From Terriglobia bacterium (lineage in GTDB: Bacteria; Acidobacteriota; Terriglobia; Terriglobales; Acidobacteriaceae): DNA of 64,000 bases. The position numbers were made by a program, and so were the translations under genes. Positions 1-64,000 of the stretch are shown piece by piece (the first letter of the stretch is position 1; every line of letters starts with the position of its first letter). Below the pieces are notes generated by a model, which worked only from the letters and a program-made list of their open reading frames with translations, did not search any database and was not told where the DNA came from. The stretch is taken from contig JAIQGL010000032.1 of assembly GCA_020072585.1 (NCBI GenBank), positions 1-64,000 of the forward strand. Reading direction: 5' to 3'.

Positions 1-187
1 ACCAGTACGTGCTCCCCGTGGCTTCCACTCCTACCACCCAGGAACCAGGCAGGGCTTGGTAGAACCGGTGTACCTCGCCCTGGCCTTCGCCGTGTCCTAG
101 CCGGCGCCGGACCAACTCACCCGTTTTCTCGTCCCACTGGGCAATCACTTGAAAGCTCGGATGAAAGTCACAACCTATATACTGCAT
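1..187 (-). CDS. IS110-family transposase, N-terminal fragment cut by the window edge
   Basis: Reading leftward from an ATG at 187 gives 62 codons beginning MQYIGCDFHPSFQVIAQW, and the frame is still open at base 1. The motif GCDFHPSFQ near residue 5 and the later VGVEATGSTYW are typical of the N-terminal RuvC-like DEDD domain of IS110-family transposases (first catalytic Asp, then Glu). An AGGAGG lies four bases before the ATG. These enzymes move circular elements by site-specific recombination, guided in characterised members by a bridge RNA encoded in the element's non-coding end. The rest of the gene lies outside the window, so intactness cannot be judged. Confidence 0.85.
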   Translation of the reverse strand, partial: MQYIGCDFHPSFQVIAQWDEKTGELVRRRLGHGEGQGEVHRFYQALPGSWVVGVEATGSTYW

Positions 188-516
188 ATGGCCTCCTCGT
201 CCCGAGCTCTTGGTCTTAAGCAAATCGAGTTTACTCGAGACGCTCCGGAGGCCGTTGTCGTCATGCAATCAAACCCCCGTCAGCGAGCGCGCGCTTTTAT
301 CAGCGCGCGAGTAGGGGTGAGGGACCTTGCGCTACCCAAAAGTCACTGTACCACTACCCGAGCAACTCCACGGAAAGAGCAGCAACCAGAGCGGTTGCAC
401 AAATCGCGGTGCACACAAAGGCCGCGGGTCCCCCAATCAACGCTGATGAAAACAAGTTGGGTTTGGTTTGTTGGTCAGCGTTGCTCGGAAGAACTCCACG
501 GCCTTTTTCGCACGCA
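188..516 (-). other. Non-coding leader of the IS110 element, possible bridge-RNA locus
   Basis: No convincing gene lies between the transposase start and the hairpin at 517. Read on the minus strand the stretch contains short stems: a 7-bp stem pairing 288-294 with 303-309 around an 8-base loop, and a 5-bp stem pairing 225-229 with 234-238. In IS110-group elements such as IS621 the region just upstream of the transposase encodes the structured bridge RNA. Position and hairpins fit that idea, but no target or donor loops can be assigned, and the outer end of the element is not identifiable here. Confidence 0.3.
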
Positions 517-550
517 CGGCGGAGAAGCAAATGGCTCTGCTTTTCCGCCG
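517..550. other. Strong hairpin downstream of the TonB-domain gene
   Basis: Bases 517-529 pair with 538-550 as a 13-bp stem with one G-T pair and an 8-base loop. It lies 31 bases past the stop of the minus-strand TonB-like gene. There is no T-tract on the minus side, so it is either a weak terminator, an mRNA 3' stabiliser or a structured end of the neighbouring element. Confidence 0.45.
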
Positions 551-580
551 CTCTCGGAGCGAACTTCAAATCGGGACAAC

Positions 581-1663
581 TCAAAACAGATTAAAGTTCA
601 CGATAATATTCATCTGCACCGCAACAGGTCGCCCGTCTTTCCGTGCCGGATCGAACCGCCATGTGCGTACCGCTTCCAGCGCCTTCTCATCCAGCCCCAT
701 GCCCAGCGAGCGGACCACGGTCAGATTTCGCGGCAGCCCGTCAGCGCCAATGGTCGCCAGCAGAGTTACTTCACCCTGGAATTTCGATTTGCGCGCCTCT
801 TCGGAAAACTCTGGCTCCGGAGAATAAATCGCGCGGGGCATGCTCACGCCGTTGCCGGGAGTATAGAGTCCGCCACAACAGCCGCCGCCAGCGCCCGGTC
901 CGCGACCAGGGCCGCCATCACCGCCAACGCCGGTTCCAGCATTGCCGCCTATGCCTCCGGCAACGCCCGGCCCGTTTGAAGGCGCAGCAAGATTCGACAA
1001 GGGATCGCCAATCTGCCGCGTACTGGGAAGCGTAATATCCGGAGGAGCCAGAACTGTCGTCTCCGCAACCAGTCTTGGCTGCTGATTGTTGCGCAGAATA
1101 ATCGGCGGCGTAAGCTGCTCCTGTGCCGCACGCGGCGCCACTCCAACGCTGGCCCGGATTCGCTCTGCCGCTCCACCGCTTCCGCCACCATGGCTTGGAT
1201 GTGAACCAGCCGGCACGACGTACGGCTCAAGGCGTACGCTAATAGACGTCCGCGGCTCAACCCTGGGAACCGTGCTCTTCACCATCAGAAATCCTGCGCC
1301 AACCATAAACGCCATGACCGCATGCAGCGCCACTGATAGCACAAAGTTCACCCGCCGCACTGGATAGCCGGCCCAGCTCTTGCCCAACAAACTTGGCATC
1401 ACAGGGCTGACATTGCGCTCTTCAGTCTCCACGCGACGCGCCTGCCGTGGCTCTTCCGCTAAAACCCTGCGCCCCGCGGCCTCCCACTCCAGTTCAAGGC
1501 GCAGACGCGTTTTAAAATTGGCCCGCGGCAGATGGCGCAGGTCAGCAGCCAGCTCCACAAGTTCCCCAAATTTCGATTCGCTGTGGGCCAGTGCTGCTTC
1601 AGGCTCTGCCAGCATCTGGTCAATGGCCTGGTCCAGCTCGTCGTATGCGCTGAGATTATTCAT
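581..1663 (-). CDS. TonB-domain membrane protein paired with an ECF sigma factor
   Basis: This 360-residue protein has three parts: an N-terminal cytoplasmic stretch (about 1-100, acidic then basic), one membrane helix at about 106-128, and, after a long Pro/Gly-rich periplasmic linker with a GGCCGG patch near 260, a TonB C-terminal domain at about 275-360 (EARKSKFQGEVTLLATIGADG, then TWRFDPARKDGRPV). TonB proteins transmit membrane energy to outer-membrane receptors. The N-terminal part is longer than in classical TonB and the gene overlaps the sigma-factor gene by 8 bases, so it may also act as the anti-sigma partner. That role is inferred from position; no zinc-binding anti-sigma motif is visible. 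No ExbB/ExbD or receptor gene is in the window. Confidence 0.85.
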   Translation of the reverse strand: MNNLSAYDELDQAIDQMLAEPEAALAHSESKFGELVELAADLRHLPRANFKTRLRLELEWEAAGRRVLAEEPRQARRVETEERNVSPVMPSLLGKSWAGYPVRRVNFVLSVALHAVMAFMVGAGFLMVKSTVPRVEPRTSISVRLEPYVVPAGSHPSHGGGSGGAAERIRASVGVAPRAAQEQLTPPIILRNNQQPRLVAETTVLAPPDITLPSTRQIGDPLSNLAAPSNGPGVAGGIGGNAGTGVGGDGGPGRGPGAGGGCCGGLYTPGNGVSMPRAIYSPEPEFSEEARKSKFQGEVTLLATIGADGLPRNLTVVRSLGMGLDEKALEAVRTWRFDPARKDGRPVAVQMNIIVNFNLF

Positions 1664-2225
1664 GTCTGTTCCTCACTTGTCCGCGCAGCGTCTCCAGCGC
1701 GCGAAATTGCAACTGCTTCACCGCTCCCTCAGATCGCCCTAACTCCCGCGCAATCTCGCGTACGCTCTTCTGATCAACAAACCGCCGCACAACCACCAGA
1801 CGCTGGTCCTCCGGAAGCCTTTCCACCAACTGGAACAACATGGCGCGCCGCTCTACCTCCATATCGCCAGCGGCCGCCTCGGCCCGGTCTTCCAGCCCTT
1901 CTTCCGCCGGAACTTCAACGCCGCGCGCTGCGCGCTGCCAGCGGTCGGCCAGCGCATTGGCGGCGATCCGCAGCAGCCACGCGGCAAAGGGCACGCCTCG
2001 CCACTGGAAGCGGCCAAGGTTTTTGAGCGCCTGGTGAAAGACCTCGGCGGTCACGTCCTGCGCCTCTTCGCGATCATTCACGCGCCGCGCCACAAACGCA
2101 TAAACGCGGTTGAAGTTATTTTCATAAAGCTCCGCAAAACGGCCCGGATCGCTCTGGGCCGCCTCAATCAGGAGCCGTTCATCGTTCAAGCTGGTTAAGT
2201 TGGCGAGATTGGCAACGGCGTTCAA
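1656..2225 (-). CDS. ECF-type RNA polymerase sigma factor
   Basis: This 189-residue protein has sigma-70 region 2 at about 28-95 (FAELYENNFNRVYAFVARR, then DREEAQDVTAEVFHQAL) and region 4 at about 130-180 (LPEDQRLVVVRRF, then VREIARELGRSEGAVKQLQF, a helix-turn-helix). Region 3 is absent, as expected for an extracytoplasmic-function sigma factor. The start is a TTG at 2225 preceded by AGGGGGA at a good distance; no better ATG exists. It is the first gene of a two-gene operon with the TonB-domain protein, which it overlaps, and probably controls an envelope response. Confidence 0.93.
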   Translation of the reverse strand: MNAVANLANLTSLNDERLLIEAAQSDPGRFAELYENNFNRVYAFVARRVNDREEAQDVTAEVFHQALKNLGRFQWRGVPFAAWLLRIAANALADRWQRAARGVEVPAEEGLEDRAEAAAGDMEVERRAMLFQLVERLPEDQRLVVVRRFVDQKSVREIARELGRSEGAVKQLQFRALETLRGQVRNRHE

Positions 2226-2797
2226 CTTGTCCCCCTGGGACCCCGGGTTTTACGTCTCTGTGGCTACTGCTCCGGTGCTTCTATAGAGCTAAACCGCCGG
2301 CCGGACTGAAAGGTTACGGTGCGATTTTTCAGAATCTCTGGATCAGCATGGATAGAACGGGGATGGAGGGGAAATATGCGTGGGGAAAGGCTTGCCAGCG
2401 GGGTCACTTCGGCTGAGACACCGTCCCTAATCTGTCATGCTGAGCAAGCCCCGCACGACCGTGAGCGAAGCGAATGGGAGCAAGGGCGCGCCCGGGGCCC
2501 CCAACGCGCGCGGGTTTCGTGCGTTGGGGTGGAGCCGAAGCATCCCCTAGGGCGTCCTCTACCATGCCGCGTCAGGGAGTTTCAACCAGGAATGTTCGTC
2601 CCAACGATCTCACGCACCCTGAAAAAATCTCCGCGCTTAACAATCTTCACCCGCCGCTTAACTTTGTGTGTTTCTTCAGAGCACTTCGCTTTTTTGTTGC
2701 TCAACTTCCTGCGCATGGTTATAAAAGAGACGGGCCACGCCAGTGCTTGCACACCGGCGCGCCCTAACCACAAATCACCTTCCGAGAAAGGCGACCC
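2226..2797. other. Long intergenic region with hairpin and degenerate repeat
   Basis: No credible gene is seen between the divergent sigma-factor gene and the small gene at 2798. The stretch holds halves of an acidobacterial-type repeat, TCATGCTGAGC near 2435 and GAGCCGAAGCATCCC near 2532. Between them lies a hairpin in which 2499-2510 pairs with 2518-2529 (12 bp, 7-base loop). It also holds the promoter listed separately. Confidence 0.5.
2697..2725 (+). promoter_or_regulatory. Sigma-70-like promoter for the small gene at 2798
   Basis: TTGCTC at 2697-2702 and TATAAA at 2720-2725 are separated by exactly 17 bases, and the gene starts about 72 bases further on. It is a motif match only. Confidence 0.4.
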
Positions 2798-3055
2798 ATG
2801 GCTGACACTGATTCTAGCAGCGACCTGAAACCTCAGGTCTACGACCTCCTCCACCGTCTCAACGCATCCTTCGCCCACGTCCGTCGCAACATGGCCGCAT
2901 TGGAGCAAGTCGGCATCTTCGACCCGCTCATGATGCAGGTCCTGAGCCGCCAGCATGAGACACTTCGCGCAGGCGCCAATTACCATCTGCTCGGGACCAT
3001 GCGCGGCATTGAAGAACGCGACCGGGAGAAATTCTCGCAGCTACCGAGTGAGTGA
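2798..3055 (+). CDS. Small conserved-looking protein of unknown function (85 aa)
   Basis: I do not recognise this protein. It is soluble, with no signal peptide or membrane helix, and mostly alpha-helical in character (VYDLLHRLNASFAHVRRNMA, then MQVLSRQHETLRAGANYHLL). The ATG follows GAGAAAGG, a promoter lies upstream and a good terminator follows the stop, so it is very likely a real monocistronic gene. The spacing of charged and hydrophobic residues would suit a small helical bundle or regulatory protein, but no function can be assigned. Confidence 0.7.
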   Translation: MADTDSSSDLKPQVYDLLHRLNASFAHVRRNMAALEQVGIFDPLMMQVLSRQHETLRAGANYHLLGTMRGIEERDREKFSQLPSE

Positions 3056-3075
3056 ACCCCAAAATCCCTAACCAG

Positions 3076-3098
3076 ACCCCGCCGGAACGGCGGGGTTT
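3076..3098 (+). terminator. Rho-independent terminator after the 85-aa gene
   Basis: An 8-bp GC-rich stem (3076-3083 with 3089-3096) with a GGAAC loop is followed by a short T run. It lies 20 bases after the stop codon and just before the convergent gene ending at 3103. Confidence 0.7.
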
Positions 3099-3102
3099 GT
3101 CG

Positions 3103-4080
3103 TCACGTGTGTTTGTTGTATGCCGGAAGGCTAATGCGTTCCAGTTTACCGTCGAGCGTAATCAGGTAGCCAAATGTTGTTTCTCGATTGTCGCTAAAAA
3201 TGTCACTGTATTTCACGAGTCCCCATATCACGATCCATTGTCCGACTCCGTCCTGCCCAAAAAGTGTTATCGATTCATCTTTCTTGAAATGATCATTGGG
3301 AGCGATAGCCTGTATTCCGTGATAAAGGATATCTATTTCAAAACTTGGATTCGGCGGAATAGCGTTGTGAAATATTTCTGCCGTGAGTCTAATTTCCCTG
3401 ATCCAGCCAATACTTTTCCCCTCATTTTTACACTTAACGGCAATTGGAAGCCCTGTCGTGAGACCGTTAGTGCCACTGCCATAGAAACGGCCACCACCAG
3501 GGAGCCATTCAACTGTGACAACAATTCTTGCTCCCTCAATTTGAGTGAATCGGATAGCTGTAAGCTCAGCAGCATTAGCACTTTTTTGCGCGGCGGCTGC
3601 CAGGGTAGCGAGATGGCCAATTTGGATTTTGAGTTGGTTGACCATATCCTTGGTCTGCTCTCCAGCAGATTTCATTTCATCGACGGTTTGAACTCTAGCA
3701 GACTCCATTTCGGCGAGCTGCCTTTCCATCCAGTGGCCTTGGGTTTTAATGGCCACGAGAGCGCGCCAAGCGACGAAAGCGGCGATAGTGGTAACGATGA
3801 CATAAATCAAATAAAGCGAATCAAATGGCTGAGAGACCACCTTTACGCGATAAGCCCCTTTATCCGTTTCCACCTCATGGGCGGTTTGTTGCTGTGTGGC
3901 AGTTGGCTGACTCACTTGGGAGCCGGCGGCAACCTTAGGCTGTACAACTGGAGCGGCCTTGGTGCTGTGATCTGCTTTTATAGTGGCTTTGCTATTTTTT
4001 ACGATTGGCTTTTCAGGCTTTGCGGTAGGTGAAGGGGTTTGCAGTAAGAAGCAAGAAACAAGCACGAGCAGTGCGTACAT
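3103..4080 (-). CDS. Membrane-anchored protein with coiled coil, unknown function
   Basis: This 325-residue protein begins with a short hydrophobic segment (1-14, signal-like), then a Pro/Thr/Lys-rich stretch to about 75, one membrane helix at about 88-110 (LYLIYVIVTTIAAFVAWRAL), a predicted coiled coil at about 115-180 rich in Glu/Gln/Met, and a C-terminal domain without an obvious family. The coding stretch is more AT-rich than its neighbours, which may mean recent acquisition. Similar TM-plus-coiled-coil hypothetical proteins are common in bacteria. No partner gene is obvious: it converges on the 85-residue gene and follows rnhB by more than 140 bases. Confidence 0.75.
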   Translation of the reverse strand: MYALLVLVSCFLLQTPSPTAKPEKPIVKNSKATIKADHSTKAAPVVQPKVAAGSQVSQPTATQQQTAHEVETDKGAYRVKVVSQPFDSLYLIYVIVTTIAAFVAWRALVAIKTQGHWMERQLAEMESARVQTVDEMKSAGEQTKDMVNQLKIQIGHLATLAAAAQKSANAAELTAIRFTQIEGARIVVTVEWLPGGGRFYGSGTNGLTTGLPIAVKCKNEGKSIGWIREIRLTAEIFHNAIPPNPSFEIDILYHGIQAIAPNDHFKKDESITLFGQDGVGQWIVIWGLVKYSDIFSDNRETTFGYLITLDGKLERISLPAYNKHT

Positions 4081-4206
4081 AGTCGCGCAATTTTAGCAAG
4101 AGAGGTTTATTATGCAAGGTATAACTGCAATGGAGGTTCCCGACAAAATACGAACCGAGAAAGCGGCTGATGAATTCCGCACTGTCGACCGCGCCATGAC
4201 GCGCAT

Positions 4207-4240
4207 TTGCCAATTGCCAATTGCTAACTGCTAATTGCTT
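4207..4240. repeat. AATTGCCAATTGCTAA-type dispersed repeat, overlapping the end of rnhB
   Basis: Tandem variants of TTGCCAATTGCTAA occupy this stretch. Related copies lie at 44786-44810, 44941-44974 and 49341-49369. The repeat runs into rnhB and supplies its final codons (A-I-S-S-stop), so the RNase HII C-terminus appears to have been rewritten by the repeat. Confidence 0.6.
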
Positions 4241-4973
4241 CTTCTTCCCACTCAAACTCTTCCTGCTGCGTCTCCTGGCACATCCAGACCGGAGCGAATG
4301 ACAGCCGGTGCAGCGGCGTGGGCCCGTGTTCGCGGAGAGCGGCCAGATGTTTGGGTGAACGGTAGCCCTTGTTTGAGGCGAGATCGTATTCCGGAAAGAC
4401 CGGGTCCCAGCGGCGCATCATCTCGTCGCGATGCACCTTGGCGATGATCGAAGCCGCCGCAATCGAGATGGAAAGCGCATCGCCATGAATAATATTGGTC
4501 TGCGGGCACTCCCAGTCAACGCGCACCGCGTCCACCAGCAGATGATCGGGCGCGGGAGCCAGTTGCGCCACGGCCATGCGCATGGCCAGCAGTGATGCCC
4601 AGTAAATATTGATCTGGTCGATCCGCGCCACGTCCACGGCGGCAACCGCATAGGCGATGGCGTGTTGCTTGATGCGCTCCGCCAGCGTCTCGCGCGTCTC
4701 CTGGTCAATCAGCTTGGAGTCGCGCAGCCCCTTGATGCGATAGCCGGGCTCAAGAATCACCGCCCCGGCCACCACGGGGCCGAACAGGCAGCCGCGTCCA
4801 ACTTCATCCACGCCCGCCACCAGCTTGGCTCCCGCGGCCCACGCCAGCTTTTCAAATTTCTGCGTGCACTTCAGGCGCTTGAGCAGGCGCATCTTCATTG
4901 TGCCCGCGGAAAATGGCAACCCTGTTTCAGGATTGATGGGGACAGGGCGTTTCTTGTGCTTCTTCTTTTTCAT
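4224..4973 (-). CDS. rnhB: Ribonuclease HII
   Basis: RNase HII removes ribonucleotides from DNA and the RNA strand of RNA-DNA hybrids. The catalytic motif GVDEVGRG is at residues 55-61 (Asp56, Glu57), followed by FGPVVAGAVIL, LLVDAVRVD (further Asp) and SIIAKVHRDEMM, all diagnostic for the family. The protein has 249 residues against the usual 200-220; the excess is a basic N-terminal extension of about 50 residues starting MKKKKHKKRP. The C-terminal tail is acidic and ends in a dispersed repeat. It appears to be a single-gene unit. Confidence 0.95.
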   Translation of the reverse strand: MKKKKHKKRPVPINPETGLPFSAGTMKMRLLKRLKCTQKFEKLAWAAGAKLVAGVDEVGRGCLFGPVVAGAVILEPGYRIKGLRDSKLIDQETRETLAERIKQHAIAYAVAAVDVARIDQINIYWASLLAMRMAVAQLAPAPDHLLVDAVRVDWECPQTNIIHGDALSISIAAASIIAKVHRDEMMRRWDPVFPEYDLASNKGYRSPKHLAALREHGPTPLHRLSFAPVWMCQETQQEEFEWEEEAISS

Positions 4974-5243
4974 TGTGAGGGACCCGCGGGACCGTTAAGA
5001 AATTGTATCGCGTTCGCCGGTCCCAGGCCCAATTCAGGAATGCTTCCGTCAAGACAACGGCTAAGTTGATGTATTGCGAAAGGTGAATTCACATTTGTGG
5101 TTTCTAACGTTTTTCGTTATTCCGAATTCGGAGAAATTACTTTTTCTGGTCGTCACCGGGTTGAAGAAGCATAGGATGCCGCCATCTTTGGTCCGCCATA
5201 TTTTTAATTCGCATCTTCAATTCGCATCAAGGAGCAATAAGCA

Positions 5244-7106
5244 ATGTCGCAACCTCGTCACAAGTCGATCAACAAGCGTCGAGCTGTTGGAATGCTTTTT
5301 ATGGTGGCACTGATCTGTCTTAGCTTGCCCTTACTGAAATGGACCGGCACAGCGGTGGAGGCACAATCGATTCCTCCCAATCCCATGTCATCGTGCACGG
5401 TTGCGCCCGCCTTGTTCGCCAGTTGGTTTCAGTCGGGAATACCCGCGCTCAACGGAGTTGTGGACCCAGCCAACAGCATTACTTTTCCCAATACGCCGAA
5501 CTGCAGCTTCTATCAGTGGTCGAAGCAGATGTTTTTGTGGCTGACCTCGCCCGCCCCCAAAGTCTATGGCGGCGGTTCGTTCATTTTTGATTCTCCGTCT
5601 TTTTTTGACGTCTCTCCGCCTGATCTTGGCGGCGTCCGGACCTTTGTTCCTCACGTGCCGGGTATATTTGCGTTCTCCGGAGTGGGAGCCGCCAAGGCGG
5701 GCCCAAATGGGCTGCCGATCCTGATCGATAAAAACGGAACCATGATTGAGGTGCATCCAACCCCGCTGAGCAAGCAAGGCAAACCGCTTGTGCTCAACAA
5801 CGCCGGCCAGCAAGTGGAGGTTGGGAGGATCGCGGTACAAAGTGGTAGAGCTATATTCCTGGATCCGACCGGCCAGCTCATCCCTGGCGCGGTGCCAATC
5901 CTGCCCCAATCAGATCCGTCTCGTGGCGGAGGATTGTCCAAGCAGATCCTCAACATTGTCCCGGTGCAGAAGTTTATGATGGCGAGCACGTCGGCTGTCG
6001 CGAGCACACCGGTTTTCGTTACCGCCACCAGCACCGTGGTTCAAACGGAAGAAGGACAAGCAGACGGCGGCGCTCTGTTGTCGCAGAGCAATAGCCTGAT
6101 TTATTACGCGACCCTGGTCAATGACGTGTACGCGTATTTTCTGACCGGAACCAAGAACGGCGCAATTCCTCCCCCAGGTGGAGTCGTAGCGAATGCGCTA
6201 TTTCCCACTACGTCGACAGAATTAGCTCCCATCGTTACTCTAGCGAGTGCTCATGGAGTTACCTTTCCCGATCCCACAGCTTTGGCGGTGGAAATCAAGA
6301 CCTCATGGGTTGAAGCCTCAACCCTTCCGAATCCAGGCGACTACATCACGATCATGGGCACCATCCCGATCTACAATACATCCAGTTCCACAACGTGGGT
6401 CCAGACCGGGCAAAAAACTGTGCTGCTTGCCATGGTTGGCATGCACGTGGTCGGGAGCACGGCCGGGCACCCAGAGATGGTCTGGGCGACATTTGAGCAT
6501 TTCGGAAATGCTCCCAATGCTGCTTACCAATATGTCTCCACCCTGGGTCTGCAGAATGTGCCCCAGAATACAGCGGGCACATGGCTATTCACCGTAAGTG
6601 GATCGGGTGGTCCTTTCAATTGCATGAATCAGACGGCGAATCCGGTCACCAGCACCTTTACCAACATCGTAGCGCTGAGCGGCGGGTGCGCGCCTGGCAC
6701 CATCACTCCGAACAACGTAATTCGCATGAAAGCCTTTGGCGCTGCATTCAACCAAACGCCCAATCCGCTTGACCCAAGCACCGCAGCCTCTAACTCAGAG
6801 ATTATTTCTGTTAACAACGCCACGCAGGTCCCCGGCCCTGATCTGCGCAACCAATATTTCATGACTGGCGCCACCTGGACGATTGGCGGTGCGGCTCCCA
6901 CGGGCATGTTCCCGGGTGGAAATGAAGTCGGCACCAGTAGATTGACCAACACCACAATGGAAACATTTGGGCAGGGCAGCAGCAATATGGCCACGGGTTC
7001 AGATACCAATTGCTTCACCTGTCATGTCAGTAATAAAGTCACGGTGAGCCATGTGTTTTGCGATCCCGTCAACGGCTGTAGCGCGGGACTGCAACCCTTG
7101 TTCTAG
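5244..7106 (+). CDS. Exported protein with a single C-terminal haem-binding motif
   Basis: The 620-residue product starts with a twin-lysine/arginine n-region and a hydrophobic core (about 15-33), ending in AVEAQ near residue 41, a standard signal peptide. The long middle region is Ser/Thr/Pro/Gly-rich and beta-like, with NCSFYQWSKQMFLWLTSP near 85-105, and matches no family I recognise. Near the C-terminus, CFTCH at about 590-594 is a single CXXCH haem c motif, followed by two more cysteines. It may be a periplasmic or surface monohaem protein. The start is the ATG at 5244, preceded by AAGGAG. A 16-bp hairpin follows the gene. Confidence 0.8.
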   Translation: MSQPRHKSINKRRAVGMLFMVALICLSLPLLKWTGTAVEAQSIPPNPMSSCTVAPALFASWFQSGIPALNGVVDPANSITFPNTPNCSFYQWSKQMFLWLTSPAPKVYGGGSFIFDSPSFFDVSPPDLGGVRTFVPHVPGIFAFSGVGAAKAGPNGLPILIDKNGTMIEVHPTPLSKQGKPLVLNNAGQQVEVGRIAVQSGRAIFLDPTGQLIPGAVPILPQSDPSRGGGLSKQILNIVPVQKFMMASTSAVASTPVFVTATSTVVQTEEGQADGGALLSQSNSLIYYATLVNDVYAYFLTGTKNGAIPPPGGVVANALFPTTSTELAPIVTLASAHGVTFPDPTALAVEIKTSWVEASTLPNPGDYITIMGTIPIYNTSSSTTWVQTGQKTVLLAMVGMHVVGSTAGHPEMVWATFEHFGNAPNAAYQYVSTLGLQNVPQNTAGTWLFTVSGSGGPFNCMNQTANPVTSTFTNIVALSGGCAPGTITPNNVIRMKAFGAAFNQTPNPLDPSTAASNSEIISVNNATQVPGPDLRNQYFMTGATWTIGGAAPTGMFPGGNEVGTSRLTNTTMETFGQGSSNMATGSDTNCFTCHVSNKVTVSHVFCDPVNGCSAGLQPLF

Positions 7107-7163
7107 TCAACGATGAGGATGTTAGAACGAGATGTATAGTTCTGGGAAAGTCTGCATACCAAA

Positions 7164-7206
7164 GCTGGCGATGGGTCAAATGAACTCTCAATTTGCCATC
7201 GCCAGC
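7164..7206 (+). terminator. Long hairpin after the haem-motif gene
   Basis: An 11-bp stem (7164-7174 with 7196-7206) continues, after a two-base bulge, into 5 further pairs (7077-type CAAAT at 7177-7181 with ATTTG at 7191-7195) closing a 9-base loop. It begins 58 bases past the stop. No T-tract follows, so it may protect the 3' end rather than terminate. Confidence 0.45.
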
Positions 7207-7335
7207 AGCCGGTGACATATTCCGGACCAGAAGTCGGATTCTGGGAAGTAGACCAACTCTAGGCCTTACGAGCCAACCGACAGCAATATGATTTCTGCCA
7301 GCCCGTTATCGACAAAGAAGTTTGGCTGGCTGGTT

Positions 7336-7722
7336 CTAGCTTTGAGCTTCTTCAACCTTCGCGGCTTCCGGACGATGGTCAACTTCACGCAGGCGTGCTG
7401 CCTTGCCTTTCAGGGCGCGCAGGTAGAACAGTTTGGCGCGGCGGACCTGGTTGGAGCGGACAATCTCCACTTTGTCGAGCACCTTGGAGTTGAAGGGGAA
7501 GATACGCTCCACGCCCTGGCCAAAGCTGACTTTGCGGACGGTAAAGCTACCCTGCGGGCCGCTGCGCATCGAGATGACGGTGCCTTCAAAGGCCTGGATG
7601 CGCTCTTTTTCGCCTTCCTTGATCTTTACCTGGACGCGGACGCTATCGCCCGGCTTTACGGCAGGAATGTCCTTGCGCTGCAGCTTGGCAGCCAATTTTT
7701 CCATGATGGGATGCTGTGACAT
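7336..7722 (-). CDS. rplS: 50S ribosomal protein L19
   Basis: This is the large-subunit protein at the 30S-50S interface. The 128 residues contain the family signature [20 protein letters not shown] and the [18 protein letters not shown] segment, then RRAKLFYLR. The length is near the usual 115-125, with a short acidic C-terminal tail ([10 protein letters not shown]). It is the last gene of the rpsP-khpA-rimM-trmD-rplS group and is separated from trmD by an inverted repeat rather than the usual short spacer. Confidence 0.97.
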
Positions 7723-7782
7723 GACTTTATTTCCTTTTCAATTCAAGGACGTTCCAACGTCCGAAGATTTTAAAACCTTTGA

Positions 7783-7858
7783 GCCGCGAATCTCGCGAAT
7801 GAACACGAATCTAAAGTTGCTCATTTCCTGATTCGCGATTTTCGCGTTCATTCGCGGC
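7783..7858. repeat. Inverted repeat of CGCGAAT units between trmD and rplS
   Basis: A 29-base left arm (7783-7811) and right arm (7830-7858) are imperfect reverse complements, each built from GCCGCGAAT / CGCGAATGAACACGAAT units. A related half-copy is at 49436-49460. The transcript would fold into a long stem inside the ribosomal operon. Confidence 0.7.
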
Positions 7859-8663
7859 CAATATCTTTTTTGCCGATCTCAGCCAGCAACTTCCTGTCTT
7901 CCTTGCTCAGCGGCTGCCGCTCCAGCAAATCCGGGCGGTTGTGCAAGGTCTTTTCCAGCGCTTTGCCGCGACGCCACTTGCGTATCTGCTCATGGTTGCC
8001 ACCTACCAGAACTTCCGGCACGGCCATCCCGCGAAACTCCGCTGGCCGTGTGTAATGCGGATAATCCAGTAATCCGCCGGAACCGCATGTACTGTCGGGC
8101 CCATCCACGCCGATTTTCTGCACGGCGCTAAAACTTTCCTGCCTGGCAGATGCTTCATTGCCCAGCGCTCCCGGAACCAGCCGCGTGATGGTATCCATCA
8201 TCACCGCGGCGCCCAGTTCGCCGCCGCTCAGCACGTAGTCGCCGATGGAAATTTCCTGGTCGGCCAGGCCTTCCGCCACGCGCTCATCCACGCCTTCATA
8301 GCGGCCGCAGATCAATACAATCCGCTCAAGCTGTGCCATCTCTTCCGCTACGCTCTGCGTAAACATCCGGCCTTGCGGCGAAAGCAGCACCACCGTCTCT
8401 TTCGTCGTGCCTGCAACTCGCTCTTCACGCGACGACAACCCCAATGACTCCACGCAGGCAAACAGCGGTTCCGGCTTCAACACCATGCCTTCACCGCCCC
8501 CAAACGGACGGTCATCCACCGTCTTGTGTCGGTCCGTGGTAAAGGCCCGCAGGTCGTGAATCAGGATTTCAATGAACCCAGCTTCGCGCGCCCTGCGCAC
8601 AATGCCGTAATCCAGCGGCCCGCGAAAAAAGTCCGGAAAAATAGTTACGATCTCGAACTTCAT
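7848..8663 (-). CDS. trmD: tRNA (guanine-N1)-methyltransferase
   Basis: TrmD uses S-adenosylmethionine to methylate G37 of tRNAs and so prevents +1 frameshifting. The product starts MKFEIVTIFPDFF (ATG at 8663; an upstream TTG at 8675 directly after the rimM stop would add only four residues). Key segments are FGGGEGMVLKPEPL, LICGRYEGVDERV, and the knot motif EISIGDYVLSGGELGA. At 271 residues it is slightly longer than E. coli TrmD (255). The last codons overlap the inverted repeat. It follows rimM by 12 bases in the same operon. Confidence 0.96.
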   Translation of the reverse strand: MKFEIVTIFPDFFRGPLDYGIVRRAREAGFIEILIHDLRAFTTDRHKTVDDRPFGGGEGMVLKPEPLFACVESLGLSSREERVAGTTKETVVLLSPQGRMFTQSVAEEMAQLERIVLICGRYEGVDERVAEGLADQEISIGDYVLSGGELGAAVMMDTITRLVPGALGNEASARQESFSAVQKIGVDGPDSTCGSGGLLDYPHYTRPAEFRGMAVPEVLVGGNHEQIRKWRRGKALEKTLHNRPDLLERQPLSKEDRKLLAEIGKKDIGRE

Positions 8664-8675
8664 CGGCTGGCCCAA

Positions 8676-9272
8676 TCAGGACTTCTCGTGATGCCGCTGC
8701 TTTTCTTCCTGGTTCAGCGGCGCATCCAGTTCCAGCATGCCCTGTGGCAGCTTCATCTCCAGGCGCTTCTGCTCCAGCAAAATCTTCTCAATGTAAGCGT
8801 GGGCAAAAGGCACCAGATACTCCTTCTCCCCCTGGATGACCAGCAGCGGCGCTTCTCCACTGCCAAACTGCACGTCTTTAATCCGTCCGATCTCATGTCC
8901 GGAATCAGTCACCGTGCAGCCCACCAGATCGCTTACATAAAACTCGTCATTACCCAGCGTTGCGCGCTCGCTCTGCGGCACCTGGATCTCGCTTCCCACC
9001 AGCGCTTCTGCGTCACTGATGGAATCCACACCGGCAAACTTCAGCACGACCATGCCTTTGTGAAACCAGTGTTCTTCCAGTTCCAACCTGCGGCGCGCTT
9101 CTGCGGTGCTGCCCGGCTTCGCTTTGCCGGCCGTCCCGCCCAAGGCAAAGAGCGTCCTGCGCGTTTCAAAGAGTTCGGGAAAGTCGGTGAGCAAAGCTGC
9201 TGCTACTTCGCCGCGGCGTCCCTGCGTTTTGGCCACCCGGGCAATCGTGACAAACTCAGCGTCCTCAGTCAT
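8676..9272 (-). CDS. rimM: Ribosome maturation factor RimM
   Basis: RimM assists 16S rRNA processing and 30S head assembly by binding protein S19. The 198-residue protein has the N-terminal RimM barrel (VTIARVAKTQGRRGEVAA, about 8-100) and the C-terminal PRC-barrel (EFYVSDLVGCTVTDSGHEIG, then LVPFAHAYIEKI). It lies in the canonical order between khpA and trmD, with 30 bases between its start and the khpA stop. Confidence 0.95.
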   Translation of the reverse strand: MTEDAEFVTIARVAKTQGRRGEVAAALLTDFPELFETRRTLFALGGTAGKAKPGSTAEARRRLELEEHWFHKGMVVLKFAGVDSISDAEALVGSEIQVPQSERATLGNDEFYVSDLVGCTVTDSGHEIGRIKDVQFGSGEAPLLVIQGEKEYLVPFAHAYIEKILLEQKRLEMKLPQGMLELDAPLNQEEKQRHHEKS

Positions 9273-9302
9273 CCGCGATGCCCAGACCGTGCAGGAACCA
9301 GG

Positions 9303-9581
9303 TTACTCCGCCGGTCCATCCTCTTCTTCGTCTTCAATAATCTCCAGCATATAGCGTTTCTTGAACTTCATGCTGGCCGCGCCAAGTATGGTGCGGATTG
9401 ATTTGGCAGTGCGTCCCTGCCGGCCAATCACTTTACCCAGGTCGGATTGGGCCACCCGCAGTTCAAGGATCGTGGCATCACCATCCTCAACCGGAGTTAC
9501 CTGAACCTGTTCTGGAGCATCCACAAGAGCCTGAGCGATTTGCTCCACCAGCATACGCATATCGCCGCCCGCATCCGTCAT
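9303..9581 (-). CDS. khpA: KH-domain RNA-binding protein KhpA
   Basis: This 92-residue protein carries one KH domain with the signature [19 protein letters not shown] and an acidic C-terminal tail. KhpA-type proteins bind RNA and act with KhpB in several bacteria; they sit between rpsP and rimM in many genomes, as here. It contributes to post-transcriptional control or ribosome-associated functions, though the exact role in this phylum is unknown. Confidence 0.93.
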
Positions 9582-9669
9582 AAGGGGAGTCCTTCACCTT
9601 GCTATGCTTGGGGCCTGATTTCTCTCGCTTGCCTGTTCTGGAAAAGAACTGACTCCTTCCCGCTTTGCC

Positions 9670-9924
9670 TTAGGCCGCTGGCGCAGCAGCTGCTTTTGAC
9701 TTGGTAAGCAAACGGCCCACCGTGTCAGAAAGTTGTGCGCCCTTGGAAACCCAGTAATCAATACGGTCACGCTTCAGGTCGATTGTGGTGGGGTTGGTGC
9801 GTGGGTTGTAAAGTCCCACCACTTCCACTGAGCGGCCATTGCGGGCGCGCTCCTTGTCAATGACCACCACACGATAATAAGGCTGCTTGCGCGCACCGAT
9901 GCGCGCCAATCGTATCATTAGCAC
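9670..9924 (-). CDS. rpsP: 30S ribosomal protein S16
   Basis: S16 is an early-binding small-subunit protein. The 84 residues start MLMIRLARIGARKQPYYRVVV and continue with NGRSVEVVGLYNPRT and DRIDYWVSKGAQLSDTV, all diagnostic. It is the first gene of the operon and has a promoter about 50 bases upstream. The C-terminal tail is Ala-rich and short. Confidence 0.97.
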   Translation of the reverse strand: MLMIRLARIGARKQPYYRVVVIDKERARNGRSVEVVGLYNPRTNPTTIDLKRDRIDYWVSKGAQLSDTVGRLLTKSKAAAAPAA

Positions 9925-9976
9925 AGTTGCACTGAATCCTTTCCTGATTGAGCCCAGCTAAACTGGGCAAGTTGTT

Positions 9977-10005
9977 ATTATCTCGTAAGTTGCGGGGATT
10001 GGCAA
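9977..10005 (-). promoter_or_regulatory. Promoter of the rpsP-khpA-rimM-trmD-rplS operon
   Basis: On the minus strand TTGCCA (10000-10005) and GATAAT (9977-9982) are 17 bases apart, giving a transcription start near 9970 and a leader of about 46 bases before rpsP. Confidence 0.6.
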
Positions 10006-10057
10006 GACGTTGGCGTGAGCATGCCTCCCTGGATTTTGCCCATAAAGATTTTGCCGC

Positions 10058-11356
10058 CTAAAAACGGCCCGCCTCTTCCAGTATTTTCGCCAGGGCCTGG
10101 CGCACATCATCCGCCGATCGCACATGATACGTCCGCATCTTCAGCGGTTTCAACATCTTCTCCACATTACCTGTACCGCCCGCCGCTCCCTGGGGCTCAA
10201 AAAAATCAACCTGCACAAAGTAGATGACGCAATCCTCTTCACTGCCGGTCTCAATCGCCGGAAGCGTTGGAAACGCATACAGGTCCATCGGGCTTCCCAC
10301 AATCACGAACACATGCAGGGGCCTTTCGCCCTGCTTGGCCACCGGATCAGAAGCGCCGCTGAGCCGGCGCTCAATTTCCTCCCGCAAATAAACAGGACTC
10401 TGCCGGCGGTTTTTGAGCTCCTTCACGCTCACCACTCCCGGCCCATTGTCTGGCGACAGCGCTTTACTCAAGCTCGGCCAGTTCAGATCCTTGCCGTCAT
10501 TCTGTTCAAATGGAATACGACGCTGAATCAGGTCCAGCGCCGCCGCGCTGCGGGAGCCATTGGTCACGGTGATCTGGCTGAAGAGTTTGAATATCGGGAG
10601 CGCTATTGAGAGATAGTGGTTGTAATGGCCAAAGCTCCCATGAAATATCTCTGCTGAGGGGCTTAGGTCCATGAGCACTTCCAGATGGATCGGACGTTTG
10701 GTCGCCAGCGGCAGATGGAGACGCCCTTCAACATCGGAGTGAAACATATACTCCGGCCCGTCACGCTTGGTGGACCAGAATTCAAAAGCGTCCAGACCGC
10801 GCCACATTCCCGGCAGCGGATCGCCTTTGTAGGCGTCAACATGAAAGAGCCGACGCATGAAGTTGTGCTCGCCAGACTTTTTGTCCCATAGCGCTACCGA
10901 GACTTCATACTGGCCGGGCACGGCAAAGGCCTGCCATGAGAACTCCACGTCATTATGCTTCATCTCTGGCTTTAGCTTGTCCAGTTCCAGCAGCCCGTAA
11001 TTGCGGGAAGAAACACCCTCACCATTTCTTACCTCCACCAGCAACGTAATGTGCTCGTCGTGGTTGCGTTTCAACAACTCCGGGCCCGGCACCAGGACCT
11101 TGATGGTGGCAATCAGCCTCTGGTGGAAGGAAAGTTTGTCAGCCAGCATCTGCACCTGCCATGGCACTTGCTCGCGTGGCCCCTCGGCCTGCCACTTGTC
11201 AAACGGCGCGTCCGCAAAGGCGGAGTCAGTAGTGATTTCCTGGGCGCAGGCCGGCAAGGCCATGCCGCAGCCAAGAAAAAGCAGAGCCAGCAGGGGACCA
11301 CAGAAGTTTGAAATCGGCCTGATTGCCATAGACAACAATAAAAAAGGGACTTTCAC
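10058..11356 (-). CDS. Secreted protein, paralogue of the product at 13140
   Basis: This 432-residue protein has a signal peptide ending near LPACAQE (about residue 39 from the GTG start at 11356; an ATG at 11329 would give a shorter one). The body aligns by eye with the product encoded at 13140-14402: FDKWQAEGP / IDQWIKTGP, LSFHQRLIATI / LSLHQRLLAHI, PLPGMWRGLDAFEFW / PLPGSWSGLPAVEFL, HVFVIVGSPMDLYAFPTLP / HVFVVIGSPMDFYSFRNLP. The C-terminal half (about 215-430) resembles the alternating strand-helix layout of von Willebrand A-type domains seen in exported acidobacterial proteins, but the MIDAS residues are not clear. Function unknown. It is divergent from the sensor kinase gene. Confidence 0.75.
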   Translation of the reverse strand: MKVPFLLLSMAIRPISNFCGPLLALLFLGCGMALPACAQEITTDSAFADAPFDKWQAEGPREQVPWQVQMLADKLSFHQRLIATIKVLVPGPELLKRNHDEHITLLVEVRNGEGVSSRNYGLLELDKLKPEMKHNDVEFSWQAFAVPGQYEVSVALWDKKSGEHNFMRRLFHVDAYKGDPLPGMWRGLDAFEFWSTKRDGPEYMFHSDVEGRLHLPLATKRPIHLEVLMDLSPSAEIFHGSFGHYNHYLSIALPIFKLFSQITVTNGSRSAAALDLIQRRIPFEQNDGKDLNWPSLSKALSPDNGPGVVSVKELKNRRQSPVYLREEIERRLSGASDPVAKQGERPLHVFVIVGSPMDLYAFPTLPAIETGSEEDCVIYFVQVDFFEPQGAAGGTGNVEKMLKPLKMRTYHVRSADDVRQALAKILEEAGRF

Positions 11357-11441
11357 AGCATAGTGGCGGCGGTCATGGCTTTACAACCCTGCTCTTGGCG
11401 GGCGGTAAGGGCCTGACCCATTTCCGCGGTCACGTCCAATG

Positions 11442-11457
11442 TGTGACGGCCATCACA
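11442..11457. promoter_or_regulatory. Perfect CRP/FNR-family palindrome in a divergent promoter region
   Basis: TGTGA-N6-TCACA matches the CRP consensus exactly. It lies between the divergent secreted-protein gene (start 11356) and the sensor kinase gene (start 11502), so a CRP-type regulator could control both. Confidence 0.55.
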
Positions 11458-11501
11458 TCGGTAGGCCGTCTCAGGCGTCCAAACTTAGGGCAGGAAAGCC
11501 C

Positions 11502-13100
11502 ATGGACACGCCCAAGCCTATCCTCGAAGTCTCCTTTGAAGGCGCTCTCGACCAAGAAATTAAGCAAAATGATGAGCGGTTCCGCCTGTTGCTGCAAGCG
11601 GCCCCGGACGCCATTCTGGAAGTGGACGCCAGCGGGCGCATCACGCTCGCCAATGTGGCCGCGGAGAGCATGTTTGGTTACCCTGGCGGTGATCTGGTTG
11701 GCCGTAGCATTGAGGAATTGGTTCCTGCTGCCCTGAGAAACGCCCACATCCGGCATCGTGCAGCCTATGCCGGCAACTCCAAAAGGCGTCCCATGGGTGT
11801 CGGGCGGGCACTCGAAGCACAGAAACGAGATGGTACGCTTTTCGCGGTGGAGATCAGCTTGAGCCCGACCACCTCCGTTGACACGGAGAACGTCATCGCG
11901 ATTGTGCGAGACGTGAGCCAGCGAAATGAGATGGAAAAAATGCTGCACCGCTCCGAGGAAAGGTTGCGGCAGGCGGAAAAACTGGAGGCCCTGGGCCGGC
12001 TCGCCGGTGGCGTTGCCCACGAATTCAATAACCTGCTTACCATGATCCTTGGCTATTCTGAGCTGCTGTTGCCCTCAGTGCCTGCTGGAGACCCCAGAAG
12101 CTATGTGGAGAAAATTTCCCTTTCGGCCCGGCGCGCCGCCAGCCTGACACGGCAACTCCTGGCCTTTTCCCGCAGCCAGACGCTCACGCCTCGCGTGCTG
12201 GACCTGAATACAGTCGTGGTGGAAAGCTGCCACATTGTCTCGCGGCTGCTGGGAGAAAACGTGGAGTTGGTGGTGCTCCCCGCGGCTGAACCCGCCTGGG
12301 TAAAAATTGATCCTGCACAGATTGATCAGATCATGGCAAACCTGGCCACAAATGCGCACGCGGCCATGCCGGACGGCGGCAAGCTGACGGTTGCTGTCTC
12401 TCATGCCAATTTGGACGAAAAAAATATTCACCAGTATCCAGGTCTGGCGCCCGGAAAATACGTGTTGCTCTCCGTGAGTGATACCGGCAGCGGCATGCCG
12501 CCGGAAGTAAAGGCTCGCCTGTTTGAACCATTTTTCAGCACGCGCGAATTCGGCCAGGGAGCGGGACTGGGCCTGGCATCGATCTACGGGATCGTGAAGC
12601 AGAGCGGTGGAAATATTTCCGTGCGTAGTGAACCGGGTTCGGGGACCACCTTTTATATTTTTCTGCCCAACGTTCAACCGGATGACATTGAGTCTGATCC
12701 ACTCAAAAAAGAAAAAAACTCTGAAACCTTCCGCGGCGACGAAACCATTCTGCTGGTGGAAGACCAGGAACCATTGCTGGACCTGTCGCGCGAGTTTCTG
12801 GAACGTCTTGGCTACCGCGTGCTGGCGGCAAGCCAGCCCGATAAAGCAGTCCAGGTGTCCCAGAATTTTGCGGGCGCAATTGACCTTCTCCTTACTGATG
12901 TAGTGATGCCCGGCATGAACGGTCGCCAACTGGCCAGCCAACTCAAATTACAACGGCCCACAATGAAAGTCTTGTTTGTCTCCGGCTTCGCCGACCGGGC
13001 CTTTGAGACCGCGGGTCCTCTTGGCGCAATGGAAACTTTCATGGAGAAGCCATACGGATTCGAAGAACTCGGACTCAAGATCCGCACAATATTGCACTAA
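11502..13100 (+). CDS. PAS-histidine kinase-receiver hybrid sensor
   Basis: The 532-residue cytoplasmic protein has a PAS domain (about 23-140; RFRLLLQAAPDAILEVDASG), a HisKA dimerisation domain with the phosphoacceptor His173 in GGVAHEFNNLLTMILGYSEL, a HATPase domain (NLATNAHAAMPDGG, SDTGSGMPPEV, GAGLGLASIYGIVKQSGG) and a C-terminal receiver with Asp466 in LLTDVVMPGMNG and Lys516. There are no membrane helices, so the signal is intracellular or arrives through PAS. The ATG at 11502 follows an AGGAAAG; an upstream in-frame start at 11439 would overlap the CRP-type site. The secreted paralogues on both sides suggest a linked role, by position only. Confidence 0.92.
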   Translation: MDTPKPILEVSFEGALDQEIKQNDERFRLLLQAAPDAILEVDASGRITLANVAAESMFGYPGGDLVGRSIEELVPAALRNAHIRHRAAYAGNSKRRPMGVGRALEAQKRDGTLFAVEISLSPTTSVDTENVIAIVRDVSQRNEMEKMLHRSEERLRQAEKLEALGRLAGGVAHEFNNLLTMILGYSELLLPSVPAGDPRSYVEKISLSARRAASLTRQLLAFSRSQTLTPRVLDLNTVVVESCHIVSRLLGENVELVVLPAAEPAWVKIDPAQIDQIMANLATNAHAAMPDGGKLTVAVSHANLDEKNIHQYPGLAPGKYVLLSVSDTGSGMPPEVKARLFEPFFSTREFGQGAGLGLASIYGIVKQSGGNISVRSEPGSGTTFYIFLPNVQPDDIESDPLKKEKNSETFRGDETILLVEDQEPLLDLSREFLERLGYRVLAASQPDKAVQVSQNFAGAIDLLLTDVVMPGMNGRQLASQLKLQRPTMKVLFVSGFADRAFETAGPLGAMETFMEKPYGFEELGLKIRTILH

Positions 13101-13139
13101 CAAACTCATCCTCAAAAAACTAGCGCGTCCTCTGCCGTT

Positions 13140-14402
13140 CTACATGCTTCCGACCTCTTCCAGAATCCTGGCCAGCGCGTGCCGTATACTCTCCGCCGAC
13201 CGCACCTTGATCGCGTGCACCGTCAGCGGCTTAAGCATGTTGCGCACGTTGCCCACGGCCCCGTCGGCATACTGCGTGTTGAGCAGCGCAAATTGCAAAT
13301 AGTAGACCACGCACTTTTCCTCTGCTCCGGGAGGCATATGAGGAAGGTTGCGGAAAGAGTAAAAGTCCATGGGGCTGCCGATGACCACAAAAACGTGGAA
13401 CGGCTCGCCTGCCTGGGATGTCTCCGGTGCAGCATGATTCAACCGGCGCAGCAACTCGTCCTGTAAGAATGCCGGACTCTCACGGTGCTGCTCCAGGGCC
13501 TTGATGTCAATGGTGGCAGGCCCATTCTCAGGGGCCAGCACGGCCCGGGCGCGCGGCCAGTCCAGGGTCTTTACCGCGTCCTGCTCAAAGGTGACACGGC
13601 GGCGGCGCAGGTCAAGCATGGCTACGCTCAGCGAACCTTGTTCCAGGTTGATCTGGCTCAAGGCTTTCAACAGCGGCAGCGCGACGGAAAGATAGCGGTG
13701 GTAGAACCGCGTGGAGCCCCGGAAAAGATCAGAGGCAGTTACATCAGCCAGCACGTCCACCCGAACCGGACGCTTCGTCGCCAGCGGCAGGTTCAACTTG
13801 CCGGCAACGTCAGGCCGGAAAAGTGTGTCCGGTCCTTCCACCGCGGGTCCCAGAAACTCTACAGCGGGAAGCCCGCTCCAGGAGCCGGGCAGCGGATCAT
13901 CTTTCATCGGTTCAACATGCAGCGGAGCTTCCATCAGATTGTGCTCACCGGTACGGTCGTCAATGAGCGCCACAGTCACCTTGTAATCGCCCGGCAGCAC
14001 AAAGAAGTTTGAGTTCAGGAACACTTTTAGCTTTTTGAACTGCGGTGGTATCTCCTGTAGGGCCACATAGCTGTAGTCGCGAAACAAATGGCCGCCCGCG
14101 TCACTCACCTGCACCAACGCTACCAGCCGGTCTCCTTGCGGGTGCTTGACCAGTTCTTTCCCGGCCAATTCAACATCAATGTGCGCAAGCAGGCGCTGAT
14201 GCAATGAAAGCCCATAGGGCTGGACCCTGACCTTCCACGGAATCGGCGCCTGTGGTCCCGTTTTAATCCACTGGTCGATTGGCACCGCGGCAAACACCTT
14301 CTCCACGGACACATCCTGGGCGCGGAGCGGACCCGGCACAAAGAGAAACCCGAACCATGCGGCCGTCAAGAAAGCAACCAATCGAAGAGAAAGTTTGGTC
14401 AT
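13140..14402 (-). CDS. Secreted protein, paralogue of the product at 10058
   Basis: The 420-residue product starts MTKLSLRLVAFLTAAWFGFL with a signal peptide ending near LRAQD. It matches its paralogue across the kinase gene along the whole length (see that entry), including the C-terminal HAIKVRSAESIRHALARILE / RTYHVRSADDVRQALAKILE. The open frame runs further upstream to 14705, but the signal peptide and the lack of conserved sequence before it favour the start at 14402. It reads toward the kinase gene on the opposite strand, leaving 39 bases between stops. Function unknown; the duplication around a kinase is notable. Confidence 0.75.
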   Translation of the reverse strand: MTKLSLRLVAFLTAAWFGFLFVPGPLRAQDVSVEKVFAAVPIDQWIKTGPQAPIPWKVRVQPYGLSLHQRLLAHIDVELAGKELVKHPQGDRLVALVQVSDAGGHLFRDYSYVALQEIPPQFKKLKVFLNSNFFVLPGDYKVTVALIDDRTGEHNLMEAPLHVEPMKDDPLPGSWSGLPAVEFLGPAVEGPDTLFRPDVAGKLNLPLATKRPVRVDVLADVTASDLFRGSTRFYHRYLSVALPLLKALSQINLEQGSLSVAMLDLRRRRVTFEQDAVKTLDWPRARAVLAPENGPATIDIKALEQHRESPAFLQDELLRRLNHAAPETSQAGEPFHVFVVIGSPMDFYSFRNLPHMPPGAEEKCVVYYLQFALLNTQYADGAVGNVRNMLKPLTVHAIKVRSAESIRHALARILEEVGSM

Positions 14403-14524
14403 GAAAGAGCGTCGTGTTTGAAGTCCAGACATCATAGGTTGACAGAAAGCCCTTGAACAAGCTTCAGCTCTTGTTGCCGGATTGCGGATAACAAATTTGC
14501 CGTAAATACAGTCTAACGGCGACA

Positions 14525-17281
14525 ATGGTCGCCATGCGTTCTCACTACAGGTGTCCTCGCCTAAAGCCATATAGACGTGCGCTTGCTTGTACCGTTGCCT
14601 TCTTATTTTCCGCCCAAATTCTCCTGTCTGATACCCGGCCGTTGCCGGAAGACCGTGGCGCCGTGCATCTTGCCCAGCTGCTGACCAAGCTGAAAACCAC
14701 GGCACGCTTCATGCAGGTCGTGGCCCATCCTGACGATGAAGATGGCGGCTTGCTCACCCTGGAAGCACGCGGCAATGGCGCTACCGCGTTGCTCTTCACC
14801 GTCACCCGCGGCGAAGGCGGGCAGAACAAGTTTGGCGCAGAAAGCTCTGACGAACTGGGCATTCTTCGCACGCTGGAGCTCCTGGAAGCGGACAAGTATT
14901 ACGGCGTGGAGCAGCGCTTCAGCCACGTGGTGGACTTCGGTTTTTCCAAGACCGCGGAAGAGACCTTCAACAAATGGCACGGGCATGACGTGGCTCTGGG
15001 AGACCTGGTTCGGGCGATCCGTATTTTCCGGCCAGACGTTCTGACCAGCCGCTTCAGCGGCACCAAGCGCGATGGACATGGCAACCATGAAGCTTCCGGC
15101 GTGCTGACCCTTGAGGCTTTCCGCGCTGCCGCCGATCCCAACCGCTTTCCCGAACAGATTAAAGAAGGCCTGCTGCCCTGGCAGGCGAAAAAGCTTTACC
15201 TGGGAAATCCTCCGGGCATGTTTCAGCGCGGCGCCGTGGCCGACGAAGATTACACCATCAAGATGAACATCGGCGAATACAACCCTCTGCTGGGAATGTC
15301 TTACACGCAATTTGCGCTGGAAGGACTGGCCCATCAGACGTCACAAGGCACGGGCGGCATCCGCGTGCCTCCGGGGCCGCGCTATACGTATTACAAATTG
15401 ACCGATTCAACGCTGCCCAAACCCGCCGCCGCGGCGCACGAGCAGGACTTCTTTGACGGCATTGATACATCGCTGGTCGGGCTTGCTGCGCGACTGGGCG
15501 CGGAGGAATCAAAGGTTCCTTTCTTGAAGCCTGCGTTGGAGTCATTGCAGAAGCATGTCGATGCTGCGAGCAAAGCTTTCTCGCTACAAGATCCTTTACC
15601 CTGCGCGCCGGAATTGCTTGCAGGACGAGACGAAGCAGAAAAACTGGTCCATCAGTTAGAAGATTCGCAGCTTCCTGCTCCTGCCAAGGACGAGTTGCTT
15701 ACCACGTTGCGCACCAAGCTGGAACAATTCCAGCAGGCGTCCAACGAGTCGCTCGGAATTTTCTTTGAAATTACGGTAGATCCTCCCGGACCGCCACCGG
15801 GCCCCTCGTATTTCCCGCGCATGGAGCAGACCTTGAGCATGGCCGTATCGGGCCAGAGCTTCACGGTCACGGCCCGACTTTATAATCGGGGCAAGGCCAC
15901 AGTGCTTCCACAGGGATTCGCCATCGAAGCAGCCGACGGGTGGAAGATTGAACATCTCGGGTCTCCTTCCAGCCCAAGTCCTTACGTGCCCCTCAAGAGT
16001 GGTGACGCGTCCACTACCCAGTTCAAGCTAACCGTTCTTGAAAATGCTCAGGACACAAAACCTTATTTCATGCGTGCAGACCCTGAAGCCGAAACGTTCT
16101 ATTCCATCAGCGATCCCAAATATCTGACGCTGCCTTGGTCGCCTTACCCTGTACGTGGCTATGCCAGGTTCACCGTGGGCAGTGGTTCTGGCGAGGCCAG
16201 GGGCATCGCCAAAATCAAATTCGTCGATCCCACGCTCGGCCAGTCAGAGCGTCCGCTTGCGATCGGCCCACCAATCTCTGTCATGCTGACTTCCCCTGTC
16301 GTGGTAGCTCCCGTTGTAGGCGCGGGAAAATCGCAAATCGGCGTCAGCGTACGGAGCAACGTGCAAAACGCGGTCCACGCCAAACTGAAATTGGAAACGC
16401 CGCAAGGATGGAAGGTCGAACCCGCCGAAATCGCCGTCGATCTGGACCACGATGGCGACGTGAATAATTACGCATTCCAGATCACGCCGCAGAACCTTCA
16501 CGAAGGCACATACAAAGTCACGGCGCGCGCCGAATACAACGGCAAGCAGTATGCCGAAGGGTTCAAGGTAATCACGCGGCCCGATCTTGATTCCTATTAT
16601 GCCTATCGCCCGGCAACAGAAAATGTGCAGGCCGTGGACGTGAAGCTGCCCGGGCAGCTCAAGGTCGGCTACATCATGGGCACCGGGGATGAAATCCCTT
16701 CGGTACTGCAAAGCGTCGGATTGAATACCAGTATCATCACGCCGCAGGAACTTGCTTCCGGCGATCTCAGCCGCTACGGAACCATCATCGTCGGCATTCG
16801 CGCGTATGACACGCGGACTGATGTGCGCGAACATAACCGCCGCCTGCTCGATTATGTGAATCGCGGCGGAACGCTCATCGTCCAATATAACCAGGGCACC
16901 AACGCCTTCAATGACGGCCATTACACGCCTTATCCCGCCACAGCGGCCAATGTGCGCGTCTCCGTGGAAGAGCAGCCGGTGGAGATTCTTGCGCCGGAGG
17001 ATCGTGTCTTCAACTGGCCGAACAAGATCACGCAAAAAGATTTTGACGGCTGGGTGCAGGAGCGTGGACTTTATTTCATGTCGCAATGGGACACGCAGTT
17101 CAAGCCGCTGCTTGCCTCGAATGATCCGGGCGAGCCATCACAAAAAGGCGGCCTCTTGATGGCACATTACGGCAAGGGAATTTATATCTTCTCTGCATAC
17201 GGATTTTCGCGGCAGCTTCCCGCTGGAGTTCCCGGGGCCATCCGCCTGTTTGTGAATCTGGTAAGCGCGGGACATCAATGA
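14525..17281 (+). CDS. Secreted PIG-L family deacetylase
   Basis: The 918-residue protein has an N-terminal hydrophobic segment (about 18-34) and the PIG-L/LmbE zinc motif AHPDDE at 67-72, followed by TRGEGGQNKF and the distal HGNHEASG (His ligand). Such enzymes remove acetyl groups from N-acetylglucosamine-type substrates. The C-terminal half carries beta-rich stretches like NEW3/NPCBM-associated domains (about 440-690) and, near 755-900, a segment resembling ThuA-like or glutamine-amidotransferase folds (IIVGIRAYDTR..VNRGGTLIVQYN). It is translationally coupled to the next gene by an ATGA overlap at 17278-17281. The substrate is unknown. Confidence 0.88.
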   Translation: MVAMRSHYRCPRLKPYRRALACTVAFLFSAQILLSDTRPLPEDRGAVHLAQLLTKLKTTARFMQVVAHPDDEDGGLLTLEARGNGATALLFTVTRGEGGQNKFGAESSDELGILRTLELLEADKYYGVEQRFSHVVDFGFSKTAEETFNKWHGHDVALGDLVRAIRIFRPDVLTSRFSGTKRDGHGNHEASGVLTLEAFRAAADPNRFPEQIKEGLLPWQAKKLYLGNPPGMFQRGAVADEDYTIKMNIGEYNPLLGMSYTQFALEGLAHQTSQGTGGIRVPPGPRYTYYKLTDSTLPKPAAAAHEQDFFDGIDTSLVGLAARLGAEESKVPFLKPALESLQKHVDAASKAFSLQDPLPCAPELLAGRDEAEKLVHQLEDSQLPAPAKDELLTTLRTKLEQFQQASNESLGIFFEITVDPPGPPPGPSYFPRMEQTLSMAVSGQSFTVTARLYNRGKATVLPQGFAIEAADGWKIEHLGSPSSPSPYVPLKSGDASTTQFKLTVLENAQDTKPYFMRADPEAETFYSISDPKYLTLPWSPYPVRGYARFTVGSGSGEARGIAKIKFVDPTLGQSERPLAIGPPISVMLTSPVVVAPVVGAGKSQIGVSVRSNVQNAVHAKLKLETPQGWKVEPAEIAVDLDHDGDVNNYAFQITPQNLHEGTYKVTARAEYNGKQYAEGFKVITRPDLDSYYAYRPATENVQAVDVKLPGQLKVGYIMGTGDEIPSVLQSVGLNTSIITPQELASGDLSRYGTIIVGIRAYDTRTDVREHNRRLLDYVNRGGTLIVQYNQGTNAFNDGHYTPYPATAANVRVSVEEQPVEILAPEDRVFNWPNKITQKDFDGWVQERGLYFMSQWDTQFKPLLASNDPGEPSQKGGLLMAHYGKGIYIFSAYGFSRQLPAGVPGAIRLFVNLVSAGHQ

Positions 17282-18756
17282 CAGAGGTCCCACAACCAGT
17301 GCCCCAGCTAGCGCGAGAAATCAACCTGGGCCAGGCCACCGCGCTCAACATCATTGACATGATCGGCGTGGGGCCGTTCGTCACCATCCCGCTGATCATT
17401 CACGCCATGCATGGGCCGCAAGCGATGTTGGGCTGGGTGCTGGGCGCGCTGCTGGCCATGTGCGACGGCCTGGTCTGGGCGGAGCTGGGCGCATCCATGC
17501 CGCAGGCTGGCGGCTCATACCAATACCTAAGAGAAAGCTACGGCGCAAAGCGGCTGGGCCGGTTGATGTCATTCCTGTTCGTCTGGCAGTTGATCTTCAG
17601 CGCGCCGCTTTCCATCGCCTCCGGCTGCCTGGGCATCGCCCGTTACGCGGAATATGTCTGGCCATCATTGAGTCAGGTGCTGGTGGAGCGCACAGTATCG
17701 TTAGGACTGTGGGGCCTGGGCTCGCTTGAGTTCCGCCTGTTCATCACGCATGGCACGTTTCTTGCCATGGCAAGTTGCCTGCTCGCGCTGTGGCTGCTGT
17801 ACCGGCGCGTCTCGGTGATCGGGCAGCTGGCGCGATATCTTTCCGTCGGCGTGCTGGGCGCGATCCTGCTGGTCATCGTCGCCGGCCTTACCCACTTCAA
17901 CGCGGCGCGGGCATTTACGTTTTCTCCCGGAGCATTCAATTTCTCTTCCGGCTTTATCACCGGACTGGGCGCTGCCATGCTGGTGGCCACCTATGATTAC
18001 TGGGGCTATTACAACGTCTGCTTCCTGGGCGCGGAGATCAAGCGTCCGGAGCGCAATATTCCCCGCGCCATCCTGATCTCCATTGTCGTTGTCGGCGTGC
18101 TTTATTTGCTGATGAACATCAGCATCTTGGGCGTGCTTCCCTGGCAGGAGCTGGACCAGGCTGCCGCCAGCGAATCGCGCTTCTATGTGGCGTCCACACT
18201 GCTGCAACGCACCTTCGGCACATGGTGGGGGATGTTTGGCGCCTTCCTGATCATGTGGACAGCATTCGCTTCCGTGTTTTCGCTCATGCTTGGCTACTCC
18301 CGCGTTCCCTATGCCGCGGCGCAGGATGGAAACTATTTTCGCTTCTACGCCAAGCTGCACCCGAGAAACCAATTCCCTCACCGTTCATTGCTCACGCTGG
18401 GAATTGTGGCCACCGTCTTCTGCATGTTGCGCTTGCAGGACGTAATCGCCGCCCTGGTGGTGATCCGCATCATGGTGCAGTTTCTCATGCAGGTGCTCGG
18501 CCTCCTGCTCTTGCGTGCGCGACGGCCCGAGTTCCCTCGTCCCTTCCGCATGTATCTTTATCCCATTCCTGCGGTCCTGGCGGCGCTGGGATTCATCTAC
18601 ATTCTTTATGCCCGTCCGAACCTGAAAGAAATCAAGTTCGGCATAGGCATCGCTTTTGTTGGCATCGTACTCTTTTTGGCCCGCTCCTGGCAGCGCAAGG
18701 AATGGCCGTTTTCCGGGCAGCCTGCTCACGATCCTGCCGCGGAGACAGTCCAATGA
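17278..18756 (+). CDS. APC-superfamily amino acid/polyamine permease
   Basis: The 492-residue polytopic protein has about 12 membrane helices and the APC opening signature INLGQATALNIIDMIGVGPFVTIPLI, with WAELGASMPQAGGSYQYLRESYG in helix 3 and ATYDYWGYYNVCFLGAEIKRPERNIPRA further on, all typical of amino acid permeases. It is coupled to the PIG-L gene by the ATGA overlap and precedes the MFS gene by 6 bases, so the three form an operon. An amino sugar or amino acid released by the deacetylase could be the substrate, which is an inference from operon structure only. Confidence 0.93.
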   Translation: MTEVPQPVPQLAREINLGQATALNIIDMIGVGPFVTIPLIIHAMHGPQAMLGWVLGALLAMCDGLVWAELGASMPQAGGSYQYLRESYGAKRLGRLMSFLFVWQLIFSAPLSIASGCLGIARYAEYVWPSLSQVLVERTVSLGLWGLGSLEFRLFITHGTFLAMASCLLALWLLYRRVSVIGQLARYLSVGVLGAILLVIVAGLTHFNAARAFTFSPGAFNFSSGFITGLGAAMLVATYDYWGYYNVCFLGAEIKRPERNIPRAILISIVVVGVLYLLMNISILGVLPWQELDQAAASESRFYVASTLLQRTFGTWWGMFGAFLIMWTAFASVFSLMLGYSRVPYAAAQDGNYFRFYAKLHPRNQFPHRSLLTLGIVATVFCMLRLQDVIAALVVIRIMVQFLMQVLGLLLLRARRPEFPRPFRMYLYPIPAVLAALGFIYILYARPNLKEIKFGIGIAFVGIVLFLARSWQRKEWPFSGQPAHDPAAETVQ

Positions 18757-18762
18757 TTTGTT

Positions 18763-20046
18763 ATGTCCGCAATCCCCTCGAGGCCTGCTAGCTCCATGGA
18801 GACCCCGGCTTCCACGCAGGTCGCGACAGCCCATCACTCCGCGCTCTCGCCGCTGCGTGAGCCGCTGTTCCGCAGCCTTTGGATCGCCGCCGTAATCTCT
18901 TACACCGGGAGCTGGATGCAGAACGTCGCCACCGGCTGGCTGATGACCTCGCTCACCAGTTCGCCGATGTGGGTTGCCCTGGTGCAGGTGGCGGTAAGTC
19001 TTCCGGTGTTCCTGATCGCGCTGCCCGCCGGAGCTCTGGCCGATATTGTTGACCGGCGCAAGTTTCTTCTTTTTACCCAGGGTTCCATGGTCGCTGCGGC
19101 AACTGTGCTCGGCGTAATGACCCTTACCCGGACCGTCACTCCGCAAATCCTGCTGGTATTTACCTTCCTGCTGGGAGTAGGCGCGGTCATGAACGATCCT
19201 GCGTGGCAATCGCTTACGCCCGATCTCGTGCCGCCCCAGCAGCTGGCGGCAGCCGTGGCTTTAAATTCCGCTGGATTCAATATTGCCCGCGCTGTGGGCC
19301 CGGCGTTGGGCGGTCTGGTCATTGCCACGTGCCAGGGAACCACCACAGGTTCAGGCCGGACGTATCTGCTGAATGCATTTTCTTTTTTTGGCGTCATCCT
19401 CTTTCTGTATCACTGGAAGCCGGCCAAAACAGAGCAGCGGCATGGCGCCTCTACGTTTACCGGCGCCATTACGGTTGGCCTGCGCTATGCCCGGCAGGAG
19501 CCGCGCATACGCACCGTGCTGGTGCGCACATTGCTGTTTTCGCTTTTTGCCAGCTCTTTCTGGGCATTGCTCCCGCTGATCGCCAGCAAGTTCGGCGCGG
19601 AAGGATTTGGCGCGATGCTCGCGTTCTTCGGTCTGGGCGCGCTCGGCGGCGCGGGTGTTCTGTCTCTCGCGCGACGGAGACTGTCACCGGACGCTGTGAT
19701 CGCTTTTGCCACTTTGGCTTTTGCTGTGGCGCTTTGCGGCCTGGTTCGGGCACACTCGCTGGTGGTCGCTTCAGCCTTTTCTGCTGCCGCCGGATTGGCT
19801 TGGATCAGCATTCTGGCAACGTTAAATCTGGCCGCTCAGACGGCGGCGCCAGCCTGGGTGCGCGCCCGCGTGATCTCCATGTATGTACTGGTCCTGCAAG
19901 GTGGGCTGGCGCTGGGCAGCGCCGTGTGGGGCGCTGTTGCTTCCAATTCGAGTGTCCAGTTCACACTTACCTTTGCAGCAGCTGCGCTTACCGCGGGCCT
20001 GTTGCTGGGGCCGTGGTATCGTTTGCGGCAGTCCGGCCTTGCATAG
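18763..20046 (+). CDS. MFS exporter (EntS/MFS_3-like)
   Basis: The 427-residue protein has about 12 membrane helices after a hydrophilic N-terminus. FRSLWIAAVISYTGSWMQNVATGWLM and ALPAGALADIVDRRKFLLFTQ are characteristic of the MFS_3 (enterobactin-exporter-like) group of drug or siderophore exporters, and NDPAWQSLTPDLVP is also typical. It starts 6 bases after the permease stop. The ATG at 18796 (METPAST) is an alternative start. Confidence 0.92.
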   Translation: MSAIPSRPASSMETPASTQVATAHHSALSPLREPLFRSLWIAAVISYTGSWMQNVATGWLMTSLTSSPMWVALVQVAVSLPVFLIALPAGALADIVDRRKFLLFTQGSMVAAATVLGVMTLTRTVTPQILLVFTFLLGVGAVMNDPAWQSLTPDLVPPQQLAAAVALNSAGFNIARAVGPALGGLVIATCQGTTTGSGRTYLLNAFSFFGVILFLYHWKPAKTEQRHGASTFTGAITVGLRYARQEPRIRTVLVRTLLFSLFASSFWALLPLIASKFGAEGFGAMLAFFGLGALGGAGVLSLARRRLSPDAVIAFATLAFAVALCGLVRAHSLVVASAFSAAAGLAWISILATLNLAAQTAAPAWVRARVISMYVLVLQGGLALGSAVWGAVASNSSVQFTLTFAAAALTAGLLLGPWYRLRQSGLA

Positions 20047-20073
20047 ACTGAGGTTTAAGAAAGTGATTCGCAG

Positions 20074-20664
20074 ATGAAATACGTAAAACTGTTCTACGTT
20101 CTAGTGCTGCTTGGCGTCGCCGCCACCGCCTTTGCGCAAAAAGCAGTTCAGGATGAGACAAGCCCAGGGCGCGAGACTTTGGCTGGTGTCATCGATAAAG
20201 AGATCACTAACCTGGAAAATCAATTCGTTGGCGCGGCTGAAGCCATGCCGGAAAACAAGTTTGACGCCAGTCCGGAAACATGGAAGCTTCCTGGCAGCGA
20301 ATTCAAAGGCGTTCGCACTTTTGCAGGACAGATCAGGCACGTGGCGGCGGACAATATTGCTATCTGTGCCCCGTTAGCCGACCAACCTGAGCCAGCCGGC
20401 AATAACGCTCCGAACGGGCCCATGAATTTGACGACGAGGGCTGAGCTGCTCAAGTTCCTCAAAGACTCTTTCTCGTTCGGCCACAAGGCTGTCGCCGGCC
20501 TGACCAGCGCGAATGAGTTGGAATTAGTGGAGTTTCGCGGTAAAAAAGTTACCCGGATCTCATTGGCCATTCTGGCTCTGACCCATACCAACGATCATTA
20601 CGGACAAATGGTGGAATATCTGCGAATGAATGGAATCGTTCCACCCGCGAGCCGCCCAAGATAG
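20074..20664 (+). CDS. Exported DinB-fold protein 1 of the array
   Basis: The 196-residue protein has a signal peptide ending AFAQ (about residue 22) and a DinB-like four-helix body. The expected metal-binding histidines are present: His89 in QIRHVAADN and His171/His175 in THTNDHYGQ. The C-terminus VEYLRMNGIVPPASR is shared with the neighbouring copies. DinB-fold enzymes such as bacillithiol and mycothiol S-transferases are usually cytoplasmic, so export is unusual. Between this gene and the next there is no terminator, so the two are probably co-transcribed. Function unknown. Confidence 0.9.
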   Translation: MKYVKLFYVLVLLGVAATAFAQKAVQDETSPGRETLAGVIDKEITNLENQFVGAAEAMPENKFDASPETWKLPGSEFKGVRTFAGQIRHVAADNIAICAPLADQPEPAGNNAPNGPMNLTTRAELLKFLKDSFSFGHKAVAGLTSANELELVEFRGKKVTRISLAILALTHTNDHYGQMVEYLRMNGIVPPASRPR

Positions 20665-20735
20665 TGCGTATGCGAAAGTCCTAAAACCAGATTCCGGAAA
20701 ATCAATGCCAATGAATCGCTGAAAGAGGAGAAACG

Positions 20736-21341
20736 ATGAAACACCTGAGAACATTCTGCATGGTCGGGGCGCTGAGCTTCGCCGCAAGCATATTTGCACA
20801 AACACCCGCCGCTACGCCCGCGCCGCCCAAGGCCCCACCGACGATTGCCTCCATCGTTGAGCAGCAAGTCGGCATTCTGGAAAGAGAATTTGTCGGCGCG
20901 GCTGAAGCCATGCCGGAAGACAAGTACAACTTTGCACCCGGCAGCCTCAACATCCAGGGCAGTGAATTTAAGGGCGTTCGCACTTTTGCCGACCAGGTAA
21001 AACACGTGGCGGCGACCAACTATCTGCTGTGGGGCGCCATCACCGGTGACAAATCGCCTATCGAAATCAAGGACGATAACGGTCCTGCATCTCTGAAAAC
21101 CAAAGCTGAGATCGTAAAGTATTTGAAGGATTCTTTCGCGCTCGGGCACAAAGCAACAAAGTCGCTTACGGCGGAAAACGCGGTCGCCATGGTTCCCAGC
21201 CCGTTCGGGCCGGGACAGCAGGTGTCCAAGCTATTCTGCGCCACATTCTCCGTGGCACACGGCTTTGATCATTACGGCCAGACGGTGGAATACCTGCGCA
21301 TGAACGGAATTGTTCCGCCCGCCAGCCGCGGCGGCAACTAG
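20736..21341 (+). CDS. Exported DinB-fold protein 2 of the array
   Basis: 201 residues with a signal peptide ending IFAQ near 22 and a Pro/Ala spacer. Ligand histidines are His90 (QVKHVAATN) and His175/His179 (AHGFDHYGQ). The motifs VGAAEAMPEDKY and FKGVRTFA are nearly identical in the array members. The start follows AGAGGAG. A strong terminator at 21367 follows the gene. Confidence 0.92.
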   Translation: MKHLRTFCMVGALSFAASIFAQTPAATPAPPKAPPTIASIVEQQVGILEREFVGAAEAMPEDKYNFAPGSLNIQGSEFKGVRTFADQVKHVAATNYLLWGAITGDKSPIEIKDDNGPASLKTKAEIVKYLKDSFALGHKATKSLTAENAVAMVPSPFGPGQQVSKLFCATFSVAHGFDHYGQTVEYLRMNGIVPPASRGGN

Positions 21342-21366
21342 GCTGTTACCACAGAGGCACCGCAGA

Positions 21367-21400
21367 ACACGGGGAATGAAATCCCCGTGTTTTTTCTTTA
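21367..21400 (+). terminator. Rho-independent terminator after DinB copy 2
   Basis: A 9-bp stem (21367-21375 with 21382-21390) with a 6-base loop is followed by a run of T residues from 21390. The upstream CCACAGAGGCACCGCAG belongs to the dispersed CACGGAG-type repeat. Confidence 0.85.
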
Positions 21401-21490
21401 GAAGCGTGCCGACGGGCGGGCGGGTAGTGCGGATGAGGCGTCCGTGATATCTTTCTCCGTCGCTCGATTCGACATGAGGAGAGTTCCACA

Positions 21491-22126
21491 ATGAAACATC
21501 TGAGAATGCTGTGCTTGCCGGCCATCCTGGGTTTGGCTACTGCCGCTTCCGCGCAGGCTGGAGCCAAGCCTGCTGCGCCCGCTTCGTCGCCCGCAGCAAC
21601 TGCGGCTGCGCCGCAGGCCCAGCCCGCGCCGCTCACGACCATCGCTGCAATCGTGGACCGCCAGGTAAGCCAATACGAGAAGAATGTGGTGGACGCGGCC
21701 GAAGCCATGCCGGCAGACAAATTTGACTTCAGCCCCGCCGGCCTCAATATTTCCGGCAGCTCTTACAAAGACGTGCGTACCTTCGCCCAGCTGGTAAAGC
21801 ATACCGCCACCGCCAACTATCGTTTCTGGACCACGTTGACGGGCGAGAAGATGCCGGAGAACATCAAAGGCACCAATGGTCCTGACGAACTGAAGACCAA
21901 GGCGGAGATCATCCAGTTCCTGAAGGACTCATTTGCCGTCGGCCATCGCGCCGCCAAGACCCTGACCGCTGAAAACGCGGCTGAACAGCTGCCTTTCTTC
22001 CGCGGCACCGCAGCCCGTCTTTACATAGCGTCAGGGGCTGTCATCCATGACGCTGATGAATACGGACAGATGGTGGAATACCTGCGCATGAACGGCATTG
22101 TTCCGCCCGCAAGCCGGGGCAACTAG
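21491..22126 (+). CDS. Exported DinB-fold protein 3, third metal ligand changed to Glu
   Basis: 211 residues: signal peptide to about residue 22 (ASAQA), a Pro/Ala-rich spacer to 45, then the DinB-like body. His104 (LVKHTATAN) and His186 are kept, but the position of the last histidine is Glu190 (IHDADEYGQ instead of H-x3-H). Glu can bind metal, so activity may remain or have changed. The start follows GAGGAG. It has its own terminator. Confidence 0.92.
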   Translation: MKHLRMLCLPAILGLATAASAQAGAKPAAPASSPAATAAAPQAQPAPLTTIAAIVDRQVSQYEKNVVDAAEAMPADKFDFSPAGLNISGSSYKDVRTFAQLVKHTATANYRFWTTLTGEKMPENIKGTNGPDELKTKAEIIQFLKDSFAVGHRAAKTLTAENAAEQLPFFRGTAARLYIASGAVIHDADEYGQMVEYLRMNGIVPPASRGN

Positions 22127-22147
22127 CTTTCACGGCAGAGAACACAG

Positions 22148-22182
22148 AGCGCGGAGAAAGATGGAACCTCCGCGCTTTTTTT
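22148..22182 (+). terminator. Rho-independent terminator after DinB copy 3
   Basis: A 9-bp stem (22148-22156 with 22168-22176) with an 11-base loop is followed by seven T residues. Its left flank again derives from a CACGGCAGAGAACACAGAG repeat. Confidence 0.85.
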
Positions 22183-22295
22183 GCGTACTGAGTCTTGGGG
22201 ACTTGCCGTGCCCCGGAAAACATGTGCGCGCGGCGCCGCCTGCGCGGCGCCGTGACATTATTTTACGCCGACATTACATGACGAGGAGATCGCCC

Positions 22296-22925
22296 ATGAA
22301 ACATCTACGTACCATCTGCCTGCTGATAGTGCTCAGCGCTGCCACCGCCGCGGTAAGCCAGGGACCGGGCGCAGCGGCAGCCAAACCGGCAACTCCGGCG
22401 CCACAGGCACAAACATCGCCACAACCGGCGCCCACCGTAGCCGGCATGATTGAACGCCAGGTCAGCGCCAGTGAAAAACAGATCATTGAAGCTGCTGAGG
22501 CCATGCCGGAGGAAAAATACAACTTTTCTCCGGAGTCGCTCAACATCCCCGGCAGTGATTACAAAGGCGTGCGTACGTTTGCCATGGAAGTGAAACATAT
22601 CGCCACGGACAACTTCGCGTTTTGGACACCCCTGACGGGCGATCCGTTCCCTGCCGGTATCAAGGGCCCCAATGGTCCGGATGAATTGAAGACCAAGGCG
22701 GAGATCATAAAATTCCTGAAAGATTCTTATGCTGTGGGACACAAGGCTGCCGCAACCGTGACCAATGAAAACTTCATGGAGCAGGTCACCTTCCGCATGG
22801 GAAAAGGACCAAGAATTTACCTGGCCATGAATCCCACATCCCATGCGAATGACCACTACGGACAGATGGTTGAGTACCTGCGCATGAACGGCATTGTTCC
22901 TCCGGCAAGCCGGGCCAACAACTAG
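22296..22925 (+). CDS. Exported DinB-fold protein 4 of the array
   Basis: 209 residues from the ATG at 22296, which follows GAGGAG and begins MKHLRTICLL like copies 2 and 3; the frame is open further upstream to 22098 but that part overlaps copy 3. Signal peptide to about 22 (AVSQ), Pro/Ala spacer, then His101 (EVKHIATDN) and His183/His187 (SHANDHYGQ), so the full triad is present. It ends with the same PPASR tail. A strong terminator follows. Confidence 0.92.
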   Translation: MKHLRTICLLIVLSAATAAVSQGPGAAAAKPATPAPQAQTSPQPAPTVAGMIERQVSASEKQIIEAAEAMPEEKYNFSPESLNIPGSDYKGVRTFAMEVKHIATDNFAFWTPLTGDPFPAGIKGPNGPDELKTKAEIIKFLKDSYAVGHKAAATVTNENFMEQVTFRMGKGPRIYLAMNPTSHANDHYGQMVEYLRMNGIVPPASRANN

Positions 22926-22951
22926 TTCACAAAAAATATTCTTTGCGTTTA

Positions 22952-22994
22952 CGGCGCGGATATTTGAAAACTCAAATCCCGCGCCGATTTTTTT
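22952..22994 (+). terminator. Rho-independent terminator after DinB copy 4
   Basis: An 8-bp GC-rich stem (22952-22959 with 22979-22986) contains an inner 6-bp ATTTGA/TCAAAT stem with an AAAC loop. A run of seven T residues follows. Confidence 0.88.
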
Positions 22995-23162
22995 GCCAGC
23001 AATACCCAGCCACGCTCTTGCCGTTCCGATCCGGAACTGACTTCGGAATTCATAAAACTTTCATCGCATGCCGTTCTGACTACAACACGTGCGATGTATG
23101 GTACAGGGGAGCCGTCCTCAGTCCCCGCTTGCTGACGGTCTACACCTGTTGGAGGAAGAACC

Positions 23163-24590
23163 TTGAAGATGAATAAAAAAAATTTCCGCAAGGTCATCAC
23201 ATTGGTAGTCATTGTTCTGGGTAGCGCCAACCTCTTCGGCTGGTCCGCTGAAGGGCATCAAGCAGTCGCCGATATAGCACAGCAGTTACTCACGCAGTCC
23301 GGCCAGTTTGCGCCGGTACAGGCAATTCTGGGCAACCTCACGCTGGCGCAAATTTCAACTTGCCCGGACGAACTGCGCGCATTCCAATCCAGCGGGACCG
23401 CCATGAGCGCTAACTGCAAACAGGTATTCACCACGCCAACGCCGCCCACCGGAACCAGCGGATGGCACTTTATTGACATCCCCGTTTCATTAACGAGCCC
23501 TACGCACGCTGATGTGGTTACTGCCTGCGGCTCCGCGTGCGTCCTGACTGAAGTTGACCGCTGGGGCACAGTGCTGGCCGATGCCACGCAATCCACCGGT
23601 GAACGTCTGCAGGCGCTGTCATTCATCGTGCATTTCATCGGCGACCTGCACCAGCCTCTGCACTCCGCCACTCGAGGCAGTGACGCCGGGGGCAACGCCG
23701 AGCAGGTAAGAATCGATGGCGGCACCACCAGCCTGCATCACGCATGGGACGCCAACCTTGTCAGCGATATCAATGCTGATCCCGCGGCGCTGGCGTCTGC
23801 TCTCAGCCCGGAGATTGCGGCAGCGCAGGCAGAAGCCCAGACCACGCCGGAAGACTGGTCAATCCAGGCGTTTCAGTTCGCCCGCACGGTTGCTTATGCT
23901 GGAATCCCTACCAGCACCAGCACCACCACGACACTCTCTACGACATACATTGCAAACGCAACTCCCGTGGTGCGGCAACAGATAGCGCGCGCAGGAGTCC
24001 GCCTGGCCCAGTTCCTTGCCGGTAAGCTGCCTTCCGGCACGCCAACGCCGACGCCCACACCCAATCCAACTCCAAATCCAACGCCGACGCCCGGCGCCAC
24101 GGAATTGCTTGGGAACAAGGGCTTTGAAGCAGGCGCAGCCAATCCATCGCCCTGGGGGTTTACGTCGACTCATACCCCAATTCAGATCATCAACAGCTCC
24201 ACCTCTGAGCCGCCACACTCCGGCACCTTTGACGCATGGATGAACGGTTGGGGGACCACCACCACAGACACTGTGCTGCAAACAGTAACCATACCTTCCA
24301 CGTCCATCTCAGCCACTCTGAGTTTCTGGCTGCATATTGACACTGCGGAAACCAGTACGACCAGTATGTTTGATACTTTGACGGTCCAGGTCCGTGATAC
24401 CAGCGGCAATGTGCTGCAAACGCTGGATACGTTCTCAAACCTGAATAAAGCGGCGGGATACCAGCAGCACAGTTACAACCTGAACGGTTTTATCGGAAAA
24501 ACGATCCAGATCTTCTTTAAAGGCGCGGAGGACTCGACACTCAAAACCTCTTTCGTCCTTGATGACGCTTCACTCCAAGTCAGTCCGTGA
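23163..24590 (+). CDS. Secreted S1/P1-type nuclease with C-terminal accessory domain
   Basis: S1/P1 nucleases are zinc-dependent enzymes that degrade single-stranded nucleic acids. After a signal peptide ending at about residue 22 the mature protein begins near Trp (WSAEGHQAVADIA), whose main-chain nitrogen normally binds zinc. Other ligands are visible: Asp in CPDELR, His in GWHFIDIP, His/Asp/His in FIVHFIGDLHQPLH, and His/Asp in LHHAWDANLV. A PT-rich linker (near 295-315) leads to a C-terminal beta domain (about 317-475) that may bind carbohydrate or the cell surface. GGAGG lies 7 bases before the TTG at 23163 but 13 before the ATG at 23169, so TTG is preferred. Confidence 0.93.
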   Translation: MKMNKKNFRKVITLVVIVLGSANLFGWSAEGHQAVADIAQQLLTQSGQFAPVQAILGNLTLAQISTCPDELRAFQSSGTAMSANCKQVFTTPTPPTGTSGWHFIDIPVSLTSPTHADVVTACGSACVLTEVDRWGTVLADATQSTGERLQALSFIVHFIGDLHQPLHSATRGSDAGGNAEQVRIDGGTTSLHHAWDANLVSDINADPAALASALSPEIAAAQAEAQTTPEDWSIQAFQFARTVAYAGIPTSTSTTTTLSTTYIANATPVVRQQIARAGVRLAQFLAGKLPSGTPTPTPTPNPTPNPTPTPGATELLGNKGFEAGAANPSPWGFTSTHTPIQIINSSTSEPPHSGTFDAWMNGWGTTTTDTVLQTVTIPSTSISATLSFWLHIDTAETSTTSMFDTLTVQVRDTSGNVLQTLDTFSNLNKAAGYQQHSYNLNGFIGKTIQIFFKGAEDSTLKTSFVLDDASLQVSP

Positions 24591-24605
24591 TGTAGCGATA
24601 GTCAA

Positions 24606-24630
24606 TGTGGCGGGCTTACAGCCCGCCACA
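24606..24630. terminator. Bidirectional terminator hairpin between convergent genes
   Basis: A perfect 10-bp stem (24606-24615 with 24621-24630) with a TTACA loop lies between the nuclease and the minus-strand DUF3667 gene. A T-rich stretch follows on the plus side. Confidence 0.75.
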
Positions 24631-24632
24631 CT

Positions 24633-25475
24633 TTATTTCGCCATGGCAGCCCGAACAACGGCGATCACCAGCACCGCAATGAATGTCACCCCGTAGACCG
24701 CCAACGTAACCACGTAAGTGATGATTGTCTTGAAAGAGGTCGCGATGGCGCCCTGCCCGTAGACCTTGCGCATGCTGGCAAACAGGTATGCCATAAAAAC
24801 CAGGCTGGAGACGATGAAAGAGACAACGTTCCTCACGTTCATAACGACGTGAGTTGCGTTGAGCAGCGATAGAAGCAATCCACCGAGGTAGGTAAAAGAC
24901 AGGAAATGCATTGCGAAGACCATGTGCTCTACGAAATAGCGCTTGCGGAAGAGCAAGGCCAGAACCGCTGCTACGGCCAGGGCGTTGAAGATCTGTGCCG
25001 CTGTGTTCGCTCGGTGCATGGTGTCCTGAATGCGTTCAACGACGATCTCTTTGGACACGTGTTTTGCCTTTGCCAGTTTCTCCCAGGCGGCATCGATTTG
25101 CCCAGTGCTGTCCTTCAATTGCCGTACGTCATAGCCTGAGATTGGCCTGATCGAGTCGGCCAGGAAGAAAATAGCGCAGGCGACCAGAAACAGGCTGAAC
25201 GGCCGCATGTAGCGCGATCTCCGTCCGGCGAGAAACTCCTGCGTGAGAAAACCGGGCCGCGTGAAAAGATAGCGCAGCGTGGCAAATACCTTGGTGTCCA
25301 GGTGGGTAAGATCGTGCGTGGCATGCAGAAAAAAGTGCTTAAGGGTCAGCTCCTCCGCGTGATGTTTTTGCTCGCCGCAGCGGTGGCAAAAGTCGCCCAG
25401 AAATTCCGTACCGCAATTAGGACAGACGGCCGGACCATGGGTCTCCGGCGTGAGCGTTGGTTGTGATACCGCCAT
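24633..25475 (-). CDS. DUF3667-type membrane protein with zinc ribbon
   Basis: The 280-residue protein has an N-terminal zinc ribbon (CPNCGTEFLGDFCHRCGEQ, about 18-36), then LTLKHFFLHATHDLTHLDTKVFATLRYLFTRPGFLTQEFLAGRRSRYMRP in shortened form here as separate motifs HFFLHA, LRYLFTRPG and GRRSRY, and then four or five membrane helices. This layout is that of the DUF3667 family, whose function is not known. It converges on the nuclease gene and is followed upstream by the DinB-like gene at 25551 on the same strand. Confidence 0.85.
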   Translation of the reverse strand: MAVSQPTLTPETHGPAVCPNCGTEFLGDFCHRCGEQKHHAEELTLKHFFLHATHDLTHLDTKVFATLRYLFTRPGFLTQEFLAGRRSRYMRPFSLFLVACAIFFLADSIRPISGYDVRQLKDSTGQIDAAWEKLAKAKHVSKEIVVERIQDTMHRANTAAQIFNALAVAAVLALLFRKRYFVEHMVFAMHFLSFTYLGGLLLSLLNATHVVMNVRNVVSFIVSSLVFMAYLFASMRKVYGQGAIATSFKTIITYVVTLAVYGVTFIAVLVIAVVRAAMAK

Positions 25476-25550
25476 CTCTCTCTTTTGACTGGCAAAAGCG
25501 AAGCGGCAGTATATCCCGGATTTTTCGAAGATTGCCGTTTTCTAAAAAAC

Positions 25551-26105
25551 TCAACTCTGCGGATCGATTCCGTTCATCCGCAGGTATTCGACCATCTGGC
25601 CATAAATGTCCCAGGGATGGGAGATGGCTGCAGTCACCACGGAAAGACGGGGCACTCGACCACCTTCAGGCAGCTCCACCACCTCCATCAGGTTGTGTTC
25701 GCTGACCGTGGCGATCCCCTTGTGTAGATAGGCAAATGATTCCTGCAGAAACTTCACCACGTCGTCTTTGCTCTTAAGTGAATCAGGACCGTTTTCATGC
25801 GGGCCGGGTTCAATCGGCATCTTTTCTCGCAGCAGGGCGGCGCCCATTTGGTAGTTGGCCACCGCTATATGTTTGGCCAATTGGGCAAACGTACGGACGC
25901 CTTTGAATGCGCCGCGCTTAGGCGCAAAGTTATAGAGAGAATCCGGCATTTTCTCAGCCAGCGCCAGGGTCGCGTGTTCGGGCCCGTCAATGGATCTATC
26001 AAAAACTTCTACCACCGAGGTTGGCGGCGTAATCTTCTTTACCTGGCCAAATAGGACACCAGGGCAGGCTAGCAGCATCAGGCATTCCATCCGCGAAAAA
26101 GTCAT
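25551..26105 (-). CDS. Exported DinB-fold protein 5, divergent copy with third ligand lost
   Basis: 184 residues with a short signal peptide (about 1-20, ending VLFGQ). It shares KGVRTFAQLAKHIAVANY and the C-terminal IYGQMVEYLRMNGI with the array at 20-23 kb. His79 and His163 are present, but the position of the last histidine is Ile167 (SHPWDIYGQ), which cannot bind metal. It lacks the PPASR tail and has KKITPPTSVVEVF at the N-terminus instead of the Pro/Ala spacer. Orientation is opposite to the array. Confidence 0.88.
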   Translation of the reverse strand: MTFSRMECLMLLACPGVLFGQVKKITPPTSVVEVFDRSIDGPEHATLALAEKMPDSLYNFAPKRGAFKGVRTFAQLAKHIAVANYQMGAALLREKMPIEPGPHENGPDSLKSKDDVVKFLQESFAYLHKGIATVSEHNLMEVVELPEGGRVPRLSVVTAAISHPWDIYGQMVEYLRMNGIDPQS

Positions 26106-26317
26106 AGTTTGTCTCCATCACATGGCCCAAAGGCAGAACGAGCTGGCAAACCTAACTTGCAGGTAAAGTCCGGACCGTGTCTTGGTCCAAATCCATGGCT
26201 TTCTGAAAAACTGAAACTGCAAAGCCTTTCCTGTTAACCACACCGATACTTAGACCTTTCATGTTAAGGTCATAAGCTGTTACGCTAAGGTGCTCTGGAG
26301 TTCGCGCCGCTCGAAAA

Positions 26318-27616
26318 TTGGCCGACTCTTTTTTTACAAGCAGGCCTCCGCTGCTCGCTTCCCAGGTCCTGGCCGAACTGGGTCCCGTGTTAACGGGTGA
26401 GCGAGACCTTTCCCACACCGCTAACGGTGCGCTGGAAGTGGTGATGGCGGCAATTCGCGCCGGCTCAGGCGCGCTCTTTCGCTTTCAGGAAAAACCGGCC
26501 ATGCTGGCCTCGATTGCCGCCCAGGGCTTTGTCGTCTTTCCCCAGACCGCCGTCTTCCCGCTCTTGCCCAAACATGTGCATGCTCTAACCAATGTTCCCG
26601 GCCCGCAACGGATCTCACGTGAGCGTTGCGATACATTTTTAAGCTCCACCGGTAACATCTCCAGCGTGTGGTTCCGCTGTATCGCGCCATTGCGCGTCCA
26701 CGGCAAGCTGATTGGCGCGCTGCTGATGGGCGAAAGAGAAGAGGGCGCGGAGTACACGCCGGAGGTCCTGAAGCAGATTGGCGACCTGGCGCCGTTCATT
26801 GCGCTGGCCATGTACAACCATCAGCTCATGATGTCATTGGAAGAACGCACGGCCGACAATCTGAAGCTGATCGCCTCTGTCCACTCTTTCTGGGACGACG
26901 CACTTGCCGCCTTCGCCGCTACCATTGACGTGAAGCACATCCAGATGCAAGGCCATTCCCTGCGCGTGGGCCGCTATGCCGCCGGAATGGCGGAATCGCT
27001 GGGTATGGGCGCTTCTGAGATCAGCGAAATGCGGGCCGCGGGATACCTGCACAACATCGGCATGGTGACCGTGGACAAGCACCTCTTTATGAAACCCGGC
27101 GCGCTCGAACCCGGAGAATTCCAGGAGATGGCCGACCATACCGTGCAGGGGCATCGCATTGTTTCCACGGTGCAGTTCCCCTGGCCAAAAATTCCTGAAG
27201 TAGTGCGCTCCCACCATGAACGCGCGGATGGCTCGGGCTACCCTGATCACCTGCACAATGATGAGGTTTCCATGCCGGTAAAAATTGTTGCCGTGGCGGA
27301 CACCTTTGATGCCATGCTGAGCGACCGCCCTTACCGCAAAAAGCTTTCGCTGGGTGAAGCGGCGGCACAACTGAGCTGGCTGGCGCCCGCAAAGCTGGAT
27401 GGCGAGGTGGTGCATTCCCTGCTGGTACAGTTACGGCGTGATGCTGTCAGCCACGTTTCTCCTCCGCGGCCCTGGTCCTCGTCAGGTCATGAGAGTAAGA
27501 CAAGAAAGATGTTTCTTGACCCTGCGGTACCCTGCAACATCTCGCCTACCGACATCGACCATATGGTTTCCGAGCTGAACCGCCGTATGACGCGAGGCCG
27601 CGTAACCCTGGCGTAA
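26318..27616 (+). CDS. GAF and HD-GYP domain protein with altered catalytic dyad
   Basis: The 432-residue protein has an N-terminal GAF-like domain (about 15-170) and an HD-GYP domain (about 200-380). HD-GYP proteins usually hydrolyse cyclic di-GMP. The GYP part is intact (HHERADGSGYPDHL, then VADTFDAMLSDRPYRK), and HSLRVGRYAAGMA supplies an early ligand. The diagnostic HD dyad reads H245-N246 (YLHNIGM rather than LHDIGK), so activity may be reduced or lost and the protein could be a c-di-GMP sensor. The start is a TTG at 26318, the first possible codon after a stop at 26273, and its ribosome site is weak. Confidence 0.9.
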   Translation: MADSFFTSRPPLLASQVLAELGPVLTGERDLSHTANGALEVVMAAIRAGSGALFRFQEKPAMLASIAAQGFVVFPQTAVFPLLPKHVHALTNVPGPQRISRERCDTFLSSTGNISSVWFRCIAPLRVHGKLIGALLMGEREEGAEYTPEVLKQIGDLAPFIALAMYNHQLMMSLEERTADNLKLIASVHSFWDDALAAFAATIDVKHIQMQGHSLRVGRYAAGMAESLGMGASEISEMRAAGYLHNIGMVTVDKHLFMKPGALEPGEFQEMADHTVQGHRIVSTVQFPWPKIPEVVRSHHERADGSGYPDHLHNDEVSMPVKIVAVADTFDAMLSDRPYRKKLSLGEAAAQLSWLAPAKLDGEVVHSLLVQLRRDAVSHVSPPRPWSSSGHESKTRKMFLDPAVPCNISPTDIDHMVSELNRRMTRGRVTLA

Positions 27617-27692
27617 TCTCGCTTTTCTCACAACTTTTATCTAACTTGGGGTTAATATTCCTCGATAAGAAGAAGAGTTCCTGGAGCGTCTA

Positions 27693-29801
27693 ATGCCCGC
27701 CACGCGTAAGCAACTGATTCTGCTGGGCCTTGTTTTACTGATCTCCACCGCCGCGCTGCTGGCCGGTGACAAGAAATCCAGATCAAAAACCTCTGAGACA
27801 ACTGCCGCCCCTTCGGCGCCGATGCAGATAGAAGACAACAAGCGCATCGTCCACGCGCTGAATCGTTTTACTTTTGGCATCCGCCCCGGCGATGTGGAGC
27901 GCGTTCGCACCATGGGAATGGACAAGTGGTTTGACGAACAGCTTCATCCGGAAAAGATTGATGACAGTGCCGTGGAAGCCCGATTGGCCCCCTTTCGCAC
28001 GCTGAAGATGAGCACCAAAGAGATGGTGGAAAACTTTCCGCCTCCGCAGGTGCTGAAGGCCATTGAGAACGGGCGCATGTCCATGCCTTCCGACCCCGGC
28101 AAACGCGCCGTGTATGAGTCGCGCATGGCCGCCTACCAGCAGCGCCAGCAGAATAAAGAAGACAAGGGCGCCGCCGCGGGCAACGGCGGACTCAACAATC
28201 TTGACCAGCCTGCCCCAGACATGAAGCCCGCTGTGGAGCAGAAGACAACGACTGGTCCTAAGAACTCTCCGGCGGAGATGCGCCTTGATCCCAATGATCC
28301 GCCGCTTACGCCGGAACAGCGCAAGCAACAAAAGCAGCGCGAAGACGCCATGTATGCCGATCTGGACTCGAGTCTCCTGCTGCAGATGCCGCCAGACGCC
28401 CGTTACAAAGCGATCCTGAAAATGTCAGCGGAAGAACGGCTCGACCTGGCCAGGATCTATAAAGGTCCCCGGGCCATGCAACTGGTTGACGGCATGAAGC
28501 CGGAGCAGCGTGAGACCGTGGAGGCGATTATCCAGCCACAAGCCGTGCTCGGTGAACTGGCCGAAGCCAAGCTGTTGCGCGCCATCTATAGTGACCGCCA
28601 GATGGGAGAAGTGATGAGTGATTTCTGGTTCAATCACTTTAACGTCTTCATCGGCAAAGGCCCCGACCGCTACATGATCAACGCCTATGAGCGTGAGGTA
28701 ATTCGTCCGCACGCGATGGGCAAATTCAAAGACATTCTGGCCGCCACCGCCAAGAGCCCTGCCATGCTCTTTTACCTGGACAACTGGCAGAGTGTCGGCC
28801 CCAACTCTGAGCTGGCGGTCTATGGGCCGCAACGCCGCGGAGCTCGTCGCGGCCGATTTGCGCGGCCTCGTCCTCAAGCCAAGAACCGCCCCAGCGGCCT
28901 CAACGAAAACTACGCGCGCGAAATCATGGAGCTGCACACGCTCGGCGTGGACGGCGGCTACACGCAGAAAGACGTAACCGAACTGGCCAAGGTGCTTACC
29001 GGCTGGAGCATTGAGCAGCCGCAGCTTGGCGGCAGCTTCCGTTTCAATGAACGCGCACATGAGCCCGGCGCAAAATACATTCTGGGACGCAAGATCGGCG
29101 AGCATGGCGAAAAGGAAGGTGAGGAGATGCTGGACATTCTGGCCCATCATCCTGCCACCGCCAAATTCATCTCGCGCAAGCTGGCCATCCGCTTTGTCTC
29201 GGACAATCCGCCGCAAAGCCTGGTGGACCGCATGGCGGAAACCTTCATGAAGAAAGATGGCGACACGCGCGAGGTGCTGCGCACGCTCTTCCATTCGCCT
29301 GAGTTCTGGGCCGCCGATGCGTACCGCGCCAAGATGAAAACGCCGTTTGAGTTTGTGGCTTCCGCCGCGCGTGTCTCAGGCGCTGACATTCAGAACGCGC
29401 TGCCGCTGGTGGGCACGCTGAATCGCATGGGCATGCCGCTCTACGCCATGCAGCCCCCGACCGGCTATTCTATGAAAGCCGAAGCCTGGGTGAATTCTTC
29501 CGCACTGCTCAACCGCATGAATTTTGCGCTGGCGCTCGGATCCGGGAGATTCTCGGGAGCATCGCTTGATCCGCAAACTTTGCTTCGCGGTCCTGCGCCG
29601 GGCGACGCGGAGACAGCTTTGGCCGCCCTGGAGCAGTCCATCCTGGCCGGTGATGTATCTCCGCAGACCCACGCCGTGATCAAAAAGCAGCTCGGCGATC
29701 CCCAGATCTCACAGCGCAAGCTGGACGATATGGACAAGAAACCAAACTACGGCGCGATTGCCGGGTTGATTATGGGATCGCCGGAATTTCAAAGAAGGTG
29801 A
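27693..29801 (+). CDS. DUF1800 family exported protein
   Basis: The 702-residue protein has a signal-like hydrophobic segment (about 8-24) and the DUF1800 hallmarks: HALNRFTFGIRPGDVERVR, GLNENYAREIMELHTLGVDGGYTQKDVTELAKVLTGW, and the later MGMPLYAMQPPTGYSMKAEAWV region (each motif quoted in part). A low-complexity Gln/Lys/Pro-rich insertion lies at about 145-215. It precedes a DUF1501 gene by about 170 bases, an arrangement common in bacteria, and the two are thought to act together; the biochemical role is not known. Confidence 0.93.
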   Translation: MPATRKQLILLGLVLLISTAALLAGDKKSRSKTSETTAAPSAPMQIEDNKRIVHALNRFTFGIRPGDVERVRTMGMDKWFDEQLHPEKIDDSAVEARLAPFRTLKMSTKEMVENFPPPQVLKAIENGRMSMPSDPGKRAVYESRMAAYQQRQQNKEDKGAAAGNGGLNNLDQPAPDMKPAVEQKTTTGPKNSPAEMRLDPNDPPLTPEQRKQQKQREDAMYADLDSSLLLQMPPDARYKAILKMSAEERLDLARIYKGPRAMQLVDGMKPEQRETVEAIIQPQAVLGELAEAKLLRAIYSDRQMGEVMSDFWFNHFNVFIGKGPDRYMINAYEREVIRPHAMGKFKDILAATAKSPAMLFYLDNWQSVGPNSELAVYGPQRRGARRGRFARPRPQAKNRPSGLNENYAREIMELHTLGVDGGYTQKDVTELAKVLTGWSIEQPQLGGSFRFNERAHEPGAKYILGRKIGEHGEKEGEEMLDILAHHPATAKFISRKLAIRFVSDNPPQSLVDRMAETFMKKDGDTREVLRTLFHSPEFWAADAYRAKMKTPFEFVASAARVSGADIQNALPLVGTLNRMGMPLYAMQPPTGYSMKAEAWVNSSALLNRMNFALALGSGRFSGASLDPQTLLRGPAPGDAETALAALEQSILAGDVSPQTHAVIKKQLGDPQISQRKLDDMDKKPNYGAIAGLIMGSPEFQRR

Positions 29802-29835
29802 AGTTAAAACTAACTATGGATAACACGAATTCAAC

Positions 29836-29956
29836 AATTGCCAGAAAATGCCAAAATTGCCAACGATCGCCGAAAGTGAATTCCTGGCAACATCCAATTT
29901 TGTAATTTTTGGCAATTCCGGCGATTCTGGCAATTTTCCTGGTCCGTGGTGAGCTT
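29836..29956. repeat. Inverted pair of GGCAATTTTGGCAATTCCGG-type repeats between DUF1800 and DUF1501
   Basis: The right arm (29907-29940) shares a 20-base exact stretch with 57464-57483 after mutS2, and both are followed within 16-20 bases by a GTGGTGAGCTT / GTGGTTAGCTT block. The left arm (29836-29872) is a degraded reverse complement. The 5' leader of the DUF1501 gene is therefore largely made of repeat. Confidence 0.6.
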
Positions 29957-29970
29957 TAGGAGCAATACAA

Positions 29971-31230
29971 ATGTCCATCACTCGAAGAGTTTTTCTAAAG
30001 AACGGCGCGCTGGCCATTGTAGGCACAAGCATTATTCCCAGCTTCCTCACACGCGCTGTCTATGCGGCTGAAATCGCTGCGCCGGGCAAGAAGCGCCTGA
30101 TCGTCCTTTTTCAGCGCGGTGCCGCTGACGGTCTGAATATCGTGGTGCCGCATGGCGAGCAGGCGTATTACAACATGCGCCCCAGCATCGCGATTCCTCG
30201 TCCGCGCAACGGACAAGAGAGCGTGATCGATCTTGATGGCTTCTTCGGGCTGCATCCTTCGATGAGCGCGTTCAAGCCGCTATGGGACCAGAAACATCTC
30301 GCCATCGTGCACGCCGCGGGCTCGCCGGATAATACACGCTCGCACTTTGACGCACAGGATTACATGGAATCAGGCACGCCCGGCATAAAGTCCACAGAAG
30401 ATGGCTGGTTGAATCGCGCCATTGCCGGCGTGAAAGAGCCGGACGCTTCACCGTTCCGCGCGGTGGCTATGGGCGGAGCTCTGCCGCGCACCCTGGCGGG
30501 CTCCGTGCCTGCGGTTGCAATGGCTGATATCCGTGGCTTTGCCGTGGGCGGGCGCGGCCCCGGCGGCAACATTGCCAGCAACACGTTTGAAGCCATGTAT
30601 GAGAAGTCCGTGGACACCGTTCTGCATGGCACCGGCAATGAGACTTTTGAAGCAGTCAAGATGCTCAAGTCCGCTGATCCGGAAAAGTACGCTCCCGCTG
30701 CCGGAGCCAACTATCCTCGCGGGCGCTTTGGTGACAGCCTTCGCCAGGTGGCGCAGCTGGTGAAAGCAAACCTGGGCGTGGAAGTTGCCTTTGCCGACAT
30801 TGGAGGCTGGGACCACCATGTAAACGAAGGCAGCGTGCAAGGGCAGATCGCCAACCTCACGCGTGAATTTTCACAATCCATCGCCGCATTCTGGACCGAT
30901 CTGGGCGACCTGGCTGAAAACACGGTGATCGTAACCATGTCAGAATTCGGACGCACCGCGCGTGAGAACGGCAATCGCGGCACAGACCACGGCCACGCCA
31001 ACGTGATGTTTGTTCTCGGCGGCCCGGTCAAGGGCGGCAGGATGTACGGCCGCTGGCCCGGTCTCCAGACTGAACATCTTTATGAAGGCCGCGATCTGGC
31101 GGTGACTACGGATTTCCGCCAGGTATTGAGTGAGGGGGTTGCGAACCACCTGGGCAATCAGGAGCTGGCAAAGGTTTTCCCGGGATTCGACAAGAGCACG
31201 CCGAAGGATTTTCTGAAATATCTGGGATAG
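29971..31230 (+). CDS. DUF1501 family Tat-exported protein
   Basis: The 419-residue protein starts with a twin-arginine signal (SITRRVFLKNGALAIVG, cleavage near VYA-A at about 31). DUF1501 features are LIVLFQRGAADGLNIVVPHGE, DNTRSHFDAQDYMESG and VTMSEFGRTARENG..GTDHGHANVMFVLGG, which place it in the alkaline-phosphatase-like (sulfatase-fold) superfamily. It follows DUF1800 and probably acts with it. The ribosome site is GGAGC 12 bases before the ATG. Confidence 0.94.
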   Translation: MSITRRVFLKNGALAIVGTSIIPSFLTRAVYAAEIAAPGKKRLIVLFQRGAADGLNIVVPHGEQAYYNMRPSIAIPRPRNGQESVIDLDGFFGLHPSMSAFKPLWDQKHLAIVHAAGSPDNTRSHFDAQDYMESGTPGIKSTEDGWLNRAIAGVKEPDASPFRAVAMGGALPRTLAGSVPAVAMADIRGFAVGGRGPGGNIASNTFEAMYEKSVDTVLHGTGNETFEAVKMLKSADPEKYAPAAGANYPRGRFGDSLRQVAQLVKANLGVEVAFADIGGWDHHVNEGSVQGQIANLTREFSQSIAAFWTDLGDLAENTVIVTMSEFGRTARENGNRGTDHGHANVMFVLGGPVKGGRMYGRWPGLQTEHLYEGRDLAVTTDFRQVLSEGVANHLGNQELAKVFPGFDKSTPKDFLKYLG

Positions 31231-31297
31231 CTGGAAGTGGTAATCTGGCATTTTGCACGCTCAGGCTTGACCTGAATTGGTACCATGGACTGCCAGT

Positions 31298-32197
31298 ATG
31301 AGCGGCTATGCGCGTGGTGAAGATCGCCAATCCCTTGTCCACAATCTGGCCCTATTCGCGCGTAAACACAAATATCCTCACGCACAATTTGCACGTGAAG
31401 GCGACCTCAAAGCGGTCGCCGAACTAGGATGCCTCTGTTTTGGCGCCAGTGCTTTCAGCCTGGAGAAGTTCCGTTCTTTATACCGTGTCAATCCAAGGAT
31501 CCTGCTGGTAGTAAAAGACAACAATGGAATGCTCAAGGGCTACTTCGATATCATGCCGGTCAAAGCGGCCTTTGCAGAGGACTTGAAGTCGGGGAAAAAG
31601 CGTGAGATCGATCTATCGCCGAGCGATCTTTTTTCCGAAAAAGAGCTGAGAGAAGGGCAAGCAGGATGTATTTACCTGGCTGCGCTGGTGACCCGGAGTT
31701 CGTCAGAGCGCAATAAGGGCCCAGACAGGACATTTTGCAAGCTGGTTCTGGCCGGCATGGAGAGGATCCAGCAGATCACAATGACAAACCCAGGCCTGTC
31801 TGATCTGCTCGCTCTGGCCTATCAGGAAAAGGATGGCGTACCGGGCCCGGCAACTCCGTATCTCACGCGTTTCAAATTTCAGGAGACAGGGAAAAGCCAG
31901 GAAGGGTATTCCGCCCATATCCTTCAGTCTGGGGCGCATTATGGCGGATTGGAAGAGGTCTTTTCCACGATCTCGCTGGTTCGGGAGAAACATGCGCGCG
32001 TGAATCGCGCAAAAAAGAGAATTGCCGCGGGGGCCATTTTCAGCGCCCTGCTGATTATTGTGGCAACTATCCTGCTAAAGAAATCTGAGCTCACCAGGAC
32101 ATTTATTATGGAGCTTGGAATTGGGGTGACAGCCGCAGTCATCGGGCTGATTCTGGAGCCGTTCTTAAAGCTTAGGTCGCTGCTTAAAACTGAGTAA
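31298..32197 (+). CDS. Acetyltransferase-like protein with C-terminal membrane helices
   Basis: 299 residues from the ATG at 31298; a TTG at 31277 would add seven. The N-terminal half has a GNAT-like layout (AREGDLKAVAELGCLCFG, LVVKDNNGMLKGYFDIMPV, CIYLAALVTRSSS), although the acetyl-CoA Q/RxxGxG/A loop is not obvious. Two membrane helices follow near 240-260 and 265-285. The family is not recognised with certainty. Nothing in the neighbourhood fixes its substrate. Confidence 0.65.
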   Translation: MSGYARGEDRQSLVHNLALFARKHKYPHAQFAREGDLKAVAELGCLCFGASAFSLEKFRSLYRVNPRILLVVKDNNGMLKGYFDIMPVKAAFAEDLKSGKKREIDLSPSDLFSEKELREGQAGCIYLAALVTRSSSERNKGPDRTFCKLVLAGMERIQQITMTNPGLSDLLALAYQEKDGVPGPATPYLTRFKFQETGKSQEGYSAHILQSGAHYGGLEEVFSTISLVREKHARVNRAKKRIAAGAIFSALLIIVATILLKKSELTRTFIMELGIGVTAAVIGLILEPFLKLRSLLKTE

Positions 32198-32343
32198 GAC
32201 ACAATATGAATTATTTCTCTAAGTCAACAACGCGATTCGTCCCCATTCAGAAAAATCATTTCTTATAATGGATTCATGATGCCTGACTATTCTGGCCCGC
32301 TGCGCGAGGGGGCCCTTATCCGCGCGGATGCTAACATGTTTCT

Positions 32344-32811
32344 ATGGACATGACGTGGGTGACCGACCGGATTGCGGTCGGCGGTGGGATCTGGAATGAC
32401 GAAAACATGGCAGAGCTGGTGCGGCACGGCGTCACGCATATCATCGATATGCAGATTGAATTTGACGACCGTCCCTTGGCCGAACCATACCCGGTGAAAG
32501 TGCTCTTCAATCCTACTGACGATGATTTCCAGCCCAAACCGCCACAGCTTTTTCAGGCTGGCGTGGAGTTTGCCCTGGAAGCCCTGGACGAACCGGAAAG
32601 CAAAGTTTACGTACACTGTGCCGCCGGAGTGCATCGCGCGCCCATGATGACCCTGGCCATCATGCGGGTGCTCGGATGGTCCCTGGAGGATGCCAAAACG
32701 CTGATCCTGAAGCGCCGTTATGTGGTGGATTGGGCGGAATGCTACGTTGAGAGCGTGGAAAACTTCGTGAAGGTCTATGAAACCGCGAGCAGCAACGCGA
32801 AATTGAAATAA
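32344..32811 (+). CDS. Dual-specificity protein phosphatase
   Basis: This 155-residue protein carries the HCxxGxxR signature as HCAAGVHRAP with Cys92 as nucleophile and Arg98, and upstream Asp residues (NPTDDDFQ, near 60) suited to general acid catalysis. The N-terminal VTDRIAVGGGIWNDENMAEL is typical of dual-specificity phosphatases. It may remove phosphate from Ser/Thr/Tyr or from lipid substrates. The gene sits 35 bases before an Fe-S protein gene and 500 bases before a HipA-like kinase on the same strand. Confidence 0.92.
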   Translation: MDMTWVTDRIAVGGGIWNDENMAELVRHGVTHIIDMQIEFDDRPLAEPYPVKVLFNPTDDDFQPKPPQLFQAGVEFALEALDEPESKVYVHCAAGVHRAPMMTLAIMRVLGWSLEDAKTLILKRRYVVDWAECYVESVENFVKVYETASSNAKLK

Positions 32812-32845
32812 GTAAGAATTGGAAGATGTTGCCAACGGAGTGTTC

Positions 32846-33271
32846 ATGAGTCGCAATGTCAGCAACGAGGCCTTGCAGCGGATACGCAGGTTTGTGGAGA
32901 AATATTGTGCGAAGTCGGGCACCAGCACGCATCCTGATAAAGACGTGACGGAAGCCGTGGTGCTGGGGCTGGCTTACCACATTGACACGCTGGGTAAGCC
33001 GTTGTGTCCTTGCCGCTTCTATCCTGATAAAAAAGAGGAAGCCAGACATCGTACGTGGATCTGCGCCTGCGATGACATGCAGATTTACAAATACTGCCAT
33101 TGCCTGCTGTTCGTTGATGAGCAGGGACGGCCGATTACGGAATACCTGCCTGATGATCATGAAGGCCGCAAAACCTACGGGCTGGTGAAAGATCCAACCC
33201 CCGATCAGGGACGCGCGCTACGAAACATGGCGGCGGAAAGGGAGAAAGAGCGCAAGGAACGGTCGTCATAG
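32846..33271 (+). CDS. Ferredoxin-thioredoxin reductase catalytic-chain-like Fe-S protein
   Basis: The 141-residue protein has cysteines with the spacing CPC(54-56)-x16-CAC(73-75)-x8-CHC(84-86), matching the catalytic beta subunit of ferredoxin-thioredoxin reductase except that the middle motif has Ala for Pro. That subunit holds a 4Fe-4S cluster next to a redox-active disulfide. In non-photosynthetic bacteria the partner and target are uncertain. No variable alpha subunit or thioredoxin is visible nearby. The ATG at 32846 is chosen; a TTG at 32819 would add nine residues. Confidence 0.88.
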   Translation: MSRNVSNEALQRIRRFVEKYCAKSGTSTHPDKDVTEAVVLGLAYHIDTLGKPLCPCRFYPDKKEEARHRTWICACDDMQIYKYCHCLLFVDEQGRPITEYLPDDHEGRKTYGLVKDPTPDQGRALRNMAAEREKERKERSS

Positions 33272-33312
33272 GCCCGTCCGTCCACGGAAATTGCTAGTAC
33301 AATCTTTCAGCC

Positions 33313-34149
33313 ATGGCTGTAGAGGCAGTCCAGCACGTCCGCAGAATGCGCGGTGGAGCGCAGGCGCATCTCATGCGCGCTGACGACGGCCACTTCTACG
33401 TGGTGAAGTTCCAGAACAATCCGCAGCACCTGCGCGTGCTTGCGAATGAGCTACTGGCCACGCGCCTGGCCGAAAGCATCGGTCTGCCTGTCCCTGTGAC
33501 TGAAATCATTGAAGTAAGGGAGTGGCTGGTGGAGAACACGCTGGAACTGCACATGGACCTGGCTGGACTGTCTTCGCGCTGCAAGCCTGGTTTGCAGTTC
33601 GGCGCGCGCTATGTCTGCGATCCTGCCGAAGGCCAGGTCTTTGACTATCTGCCGGAGAGCATGATGTCCAAAGTGAAAAACCTTGCTGTATTCGCCGGCA
33701 TGCTGGTGGCGGACAAGTGGCTGGGCAACGCCAATGGACGCCAGGCGGTGTTCTGGAAAAAAACCACTGAACGGAAATATACGGCCACGTTTATCGATCA
33801 GGGCTATTGTTTCAACGCTGGTGAATGGAATTTTCCTGATTCGGCCCTCCGCGGCGTTTACGCACGCAACTTTGTTTACCAGCAGGTCACCGGATGGGAA
33901 TCATTCGAGCCATGGCTCTCCCGGGTGGAGAATCTTGCGCCGGCTGCCGTTCAGGAAATCGCCGGCGCGGTACCGCCGGAGTGGGCCGGCAATGACTGGG
34001 GAGAGCTGGAAAATCTGGTAGAGAATATTATTGAGCGCAGAAGCAAGGTGCGGGAGCTGATCACGGCGTTTCGTAATTCATCGCGTCAGCCCTTCCCTGC
34101 CTGGGGCATGGCCGCGCCGAAACATGAAGCGCCGGCAAATCTAATGTAG
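33313..34149 (+). CDS. HipA-like kinase
   Basis: This 278-residue protein carries kinase features of the HipA-like family: Lys32 in YVVKFQNN, Asp134 and Asn139 in DKWLGNANGRQ, and Asp162 in FIDQGYCF. HipA enzymes phosphorylate proteins such as aminoacyl-tRNA synthetases. No HipB repressor gene lies next to it; its neighbour is a DUF3037 gene 116 bases downstream, a pairing seen in many genomes. It is probably not a classical HipBA toxin but the related HipA-like/DUF3037 module. Confidence 0.9.
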   Translation: MAVEAVQHVRRMRGGAQAHLMRADDGHFYVVKFQNNPQHLRVLANELLATRLAESIGLPVPVTEIIEVREWLVENTLELHMDLAGLSSRCKPGLQFGARYVCDPAEGQVFDYLPESMMSKVKNLAVFAGMLVADKWLGNANGRQAVFWKKTTERKYTATFIDQGYCFNAGEWNFPDSALRGVYARNFVYQQVTGWESFEPWLSRVENLAPAAVQEIAGAVPPEWAGNDWGELENLVENIIERRSKVRELITAFRNSSRQPFPAWGMAAPKHEAPANLM

Positions 34150-34265
34150 CGGCGAAGCCGGCTTGTGCGCTGAGCTGCTTGCATCAGGCGCAATCTACGT
34201 GGCAAACATGTTGAAGGCAAGCGGTTTGGAGCGTAGCGACAGGAATAGACGAAACCGGTGGTGCA

Positions 34266-35075
34266 ATGATGCTGGGTAAAACTCAATGTCGGTTTTTTGT
34301 TCTGCGTTATGCTCCTGACGCAGTGAAGAATGAGTTCGTTAACATCGGGCTGGTGCTGCTGCCACCCGCGGGCGGCGCGCAGGTGCGCTTCACCCGTGAT
34401 TGGTCCCGCGTGCGCTGCCTTGATCCTGAAGCTGACGTGGAAGTGCTGGAAGCCATGGAGAGCGATCTCAGGGAAAAGCTGCGCGAGATGAATGGCGACC
34501 ACGATTTTATTCTGCGCCGCATCCAGGACTCATTCTCCAACGCGCTGCAAACCTCGGAATTCCAGGCATGTCTGGCAGACTCACCCACTGCGGAAGCGGA
34601 TGAACTGGCGCGGCTTTATCTGGAGCGTCCAAGACGGCGGCAGATCCGCGCACAGAGCACGCGTCAGGCAATCTTTCAGCGCATGCGCTCAGAGTTTGAG
34701 TCTGCCGGCGTGTGGCCGGTGTTGCGCAAGGAAATCTCCGCCGCGGAGTACACGCGCAGTGGCGACCCTCTAAAGATCGACTGCGGTTACAGCCCCAACG
34801 GCACAGTCAAGCTGTTTCACGCCGTGTCACTCCAGAGTGATGTCAACACCGCCAAGATTCTGGCTTTCAGCTTTCCGCAGATGGCGGAAGGAATCCGTAA
34901 TGCACAGCGCAAGCATGCGGAACTTACAGCCGTGGTGGAAGATGGCTTGCCTGAAGACGATGCAGCCATCCACTACGCGCGGGAAACTCTCACGCGGCAT
35001 GCCATTATGATTGCGCCAGTCGCGCAGATGCCGGACATCGCGAGCACGGCGGCGCGAGAGCTGGGAATTGGCTAA
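34266..35075 (+). CDS. DUF3037 family protein
   Basis: The 269-residue protein opens with FFVLRYAPDAVKNEFVNIGLVLLPP, the signature of DUF3037. It is cytoplasmic, with a middle helical part (about 60-130) and C-terminal part rich in charged residues. DUF3037 genes commonly follow HipA-like kinase genes, as here, and the protein may be a substrate or regulator of the kinase. It ends just before a bidirectional terminator. Confidence 0.88.
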   Translation: MMLGKTQCRFFVLRYAPDAVKNEFVNIGLVLLPPAGGAQVRFTRDWSRVRCLDPEADVEVLEAMESDLREKLREMNGDHDFILRRIQDSFSNALQTSEFQACLADSPTAEADELARLYLERPRRRQIRAQSTRQAIFQRMRSEFESAGVWPVLRKEISAAEYTRSGDPLKIDCGYSPNGTVKLFHAVSLQSDVNTAKILAFSFPQMAEGIRNAQRKHAELTAVVEDGLPEDDAAIHYARETLTRHAIMIAPVAQMPDIASTAARELGIG

Positions 35076-35084
35076 CGCAAGAAA

Positions 35085-35108
35085 AAGCCCCGGAGGTCTC
35101 CGGGGCTT
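35085..35108. terminator. Bidirectional terminator between convergent genes
   Basis: A stem of about 10 bp (35085-35095 with 35098-35108, innermost pairs probably open) lies between the DUF3037 gene and the minus-strand lipoprotein gene. A-tract on the left gives a good T-tract on the minus strand; the plus side is weaker. Confidence 0.8.
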
Positions 35109-35125
35109 GCGAGACTTCTCTAGAA

Positions 35126-36784
35126 CTAAAACGCTTTGAAGCGCGTCCCTGAAAAGATCTTCGTACGGATACCGTCAATCACCGGCGGAATCACCGGATG
35201 ACTAACGCCTTCAACCACGTAAATGGAGACTGCGGTTTCTGCCGGGTTATCACCGCTGATGGCAACGCCCACACCCTGTATTCCGGGCTGGGACATCAGG
35301 TCAGCAACGTGCGCCTCTTTCACGGCCGTAGCGTGATCAATCTGCACCTGGCCGATCGAGGGTTGCACAATACCGCTGCCGTCGTCATATACCACGCGCG
35401 TGCGCACGCCATCCATCACCGCGGGAATCGGCGCATTTGCGGCGCGGGAGAGATGAATGACCAACGCTCCTTCACCCGGACTGTCCGCGCTGGCGCCAAC
35501 CATCACGGAACTAACCGCTGCATCCTGCATCAGCGCGCCGGCGTGTCTCTGGTGTACTGCTGTTACACGCTGGCGCTCAGGAGCTGAAAGCGGCACAGTG
35601 GCCGAAGCTGTCCCATTCAGTTGCGGACCACCAGTGGCCGTAGGCGCGCAGCTTACGGCGTGATCAGGATTACCGCTTACAGGCGTTAGCGTATTCACAC
35701 CCGAAGACAGAGCTGTAATCACATCCTGTATCGGGTTGGCCACGGTGTCAGTTGTGCTTCCACCGTAAAGCAGCGCCACCGGACGTGCTGTTGCCGTAGT
35801 GACCACCAGCGAACCGGAATCGCCGCCGGCGCTGAACGATCCTCCATTGATCATAACCTGGCCCGTATACGTGGCATTGAAGGCAGTCACATTGCTGCCA
35901 CACGAGGTTTCATACGCAACCTGCACACTAGTATTGATGGAGCTGACAGTGGAGCAGGTTAAACCGGTGGTCCGTCCGCTCTTTGAAACCGCCATTCCCA
36001 GGGTTGCCGTGGCCAGCGTGGAGGAAGGTGGCGCCGCCGCGATACTGGTGGAATTGGATGGACCAAGATCCAATATTGTCCCCGCCATGTCCACCGTGCC
36101 AGGCACAATCTGGGCAATGGCGGAATCGGTATTACTCGGCGAAGCGCCTGTGCGTCCCTGGGCTGTGCCAGCGGGCGCAAGCGCTGCTGCCTGAGTCAAA
36201 TTGGCGATTGTAGTGCCGCTACCAAAACATGCGGACTGGCCAGGCTGCCGGACACCCTCTCCCGCAGATCCCTGACTGGACCTATCCAGCACGTGATTGT
36301 TACTCAGGATTACCGGCTGTACCAGATCGGCCCGGGTCCATAGGCTGCCCATTGTGCCAATGCAGCAGACGGTTGCGCCAATATCATTCACGTTGCCGCC
36401 TGAGGTACCCAGCTTCACTGGAATCGTCTGTGGACCGGCATTGTCATTGGGGAACACCACGGACGCGCCCACAGAGGCGGTTTGCGTGCCGGCTGTGGCG
36501 GTCACAGTGAAGGTGTTCGGCGAAGGAAAACTTGCCGGAGCATGGTAGAGGCCGTTGGTGTCAATGGTCCCGACCGCCGGAGTGATACTCCATGTAACAG
36601 CTCCCGAAAAATTAGTCGCAGTAAATAGCCGCGTTGTACCAATTGGCACGGTAGTGGAGGTGGCGCTGACGGTTGGTGGATTCAGCGGCGGCGTGGGAGT
36701 AGGCGTGGCAGAGGAACCGCCGCCACAGCCAACCGCTCCAATCAACAGCGTACAAGTCAGCAGAATCCCACAAATTTTTAACAT
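35126..36784 (-). CDS. Secreted lipoprotein with Ig-like and serine-protease-like domains
   Basis: 552 residues from the ATG at 36784. The signal peptide ends in a probable lipobox (LLIGAVGCGGGSS), then a Thr/Pro-rich linker, an Ig-like beta domain (TVSATSTTVPIGTTRLFTA, VTWSITPAVGTIDTNGLY), and a trypsin-like region with His in SNNHVLDR and Ser in GGDSGSLVV. The C-terminal part is of unknown type (VPAVMDGVRTRVVYDDG, twice-repeated similar segments). An upstream TTG at 36844 would add 20 residues and hide the signal. Its proteolytic activity is uncertain because the Asp of the triad is not placed. Confidence 0.8.
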   Translation of the reverse strand: MLKICGILLTCTLLIGAVGCGGGSSATPTPTPPLNPPTVSATSTTVPIGTTRLFTATNFSGAVTWSITPAVGTIDTNGLYHAPASFPSPNTFTVTATAGTQTASVGASVVFPNDNAGPQTIPVKLGTSGGNVNDIGATVCCIGTMGSLWTRADLVQPVILSNNHVLDRSSQGSAGEGVRQPGQSACFGSGTTIANLTQAAALAPAGTAQGRTGASPSNTDSAIAQIVPGTVDMAGTILDLGPSNSTSIAAAPPSSTLATATLGMAVSKSGRTTGLTCSTVSSINTSVQVAYETSCGSNVTAFNATYTGQVMINGGSFSAGGDSGSLVVTTATARPVALLYGGSTTDTVANPIQDVITALSSGVNTLTPVSGNPDHAVSCAPTATGGPQLNGTASATVPLSAPERQRVTAVHQRHAGALMQDAAVSSVMVGASADSPGEGALVIHLSRAANAPIPAVMDGVRTRVVYDDGSGIVQPSIGQVQIDHATAVKEAHVADLMSQPGIQGVGVAISGDNPAETAVSIYVVEGVSHPVIPPVIDGIRTKIFSGTRFKAF

Positions 36785-37021
36785 GGTGCCAAGACCCCTT
36801 TGATGAAGCTTCTCCGCGCTCGACAGCGAAAAGCGTTTGAACAAATTTTACGCCTCGCCAGCATCGATTATCCAGAGTGGTGGAACATCCGTAACCTTAG
36901 ATGCGGGGTCACGGCAGAAGGTAATTGCCCGAGCTAAGCTTTTGAATTAGCAACTATTTGATTGACGGCCGCCAGAGAGCCTTCAGACGGAAGCAGCCTG
37001 TAAATTGTGGGTAAAAAGAAA

Positions 37022-37042
37022 CGGCGAGCTTTACGCTCGCCG
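37022..37042 (-). terminator. Rho-independent terminator after the E2 gene
   Basis: An 8-bp stem (37022-37029 with 37035-37042) with a TTTAC loop. On the minus strand it is followed by TTTCTTTTT. It lies 27 bases past the E2 stop. Confidence 0.8.
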
Positions 37043-37068
37043 CCTTGTTGGGACTCGAATCAGACTCT

Positions 37069-38799
37069 TCATCCGATATCTTCGTTGAAGTTCTCCAGGT
37101 ATTCCCGCACGGCCACCATGAACTGATCGGCATCTGCGCCATCGATGATGCGATGATCGTAGCCCACGCTCAGCCGGATAATGTGCCGCACGGCAATGGA
37201 ATCATTACCGTCTTCATCCGTCACAACCACGGGCTCCTTGAAGATGCCGCCCATGCCCAGGATTGCGACCTGGGGCTGAAGGATGATGGGCAATCCGAAC
37301 TGCGGTCCATAAATTCCCGGGTTGGTAATGGTGATGGTGCCACCCTGTACGTCATCGGGAACAAGCTTTTTGGTGCGGGCGCGCTCACCCAGGTCAACAA
37401 TGGTGCGCTGTAATCCCACAAAGCTCAGATTTTCCGCACCCTTGACCACGGGCACGATCAGCCCCCAATCCAGGGCCACGGCAATACCGATATTGACGCT
37501 CTTGTGGTATTGAATGTTATCGCCAATCACTGACGAGTTCATAATCGGTTTCACGCGGATGCCATGCAACATCGCTTTGGCGATGAAGGGCAGGAACGTC
37601 AGCTTGACGCCGTTACGCTCTTCCCACGCTTTGCGGTTCTTTTCACGGAACCGGGCGATGCGAGTCATATCCACCTTGAAAACGGAATGGACGTGCGCGC
37701 TGGTGCGCTTGGATTCCACCATGCGCTCGGCGATCTTCTTGCGCATCGGCGTCATGGGCACGGCTTCGCCCGGAAGCACCTGCATGGCCGGCGGTGCAGC
37801 GGGCCGTGGCGTGGAAACTGCGGGTTGTTGCGATGCCTGCTGCTGCTGCGCGGGGCGGGGTTGTGGCGGCACCGCTTGCGGCTTGCCTCCACCCTGGCCA
37901 GCGCCATGCTGCTGAATAAAGCTTTGGATATCCTGCTTGCTGATGCGGCCACCCAGTCCGGTGCCCGGGACCCGGCTCAGATCAACGTTGCTCTCACGCG
38001 CGATGCGACGCACCAGCGGTGACGAGCGCAGACGCTCGCCATCCTGTCCGCGATCTGCAACGGGCGCGGCAACCTGCTGCGGCTGCTGTTTTGGCACGGC
38101 CTGCGGCTGAGGCGCTTGCTGTACCGGGACCGGCTTTGGAGCAGCGGCCTGCGGCGCCGGTGCTCCTGCGCCACCAATCACGGCGACTACACTGTTCACC
38201 TGTACCGTGGTGCCTTCTTTAACTTTAATTTCGCGCAGAACGCCGGCTGTTGGCGCTGGAATCTCAGCATCCACCTTGTCCGTGGATATCTCAAAGAGTG
38301 GCTCATCACGCTGGACCTTGTCGCCAACTTTCTTCAGCCATTTAGTGATAGTGCCTTCAAAAATCGATTCACCCATCTGCGGCATCACAACATCGGTCGC
38401 GGCGCCACCATTCGCGCCTGCGGGAGCTTTTTCTCCCTGCACGGGCGCTGACGATTCTGTCTGCGGAGGCTGTTTAGGAGCGGAAGTTCCATCGGCCTGG
38501 GGCGCGGATTTGGCCTGTGCCGGCAGAGGCTCTGCCGGTGCTTTTGCCGCGGCAGCGCTGCCTTCCGCATCAATCACGCCTACCACGGTATTTACCTGGA
38601 CCGTGGCGCCTTCCTTGACCATGATCTCTTTCAATATCCCCGCCGCAGGCGCAGGAATCTCTGCGTCCACCTTGTCCGTGGAGATCTCAAACAATGGCTC
38701 GTCACGCTGGACCTTCTCGCCCGGCTTCTTGAGCCACTTGGTGATGGTGCCTTCAAAAATCGATTCGCCCATTTGGGGCATCAGTACGTCAGTTGGCAT
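37069..38799 (-). CDS. 2-oxoacid dehydrogenase E2 (dihydrolipoyl acyltransferase)
   Basis: The 576-residue protein has two lipoyl domains (1-75, lipoyl Lys43 in STDKVDAEI, and about 138-215 with an identical motif), separated by Ala/Pro-rich linkers, a peripheral-subunit-binding domain (about 265-305, SPLVRRIARESNVDLSRVPG) and a catalytic domain (about 365-576) with HxxxDG as YDHRIIDGAD. It transfers the acyl group from lipoamide to CoA in the pyruvate, oxoglutarate or branched-chain complexes. Two lipoyl domains and DHRIIDG leave the substrate open. E1 alpha, E1 beta, lipB and lpdA are on the same strand within 14 kb. Confidence 0.95.
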   Translation of the reverse strand: MPTDVLMPQMGESIFEGTITKWLKKPGEKVQRDEPLFEISTDKVDAEIPAPAAGILKEIMVKEGATVQVNTVVGVIDAEGSAAAAKAPAEPLPAQAKSAPQADGTSAPKQPPQTESSAPVQGEKAPAGANGGAATDVVMPQMGESIFEGTITKWLKKVGDKVQRDEPLFEISTDKVDAEIPAPTAGVLREIKVKEGTTVQVNSVVAVIGGAGAPAPQAAAPKPVPVQQAPQPQAVPKQQPQQVAAPVADRGQDGERLRSSPLVRRIARESNVDLSRVPGTGLGGRISKQDIQSFIQQHGAGQGGGKPQAVPPQPRPAQQQQASQQPAVSTPRPAAPPAMQVLPGEAVPMTPMRKKIAERMVESKRTSAHVHSVFKVDMTRIARFREKNRKAWEERNGVKLTFLPFIAKAMLHGIRVKPIMNSSVIGDNIQYHKSVNIGIAVALDWGLIVPVVKGAENLSFVGLQRTIVDLGERARTKKLVPDDVQGGTITITNPGIYGPQFGLPIILQPQVAILGMGGIFKEPVVVTDEDGNDSIAVRHIIRLSVGYDHRIIDGADADQFMVAVREYLENFNEDIG

Positions 38800-38882
38800 G
38801 AAATCCTTCCACAGGTATGACCCGGCTGGTTTACTGCAACCTATGATTATAAATCAGCGGAGAGGAAGTGGGCGGCCCGCGC

Positions 38883-40604
38883 TCAACTGGCTTTGCTTGC
38901 CCGGGCAAGCCTTGGCACCAGCAGCCACACCATGCCGTAACAGAAAAGAGAAAACGCCAGCGTTCCCGCGCTGCCGTGGCGTAGATCTTCAAAGAGCAGC
39001 TTGAGCGTGCACAAGGCGATCGTCGTGTAAGCCAGCCAGATCAGCTCGATCCTCTTGAAGCGTGACCCGCTCCAGCCTAGACTCAGCGCGACCAGACAGA
39101 GGACCAGGGTACGCAGTGCGGCCAGCTGCGCTCCGCTGCCCGGATGGAATATCAGCAACACGGCGGTCACGGCGGCAGCCGTGACTGCGCATGTGACAAG
39201 AGAAGCGAACGCCAGTGGCAACGCCTGCTCTCGCCATCCTGGGGCTGACGCGAGTAAAGAGCGTCCGCGCAAAGAGCGCACGGCCAGCGCGTAACTGACG
39301 AGTGTGAATGCGCCCGCCATCCACACTGGCCAGCTTCCCTGCTCCGGCAGCTCGCTAAAAAGGAGTTTGCCGGAATATCCCAGCAGCCCGGAGATCCATG
39401 CCGTGGCCGCCAGATACATTACTCCATGAAACACCAGGGTGAACCGCGCTGAGCGTATGCCGGCGAAGGTTGCCGCCATGGCCACCATGCCCAGCCAGAC
39501 GGCGCCGGCGTTGGCGGACAAGCAGAAGAAGCTCCCAGCCAGCAGAAGCGCCGCGGCCCAGGTGGAGAATACGTGGTAGTTGCGGGGCTGGCCGGCATTC
39601 TCAAACCGGATGAAAACGAGCAGATAGCAAAATGCTGCGGCCAGCAGACAGAATGCCCCGAGGCCAATCGCTACTGCCTGGTGCGTGACCCGGAGAACGC
39701 CGGTGGCAGCCAGCAGAAATACCGCAACCGTTTGTCCAATTTCAAAGATGCCTACTTCCCGCCGCAGCGCGACGGTGCGCGTGAGCACCGATGCAGCGTA
39801 GATAGTGAACAGTGCGGCGAATACCGCCAGCAGCGTTGCCGGCGCAATGGGCTTGTAGTCGGGCGAAACGTTCGCGCCCGTGTAGATGGCGATCAGCGCC
39901 AGCAAGGCGAGGTCAGTGGCAATGGCAATCCATGGGCGCAGGCCAAGCCAGCGATCGCTGCTCGCCGCGGCTTCCGTGAGCACTGCCATGGCCAGCAGGG
40001 CTGCTGCAAACGGAAGTGGATCACGCGTAGCCACAAGAAGGCCTCCGGCAGTCACGACCGCAAACATTGATGGCGCCCATACCACGGAGGCAAGTTTGTG
40101 CTTCCACGCCAGCGCCACAGCAGCAGCAACAAACATGACCAGCACCGTTGCAGCGATTCCCGCAGGCATGACCTTGAAGCGCAGAGTGAGTTCCCAGAGC
40201 ATGGGAGAAAGAATGACCGCCGCAGTGGTGGCATATGCAGTGCCGGCAAAGGTGGCCTCAAGGCTGGTTCGCGCGGCCCACAGAAGCCACATTCCAGCGT
40301 AGAGAAGCGCAACCGCTGTGACTGTCCATTGCGGAGCGAATCCCGTCTCCGCCAGCGCGCGCAGCAGGTAAGCGCCGGCAATGCCCAGAAAAACCCTGCC
40401 CACCACCGGCATGACACCGGAGGAACGGGAGAGCTTCGCGAGGGGATGTTGTTGCGTGGTGATGGTTACTGGCGGCTGCACGATAGCAGGTCCCCGGGAA
40501 GCTGCGGGGTGCTCCAGGGCAGAAACGCGGCTTTCCAAATCATCCAGCCGTGAGATAAGCCGGTCGATTACGGAAACAAATTCGTCGAGAGAACTTTTCA
40601 TCAT
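38883..40604 (-). CDS. Polytopic membrane protein of unknown function
   Basis: 573 residues. The N-terminus has a short coiled coil (DEFVSVIDRLISRLDDLESRVSALE, quoted in part), then about 15 hydrophobic helices, Ala/Leu-rich. The layout is like DUF2339-type proteins. It starts 30 bases after the NrfD gene and is probably the last gene of that operon. No catalytic residues are evident; a role as an accessory subunit of the electron-transfer module is only a positional guess. Confidence 0.75.
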   Translation of the reverse strand: MMKSSLDEFVSVIDRLISRLDDLESRVSALEHPAASRGPAIVQPPVTITTQQHPLAKLSRSSGVMPVVGRVFLGIAGAYLLRALAETGFAPQWTVTAVALLYAGMWLLWAARTSLEATFAGTAYATTAAVILSPMLWELTLRFKVMPAGIAATVLVMFVAAAVALAWKHKLASVVWAPSMFAVVTAGGLLVATRDPLPFAAALLAMAVLTEAAASSDRWLGLRPWIAIATDLALLALIAIYTGANVSPDYKPIAPATLLAVFAALFTIYAASVLTRTVALRREVGIFEIGQTVAVFLLAATGVLRVTHQAVAIGLGAFCLLAAAFCYLLVFIRFENAGQPRNYHVFSTWAAALLLAGSFFCLSANAGAVWLGMVAMAATFAGIRSARFTLVFHGVMYLAATAWISGLLGYSGKLLFSELPEQGSWPVWMAGAFTLVSYALAVRSLRGRSLLASAPGWREQALPLAFASLVTCAVTAAAVTAVLLIFHPGSGAQLAALRTLVLCLVALSLGWSGSRFKRIELIWLAYTTIALCTLKLLFEDLRHGSAGTLAFSLFCYGMVWLLVPRLARASKAS

Positions 40605-40634
40605 TCCCTCCGCTTTCAGCCGCTGCCATTGGTT

Positions 40635-41819
40635 TCAGTTTGCAGCAACGGCGGCGGAAACCGGCGCCGTTTCCTTTTCTGACCACGGCGGCAGGACCTT
40701 GACCAGCACCCAGAGAATGAAAAGGGGAAGAACGGTCAGCACAATCGCCGGCAGCAATCCCTCTTTTGTAGCGAAGCCCATTTTGTACGTTGTGTATCCC
40801 AGAAAGCTCTTGGAGAACAGCTGTCCCCCGATAACCACGTTCCAGCGCATGGCGAAGATGCCGATGAGCGTGAGGCAGCCCGCAAACACGTAGATTCTTT
40901 TGCGCGCGATTTCTGACAACCTGGCGACCTGCGTCAGGGCTAGCAGGACGATCGGCAATACCGTGCCCAGCAGGATCTGAATGACAACCTGCGAAAGAAA
41001 GAGCCGGGTGTGGACCATGAAATCAAGGCTGCGGAAAGACTCGTCAGACTCATAGATGCGATGAATCAGGTCCACCATCTCCAGGCTGAAATCGATGATG
41101 AACATGTAGAAGAGATACTTGGCCACCGTGTCCACACAGCGAATGTCGCTCGGCTGCTTCCGCAACCGGTTCAGCAGCATGTACAAAAGCAGCACCGCGG
41201 CAATGCCGGAGACCATGGCCGAAAAGAGAAACACCACAGGCATAAGCGGCGTTGACCACCACGGGTTGGCCTTGATGGAGCCGAAGATGAAGCCCACGTA
41301 CCCATGCAGCAGGAAGGCTGATGGAATGCCGATCACCGTGATGACCCATCCAACGCGGTTGTCGATAGCCAGCGCGTTTTCGCTGATGTTGCTGGACCCC
41401 AGCGTGAGCACGCGGTACAGCAGACGCTTGATGCCGGTGGTGGTCTGCGAGAGCACCACAATGTCCCGCCGGTAATCAAGCCAGATTTCCAGCACCAGCA
41501 CGGCCATGAGGTACCAGAGATAGACGAACCCAAACATCGCCATGGCGGATGACCGGTGCGGCGTCAGGTACATCTCAAATGAACGTTCCGGGTGGCCCAG
41601 GTGCAGTTGCAGCGGCAAAGGAGCCACCAACAGAAAAGCAAGGGCCGTGAGCAGGGCCAGCCGGTACGTTGGCTTCACCGCCTCCACACGAAACACGCGC
41701 TCCAGTGACGCCAGAATAAACGCGCCGGCCACCAGTCCGGTGAGAAAGGGATACAGTACGATCAGCACGCTCCACTGGAGCTCAATCTCATTGGGATACA
41801 TGAAGCCATCTGTGGGCAC
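40635..41819 (-). CDS. NrfD/PsrC-like quinone-interacting membrane subunit
   Basis: The 394-residue protein has about ten membrane helices. It starts MPTDGFMYPNEIELQWSVLI and has the GLVAGAFILASL and PLQLHLGHPERSFEMYLTPH features of the NrfD/polysulfide-reductase membrane anchor family. These subunits exchange electrons with the quinone pool. It lies 12 bases from the ferredoxin-like gene and belongs to the same operon. No molybdopterin subunit is present. Confidence 0.92.
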   Translation of the reverse strand: MPTDGFMYPNEIELQWSVLIVLYPFLTGLVAGAFILASLERVFRVEAVKPTYRLALLTALAFLLVAPLPLQLHLGHPERSFEMYLTPHRSSAMAMFGFVYLWYLMAVLVLEIWLDYRRDIVVLSQTTTGIKRLLYRVLTLGSSNISENALAIDNRVGWVITVIGIPSAFLLHGYVGFIFGSIKANPWWSTPLMPVVFLFSAMVSGIAAVLLLYMLLNRLRKQPSDIRCVDTVAKYLFYMFIIDFSLEMVDLIHRIYESDESFRSLDFMVHTRLFLSQVVIQILLGTVLPIVLLALTQVARLSEIARKRIYVFAGCLTLIGIFAMRWNVVIGGQLFSKSFLGYTTYKMGFATKEGLLPAIVLTVLPLFILWVLVKVLPPWSEKETAPVSAAVAAN

Positions 41820-41831
41820 TGATAATTCTCC

Positions 41832-42566
41832 TTATCTGACCGCGCCATCCAGGCCGTTGTAAAAAAGTTTTGCTCCCGTAGCCAGGTGTGGTTTCAACAC
41901 CTGCACGCTGTGGGTGCGCAGAAATTCATGGATCGGGTCTTTGGGGTTCTTCAGGTCCGCCAGCTGACGCGCGCCCGTGGGACAGTTTTCGCAACACGCC
42001 GTGGTGAGTCCCTGGGTGATCCGGTGATAGCAAAGTGTGCATTTCTGGGCCACGTTTTTCTGCGGATGCAGAAAGCGGCAGCCATAGGGACATGCCTGTA
42101 TGCAATAGCGGCAGCCCAGGCAATATTTTTCGTCTACCAGCACAACGCCATCGGGCGTGACAAAGGTCGCGCCCACCGGACAAACCTGCGTGCAGGGGGA
42201 ATCCGCGCAGTGATTACACATCTTGGGAACAAAGAATTCCTTGACGCCCGGCTCGTTGCTGCTGGGAAAGCCATTCATGCCGCCATCCGGCGAATCCACT
42301 TCCAGGGTTTCCACCCCGTTCACTTCCTTGATGCGATAGCGCTCGATCCACGTGCGATAGTAACCATCCGGAACATTGTTCTCCTTCTGGCAGGCACGCA
42401 CGCAGCTTCCGCATCCAATGCATTTCTCAATGTCCACCAGCATGCCCCACCAGTGTTCTGACGTGTGGTAGTTCGTCGCGGTTTCCGGCGCACCGGCAAG
42501 GATGTTTTCCCACGCCAGGGCTGCCGCGGGCAACAGGACAAGAAAATGCCGCCGGGTCATATTCAT
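41832..42566 (-). CDS. Tat-exported 4Fe-4S ferredoxin-like subunit (NrfC/HybA-like)
   Basis: The 244-residue protein begins with a twin-arginine motif (MTRRHFLVLLPAAALA) and contains four cysteine clusters: CIGCGSCVRAC, CNHCADSPCTQVC, CLGCRYCIQAC, and CTLCYHRI..CCENC. This is the iron-sulfur subunit of NrfD-type complexes, carrying four 4Fe-4S clusters on the periplasmic side. Its start overlaps the stop of the cytochrome gene by ATGA at 42563-42566, so the two are translationally coupled. Confidence 0.94.
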   Translation of the reverse strand: MNMTRRHFLVLLPAAALAWENILAGAPETATNYHTSEHWWGMLVDIEKCIGCGSCVRACQKENNVPDGYYRTWIERYRIKEVNGVETLEVDSPDGGMNGFPSSNEPGVKEFFVPKMCNHCADSPCTQVCPVGATFVTPDGVVLVDEKYCLGCRYCIQACPYGCRFLHPQKNVAQKCTLCYHRITQGLTTACCENCPTGARQLADLKNPKDPIHEFLRTHSVQVLKPHLATGAKLFYNGLDGAVR

Positions 42567-43036
42567 TTCTTGCCTCCTTCAGTAACGATGGCTGGGCTGT
42601 GTGGCGTGTGGCATTCATTGCAGGCCAGCCCCCCGGAGTGCTCCATTGACGCCACCTGTGGAAATTTTTTGGGTTTGGCGCTGTTGGCCTCATGGCAGCG
42701 GACGCACAGCTTGGCCGTATCCAGCTTCTCCGGCGTAACTCCGCCGGGATCGTCGGCGTGTTTGGCCAGCGGCCCGTGACAGGCTTCACAATTCACCTGC
42801 GCATGCTTGCCTTTGCTTTTCAGGTCCAGAACGTCAGAGTGGCAGGCTTCGCAGGCCTGATGTCCGGCATAAGAAATGGGCTGGGCTTTGATCTCAGTCA
42901 GCGCATCGCCGCGAAAGTGCCCATACTGCCCAAAACTTTTGGGCACAAGATAGCTCCGTACCAGAATGAAGATAAGGATCCCGGCGGCAAAAACCCCCGC
43001 CAAACGGAAAAGATGAGCTGCGTCTTTAAGTTTCAT
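42563..43036 (-). CDS. Membrane-anchored tetrahaem c-type cytochrome
   Basis: The 157-residue protein has one N-terminal hydrophobic helix (about 10-28, uncleaved anchor or signal) and four CXXCH motifs (CEACHSD, CEACHGP, CVRCHEA, CNECHTP), each binding haem c. It resembles the small multihaem cytochromes that accompany NrfC/NrfD, and it leads the operon. Together the three genes look like a quinol-linked electron-transfer module, with cytochrome outside, iron-sulfur subunit and quinone-binding anchor. Confidence 0.92.
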   Translation of the reverse strand: MKLKDAAHLFRLAGVFAAGILIFILVRSYLVPKSFGQYGHFRGDALTEIKAQPISYAGHQACEACHSDVLDLKSKGKHAQVNCEACHGPLAKHADDPGGVTPEKLDTAKLCVRCHEANSAKPKKFPQVASMEHSGGLACNECHTPHSPAIVTEGGKK

Positions 43037-43088
43037 GGCGTTTCATGTGACTTTCGCTCAATCGGCTCACTCCCGGCTGTGCGGGTCA

Positions 43089-43115
43089 TCACATGAGAAT
43101 GTGACCAGCATCACC
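43089..43115. promoter_or_regulatory. CRP/FNR-type half-site cluster upstream of the cytochrome operon
   Basis: TCACA-N6-TGTGA (43089-43104) overlaps TGTGA-N6-TCACC (43100-43115), and another TGTGATG follows at 43123. The cluster is 53-80 bases before the cytochrome start on the minus strand. A CRP-family regulator could respond to carbon or oxygen status. Confidence 0.45.
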
Positions 43116-43222
43116 ACACGGATGTGATGAAGGCGCAGAGACGTCTATTGAAGGTAGATTGGCAGCACGGGTGCTTCAGCTAAAGCTGAACGTTTGGGCG
43201 GGGAGCGGAAATATTTTAGGCG

Positions 43223-43603
43223 TTACCGGCCAGTAATCCAATCATATTGCTCCTTGCTCAGGGGCACTACAGAGAGACGCCCTTGCCGCACCAGCGGCGA
43301 ATCAGCAAAGAGTTTGCTCACCTTGATTTCCGGGAGCGCGACCGGATGCGAGATCAGCTTCCCAGCCTTGATCCTGACCTTGGGGACTTTGGGGTCTGTG
43401 ACATCGACGGACTCGACCGCAGCCGTGCCCACGGCGCTCTTTTCGTCGCCGGTGTGGTAGATGACGAGCTTATCGCCTTTTTGCATGCCGCGCAGGTTCT
43501 TCACCGCGACCGGGTTGGTCACGCCATCCCAGATGGTGGATTGCTCGTTTTGCAAATCAGCAAAGCCGTAGACGGTGGGTTCGGTCTTGAGGAGGTAGTG
43601 CAC
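43223..43603 (-). CDS. EVE-domain protein
   Basis: The 126-residue protein opens HYLLKTEPTVYGFADLQNE and continues with GVTNPVAVKNLRGMQKGDKLVIYHTGDEKSAVGTAAV (shown in parts), the hallmark of EVE domains, a PUA-like fold that binds modified bases in DNA or RNA. The start is a GTG at 43603. No restriction-modification or defence gene lies beside it here, so it appears to be a stand-alone copy. Confidence 0.93.
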   Translation of the reverse strand: MHYLLKTEPTVYGFADLQNEQSTIWDGVTNPVAVKNLRGMQKGDKLVIYHTGDEKSAVGTAAVESVDVTDPKVPKVRIKAGKLISHPVALPEIKVSKLFADSPLVRQGRLSVVPLSKEQYDWITGR

Positions 43604-43611
43604 TTTTCTTT

Positions 43612-43638
43612 ATCCCGAGCGCAGCGAAGGATCCCTAT
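43612..43638 (+). repeat. REP-like element copy 1
   Basis: The core is ATCCCGAGCGCAGCGAAGGA and then TCCCTAT. It matches, in reverse, copies at 43732-43759 and 49591-49618, and lies just upstream of the EVE gene start. Confidence 0.75.
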
Positions 43639-43731
43639 GGCCACTGCGCTCTCTTTGTCCACAATTCAAGTTTCGAGATCAGTGTAAATCATTGACTCCA
43701 GTTCCGTGCTCCCTCAAGTGAATTTGTAGCG

Positions 43732-43759
43732 ATAGGGTTCCCTCGCTACCGCTCGGGAT
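43732..43759 (-). repeat. REP-like element copy 2
   Basis: The reverse complement of the core. Together with copy 1 it forms an inverted pair with a 93-base spacer. TAGCGA / TCGCTA arms near 43727-43748 give an internal hairpin. It lies 8 bases past the stop of the E1 beta gene. Confidence 0.75.
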
Positions 43760-43766
43760 TTCACGA

Positions 43767-44741
43767 CTAGTACTTGTGCAGCTTCCTGGCTTCCCTCACC
43801 ACATCTTCCACTTTTGGCAAAAAGAAATGCTCCAGCGGTGGAGAAAACGGCACAGGGGTATCGAGCGCGGTAATGCGCACGATGGGGCCGTCGAGATCGT
43901 CGAACGCTTCTTCATTGATGATGGCGGCAAGCTCGCCGGCCAGGCCGCCTGTCTTGGTGTCTTCGTGGAGAAGGATTACCTTGTTGGTCTTCTTCACTGT
44001 CTGGGTGATGGCTTCACGGTCGAGCGGACAGAGCGTGCGCAGATCAATGATTTCCAGTTCAATTCCCTCTTTGGCCAGAATGTCGGCGGCCTCCTGCGCA
44101 GTGTGGACCATCGCCGCATAAGTAATGATGCTCAGATCACGGCCTTCACGATGCACACGCGCCTTGCCGATCGGTACCGCATAGTCGCTGTCCGGCACTT
44201 CTTCTTTAATCCGGCGATAAAGAAATTTGTGTTCGAGGAAGAGCACAGGATTGTTGTCGCGAATGGCCGACTTGATCAGCCCCTTGGCATCACTGGGCGT
44301 GGCCGGAGCCACAACTTTCATGCCAGGAGTATGAACAAAGTGCATCTCCGGGTTCTGCGAGTGGAATGGGCCGCCGTGAACGCCGCCGCCGCAGGGCCCA
44401 CGCAGAACCAATGGAGCAGGTGCACCCCAGCGGTAATGCGACTTGGCCACCATGTTCACGATCTGGTTGAAGGCGCAACCGATGAAATCCATGAACTGGA
44501 ATTCAGCCACGGGGCGCAGGCCGGTCAAGGCCGCTCCAAACGCCGCGCCCACGATGGCGGACTCGGCGATGGGCGTATCAATCACACGCTGTGTGCCAAA
44601 GTGGTGGACAAAGCCGTCCGTGACTTTGAACGCGCCGCCGTAAATGCCGATGTCTTCGCCGATACAGAAGACGCTGGGATCGGACTCCATCTCTTCCCAG
44701 AGTCCCTGCCGGATTGCTTCGAGATACGTTGCTTGGGCCAT
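43767..44741 (-). CDS. 2-oxoacid dehydrogenase E1 component, beta subunit
   Basis: The 324-residue protein matches the transketolase-like beta subunit: EAIRQGLWEEMESDPSVFCIGEDIG, GLRPVAEFQFMDFI and LRTLCPLDREAI are typical, and the length is usual for the family (about 325). With the alpha subunit at 44969 it forms the alpha2beta2 thiamine-diphosphate enzyme that decarboxylates a 2-oxoacid. It is 228 bases downstream of the alpha gene. Branched-chain, pyruvate and acetoin substrates cannot be told apart from the sequence. Confidence 0.95.
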   Translation of the reverse strand: MAQATYLEAIRQGLWEEMESDPSVFCIGEDIGIYGGAFKVTDGFVHHFGTQRVIDTPIAESAIVGAAFGAALTGLRPVAEFQFMDFIGCAFNQIVNMVAKSHYRWGAPAPLVLRGPCGGGVHGGPFHSQNPEMHFVHTPGMKVVAPATPSDAKGLIKSAIRDNNPVLFLEHKFLYRRIKEEVPDSDYAVPIGKARVHREGRDLSIITYAAMVHTAQEAADILAKEGIELEIIDLRTLCPLDREAITQTVKKTNKVILLHEDTKTGGLAGELAAIINEEAFDDLDGPIVRITALDTPVPFSPPLEHFFLPKVEDVVREARKLHKY

Positions 44742-44785
44742 TTAGTTTCTCACCACTGATTTGCACTGATGACACTGATCAAACT

Positions 44786-44974
44786 CAGCAATTAGCAATA
44801 GCAACTAGCCAAAGCGCAACCGCAGATCAAACTCCTTACCACGGATGAACACGGATATCACGGATCAGTTCAGATTTCATCAAACCAGTTTTGAAAATTC
44901 GTAACATCCGTGTTTATCCGCGGTGAGGTTTTTGCTGTGGTTAATTGCCAATTGCTATTTGCTAGCTGCTACTT
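44786..44974. repeat. Repeat-filled spacer between E1 alpha and E1 beta genes
   Basis: Two repeat families are nested. AGCAATTAGCAA-type units are at 44786-44810 and 44941-44974. Between them is an inverted pair of the CACGGATGAACACGGAT type (44839-44868, with ACATCCGTGTTTATCCGCGG at 44904-44923). A reduced CACTGAT version is at 44758-44780. The right end overlaps the last codons of the E1 alpha gene. Confidence 0.7.
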
Positions 44975-46285
44975 GAAATGTATCGCCGCCTCCGTCTCTT
45001 TCAGCGTGCCTTCGCTTCGCTTCGCCTTTTTCGGAATGCCGTACTTTGGCTTGATCGTGTGGCAGCCGTCTTCGCAGAAGACACCTTCCGCGGCGGTATG
45101 TCCCTCAGGCATAGGAGAGTTCTCGGCAAACTCGCGCTCAGCGTCTATTTCTTTCTCTATGCCTGCAATCATTTCTTTGTCCTGCGCGGGCGTCAGCCAT
45201 TTTTTCTCCAGCAGATATTTTTGGAAGCGGTCAATGCAGTCGCGCTTACGCCAGAACTCGTGCATCTCTTTGGGGACGTAGGCCGCGGCGTCATGGATGG
45301 CGTGGCCCTTCATGCGCATCAGCTTGGCTTCGATCATGGTCGGGCCTTCGCCGCGGTGCGCGCGCTCCACCGCTTCATAGGTCGCATCGTAAACCTGGCA
45401 GGCGTCCGTGCCGTCAATGATCACGCCGGGCATGCCGTAGCCGATAGCGCGATTGGCCAGGTCTTTCACATTGACCTGATATTCCATAGGCGTGGAGTAG
45501 GCCCAGAGATTGCTTTCAATGATCAGCACCAGCCCCAGCTTGCGTACCGCGGCAAAGTTGATGCCTTCATAGCTCACGCCGGTGGATTGTCCGCCGTCGC
45601 CGATCCAGGTGAGGCAGGCAAGCTCTTTGCCCTGCAAACGCGCGCCGAGAGAGACGCCGGCCATCACCGGCAGCAGGTCGCCCAGCATGGAGATGGGGGA
45701 AACCATGTGGCGCTTCTCGATGTCGCCATAGTGCGAGGTGCCGTCTTTGCCGTGGGTCGGCGAGCCCGCCTTGGCCATGTATTGCATCATGATGTCGCGG
45801 GCGTGAAAGCCGCGGACCAGTTGCGCGCCCTGATTGCGGATCATGGGCGCAAACCAGTCGTCAGGCCCGAGCGCGTAAGCCGAGGCGCAGGAGCATGCTT
45901 CCTGTCCCAGACCAAAGTAAACGCCGCCGACAACCTTGCTCTGCTTGTAGAGATTTTCCAGCGCCACTTCCATGCGCCGGTTCATCACCATCCAACGGTA
46001 AAGTTCCAGGTGCTGGTCTTTGGTGAGGTACTTTGACTCGCGAATCGGCGGGACCGGCGTTGAGAGCTCGCCTTTGATTTCGTAATGGACTTCAGGGCCA
46101 TCGGTAACTTCGATGACCTCAAATTCCGGCTGCTCCAGCCGCCAGTCGGGGATGCCGTACTGGTTCACGCGGATTGCGGGAGCTTTGCCGGCAGGGCGGC
46201 CGTTGCCGGGTCTGCCGTTCGAAGACGCGCTCTTAACGGTCGGTTTGAGGCGGGAGTTCTTTTGGGTTTTGGTTTTCGTGGCCAT
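44969..46285 (-). CDS. 2-oxoacid dehydrogenase E1 component, alpha subunit
   Basis: The 438-residue protein has the thiamine-diphosphate motif GDGG..(about 24 residues)..N: GDGGQSTGVSYEGINFAAVR followed by LVLIIESN. Other family features are GLGQEACSCASAYALGPDDW and HGKDGTSHYGD. The C-terminal part carries a serine-rich-free regulatory loop region near HAIHDAAAYVPKEM. An Ala/Lys/Gly-rich N-terminal extension of about 45 residues precedes the conserved body. It is followed by the beta subunit gene. Confidence 0.95.
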   Translation of the reverse strand: MATKTKTQKNSRLKPTVKSASSNGRPGNGRPAGKAPAIRVNQYGIPDWRLEQPEFEVIEVTDGPEVHYEIKGELSTPVPPIRESKYLTKDQHLELYRWMVMNRRMEVALENLYKQSKVVGGVYFGLGQEACSCASAYALGPDDWFAPMIRNQGAQLVRGFHARDIMMQYMAKAGSPTHGKDGTSHYGDIEKRHMVSPISMLGDLLPVMAGVSLGARLQGKELACLTWIGDGGQSTGVSYEGINFAAVRKLGLVLIIESNLWAYSTPMEYQVNVKDLANRAIGYGMPGVIIDGTDACQVYDATYEAVERAHRGEGPTMIEAKLMRMKGHAIHDAAAYVPKEMHEFWRKRDCIDRFQKYLLEKKWLTPAQDKEMIAGIEKEIDAEREFAENSPMPEGHTAAEGVFCEDGCHTIKPKYGIPKKAKRSEGTLKETEAAIHFK

Positions 46286-46316
46286 ACGACAGGTAACAGT
46301 TTATACCTTTAAATCC

Positions 46317-46345
46317 ACCACGGAGAAACGGAGGCACGGAAAATC
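46317..46345. repeat. CACGGAGAAACGGAGGCACGG-type repeat
   Basis: A copy of the dispersed CACGGAG family lies just upstream of the E1 alpha gene. Degenerate relatives at 21346-21366 and 22133-22158 flank the DinB terminators. Confidence 0.55.
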
Positions 46346-46395
46346 AAAGGCTGACTACATTCAAATTGCCGGCAGCCTCTTGCAGGAGCGCGGAT

Positions 46396-46881
46396 TCAGG
46401 CAGCGGGTGTTTGTGGCTTCTGTTCTATCGGGGCTTTGTCTTTTCCCGCCGTGCGCCTGGCCTCGCATGCCTTGCGGATCTTTTCGTAACGTTTTTCCAG
46501 CTCATCCAGCTCTTCGTCCGAAAGCTTCTGGATATCGATGAGGTCGTCGCTGGCCGGATGATGCGAACGGATCAGCTCGTCCAGCTTCAGGTGCAGCGCC
46601 TTGGCATCACGGTTCTGCGTGTTCTGGATGAGAAACACTACCAGGAACGTAACGATGGTGGTGCCGGTATTGATGATGAGTTGCCAGGTATCAGAATAAT
46701 GGAAGTACGGGCCGCTCACGGCCCACAAGAGCAACACTAACACCGCCACAAAAAACACCGACGGATGCCCCACGACCTGCGCTGTGCTGCTGGCAAAACG
46801 GCTGAACCAGAGGTTGAGGCCGGCGGATTTGCGGACTTGTTCATGCGCTTTGACGTAAGGTATGCGATGTTCGGCGGGCAT
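46396..46881 (-). CDS. Low-affinity iron permease-like membrane protein
   Basis: The 161-residue protein has two membrane helices (about 40-58 and 70-92) and the family features NLWFSRFASSTAQVVGHPSVF, SDTWQLIINTGTTIVTFLVVFLIQNTQNRDAKAL (quoted in parts), followed by a cytoplasmic acidic coiled region. It matches the small bacterial proteins named after yeast Fet4; iron transport by bacterial members is unproven. Nothing nearby points to iron uptake. Confidence 0.87.
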   Translation of the reverse strand: MPAEHRIPYVKAHEQVRKSAGLNLWFSRFASSTAQVVGHPSVFFVAVLVLLLWAVSGPYFHYSDTWQLIINTGTTIVTFLVVFLIQNTQNRDAKALHLKLDELIRSHHPASDDLIDIQKLSDEELDELEKRYEKIRKACEARRTAGKDKAPIEQKPQTPAA

Positions 46882-46925
46882 AGCTGATAGGTAGGATGAA
46901 AGTTGCCGCCACGGAGTTTGTGCGA

Positions 46926-47756
46926 TCAGACGAGAAAGATGTCTTTTTCGCCGGCCAGCTTGCGAATTTCTTCCGGCGCGCGGGCCGGTGTGTCCTGATT
47001 TGCTGGGGCGTCTTCATCGGCGGGAGGGGCGGGTGCGGAAGCCAGCAGCGCGTCCAGCGAATCCAGCCAGAGCGTCTGCGCTTCAAACACGCGTCCGAAA
47101 TTGCGCGCCACCTGCTGCGCCAGATCGTCGAGCGACGGCAGCGCGCGGCCGCGACTGAGATGGCCCTGCACCATCTCCTGCTCCAGTGACGTCACCGGCT
47201 TGTCAGAGATCCCGCAAGGAACGATCAGCTTGAAATAGTCAAGATCGGTAGTCACGTTCAGAGCAAAGCCATGCGAGGTGACGGCCCGGGAGATGTGCAC
47301 GCCGATGGCGGCGATTTTTCCCGGGACTTCATTCTGCGTCCAGACACCGGTGAGGCCGGGGATGCGCTCCGTGACCACGCCCAGATCGCCGCAGGTGCGG
47401 ATGAGCGTTTCTTCCAGCTTGCGCACAAAATCCACGGCGCCGATGCGCGGCTCAAACGCGCGCAGATCAAAGATGGGATAGCTGACCAGCTGGCCGGGAC
47501 CGTGAAAGGTTACGTCGCCGCCGCGATTGGTCTCATGCAGCTCAACGCCATTGGCGGCGAGGAATTCCCGCGAGGCGACAATGTTCTGCGCGCCGGCATT
47601 GCGCCCCAGGGTAATGACCGGAGGGTGTTCCAATAAGAGCAGGGTATGCGTGATCCGCTTGTCCTTCACCAGTTGAACAAGCGTCTGCTGTAGTTCCAGT
47701 GCGATGGAGTAATCCACACGGCCCAGATAGAGAACGTTGATCACGCGGAGAGGCAT
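46926..47756 (-). CDS. lipB: Octanoyl-(acyl-carrier-protein) lipoyltransferase
   Basis: LipB moves octanoate from acyl-carrier protein to lipoyl domains, starting lipoate synthesis. The 276-residue protein has GGGDVTFHGPGQLV-type (NRGGDVTFHGPGQLVSYPI), GKIAAIGVHISRAVTSHGFALNV (catalytic Lys in GKIAA) and VPCGISDKPVTSLEQE (catalytic Cys). It has a C-terminal Pro/Ala-rich tail of about 50 residues beyond the usual length. It sits beside the E1 and lpdA genes, whose E2 partner is its substrate. lipA is not in the window. Confidence 0.95.
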   Translation of the reverse strand: MPLRVINVLYLGRVDYSIALELQQTLVQLVKDKRITHTLLLLEHPPVITLGRNAGAQNIVASREFLAANGVELHETNRGGDVTFHGPGQLVSYPIFDLRAFEPRIGAVDFVRKLEETLIRTCGDLGVVTERIPGLTGVWTQNEVPGKIAAIGVHISRAVTSHGFALNVTTDLDYFKLIVPCGISDKPVTSLEQEMVQGHLSRGRALPSLDDLAQQVARNFGRVFEAQTLWLDSLDALLASAPAPPADEDAPANQDTPARAPEEIRKLAGEKDIFLV

Positions 47757-47799
47757 ACCCTCATTTTATGCCAGGAAGAGCCTGAAGACAGCGGACAGA

Positions 47800-48183
47800 T
47801 TAGGGGCTGCTTTCGGTTGCGAGATAGTTGTCCACCAGCCAAGCAGAGAAGTCATCGTCAGCTGCTCGGGGCAAAGCCACGCTCCAGATGCCGTTTTCAG
47901 CAGCGCGCAGACCTACCTGGCCCTCGCGCGAGCTGCCTTTCTCGCCTACCCAGACCACCATAAACCGCGCCCGCATGTTGCCGCATTGCAGTCCGACGAT
48001 GAATCCGCGCTCCAGTGCCGCGGTCACGCCATAGAGACGCGCTCCGCTGGTGGCAATGTTGAGGGTCTTCACGTTCTGGGAAAATACCTTGCCATCGCTG
48101 CCCAGGCCCCAGAGCCTGACAGAGATAGGTATAGTGACTCGTCTTTCACGGCGTACCGTCATTACATCCAAATCATAGGCCAA
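47800..48183 (-). CDS. PilZ-domain protein
   Basis: The 127-residue protein has the PilZ features RRERRVTIPISVRLWG near 11-26 and a later NIATSGARLYG (the DxSxxG-type motif with Asn-Ile-Ala-Thr-Ser-Gly). PilZ domains bind cyclic di-GMP. The HD-GYP protein at 26318 could work in the same signalling network, though that is far away. It is a single-domain protein of unknown target. Confidence 0.85.
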   Translation of the reverse strand: MAYDLDVMTVRRERRVTIPISVRLWGLGSDGKVFSQNVKTLNIATSGARLYGVTAALERGFIVGLQCGNMRARFMVVWVGEKGSSREGQVGLRAAENGIWSVALPRAADDDFSAWLVDNYLATESSP

Positions 48184-48281
48184 CCGAAATACCTGCGTCC
48201 AAGAAATTGTTACCTAGGACCATCACGGTGGTAACAAGAAAGCTCTAACATTAAAGGCAGCTAAGACGTTTTGGACGTGGT

Positions 48282-49061
48282 TCAGGCTGGGACAAAACGT
48301 GTTAAATCAGAGAGATTAGCGCCGGTGCCGTCAGGGGTGAAACCGAGTTGTTCACTGGGCTGGTTCGCACGATTGACCCAGAAAGTTGGGTAGCCGAACT
48401 TCTTTGCTCCCACAGCATCCCATCCGGCAAAGGCGGCGAACACCATTTCCTGTTTTTTCAGTTTGAGAATGTCAACGCCCATCTGGTAGGCCCGTGGATC
48501 GGGCTTGAAGGCGCTGACCGCATCGGTGCTCAGAAGATGATCAAACATGCCATCCAGGCCAGAGTTGCTAATACCGGCTTGCAGCATTTTCACCGTGAAA
48601 TTGGAGAGGAAGGCCAGACGCAGGCCCGCTTTGCGGAATGCCTTTAACGCGTCCAACACATCAGGATAGGCTTTCAGCTGAAGGTAAGCGCCCATCAGCC
48701 GGTCGCGCTTGTCTGGCGTAAGCTCCAGCTTAAGCGATGTGGCGGCAAAGTTCAGCGCATCCTGCGTGACCAGCCAGAAATCCTTGTAGTCGCCCATGCT
48801 GTTGCGCAACCACGTGTACTCAAATTGCCGGGTGCGCCAGGCATTGCTCAGTTCCGGCCCCTTGCCGGGGAAAAGTTCTTCCGCAAGAGCAAACACTGGT
48901 CGCGGATCAAAGACCGGAAAGGCGTCAAACAAGACCGCTTTGGGTTTCACTGGCAAGGCCAGTAATGGAGTGGCACCGGCAAGAGCTGCGCCCGCAGCCA
49001 GGCCCGACAGGATGATGAATTCGCGACGCGTGGTGGACAAGACTCTCCCCTCGAAAGACAA
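48282..49061 (-). CDS. Haloacid dehalogenase type II-like HAD hydrolase with Tat-like signal
   Basis: The 259-residue protein begins with a twin-arginine-like motif (STTRREFIILSGLAAGAALAG), so it is probably exported. The HAD body has motif I as VLFDAFPVFDPRP (Asp nucleophile), motif II as LAFLSNFT, motif III as SAFKPDPRAYQMG and motif IV as FAAFAGWDAVGAKKFG. The overall layout and length fit L-2-haloacid dehalogenases, but the substrate is not certain. Exported HADs of this kind are unusual. It is 48 bases from the small YHS gene on the same strand. Confidence 0.87.
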   Translation of the reverse strand: MSFEGRVLSTTRREFIILSGLAAGAALAGATPLLALPVKPKAVLFDAFPVFDPRPVFALAEELFPGKGPELSNAWRTRQFEYTWLRNSMGDYKDFWLVTQDALNFAATSLKLELTPDKRDRLMGAYLQLKAYPDVLDALKAFRKAGLRLAFLSNFTVKMLQAGISNSGLDGMFDHLLSTDAVSAFKPDPRAYQMGVDILKLKKQEMVFAAFAGWDAVGAKKFGYPTFWVNRANQPSEQLGFTPDGTGANLSDLTRFVPA

Positions 49062-49109
49062 GCTGTCTGGAGCAACTAAACAGCTTACCTCAAGAGTGCC
49101 TGCTCCAGC

Positions 49110-49283
49110 TCAGCTGGCTACCCGCTCTTCGTCACTCATATCATCCATGTAGCTTCCGGGATCGCGTTCAAACTTACGCTGACAGTCAAGCGAGCAGAAA
49201 TAGAGTGTTTCTGACTGATAGTCATGGCTGGCGGCAGCGTCGGCAATGGAGATTTCCATTTTGCAAACAGGATCGATAGGCAT
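49110..49283 (-). CDS. Small YHS-domain protein (57 aa)
   Basis: Reading from an ATG at 49283 gives MPIDPVCKMEISIADAAASH followed by a stretch ending FCSLDCQRKFERDPGSYM. DPVCxM with Cys7, then FCSxxC (Cys30, Cys34) and the F..DP.Y end are the hallmark of YHS domains, which bind metal in copper-handling proteins and others. The stop is at 49110. An AGAGGG ribosome site lies 9 bases before the start. A protein this short is easily missed in automatic annotation. Partner genes are not apparent. Confidence 0.85.
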   Translation of the reverse strand: MPIDPVCKMEISIADAAASHDYQSETLYFCSLDCQRKFERDPGSYMDDMSDEERVAS

Positions 49284-49628
49284 TGGCAGGTTCCCTCTGT
49301 AAGTTATGATACGAAATCAAGAGGAAATGTTTCCTGAAAGCAGCTAGCAATTAGCAAATGGCAATTGGCCCAGCTAAAGACGGGGTTGACTTTCTATGCG
49401 ATCCCGAATCCGCTAAGCCCTACAGGCGAGAAAAATTTAGCCGCGAATTAACACGAATCAGAAAAGAGAAATAACTACGCGAATTGTTTCCTTTTCATGG
49501 AAGGCAGATGTATCCCCTGAAGATGAAACGACAACTGCTTGCCCATCGACTCGTATCGCCGTTGCTGTAACCCCAAAGACCGTCGTGGGCATAGGGTTCC
49601 CTCGCTCCGTTTCGGGATTTTGGAAATC
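49284..49628. repeat. Gene-free spacer made mostly of dispersed repeats
   Basis: This stretch holds an AGCAATTAGCAAATGGCAATTGG unit (49341-49369), a CCGCGAATTAACACGAAT half-unit (49436-49460) and REP-like copy 3 (49591-49618, orientation as copy 2), which lies just past the lpdA stop. I see no gene in it. Confidence 0.65.
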
Positions 49629-51047
49629 TTACGCGTTGATCGCCTTGCCCTCCACGGCACTGAAAGCATCAAGCATGCCCTCTGAAACCGTTGGGTGTGC
49701 GTGGATGGTAAACATCATGTCCTCCACCGTGGCCTCAAGCTCCAGGGCTGTTACGGCTTCCGCAACCAACTCCGTTGCCAGCGGCCCGATGATGTGCACG
49801 CCCAGAATCTCTCCGTACTTTGCGTCGGATACAACCTTGATGAAGCCCTCATGGTTGTTAATGATGGTGGCCTTGGAGTTCGCCGTGAACGGGAACTTGC
49901 CGACCTTCACCTGATGACCTGCTTCCTTGGCTTTGGTTTCTGTCAGCCCAACGCTGCCGATCTGCGGTTCACAGTAAGTGCAGCCGGGAATGCGGTTCTT
50001 GTTCACCGGTTTGGCCGGCTTGCCGGCGATGTGGGTGACCGCCACGATTCCAGACATTCCGCCTACATGGGCAAGCTGCGGCATTCCAGCAACGATGTCG
50101 CCGATAGCGTAAATGCCCTTTTCGCCGGTCTCCATCCATTCGTTCACCTGGACAAAGCCTCGCTCCACCCTGATGTTCGGTGTCTTCTCCAGGCCGATGC
50201 CCTCCGTGTTCGGCCCGCGGCCCACTGCTACCAGCACTTTCTCCGCTTCCAGCTTTTGTGTGGCTTCGCCATTCGGCGTGAAGCTTACGACTACGCCGTC
50301 TTTCGTCTTCTCCACCTTTTCAACCTTGGTATTGACGAAGCAGTTGATGCCCTTCTTCTTGAACGAGCGCAGCAGTTCTTTGCTGACATCTTCATCTTCC
50401 ACGGGTACAAGGCGCGGCAGCATCTCAATGACCGTGACCTCGGCGCCGAAGGAGCGATAGATGGAAGCAAACTCCACACCGACAGCACCGGAGCCGATGA
50501 TGATCATCGATTTAGGCAGGACGGGCAGGCTCAGAACTTCAATATTTGTGAGAATGCGATCGTCAGCTTTCAGTCCGGGCAGCATGCGCGCAAAAGAACC
50601 AGTGGCCAGGATAATGTTCTTCGCCTGTACCTGGCTGGCGCCCTTGCCTTCCACCTGAATGGTGTGCACGCCATTTTTAGCAGGCCCAGTGAGGCGTCCA
50701 AAGCCGAGTACGCGGTCGACCTTGTTCTTTCGGACGAGAAAATCCAGGCCCTTGGTGTGCTTGGCGACAATCTTGTTCTTTCGGTCCTGAATGTTTTTCC
50801 AGTTCAGCTTGCCTGCGCCCAGGCCGTCAATGCCGTACTCTTCGGCAGCCTTGAGATGGTCATAGACCTCCGCATTGAACAGAAGCGCCTTAGTAGGGAT
50901 GCAGCCAACGTGCAGGCACGTGCCGCCGAGCTTGTCTTCTTTTTCAATCAGGCAGGTCTTCAGTCCAAGCTGGCCGGCGCGGAACGCGGCTGAGTATCCG
51001 CCGGGTCCACCGCCGATAATGGCAACGTCATAAATCGTATCTGGCAA
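49629..51047 (-). CDS. lpdA: Dihydrolipoyl dehydrogenase
   Basis: The 472-residue E3 flavoprotein reoxidises dihydrolipoamide with NAD+. It begins YDVAIIGGGPGGYSAAFRAG (FAD site) and carries the redox-active disulfide in GGTCLHVGCIPTKAL. NAD-binding is at MIIIGSGAVGVEFASIYRSF, and the C-terminal HAHPTVSEGMLDAF contains the catalytic His. The TTG at 51047, preceded by AGAGGGAG seven bases away, gives the usual length; the open frame extends to 51125 without a better start. It completes the dehydrogenase set. Confidence 0.95.
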   Translation of the reverse strand: MPDTIYDVAIIGGGPGGYSAAFRAGQLGLKTCLIEKEDKLGGTCLHVGCIPTKALLFNAEVYDHLKAAEEYGIDGLGAGKLNWKNIQDRKNKIVAKHTKGLDFLVRKNKVDRVLGFGRLTGPAKNGVHTIQVEGKGASQVQAKNIILATGSFARMLPGLKADDRILTNIEVLSLPVLPKSMIIIGSGAVGVEFASIYRSFGAEVTVIEMLPRLVPVEDEDVSKELLRSFKKKGINCFVNTKVEKVEKTKDGVVVSFTPNGEATQKLEAEKVLVAVGRGPNTEGIGLEKTPNIRVERGFVQVNEWMETGEKGIYAIGDIVAGMPQLAHVGGMSGIVAVTHIAGKPAKPVNKNRIPGCTYCEPQIGSVGLTETKAKEAGHQVKVGKFPFTANSKATIINNHEGFIKVVSDAKYGEILGVHIIGPLATELVAEAVTALELEATVEDMMFTIHAHPTVSEGMLDAFSAVEGKAINA

Positions 51048-51288
51048 AGTAGTGCTCCCTCTTTGTTGGAAAAATCTCTCTCTTTGACCGAGCAGGCAAA
51101 CAAGTGATTGTAAAGCACTCAGCACATTGCAGTCAGCATTCAGGGGTCGGATATTGAAAACAAAAGCGTCCTAAACGCCGTGCCAGCTCTGGATTTTCCC
51201 GCAAACATTGGATAATTCTGAGGTGCATAAGGATTCGCCGACGAGTTGCAGCTCTGGCCAACCAAGCCCTGTTACTTTCTTGCTTTTG

Positions 51289-51855
51289 CTATTTCTGTGC
51301 TTTGCGGCGGGACCGCTGTTTGGCTGAAATCGAGCGGATAATGAGCTTTCCCTTCCCACTTGCCGGCAGCGGAGTGGGAGCCTGGGAGATAGCCGCGGCA
51401 ATGAGGGCCTGGACGTGGGGATTGGACAATGTTTTGGCCGATTCGATGCGTATGAAGCGATTCTGGCTTCCAGAACCGAGCAGCAGCTTATGCGGGTCAG
51501 GAACGTCCGCCCCGCGATAGAACGATAGCCCGACACCACTTGCCCCAGCGGCAATGGAAACAATGCAGTCAGACGGACGCTCGCTTGCGCAATAGCCAAT
51601 GACAAAAAAGTTGTAATTGTCATAGACCAGTTCGTGGGCTGAGGGCATCCGTTGGCGAAGTACTTTGCGCACAGCGCGAATCAACGCCTGATGATCGGGC
51701 TGGAATTTGCCGATAAAATCGGCGAGCTGCTTTTCAGCGCCAGCAGCTGTCACTGGTTTTGCAGCCGCGTTCGCTCCAGGTTTTGCACCAGATTTTTTCC
51801 CAGCTGATTTGGCCGTGCCCGCCTTTTTCGCTCCTGTTTTCAATTGGCCTCTCAT
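51289..51855 (-). CDS. DUF1801 domain protein with basic N-terminal tail
   Basis: 188 residues from the ATG at 51855 (a TTG at 51951 would add 32). The N-terminus is Lys/Ala-rich to about 45 (TGAKKAGTAKSAGKKSGAK), then DUF1801-like: LADFIGKFQPDHQALIRAVR, DNYNFFVIGYCASERPSDC and LSFYRGADVPDPHKLLLGSG. Its function is unknown. The tail may bind nucleic acid. It is divergent from the sensor-like gene at 51987. Confidence 0.82.
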   Translation of the reverse strand: MRGQLKTGAKKAGTAKSAGKKSGAKPGANAAAKPVTAAGAEKQLADFIGKFQPDHQALIRAVRKVLRQRMPSAHELVYDNYNFFVIGYCASERPSDCIVSIAAGASGVGLSFYRGADVPDPHKLLLGSGSQNRFIRIESAKTLSNPHVQALIAAAISQAPTPLPASGKGKLIIRSISAKQRSRRKAQK

Positions 51856-51986
51856 GGTGACTGTATCCCGAAGCGCTAGGAGATCCAGACCAGCCGATTT
51901 TAGTCCAGTCTTGAGATCTCTGGCCGGAGCAAGACTTTTCTTTTTTGGCAATCCGGCAGACCATACTGTGCTAGCCTTGGCTCGCT

Positions 51987-52724
51987 ATGTCTTCTGTATT
52001 GATGATTCCCATTCCAGCCATCAAGCTGGCGCGCAAGGCCTGGATGAAGGTAACAGGCCTGCTGCTGCTCAGTTTGTTGAGTGCGTGCGCTCTGGCGTTT
52101 TACGGCTATCAGCTCCACCGTCTGGATGGAGCGTTGAACAGCTACAAAGCGGCTGCGGCGCAATACCATGCCAGAACAGAGGCGATCCACAGGCTCAGCG
52201 ATATGGAAGCGGCTTTCAATCGCTACCTTCTTGACGCGAACTCCGCCAATCTGGGCCTGATGCAGTCTGACAAACAAAGAATCGAGCAACTGGGCCAGTG
52301 GGATGCGGACGCGCAGCATGATCAAATCCTGCAAAATCTGGTAGTGGCAGAGCAGAAGTGGTATGGGCAGGCGGTGCAGCCGGTCATCGAAGAACGCAGA
52401 AAGCTGGCTGCGGGCCAGGGGCTGCCGGAAGATTTTCTGGCCAAATATCGCGCAGCCCCGCAGGACCTCCAGTTGATTAATGCTGAGATGGCAACCGAAA
52501 ACGCCCACCACCAGGCCCAGCAGGCGCTTGAGCAAACACAAGCTCAGCTGCGCTGGCTCTGGCTGCCCTATCCTCTGGCGGGTCTATTGATCGTTGCCAT
52601 CTTTGCTCTGAGCGTAGGAGCAATGAAAAGCGTGAGCCATCTCAAGCAGGCTGCCGAAAGCGAAGGCGACGAGGAAGACGACGACGCGCAGGAACCGGCT
52701 GACGGACATAAGGAGACGAAATGA
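51987..52724 (+). CDS. Orphan two-helix membrane protein with CHASE3-like extracytoplasmic part
   Basis: The 245-residue protein has membrane helices at about 22-43 and 190-212 flanking a helical, Gln/Glu-rich extracytoplasmic region of about 145 residues, the layout of four-helix-bundle sensor domains such as CHASE3. After the second helix only a short acidic tail (GDEEDDDAQEPAD) follows, with no kinase, GGDEF or HAMP domain. It overlaps the GlsB-like gene by ATGA and is probably co-translated with it. The function is unknown. Confidence 0.72.
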   Translation: MSSVLMIPIPAIKLARKAWMKVTGLLLLSLLSACALAFYGYQLHRLDGALNSYKAAAAQYHARTEAIHRLSDMEAAFNRYLLDANSANLGLMQSDKQRIEQLGQWDADAQHDQILQNLVVAEQKWYGQAVQPVIEERRKLAAGQGLPEDFLAKYRAAPQDLQLINAEMATENAHHQAQQALEQTQAQLRWLWLPYPLAGLLIVAIFALSVGAMKSVSHLKQAAESEGDEEDDDAQEPADGHKETK

Positions 52725-52966
52725 TATCGGGTTTCATCTGGTGGATCATCGTAGGCCTGATCGCAGGCTGGTTGGCTGGCAAGATCATGAAAGGCTCCGG
52801 CTACGGCGCGCTGGCGGACATCCTGCTGGGCATAGTTGGCGCGATTGTTGGCGGCTGGATTATGCGCATCCTGGGCTTTTACGGCGGCGGCCTTATCTAT
52901 TCGATCATAGTAGCAACGCTGGGCGCAGTGCTGCTGATCTGGCTCTCACGCAAGCTGAAGAAATAG
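52721..52966 (+). CDS. GlsB/YeaQ/YmgE family stress-response membrane protein
   Basis: The 81-residue protein has the family signature WWIIVGLIAGWLAGKIMKGSGYGALADILLGIVGAIVGGW (quoted in part) with three short hydrophobic helices and Gly-rich packing, and LILWLSRKLKK at the end. These transglycosylase-associated or GlsB proteins are small inner-membrane proteins linked to envelope stress. The start overlaps the previous gene's stop. Confidence 0.92.
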   Translation: MISGFIWWIIVGLIAGWLAGKIMKGSGYGALADILLGIVGAIVGGWIMRILGFYGGGLIYSIIVATLGAVLLIWLSRKLKK

Positions 52967-52983
52967 CTGAAAGCGCTCTCGTA

Positions 52984-54057
52984 TCATCCCAGCAATCTTG
53001 CGGCATCTTTCGCAAAATACGTCAGAATCAACTGCGCACCCGCGCGGCGGATAGACGTGAGCGATTCCATAATCACGCGGTCGCGATCCAGCCAGCCATT
53101 GCGGATAGCCGCCTGCAACATGGAGTACTCGCCGGAAACCTGGTACGCCGCAATGGGCAGATCAAAGCGGCGGCGCGCTTCTCCAATCACGTCCAGGTAA
53201 GGCATGGCTGGTTTCACCATAATCATGTCCGCGCCTTCTTTAATGTCAAGCGAGATTTCGCGCATGGCTTCGCGGATATTGGCTCCGTCCATCTGGTAAG
53301 AGCGCCGGTCGCCGAACTGCGGCGCGGAATCGGCGGCTTCACGGAATGGCCCATAAAATCCTGAAGCGAATTTAGCCGCATAAGAAAGGATAGGCGTATT
53401 GAGAAAGCCGGCCTGGTCCAGCGCTTTGCGGATAGCAGCGACGCGGCCGTCCATCATGTCAGACGGAGCGATGATGTCCATGCCAGAACGCGCCTGAGAA
53501 ACCGCGGTCTTGGCCAGAATTTCCAGCGTGGGGTCGTTCAGGATTTCGTATTCCACTTCCACCGCTGGCTGCGTTGCAGCTGCGCTGCTTTTTCCGCCAT
53601 TACCAGCGCTGCCCCGCTTTGACGCCGAGGAGCTTCCGCCAGGCGCAGTCTTCTTCTGCACGATCCCGCAGTGCCCGTGCGACATGTATTCGCACAGGCA
53701 AACGTCGCCGACAACAACCAGGCTGCGCACCTCACGTTTGATAGCGCGCGTAGCCCGCTGCACAATTCCATCTTCAGCCCAGGCGCCGGTGGCGATCTCA
53801 TCTTTTTTCTCCGGCAGGCCGAACAGAATGATTCCGCCCACGCCCAGGCTCTCCGCTTCGCGCGCCTCTTTCACTGCTTCGTCCACGGAGATGTTGAACA
53901 CGCCGGGCATGGAGCTGATCTCTTTGCGCACGCCCTCGCCCGGACAGACAAAGAGCGGATAGATAAACCCAGTAGGCGTGAGACGGGTTTCACGTACCAG
54001 TGACCGCAGCGAGTCAGTCTGGCGCATTCGGCGAAGACGGGTAGCTGGAAAGGACAT
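52984..54057 (-). CDS. hemB: Delta-aminolevulinic acid dehydratase with low-complexity insertion
   Basis: HemB (porphobilinogen synthase) condenses two aminolevulinates in haem synthesis. The zinc-binding motif [14 protein letters not shown] (Cys120, Cys122, Cys130) and the catalytic Lys229 ([15 protein letters not shown]) and Lys282 ([11 protein letters not shown]) are present. Residues about 137-168 form a Ser/Gly/Lys/Ala-rich insertion ([20 protein letters not shown] then [12 protein letters not shown]) between the zinc loop and [19 protein letters not shown]; in standard HemB this link is only a few residues. The 357-residue length is otherwise near normal (about 325 plus the insertion). 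It is convergent with the GlsB-like gene. Confidence 0.95.
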
Positions 54058-54131
54058 GGTTCATCAAAGTTTAGCAGAGCCTGCAAGCTTCAGGCGCTTG
54101 AATCAGAGTCGATGAAGTGCTTGCCATACGT

Positions 54132-54137
54132 TATAAT
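54132..54137 (+). promoter_or_regulatory. TATAAT -10 box for the exported protein gene at 54222
   Basis: A consensus TATAAT lies about 85 bases before the start. No good -35 element stands at 17 bases, so the call is weak. Confidence 0.3.
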
Positions 54138-54221
54138 CCCGCGCCAGCGTATTGATCTAAAGTTCATCTGCGCATTGAATAACGGATCCATTCGCTCTTT
54201 TTGGGAAAGAGAAAACTTTTC

Positions 54222-54896
54222 ATGAAAAGCATAATCGCCTTAGTTGCTATATTTTCGCTTGCGTCCATTTCACCCTCATTCCTTCGCGCGGCTTTTGCCA
54301 CCCTGACCAACCAGCCGGCCCTCACGGCCGCCCAGGCCACTCCCGCCAGCTCAACCCAGCTTTCACCGGAAGAAATACAGCGCGCCATCCACGGCGAAGG
54401 CAAAGACCACTGGATCGAAATTGAAGATATGGGCCTGACCTCGGCGCACGGCAGCGGGACACCCAGAATTCTCTTGTTCATGCCGGAAGCGGTGCTGGCC
54501 ATGCAAAGCGACTCGGCGAAAAAGCAGTTCACCAGCTACGAACCCACCAGCGAGGAAAAGCGCCGGTCCATGACGATTGTGGCGCACGGCTTTGTCGGCA
54601 AAACAGCGAGAGAAGGCTGTGCTCCCATTACCCGCGTGGTCCTTCTTTCTGACGCCGCAGGCGGACTGGTCAAAGAGGCGTACCTCTCCGAACCTTTGCG
54701 CGAAACCCGCAACAATGGCGCGCGCAACGCACCCCACTGCCAGGCGCTGCGGACCAGGTTCACGCTTGATGATGTGCAAAAAGTAAAAGCCGCGGCTCCT
54801 GACGGCGAGTTTCTGGTGGCGGTATTTTCCGGCGCCGTGAATACCAAAATGTACAAGATCAAAAAGAAACATCAGTCTAAACTGGGACTGCAATAG
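54222..54896 (+). CDS. Exported protein of unknown function
   Basis: 224 residues from the ATG at 54222 (an upstream TTG at 54201 is possible). The signal peptide runs to about residue 35 (KSIIALVAIFSLASISPSFL, then AQA). The body contains EEIQRAIHGEGKDHWIEIEDMG and ITRVVLLSDAAGG; no family is recognised. It stands alone, 139 bases downstream of a -10 box region and 78 bases before mutS2 on the same strand. I do not assign a function. Confidence 0.75.
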   Translation: MKSIIALVAIFSLASISPSFLRAAFATLTNQPALTAAQATPASSTQLSPEEIQRAIHGEGKDHWIEIEDMGLTSAHGSGTPRILLFMPEAVLAMQSDSAKKQFTSYEPTSEEKRRSMTIVAHGFVGKTAREGCAPITRVVLLSDAAGGLVKEAYLSEPLRETRNNGARNAPHCQALRTRFTLDDVQKVKAAAPDGEFLVAVFSGAVNTKMYKIKKKHQSKLGLQ

Positions 54897-54974
54897 CCGC
54901 TGTCCGCTGCGGCTCTCCGATCAGTAAGCCCAGCAGGTTCTCATGCCAGCGGCGGTTGCGATACCATCAGATAG

Positions 54975-57437
54975 ATGGTCCCTTCGCCGCTCCAGCACTC
55001 GTCATCCCGCGTCCTTGAATTCGATCACTTTCGTGACGTTCTCGCGTTCTATGTCAGCTCGCCGCTGGGCAAAGCGCGTGTCGCGCAGCTGGAACCCTCG
55101 CTGGACCGCGCCTGGATCAACCGCCAGCAACAGCTTGCCGACGAGTCGCGCCGCTTTTACTCCGCCGGCGGGCGCTTCGATTTTGCCGGCTTGTTTGACG
55201 CGCATACTCTGCTAGCCAAAGCCCGCATTCCCGGAGCGACGCTGGAGATCGACCAGATTCGCGACCTTGTCCTCCTCGTCGATAAAGCCGCCGAGTGGCG
55301 CGAGATGGCCCTTCATCCGCCGGACGCAGTCAAGCCGCACTGGATCGGCATGCTGGAGCTTTCGCAGCAGATCGCGGACTTCACGCTGCTGCTGCGCCAC
55401 TTCCGCAACAAGATCCAGCCGGACGGCACGCTGGACGATCGCGCCTCCGCCGAACTCACGCGCATACGCCGCGACGTGGAGAAGCAGAAGCGCGTGATCC
55501 AGGAATCGCTGCACGGCTACCTGCGCCGGCTGGCGGAAGGCGGCGCGGTGCAGGACGAACTCGTCACCATCCGCGGTGAGCGCTTTGTGATTCCCGTCAA
55601 GACTGAGCAGCGCAAGCGCGTCAACGGCGTCGTCCATGGCGCAAGCTCCAGCGGCCAGACCATGTTCATCGAACCGCTGGAGACGATTGAACAGAACAAT
55701 GACCTTGTCCGTCTGCTGGAAGAGGAGCAGGCTGAGGTCCGCCGCATTTTGCAGGAGATGACCGAGCGTCTGGGCGAGCACAGTGAAGCCATTGCCACGG
55801 CCACGGACGTGATGGCCGAGGTGGAGCTCCAGTTCGGCAAAGCGCGTTTTGCCGTGGACTATGAGTGCGTCCGCCCGGAGCTGACGAGTTCTGAACCAAC
55901 CGAAGCCTTCACTGAGCTGCGCTCTGCGCGGCATCCGCTGCTGGAGCGCAACCTCAAGGCCAAAGGCGGCAAGGTGGTGCCGCTCACGCTTGAGATGGAC
56001 GCCGCCCATCGCCAGCTCATCATCAGCGGGCCCAACACGGGCGGGAAAACCGTGGGCCTGAAAACGCTGGGACTGCTGGCGCTGATGGCACAGGCAGGCA
56101 TTCCCGTCCCTGCCACCACGGCGCGGTTGCCGGTGTTTGATTCCGTGCTGGCCGATATTGGCGACTACCAGTCGATCGAGCAAAATCTTTCCACTTTCTC
56201 CGCGCACGTGACAAACATTGATTTCATCTCGCGCACGGCAACCGCGCATTCGCTCGTCCTGCTGGACGAGCTGGGCTCCGCCACCGATCCTGAAGAAGGC
56301 GCGGCGCTGGCCGTGGCCATTGCTGACCATTTCCACCGCAGCGGCGCGCTCAGCATTATTTCCACGCACCACACCTCGCTCAAGGTCTATGCCGCCAACA
56401 CCGCGGGTGTACTCAACGCCGCCGTGGGCTTTGACGAAAATACTCTTCAGCCGACCTATGAGCTGCGCGTCGGCGTGCCGGGAGCGTCGGCGGGCATCAA
56501 CATTGCGCAGCGTCTCGGCCTGAATCGGCAGATTACTGATGCCGCGCGCGAACGCCTGACCACGCAGACGCAGGACGTCAGCAAGTTTCTCGACCGTCTG
56601 CACTCTGAGCTGCGCGACCTGGAACAGGAACGCCAGGCCGCACAAAAACGCGAGCAGGAGCTGAGCCGCGAACTGAAGCGCCTGGAAGCCGAAGGCCAGC
56701 AGGAGCAGCGGCAGAAAGTCCGCGAATTTGAGCGCAAGATGGAGTCGCTCATCAAGGACTTTGAGTACCAGGTGCGCGAGGCCATCAACGCCATTCAGGA
56801 CCGCGCCGCGGCACAGAAGCTGACCAAGCAGGCTGAGCAACGCATCGCCAAGCTGCGCCGCGAATTCAAAGAGCAGTTTGATGCCGGAGTGGTGGCGCAC
56901 AAGACCGGCGCGGACCAGGGCGATCCCAATGCGCGCCCGCATGAGGTGAAGCACATCTCTGAGGGCGATACCGTCAAACTCAAGTCACTGGGCCGCACCG
57001 CCGTGATCAAGCGCAAGGTGGATGAGAACACCTTTGAGGTTGAGATCGGCAACATGAAGATGAAAGTGCCGCGGCATGACGTGGCTGAAGTGTTTGGACG
57101 CACGGGCGCCGGCGCTGGCGGAGGCGCGTTGAATCCCGTGGCGGCGGCCCGCGCACGGGGCATTTCCGTCACGCTGAAAGAAGATTCCAACGCGCCCACC
57201 GAGCTCAACGTGATCGGCCGCAACGTGGACGAGGCCACCAGCGAAGTGGAAAAGTTTATCGACCGGGCATTTCTCGCCGGGCTCACGCGCGTGCGAATCG
57301 TCCACGGCAGCGGTATGGGCATCCTGCGAAAAGCGCTGCGGCAGTTCCTGCAAAAACATCCGCATGTGGCGACTGTTGCCGAGCCGCAGCAGAATGAAGG
57401 CGGGGCAGGAGCGACGGTGGTGGAACTCAGAGAATAA
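54975..57437 (+). CDS. mutS2: MutS2 family DNA-binding ATPase with Smr domain
   Basis: The 820-residue protein contains MutS core and lever segments (about 60-330), the ATPase with Walker A GPNTGGKTVGLKTLGL (about 350) and Walker B LVLLDELGSATDPEEGAAL, a long charged coiled coil (about 530-640), a KOW-like barrel (EGDTVKLKSLGRTAVIKR) and a C-terminal Smr nuclease domain (NVIGRNVDEATSEVEKFIDR, then VRIVHGSGMGILRKALRQFL). MutS2 acts on recombination intermediates and, in some bacteria, on collided ribosomes. It is a single-gene unit in this window. Confidence 0.96.
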   Translation: MVPSPLQHSSSRVLEFDHFRDVLAFYVSSPLGKARVAQLEPSLDRAWINRQQQLADESRRFYSAGGRFDFAGLFDAHTLLAKARIPGATLEIDQIRDLVLLVDKAAEWREMALHPPDAVKPHWIGMLELSQQIADFTLLLRHFRNKIQPDGTLDDRASAELTRIRRDVEKQKRVIQESLHGYLRRLAEGGAVQDELVTIRGERFVIPVKTEQRKRVNGVVHGASSSGQTMFIEPLETIEQNNDLVRLLEEEQAEVRRILQEMTERLGEHSEAIATATDVMAEVELQFGKARFAVDYECVRPELTSSEPTEAFTELRSARHPLLERNLKAKGGKVVPLTLEMDAAHRQLIISGPNTGGKTVGLKTLGLLALMAQAGIPVPATTARLPVFDSVLADIGDYQSIEQNLSTFSAHVTNIDFISRTATAHSLVLLDELGSATDPEEGAALAVAIADHFHRSGALSIISTHHTSLKVYAANTAGVLNAAVGFDENTLQPTYELRVGVPGASAGINIAQRLGLNRQITDAARERLTTQTQDVSKFLDRLHSELRDLEQERQAAQKREQELSRELKRLEAEGQQEQRQKVREFERKMESLIKDFEYQVREAINAIQDRAAAQKLTKQAEQRIAKLRREFKEQFDAGVVAHKTGADQGDPNARPHEVKHISEGDTVKLKSLGRTAVIKRKVDENTFEVEIGNMKMKVPRHDVAEVFGRTGAGAGGGALNPVAAARARGISVTLKEDSNAPTELNVIGRNVDEATSEVEKFIDRAFLAGLTRVRIVHGSGMGILRKALRQFLQKHPHVATVAEPQQNEGGAGATVVELRE

Positions 57438-57463
57438 CGGGTTCGGCGCTTTTCAATTGTCAA

Positions 57464-57509
57464 TTTTGGCAATTCCGGCGATTTTGCCAATCCACCCTGT
57501 GGTTAGCTT
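57464..57509. repeat. Second copy of the GGCAATTCCGGCGATT repeat, after mutS2
   Basis: A 20-base exact match to 29907-29926 is followed by GTGGTTAGCTT (57499-57509), matching the GTGGTGAGCTT at 29946-29956. The sequence between the two blocks is similar but four bases shorter. Confidence 0.65.
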
Positions 57510-57577
57510 GGTCATCTGAATCGACGCCTTCCTTCAACTTGATTGTTGTATACTTCGCCGGTTATCGGAGGTGAACG

Positions 57578-58056
57578 ATGAACTCTCTCCGCCATTGCGC
57601 CATGCGCGCGCCAATCCTCATGGTTGCTGTCATGTTTTGTGTAACCCTCGCGCAGGCAAAAAGCCCCGAAGAAACCAGGCAATTCTGGACTACAAGCTCA
57701 GCATGCCCCGCGCCAACCAGCTCTTGAGTGCAATCGGCCCGATGAGCAAGTACGTGGCGTCTTTGCCGGACTTGCAGGAGCGCATGGCCAGGGCGGCAAA
57801 GAAGACGCTGGCGGAGCGGATCGTCGATGTGGAGAACGATCCCAAGGCCATGGCCATCCTCAAGCAGAACAACCTGACGGCGCGTGATTACATTGTGGGC
57901 GTGCCTGCATTGCGCCAGGCCATCTGGCTGGCCTCAGGACGGAACGCTCCCGGGCTGGCGGCCTCGCCAGCAAATCTGGCTTTCGCGAAAGCGAACCTGG
58001 CTCAGCTCAAGCCGCGCATGGATGCCGCTGACGGAATGTCCTCTCCACGGAAATAG
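57578..58056 (+). CDS. Small exported helical protein with an apparent frameshift
   Basis: The ATG at 57578, after a GGAGGTGA, starts MNSLRHCAMRAPILMVAVMF and then CVTLAQAKSPEETRQ, a standard signal peptide, but this frame stops soon after. The conserved-looking helical body LDYKLSMPRANQLLSAIGPM to DAADGMSSPRK is in the frame one base back and ends at 58056. One missing base between about 57655 and 57690, for example in the AAAAA or CCCC run, would join them into a protein of about 160 residues. It is either a recent mutation or a sequencing error. No family is recognised. Confidence 0.6.
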
Positions 58057-58297
58057 CTGCCATCCGCACGTTACCGTGACCGAAGCACAACAGAACCAAG
58101 GACGGCACAGGGCGCGATGGTGGTGGAGACCGGCGGGAGTAGGCATGGGCAGTTTCCCAAAATGGAATGGAACTCCAGTTAGCGTCGATGCGTACAGCAA
58201 TTATCTTGGCTGAGTGGGTGTCTGATTGGGACTGCCGCGAAAACCGGTCGCTCGAGGCACCTAGCCATGCTAAACTGCGTTTCTTCCTGGCCACGTC

Positions 58298-59302
58298 ATG
58301 GGAACTGGAACTGTAACGGCGATCACCCCTCGAATCATTGTCGATGAATGTGTGCGGCGTGGCATCAATCGAAAAGATTTGCTGGACAGAGTGGGCATAT
58401 CTTCCGATTGCCTTTATCAGGCGGCCGGCAGGGTGCCAATCGAGAAGATGCACGTCCTCTGGGACCATGTCTTGCTGCTCAGTCCAGACCAGATGGTCGG
58501 CGTGTTCGCCGCTGAGAGCGCCCCCTTTGGGGCTTACGGCATCCTGGACTATATGCTGGTCGCAAGTTCTTGCCCCCGAGAGGCACTGGAGCGCAGCAGC
58601 CGTTTCTTCGCGCTCTTCAATACTGCATTTATGCTGTCACTCCGCATGCACTGTGACCTTGCCTACCTTGAATTGCACAATCCCGGCAGTCCGCGTGACC
58701 TGCCACGCCCTTACATTGAGTACATTCTGGTCAATTATCTGATGCGGCTGCGTTTAGCAACTCAAATGAACTACTCGCCTCTGGAAGTGCATGTCACTTA
58801 CAAGAACCCCGGGCCAGCGGAAACTTATGACCGTGTATTCGGTGCGCCGTTCCGTTTTTGCCAGCCAATGAACCGTCTGGTTTTCCCACGCAGCTTGATG
58901 GATATATGCCATCCCCAGGCTGATCCCGAATTGTGTGAATTGCTTGAAGGCTATGCGCAACGAAAATTGCAGCATTCCAGCCATAAGAAGCCGTTGGTGG
59001 AGATTTACGACGTGATAGCCCACAATCTGGAAGCTGGTCCTGTTACTCTGACCTTTGTCTCGCGCCAGCTTGCCAGCAGCAGCCGTAGCCTTCAGCGCGA
59101 ACTCTACGCAAACGGCACCACATTTCGTGAATTGCTGGACAGCATTCGCCATGAGCGAGCTCTGGCTCTCCTGGCAGATCTGGACCTGCCGATCACTGAA
59201 ATCGCGCTGAAGCTGCAATTCTCCGATACCAGTGCTTTCTGTCGCGCTTTCCAGCGCTGGCGAGGCCATTCACCACATCAATACAGAAAGCATCTCAACT
59301 AG
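58298..59302 (+). CDS. AraC-family transcriptional regulator
   Basis: The 334-residue protein has an N-terminal ligand-binding domain of the arabinose-binding (OruR/ArgR-like) type (about 1-215; AESAPFGAYGILDYMLVASS) and a C-terminal AraC DNA-binding domain with two helix-turn-helix motifs (TLTFVSRQLASSSRSLQREL near 245 and ITEIALKLQFSDTSAFCRAF near 298). It ends WRGHSPHQYRKHLN. It starts 241 bases after the frameshifted gene and precedes the propeller gene, which it might regulate. The ligand is unknown. Confidence 0.92.
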   Translation: MGTGTVTAITPRIIVDECVRRGINRKDLLDRVGISSDCLYQAAGRVPIEKMHVLWDHVLLLSPDQMVGVFAAESAPFGAYGILDYMLVASSCPREALERSSRFFALFNTAFMLSLRMHCDLAYLELHNPGSPRDLPRPYIEYILVNYLMRLRLATQMNYSPLEVHVTYKNPGPAETYDRVFGAPFRFCQPMNRLVFPRSLMDICHPQADPELCELLEGYAQRKLQHSSHKKPLVEIYDVIAHNLEAGPVTLTFVSRQLASSSRSLQRELYANGTTFRELLDSIRHERALALLADLDLPITEIALKLQFSDTSAFCRAFQRWRGHSPHQYRKHLN

Positions 59303-59458
59303 TCTCTAATCCAAATTAAGGGACCACTTGTGACGGTGTAAAAATCCACGAATGTCTTGCAGTTTGGCGGGTCAAGATAAAAACCTGGCGGGAGAAGTCA
59401 AGTATCAGTCCAGTTCATGGATGTATGCTCCCTCGTGAATTCATGGAGGGATCACCAA

Positions 59459-60415
59459 ATGCGATCAACTAAGCGGTCCGTCAAAGCAACACTTTTCATA
59501 TTTCTTTGTTTGACTGGCTCTCAATGCGTATCTGCTCAGATCATTCAGACAGCCATAAGCAGTCCCACGGGAATAGCGCGCGATAGCGACGGAAATGTGT
59601 GGGTTGCAAGTTTCGGCAGTAGTACGGTGGTGAAAATAAAAGGCGACCACAGCGGAACGGTGCTCGGCACCTTTAGTGTGGGGGCCAATCCCATTGGACT
59701 GGCTGTGGACTTCATCAACGGCGCGATCTGGGTGTCCAACTACACCAGCAATACCGTGACTAAGCTTGCCACCAGCAACGGGGCGACGCTCGGCACCTAT
59801 TTTGTGGGAAGCGGTCCACGCTCCCTGGTGTGGGATGGAGTCAGTGTATGGGTAGCAAATTCCAACAGCAATAACGTAACGAGGCTGGACGCCACTCCAG
59901 TGGGCAACGGCCGAGTGCTTGGTACCTACCCGGTCGGTGTTGCTCCTTACGGCATTGCCTTTGACGGAACCGATATTTGGGTCGCCAACCGAAATAGTAA
60001 TAGCGTAATGAAACTGTCAGGTGGAGGACCCACGGTTGGCATGGTGCTAAGAACAACATTCGTTGCGGCACAACCTCAGGCCCTGGCGTTTGATGGAACA
60101 AATATGTGGGTTACCAGCTACAGTAGCCACACTTTAACAAAATTGGATGGCAATACCGGTGCGCTACTGAATTCCTACAGCAGCATCCCAGCCGGCTCGT
60201 TCGCCGTTGCGGTGGCTCCAGCATGCGCGATTTGGGTTGCAGGGTATTCCAGCAACGCGATCACAGCGGTAAACCCCGACACAGGCTCGATAACGACATT
60301 CAGGGCGCCGAGTGGTCCTTACGGGTTTCTCGTTGAAGGCTGCGGAACGCGCATCTTGGCGACCAGCTTTACCGGTAACGCTCTTGTTGATTTTCCGCTC
60401 ATACAAATTCAGTGA
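59459..60415 (+). CDS. Exported seven-bladed beta-propeller (Vgb/NHL-like) protein
   Basis: 318 residues from the ATG at 59459, which follows GGAGGG. The signal peptide ends at about residue 24 (CVSAQ). Six clear blades with the repeat DG..IWVANxNSNxVxKL (for example NVWVASFGSSTVVKI, IWVSNYTSNTVTKL, VWVANSNSNNVTRL) and one weaker last blade make a propeller similar to virginiamycin B lyase and NHL proteins. The His residues of a lyase are not evident. It may bind ligands or proteins outside the cell. Confidence 0.88.
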   Translation: MRSTKRSVKATLFIFLCLTGSQCVSAQIIQTAISSPTGIARDSDGNVWVASFGSSTVVKIKGDHSGTVLGTFSVGANPIGLAVDFINGAIWVSNYTSNTVTKLATSNGATLGTYFVGSGPRSLVWDGVSVWVANSNSNNVTRLDATPVGNGRVLGTYPVGVAPYGIAFDGTDIWVANRNSNSVMKLSGGGPTVGMVLRTTFVAAQPQALAFDGTNMWVTSYSSHTLTKLDGNTGALLNSYSSIPAGSFAVAVAPACAIWVAGYSSNAITAVNPDTGSITTFRAPSGPYGFLVEGCGTRILATSFTGNALVDFPLIQIQ

Positions 60416-60451
60416 AGCTTTGCGAATAATACAAAAGGAAATTCCGGAGGA

Positions 60452-60480
60452 TCCCACCCTCTGCGTAGCACAGGGTGGGA
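60452..60480. other. GC-rich hairpin after the propeller gene
   Basis: Bases 60452-60460 pair with 60472-60480 (9 bp, 11-base loop, ATCCCACCCT type). No T-tract follows on the plus side, so it is a weak terminator or a repeat unit. Confidence 0.45.
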
Positions 60481-60608
60481 CAGATTCATTCTAAAGCTTG
60501 ATCTTTATATAGCCCTGGCAGCAGATCGCTTGAAGTAAATCGCACCGAGCAAACTGGCTTGTGCGTGAAAAGTTTTCTGAAGATTCCGCATTGCCCTCAA
60601 CTGTAGCT

Positions 60609-61100
60609 TTACCTGATCACGGTGGAAGCAATGAAGTCATGCATCCAGTCCTGTTTGTAGCCCTGCTGGCGGAGATGTGTTGAGAGCTGGGCCCAGTGCC
60701 GGACGCTGTGCAGCAGAGCATGAATAAAGATCTTGCGGCGGCTGGCCGTGAATTCACCGGCCGAGCGCGTGGGAAAGGTGAGCAGGCCGTCCCAGTCAGA
60801 ATCATTGGCGGCGATAGCGAAGCTGCGCAGGTCCTCAAAACTTTTGCGCGAAAGCGCGAACAGCTCTTCCCCGCTCTTGCCCGCCAGCGTGTCATACTCC
60901 GTGATGGGCATGTTCAGAAGGCGCTCGGCGTAGCGCATCTGTACCGCCACAATGTGCAGCACCACTTCACGCACGGTCCTGGTACCGGCGATGTCGGCCG
61001 GCAGCGCCAGGGCGTCCGGCTGTTTGTGAAAGAAGTCGCGCCAGTGATTGTTTTCTTCCGCACAGTAGTCGAGCAGTTCACCGAAGCTCAGTCCGCGCAT
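60609..61100 (-). CDS. Cytoplasmic DinB-family protein
   Basis: The 163-residue protein lacks a signal peptide and has the DinB arrangement: a His in VVLHIVAVQMRYAERLL and His residues in HALLHSVRHWAQLSTHL, near the C-terminus. This is the ordinary soluble type, unlike the exported copies at 20-26 kb. The function is unknown, possibly a metal-dependent thiol transferase or hydrolase. Confidence 0.87.
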   Translation of the reverse strand: MRGLSFGELLDYCAEENNHWRDFFHKQPDALALPADIAGTRTVREVVLHIVAVQMRYAERLLNMPITEYDTLAGKSGEELFALSRKSFEDLRSFAIAANDSDWDGLLTFPTRSAGEFTASRRKIFIHALLHSVRHWAQLSTHLRQQGYKQDWMHDFIASTVIR

Positions 61101-61130
61101 GGCAGGTCCTTAGAAGGCATTTGATCGTCT

Positions 61131-61460
61131 TTACTTTTCCCCTGACCTTTTTCGTCCGGAGCGGTTTGCGCTCCGAACTGTACGCACTTCTTTTTTTGCG
61201 GCTTGCATCTGAGGGGCAGGCGCTCCGCGGAGCAAACCTTCTGTGCTGAGGTCTTCATCAAGGTCTGGCCAATGAATGCCATACCCGCCGCCGGAAATCT
61301 TCCAATGTTTTCTCTGTTTTGGGGTGGCCTGGAGCAGCCTGGGATACCATGTGAGAGGTACCGTGATAGTGCGCCCGTCTTTCATGGTGACGTTCAGGGT
61401 GTCGGCGGTAAAACTCACCCCGGCAACCCTCTCATCCGCGCCGAGTGCCAAAATACCCAT
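61131..61460 (-). CDS. DUF2442 domain protein
   Basis: The 109-residue protein has VAGVSFTADTLNVTMKDGRTITVPLTWYPRLLQATPKQR (quoted in part) and GIHWPDLDEDLSTEGLLRG, the DUF2442 signature. The C-terminus is basic. Its start overlaps the DUF4160 gene by 29 bases, a known pairing. These pairs may be toxin-antitoxin-like modules, but that is not shown. An alternative start further inside would remove the overlap. Confidence 0.9.
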   Translation of the reverse strand: MGILALGADERVAGVSFTADTLNVTMKDGRTITVPLTWYPRLLQATPKQRKHWKISGGGYGIHWPDLDEDLSTEGLLRGAPAPQMQAAKKEVRTVRSANRSGRKRSGEK

Positions 61461-61683
61461 GCCAAGCCTCCAATAGCTCTTCCTTGTTCTCTGCTACGGT
61501 CCCCCGCAGTAGATTCAGCTCTCTTGCATTAAAGCCAAAATTGCGCGCCAGAGCAACTGGATCCAACCAGAATTTTGCCGAAAGATCGTCCCGGTCCACA
61601 TGAACGTGTGGTGGTTCGTTGGGCTCATGGCTGTAAAAGTAAAACCGATACGGCCCGGATCGAAGTACTGTCGGCATGCACAC
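61432..61683 (-). CDS. DUF4160 domain protein
   Basis: The 83-residue protein contains YRFYFYSHEPNEPPHVHVDRDD, typical of DUF4160. It precedes and overlaps DUF2442, so the two are co-expressed. The function is unknown; the pair is often considered a candidate toxin-antitoxin module. Confidence 0.9.
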   Translation of the reverse strand: MCMPTVLRSGPYRFYFYSHEPNEPPHVHVDRDDLSAKFWLDPVALARNFGFNARELNLLRGTVAENKEELLEAWHGYFGTRRG

Positions 61684-61712
61684 GGCATTGTAACAACCTG
61701 ATTCATCCGAAC

Positions 61713-62867
61713 CTATTTCAACTGCTCAATCTGCCCCAGCGCCGTCTCGTCAATCTTCTTCATCCCCAGATGTTTTTGCAGCCAGCGGGCGCGGTCAAGA
61801 CGGGCAGTGGCGTTGAGAGCGTGCGGAGCGTCATAGAACTCCATCTTTTTATCTTTGGAGCTGAACGCATCCAGATATTTTTGCCCCTGCTCTTTGGAGA
61901 TGCCGTCGTGGGAGGCAAATTGCAGGAAGATGCTTTCGCGGTCCGTATGTCCCAGAAAATAGACCGGATCGTCCCAGGCGTATTCATGGAAATATTCGCG
62001 GACGTTGTCCTCGCCCATCTCCTTGATCTGCGCCATGCGCCCGGGGTCTTTGCTGGCGAAAAGCTCCTCTTCGTCGGAATAGCCGCTGGCCATCAGCACA
62101 TAACAGCAGATGCGCGTATCCACTCCGGCCAGGATCGCGCCCACATGCGCATCCCAGCTATGGCCGACGTAGGCAATGCGTTTGCGGTCAACGTCATGCC
62201 GGCCCAGGAGCAGGTCCACGCCTCGGCGCAGGTCAATCACCTGGTGTCCGGCGGCCTCGCTCTGCTGCTTCACCAGTTCCAGCGTGTTTGCGCCTTTCTG
62301 TTCCACAAAGTCATGGCGGACCTGCGGAGCGTCAATCAGCAGAGAGACCACGCCGGCGCGGGCCAGCACCAGCGCTTCTTCAAGGAACTCGTCTTTGTTG
62401 GCAAGCGGCGAACCTTTCATGAGCCAGTGTCCCCAGATGATGGCGGGAAACGGGCCGTTGCCATGCGGAATGAGCAAGTAGGCCGGAACGCGATCTCCGC
62501 TGGCGCCGGCATAGTTGACCTCGATCAACCGGACGTCGCCACGCTTCTCCACGTTGGTCTCACGCGTTTCAAGACCTGCGTGGCTGTCATAGTCAAAATG
62601 CGGCAGCAGGTCAGGATACGAAGGCCGGGGATAATCAACGGGCGCTCCCGGCTGTCCTGAAACTGGCTCTGACTGGAGTGCGGGAGATGGCGTAGCGGCC
62701 GGAGCCGGCCCTGGTGACCGTGCCGGCGAAGGAGACGCTTGCGGCGTAGCTGCGGGCAATGGCTCTCTGCTCCGGTTGAGTGTTGGCCGCTGCTGTGATG
62801 GCTCGGAAGACTGGGCTGCGGCGGCGGCATATAAAAATAACGGAATCAAAAGTCGCAAAATCCGCAT
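61713..62867 (-). CDS. Exported alpha/beta hydrolase (acetyl-xylan-esterase/dienelactone-hydrolase type)
   Basis: 384 residues from the ATG at 62867; a hydrophobic signal peptide (RILRLLIPLFLYAAAAAQ) is followed by a Pro/Ser/Ala-rich linker to about 80. The hydrolase core has the nucleophile motif GHSWDAHVG (GxSxx type) and IPHGNGPFPAIIWGHWL; the catalytic Asp and His lie in the C-terminal half (the DAPHALNA stretch holds the His). Substrate unknown, probably an ester. An ATG at 62906 would add 13 residues but would weaken the signal. Confidence 0.88.
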   Translation of the reverse strand: MRILRLLIPLFLYAAAAAQSSEPSQQRPTLNRSREPLPAATPQASPSPARSPGPAPAATPSPALQSEPVSGQPGAPVDYPRPSYPDLLPHFDYDSHAGLETRETNVEKRGDVRLIEVNYAGASGDRVPAYLLIPHGNGPFPAIIWGHWLMKGSPLANKDEFLEEALVLARAGVVSLLIDAPQVRHDFVEQKGANTLELVKQQSEAAGHQVIDLRRGVDLLLGRHDVDRKRIAYVGHSWDAHVGAILAGVDTRICCYVLMASGYSDEEELFASKDPGRMAQIKEMGEDNVREYFHEYAWDDPVYFLGHTDRESIFLQFASHDGISKEQGQKYLDAFSSKDKKMEFYDAPHALNATARLDRARWLQKHLGMKKIDETALGQIEQLK

Positions 62868-62982
62868 AGAGATTTTCCCCAGAATGCCTGTTGGCGCTAG
62901 CATCACTGTAGCAAAGCACGGGGATAGAAGTCGCCATGCGGATGGTTAACGGTCCATAATTGTTTCCCCGGAGGCTCAAGAG

Positions 62983-63975
62983 TTGATATATATTCCTGCG
63001 ACCATGAAGAGATTAATACACACTATCTCGCTATTCATGCTGCTGGGAGGCGGCCAGCTTTCTTTGGCACAGCAACAGTTGTATCCTCTGCCGGAGAAGA
63101 AGGGCGCGTTGATCATCACGCCCGGGATGAAAACAATACAAACCGAGCTGCGGGATGATGATTCACAACTCAGGGTGAAATGGGACTCCCCCGAGCACCT
63201 CATGACCATGACCGCTTTTATTCAACCTGCGGAAGCGCCCGGAGACGCCAGGGTCTGCCGTGACACATGGTGGCCGCAGACCGAACGCGGGATTGTGAGC
63301 CTTGCAAAAATCAAGGACAAAAAATTCCGCGAGCCGGACGGGGTGGCCCTGGTGGAATATACGGTCGCGAAGCTGGAAAAGACGATCAATCAAAAACATG
63401 TGCACGCTTATCTGGCCGGAGGCGATGTCTGGGCTGAAGTCCATATTTCCAAAGTCGACTTCAAGCCGGAAGACCAGGCGCTATTTGACGCCATCCTGAG
63501 CACGCTGCGGCTGAAAGCGGACTACGTCACCAACAGCCGGGATTACTGGCGCTGGGGCGCGATCGCCTCCAATCAAATGGAATATAAGAAAGCCGCCAGA
63601 TACTTTCAGAAATCGCTCGACCTGGAAAAGAAGTCTCCTGTACTGGCCCCGGAGATCCTGCGGCGGATGATCGCAGACCTGGGGCATTTCTACGAGTCAT
63701 CTGGGGACCTTGCGCGGGCCAAAGAAACGCTGGAATACGGGCTTTCAAAATATCCCGATTATCCTCTCTATCACTACAACATGGCGTGCGTGATCGCGCT
63801 TACGGAAAAGATGGATGAGACCCTGGCGGAACTCCGCCTGGCTTATGCAAACCGAAAGAACATATATCCTGAAGAACAAGCCCTGCTTGATCCCTTAACG
63901 ATCGACTGCTTCAGCAAGTTTGCCAGAGAGCAAAAGTTCATTCAGGCAGTGCGAGAAATGCAGCAGCAACACTAG
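62983..63975 (+). CDS. Exported protein with TPR-like C-terminal half
   Basis: 330 residues from the TTG at 62983, which follows GGAGG by 8 bases, the best ribosome site; an ATG at 63004 would give 323 residues. The signal peptide ends near LSLAQ. The N-terminal half is beta-like with a domain of unknown type, and residues about 200-320 form TPR-like helical hairpins (SNQMEYKKAARYFQKSLDLE, YHYNMACVIALTEKMDETL). The role is probably protein binding in the periplasm. It runs to near the window edge. Confidence 0.82.
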   Translation: MIYIPATMKRLIHTISLFMLLGGGQLSLAQQQLYPLPEKKGALIITPGMKTIQTELRDDDSQLRVKWDSPEHLMTMTAFIQPAEAPGDARVCRDTWWPQTERGIVSLAKIKDKKFREPDGVALVEYTVAKLEKTINQKHVHAYLAGGDVWAEVHISKVDFKPEDQALFDAILSTLRLKADYVTNSRDYWRWGAIASNQMEYKKAARYFQKSLDLEKKSPVLAPEILRRMIADLGHFYESSGDLARAKETLEYGLSKYPDYPLYHYNMACVIALTEKMDETLAELRLAYANRKNIYPEEQALLDPLTIDCFSKFAREQKFIQAVREMQQQH

Positions 63976-64000
63976 AGCAGTTCGCACACACAAGAATACT

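Follow-up and report, generated by a model that had tools for sequence, protein, structure and literature searches.

The DinB proteins make up one of the largest protein families in bacteria, with substrates that are mostly unknown, and to our knowledge those studied so far work inside the cell. The Acidobacteriota are abundant in soil and poorly characterised. The closest relatives of the proteins described here belong to the DinB/YfiT superfamily, which includes BstA-H, the mycothiol S-transferase and DR0053 and with which they have in common the DinB_2 domain and a four-helix bundle with ligands in helices 2 and 4. According to the available part of one study, eight of eight DinB proteins of B. 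subtilis are metal-dependent bacillithiol transferases (PMC5815605). The LmbE enzymes Mca and Bca cleave thiol conjugates (excerpts of PMC4101496), and efflux pumps were proposed to export the cleavage product (excerpts of PMC10950700). From gene content, bacillithiol has been predicted for Acidobacteria, and a periplasmic role of low-molecular-weight thiols was proposed for sulfur trafficking in other systems (both in the accessible portion of PMC6282198). A secreted DinB-fold protein has likewise been reported in Paenibacillus, namely the DfsB or sibling lethal factor precursor (PMC4773401, accessible portion).

The locus analysed here lies in a window of 64,000 nucleotides, this being the whole stretch of DNA under study. 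Its DinB copies differ from the known members of the superfamily in being very probably exported, in carrying a linker after the signal peptide, in their tandem arrangement and in their linkage to a PIG-L gene. The three protein kinds of mycothiol- and bacillithiol-conjugate detoxification (transferase, Mca/Bca amidase and efflux pump) have counterparts here in one cluster; in contrast to that system, the DinB proteins, and probably the PIG-L protein, bear export signals, and an APC permease is added. An earlier note on this DNA proposed a previously undescribed set of exported DinB-type proteins. In support of this, none of the five copies matched any NCBIfam model (E 0.1), and no paper describing an exported DinB set or the gene order PIG-L-APC-MFS-DinB was found in the accessible parts of the open-access literature, but novelty does not extend to secretion of the fold, as the DfsB precursor was already published. 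OCTIN, a periplasmic acidobacterial protein, was considered and set aside as an FGE-domain protein (PMC5915273, accessible portion).

The array of DinB_2 genes and its relatives

The four consecutive DinB-type genes reported earlier at 20074-22925 were confirmed as plus-strand ORFs, and a fifth copy is encoded on the minus strand:

20074-20664, + strand: DinB copy 1; DinB_2 E 5e-7; triad His-His-His; signal-peptide-like N-terminus, predicted exported
20736-21341, + strand: DinB copy 2; DinB_2 E 6e-14; triad His-His-His; signal-peptide-like N-terminus, predicted exported
21491-22126, + strand: DinB copy 3; DinB_2 E 2e-7; triad His-His-Glu; signal-peptide-like N-terminus, predicted exported
22296-22925, + strand: DinB copy 4; DinB_2 E 2e-6; triad His-His-His; signal-peptide-like N-terminus, predicted exported
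25551-26105, - strand: DinB copy 5; DinB_2 E 1e-12; triad His-His-Ile; signal peptide uncertain

All five exceeded the curated Pfam cut-off of DinB_2 (PF12867). The start of copy 4 is likely the ATG at 22296, the longer ORF from a TTG at 22098 being mechanical. The gaps between copies 1/2, 2/3 and 3/4 are 71, 149 and 169 nt, and the mature domains of copies 1-4 are mutually 46-64% identical and 39-43% identical to that of copy 5. A recent amplification of the array was rejected because of this divergence among copies 1-4, because no tandem DNA repeat was detected (score 50) and because each copy groups in the tree with genes of other genomes. In this quick tree, which has SH-aLRT support only and many weak deep branches, copy 1 is placed with genes of G005 and G007 (support 100), copy 2 with G004 and G006 (82), copy 3 in a clade with a His-His-Glu triad (97), copy 4 with G002 (83) and copy 5 with G004 (100), and the duplications would thus be older than the species. 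A plasmid search returned two records, the best with 43% identity over 74%.

The earlier note would have lost its ground if the array existed in one strain only. Tandem pairs or triples were found in five of the eight other genomes of the genus (three genes in G007; two each in G001, G004, G005 and G006), with a single copy in G002, G003 and G008; within this set, four in a row occur only in the window's genome. The profile search of other genomes that the note had recommended identified family members in 36 of the 41 genomes searched (E 1e-10). At E 1e-40, members were present in at least 20 of 199 phylum-wide genomes, with up to 16 candidates scored in each, and 16 of those 20 belong to the window's own family. 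From public genomes, the best 80 of 367 confirmed relatives were retained. They come mainly from Acidobacteriota; seven of their rows form a Verrucomicrobia clade (support 100), and one record bears the title Deltaproteobacteria.

Predicted export signals

The N-terminus of each of copies 1-4 has an n-region that is basic, then a hydrophobic segment and a cleavage site resembling AxA-Q, and leads into a linker rich in Ala and Pro. Signal peptides were scored by a simple self-written rule, with no trained predictor; copies 1-4 pass, and copy 5, whose LLAC motif could be a lipobox, fails on N-terminal charge. The rule is permissive: it also accepts 16 of 625 internal windows (2.6%) and, of 13400 sequences made by shuffling the first 60 residues, 1575 (11.8%). 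Among the 30 DinB_2 matches listed for the host genome, 28 have readable frames, of which six pass when read in the DinB frame (copies 1, 2 and 4 and three other genes) and 22 fail, copy 5 among them; copy 3 and a paralogue on contig 13 lie outside those 30 listed matches, and both pass.

It could be argued that the signal peptides are false and that the proteins are ordinary cytoplasmic DinB transferases, given the crudeness of a rule that 11.8% of shuffled N-termini satisfy and the fragmentary N-termini of several relatives. This is considered very improbable, as the rule is passed by 61 of 67 aligned relatives and failed by 22 of the 28 DinB_2 genes with readable frames in the host genome, and as the basic, hydrophobic and AxA-Q elements occur together with the low-complexity Ala/Pro linker next to them. 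Copies 1-4 are thus very probably exported, and export, as predicted from N-terminal sequences, is a trait of the family that is seen in other genomes too. Signal peptides had been claimed for all four copies of the array, a claim that the rule bears out; of the five copies counted elsewhere in the same note as exported, copies 1-4 have signal-peptide-like N-termini and copy 5 is uncertain.

Predicted fold, metal site and C-terminal tail

An AlphaFold2 model of copy 4 built from 67 sequences reached a pTM of 0.79 and a mean pLDDT of 90.3, which rises to about 98 in the mature part. Its top match in the PDB was the DinB/YfiT protein DR0053 (E 1.6e-5), and DinB structures fill the top ranks; the mycothiol S-transferase of M. 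tuberculosis is placed 12th, BstA 25th and DfsB 37th. PDB sequence searches with copy 4 and with the profile gave no match at E < 0.05. By this model, copy 4 has the four-helix-bundle DinB fold, in agreement with the fold assigned to the array earlier.

The putative ligands in copy 4 are H101, in helix 95-114, and H183 and H187, in helix 173-197. Over 114 family rows the triad is His-His-His in 102, His-His-Glu in nine and His-His-Ile in two, with one row gapped at the second position. The first two histidines are present in 113 of the 114, the exception being this gapped ORF, and the third ligand is His in 103, Glu in nine and Ile in two when the gapped row is counted by its third position. 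The residues of the three-His site are kept in copies 1, 2 and 4, as in BstA, for which three conserved His are described (PMC5815605, available part), and the third is Glu in copy 3 and Ile in copy 5. The nine His-His-Glu rows form exactly one clade (SH-aLRT 97), composed of copy 3, the contig-13 paralogue, four same-genus genes and three loci from other Acidobacteriota; it resembles the mycobacterial mycothiol S-transferase, which is reported to use two His and one Asp (excerpts of PMC10950700). Copy 5 and its orthologue account for the two His-His-Ile rows. In a 67-row alignment, polar residues that surround the site are invariant, although this invariance and the triad count of the same alignment are biased because the candidates were preselected with the peptide patterns D[HEI]YGQ[MT]VE and YLRMNGI[VD]. 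These residues suggest that the copies bind metal.

A non-enzymatic role, in which the exported DinB fold would serve as a metal scavenger or as a structural or signalling protein, has a precedent in the DfsB precursor, a secreted DinB-fold protein that has been suggested to act non-enzymatically (PMC4773401, accessible portion). The Ile at the third ligand of copy 5 and its orthologue and the many paralogues would also be compatible with such a role. It is nevertheless regarded as unlikely: the ligand residues are missing from DfsB but present as three His in copies 1, 2 and 4, and DfsB is a weak structural match, as its place in the fold search indicates; the polar surroundings of the metal site are invariant, and the genes cluster with a metallohydrolase and transporters.

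A shared C-terminal tail had also been noted in the array. The sequence VEYLRMNGIVPPASR is exact in copies 1-4, copy 5 ending in VEYLRMNGIDPQS, and it consists of the end of the last helix, in which ligands lie, and a short extension beyond it. In 39 rows from the window and the genome set, found by profile with the motif not used, YLRMN is kept in 36 and the full VEYLRMNGIVPPASR in 12, and more distant exported DinB proteins have Y[LYM]R...PP in 34 of 35 rows taken from the loci of the 41-genome search. The 80 public loci, which were chosen with the two peptide patterns given above, are unusable for tail conservation because these patterns include the tail motif. On the alignments found by profile, the tail is a family-wide signature; the identity among copies 1-4 stands, and a sorting tag or a mark of the array was discarded as its meaning in view of the 36 of 39 family rows.

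The upstream gene run and the terminator-like hairpins

Three plus-strand genes precede copy 1:

14525-17281, + strand: LmbE/PIG-L metallohydrolase with NEW3 domain, 918 aa; PF02585 E 8e-14, PF10633 E 5e-9
17278-18756, + strand: APC amino-acid permease; PF13520 E 3e-45; 4-nt overlap with the PIG-L gene
18763-20046, + strand: MFS transporter (MFS_3); PF05977 E 9e-119

Copy 1 starts 27 nt after the MFS gene, and copy 2 lies 71 nt after copy 1. Copies 1 and 2 close an operon-like run PIG-L-APC-MFS-DinB that is conserved in Acidobacteriota. Terminator-like elements were located as follows:

21364-21399, + strand: hairpin and T run after copy 2; fold z -3.2; also in the consensus scan
22146-22184, + strand: hairpin and T run after copy 3; fold z -4.0
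22951-22995, + strand: hairpin and T run after copy 4; fold z -3.1

The stretches 3' of copies 2, 3 and 4 fold more stably than shuffles, and the gap after copy 1 contains no terminator-like fold (z 0.1 versus shuffles). The terminator calls rest on these folds because the consensus scan alone is uninformative, with nine sites observed and 8.5 expected from shuffles; the hairpin after copy 3 exceeds the scan's loop limit of 8, and the hairpin after copy 4 is absent from its list. The sequence preceding the copy-2 terminator, searched for as a dispersed repeat, has one site only in the genome. The claim that copies 2, 3 and 4 are each followed by their own terminator therefore agrees with the hairpins and T runs. 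The separate control inferred from it fits copies 3 and 4, which look like separate units, and does not fit copies 1 and 2, which are the end of the operon-like run. Since the gaps from PIG-L onward are at most 71 nt and no terminator-like fold separates copies 1 and 2, the hairpin after copy 2 is the probable end of the operon, and copies 1 and 2 would be co-transcribed with the PIG-L, permease and MFS genes.

The PIG-L protein scores above the PF02585 cut-off, and its AHPDDE and HGxH motifs (HxDD plus distant His ligands) are conserved in 21 aligned homologues. Its N-terminus has a hydrophobic segment; the annotated start fails the signal-peptide rule, most homologues pass at some start, and the protein is probably exported or membrane-anchored. 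In NCBIfam, the mycothiol conjugate amidase Mca was the best match of seven of seven PIG-L proteins, at 51-62 of 277 bits. The window protein scored 53 of 277 bits on this equivalog model, with the cut-off not reached. The match does not discriminate, because two other PIG-L genes of the genome, taken as controls, also have Mca as their best model, and it was dropped as evidence for a conjugate amidase. In contrast to Mca and Bca, the protein is three times the size of a PIG-L domain and far below the Mca cut-off. A model of moderate quality (mean pLDDT 77.6) matched MshB, diacetylchitobiose deacetylase and LnmX in the PDB at similar E; these have the fold and the HxDD...H motif in common with the PIG-L neighbour, which differs from them in being large, multidomain and probably exported.

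These features bear on a second view of the locus, in which PIG-L would deacetylate N-acetylglucosamine compounds outside the cell (pieces of chitin, peptidoglycan or exopolysaccharide), the DinB proteins would be metal-dependent hydrolases or binders of the same pathway, and the transporters would move amino sugars or amino acids. It is in keeping with the statement that an N-acyl-glucosamine core is common to all known LmbE substrates (excerpts of PMC4101496). The NEW3 domain of the PIG-L protein is of the glycosidase-associated kind, diacetylchitobiose deacetylases come close to MshB in their scores against its model, and PIG-L is more widely spread than the DinB family, with homologues in 38 of 41 genomes, including ones that lack this DinB family. 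Against it, the permease is of the amino-acid type, and we know of no DinB protein that acts on glycans; for glycoside hydrolases, the cluster was covered by the Pfam scan of nine window proteins. A glycan system is possible on this evidence, if somewhat doubtful.

Conservation of gene order

Strong DinB homologues, defined as those over 140 bits, were found in 20 of the 25 searched genomes of the window's family. In 17 of these 20, DinB has one or more of PIG-L, APC and MFS close by on its own strand, most commonly in the order PIG-L, APC, MFS, DinB; the MFS gene is 1.7 kb off in G021 and missing from some of the 17. A contig end interrupts the run in G002 and G013, where DinB is on another contig, and in G024 DinB lies apart. 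Among the best 80 of the 367 public loci, 32 have at least one neighbour (PIG-L 27, APC 30, MFS 23, all three together 19); the other 48 show none of the three within the flank, some of them on short contigs. The counts of 17 of 20 and 32 of 80 overlap, because five of the 80 public loci come from genomes already in the genome set. DinB is located between PIG-L and APC in two loci, L097 and L108. In the order- and class-level relatives fetched, no DinB gene was found beside PIG-L homologues within the flanks available, and a permease homologue was present in only one, 2.3 kb away on the other strand. It is the linkage of PIG-L and transporters to exported DinB, more than the array, that merits attention.

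A possible extracytoplasmic thiol pathway

The reading that we prefer, narrowly over the glycan system, and hold tentatively by analogy with thiol-conjugate detoxification, is that the exported DinB proteins are metal-dependent thiol S-transferases or conjugate handlers that would work together with LmbE/PIG-L outside the cytoplasm. An extracytoplasmic pathway of the bacillithiol type was proposed because the bacillithiol-conjugate pathway comprises a DinB transferase, an LmbE amidase and efflux of the MFS kind, and because bshA and bshC are present: bshC occurs in 39 of 41 genomes, and BshA is over the cut-off in the window's genome, in which nothing was over the cut-off of the BshB1 model. 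In such a pathway, alongside the DinB proteins, the LmbE/PIG-L hydrolase would cleave an N-acyl-glucosamine bond in the manner of bacillithiol-conjugate amidase. Export of the thiol or conjugate would fall to the MFS protein and recovery of the amino-acid product to the APC permease, and specificity or dosage may be added by copies 3 and 4, which look like separate units. Enzyme activity, substrate and direction of transport are each presumed in this scheme. Counting against it are the occurrence of PIG-L where the DinB family is missing and the 48 of the best 80 loci without any of the three neighbours. The full version, a low-molecular-weight thiol pathway of Acidobacteriota outside the cytoplasm with DinB S-transferases, LmbE amidase, MFS exporter and APC importer, in which the His-His-His and His-His-Glu paralogues would serve different substrates, is more speculative and, taken whole, improbable.

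A conserved exported branch of DinB proteins tied to a second metallohydrolase and two transporters offers a testable pathway context in Acidobacteriota. If thiol conjugates are indeed processed outside the cytoplasm, the location of bacillithiol chemistry would need rethinking.

DinB genes elsewhere in the genome

The DinB_2 family is greatly expanded genome-wide, with at least 30 matches at an E-value of 0.001 in a profile search of the genome, and at least eight genes of the DinB superfamily have N-termini that, by a sequence rule, resemble signal peptides. A sixth close paralogue of the array copies (locus L035) lies outside the window on contig 13 of the same genome (G000:C13:44872-45471). 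Like copy 3, this paralogue belongs to the His-His-Glu class, in which Glu replaces His as the putative third ligand. Features within the window include:

22229-22254: very GC-rich 11-bp hairpin, upstream of copy 4 and downstream of the copy-3 terminator
23163-24590: S1/P1 nuclease, directly 3' of the array; its C-terminal end weakly matches choice-of-anchor J
60609-61100 (-): ordinary DinB gene without a signal peptide

Relatives in other genomes

In seven related loci (L075, L076, L078, L080, L081, L084, and L086), the DinB gene is adjoined by a second, more divergent DinB gene whose product is predicted to be exported; the tail of this divergent neighbor is YYRANN.VPP. The divergent DinB of L080 is part of an ORF of ~590 residues, as is that of L091, located ~2.4 kb from the DinB gene. 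A further DinB gene is plasmid-borne, in Granulicella tundricola (NC_015058.1, 187403-187825), with 43% identity over 74% of copy 2. In the quick tree, seven Verrucomicrobia genes (L099, L102-L104, L107, L109, and L110) form a single clade (SH-aLRT support 100) amid acidobacterial genes, and L150, from a record titled Deltaproteobacteria, is placed inside an acidobacterial clade; these placements reflect either inter-phylum transfer or mis-binned contigs.

Bacillithiol synthesis genes

In the whole-genome search, bshA and bshC passed and no gene scored over the BshB1 cut-off; the deacetylase step may be carried out by a divergent LmbE protein.
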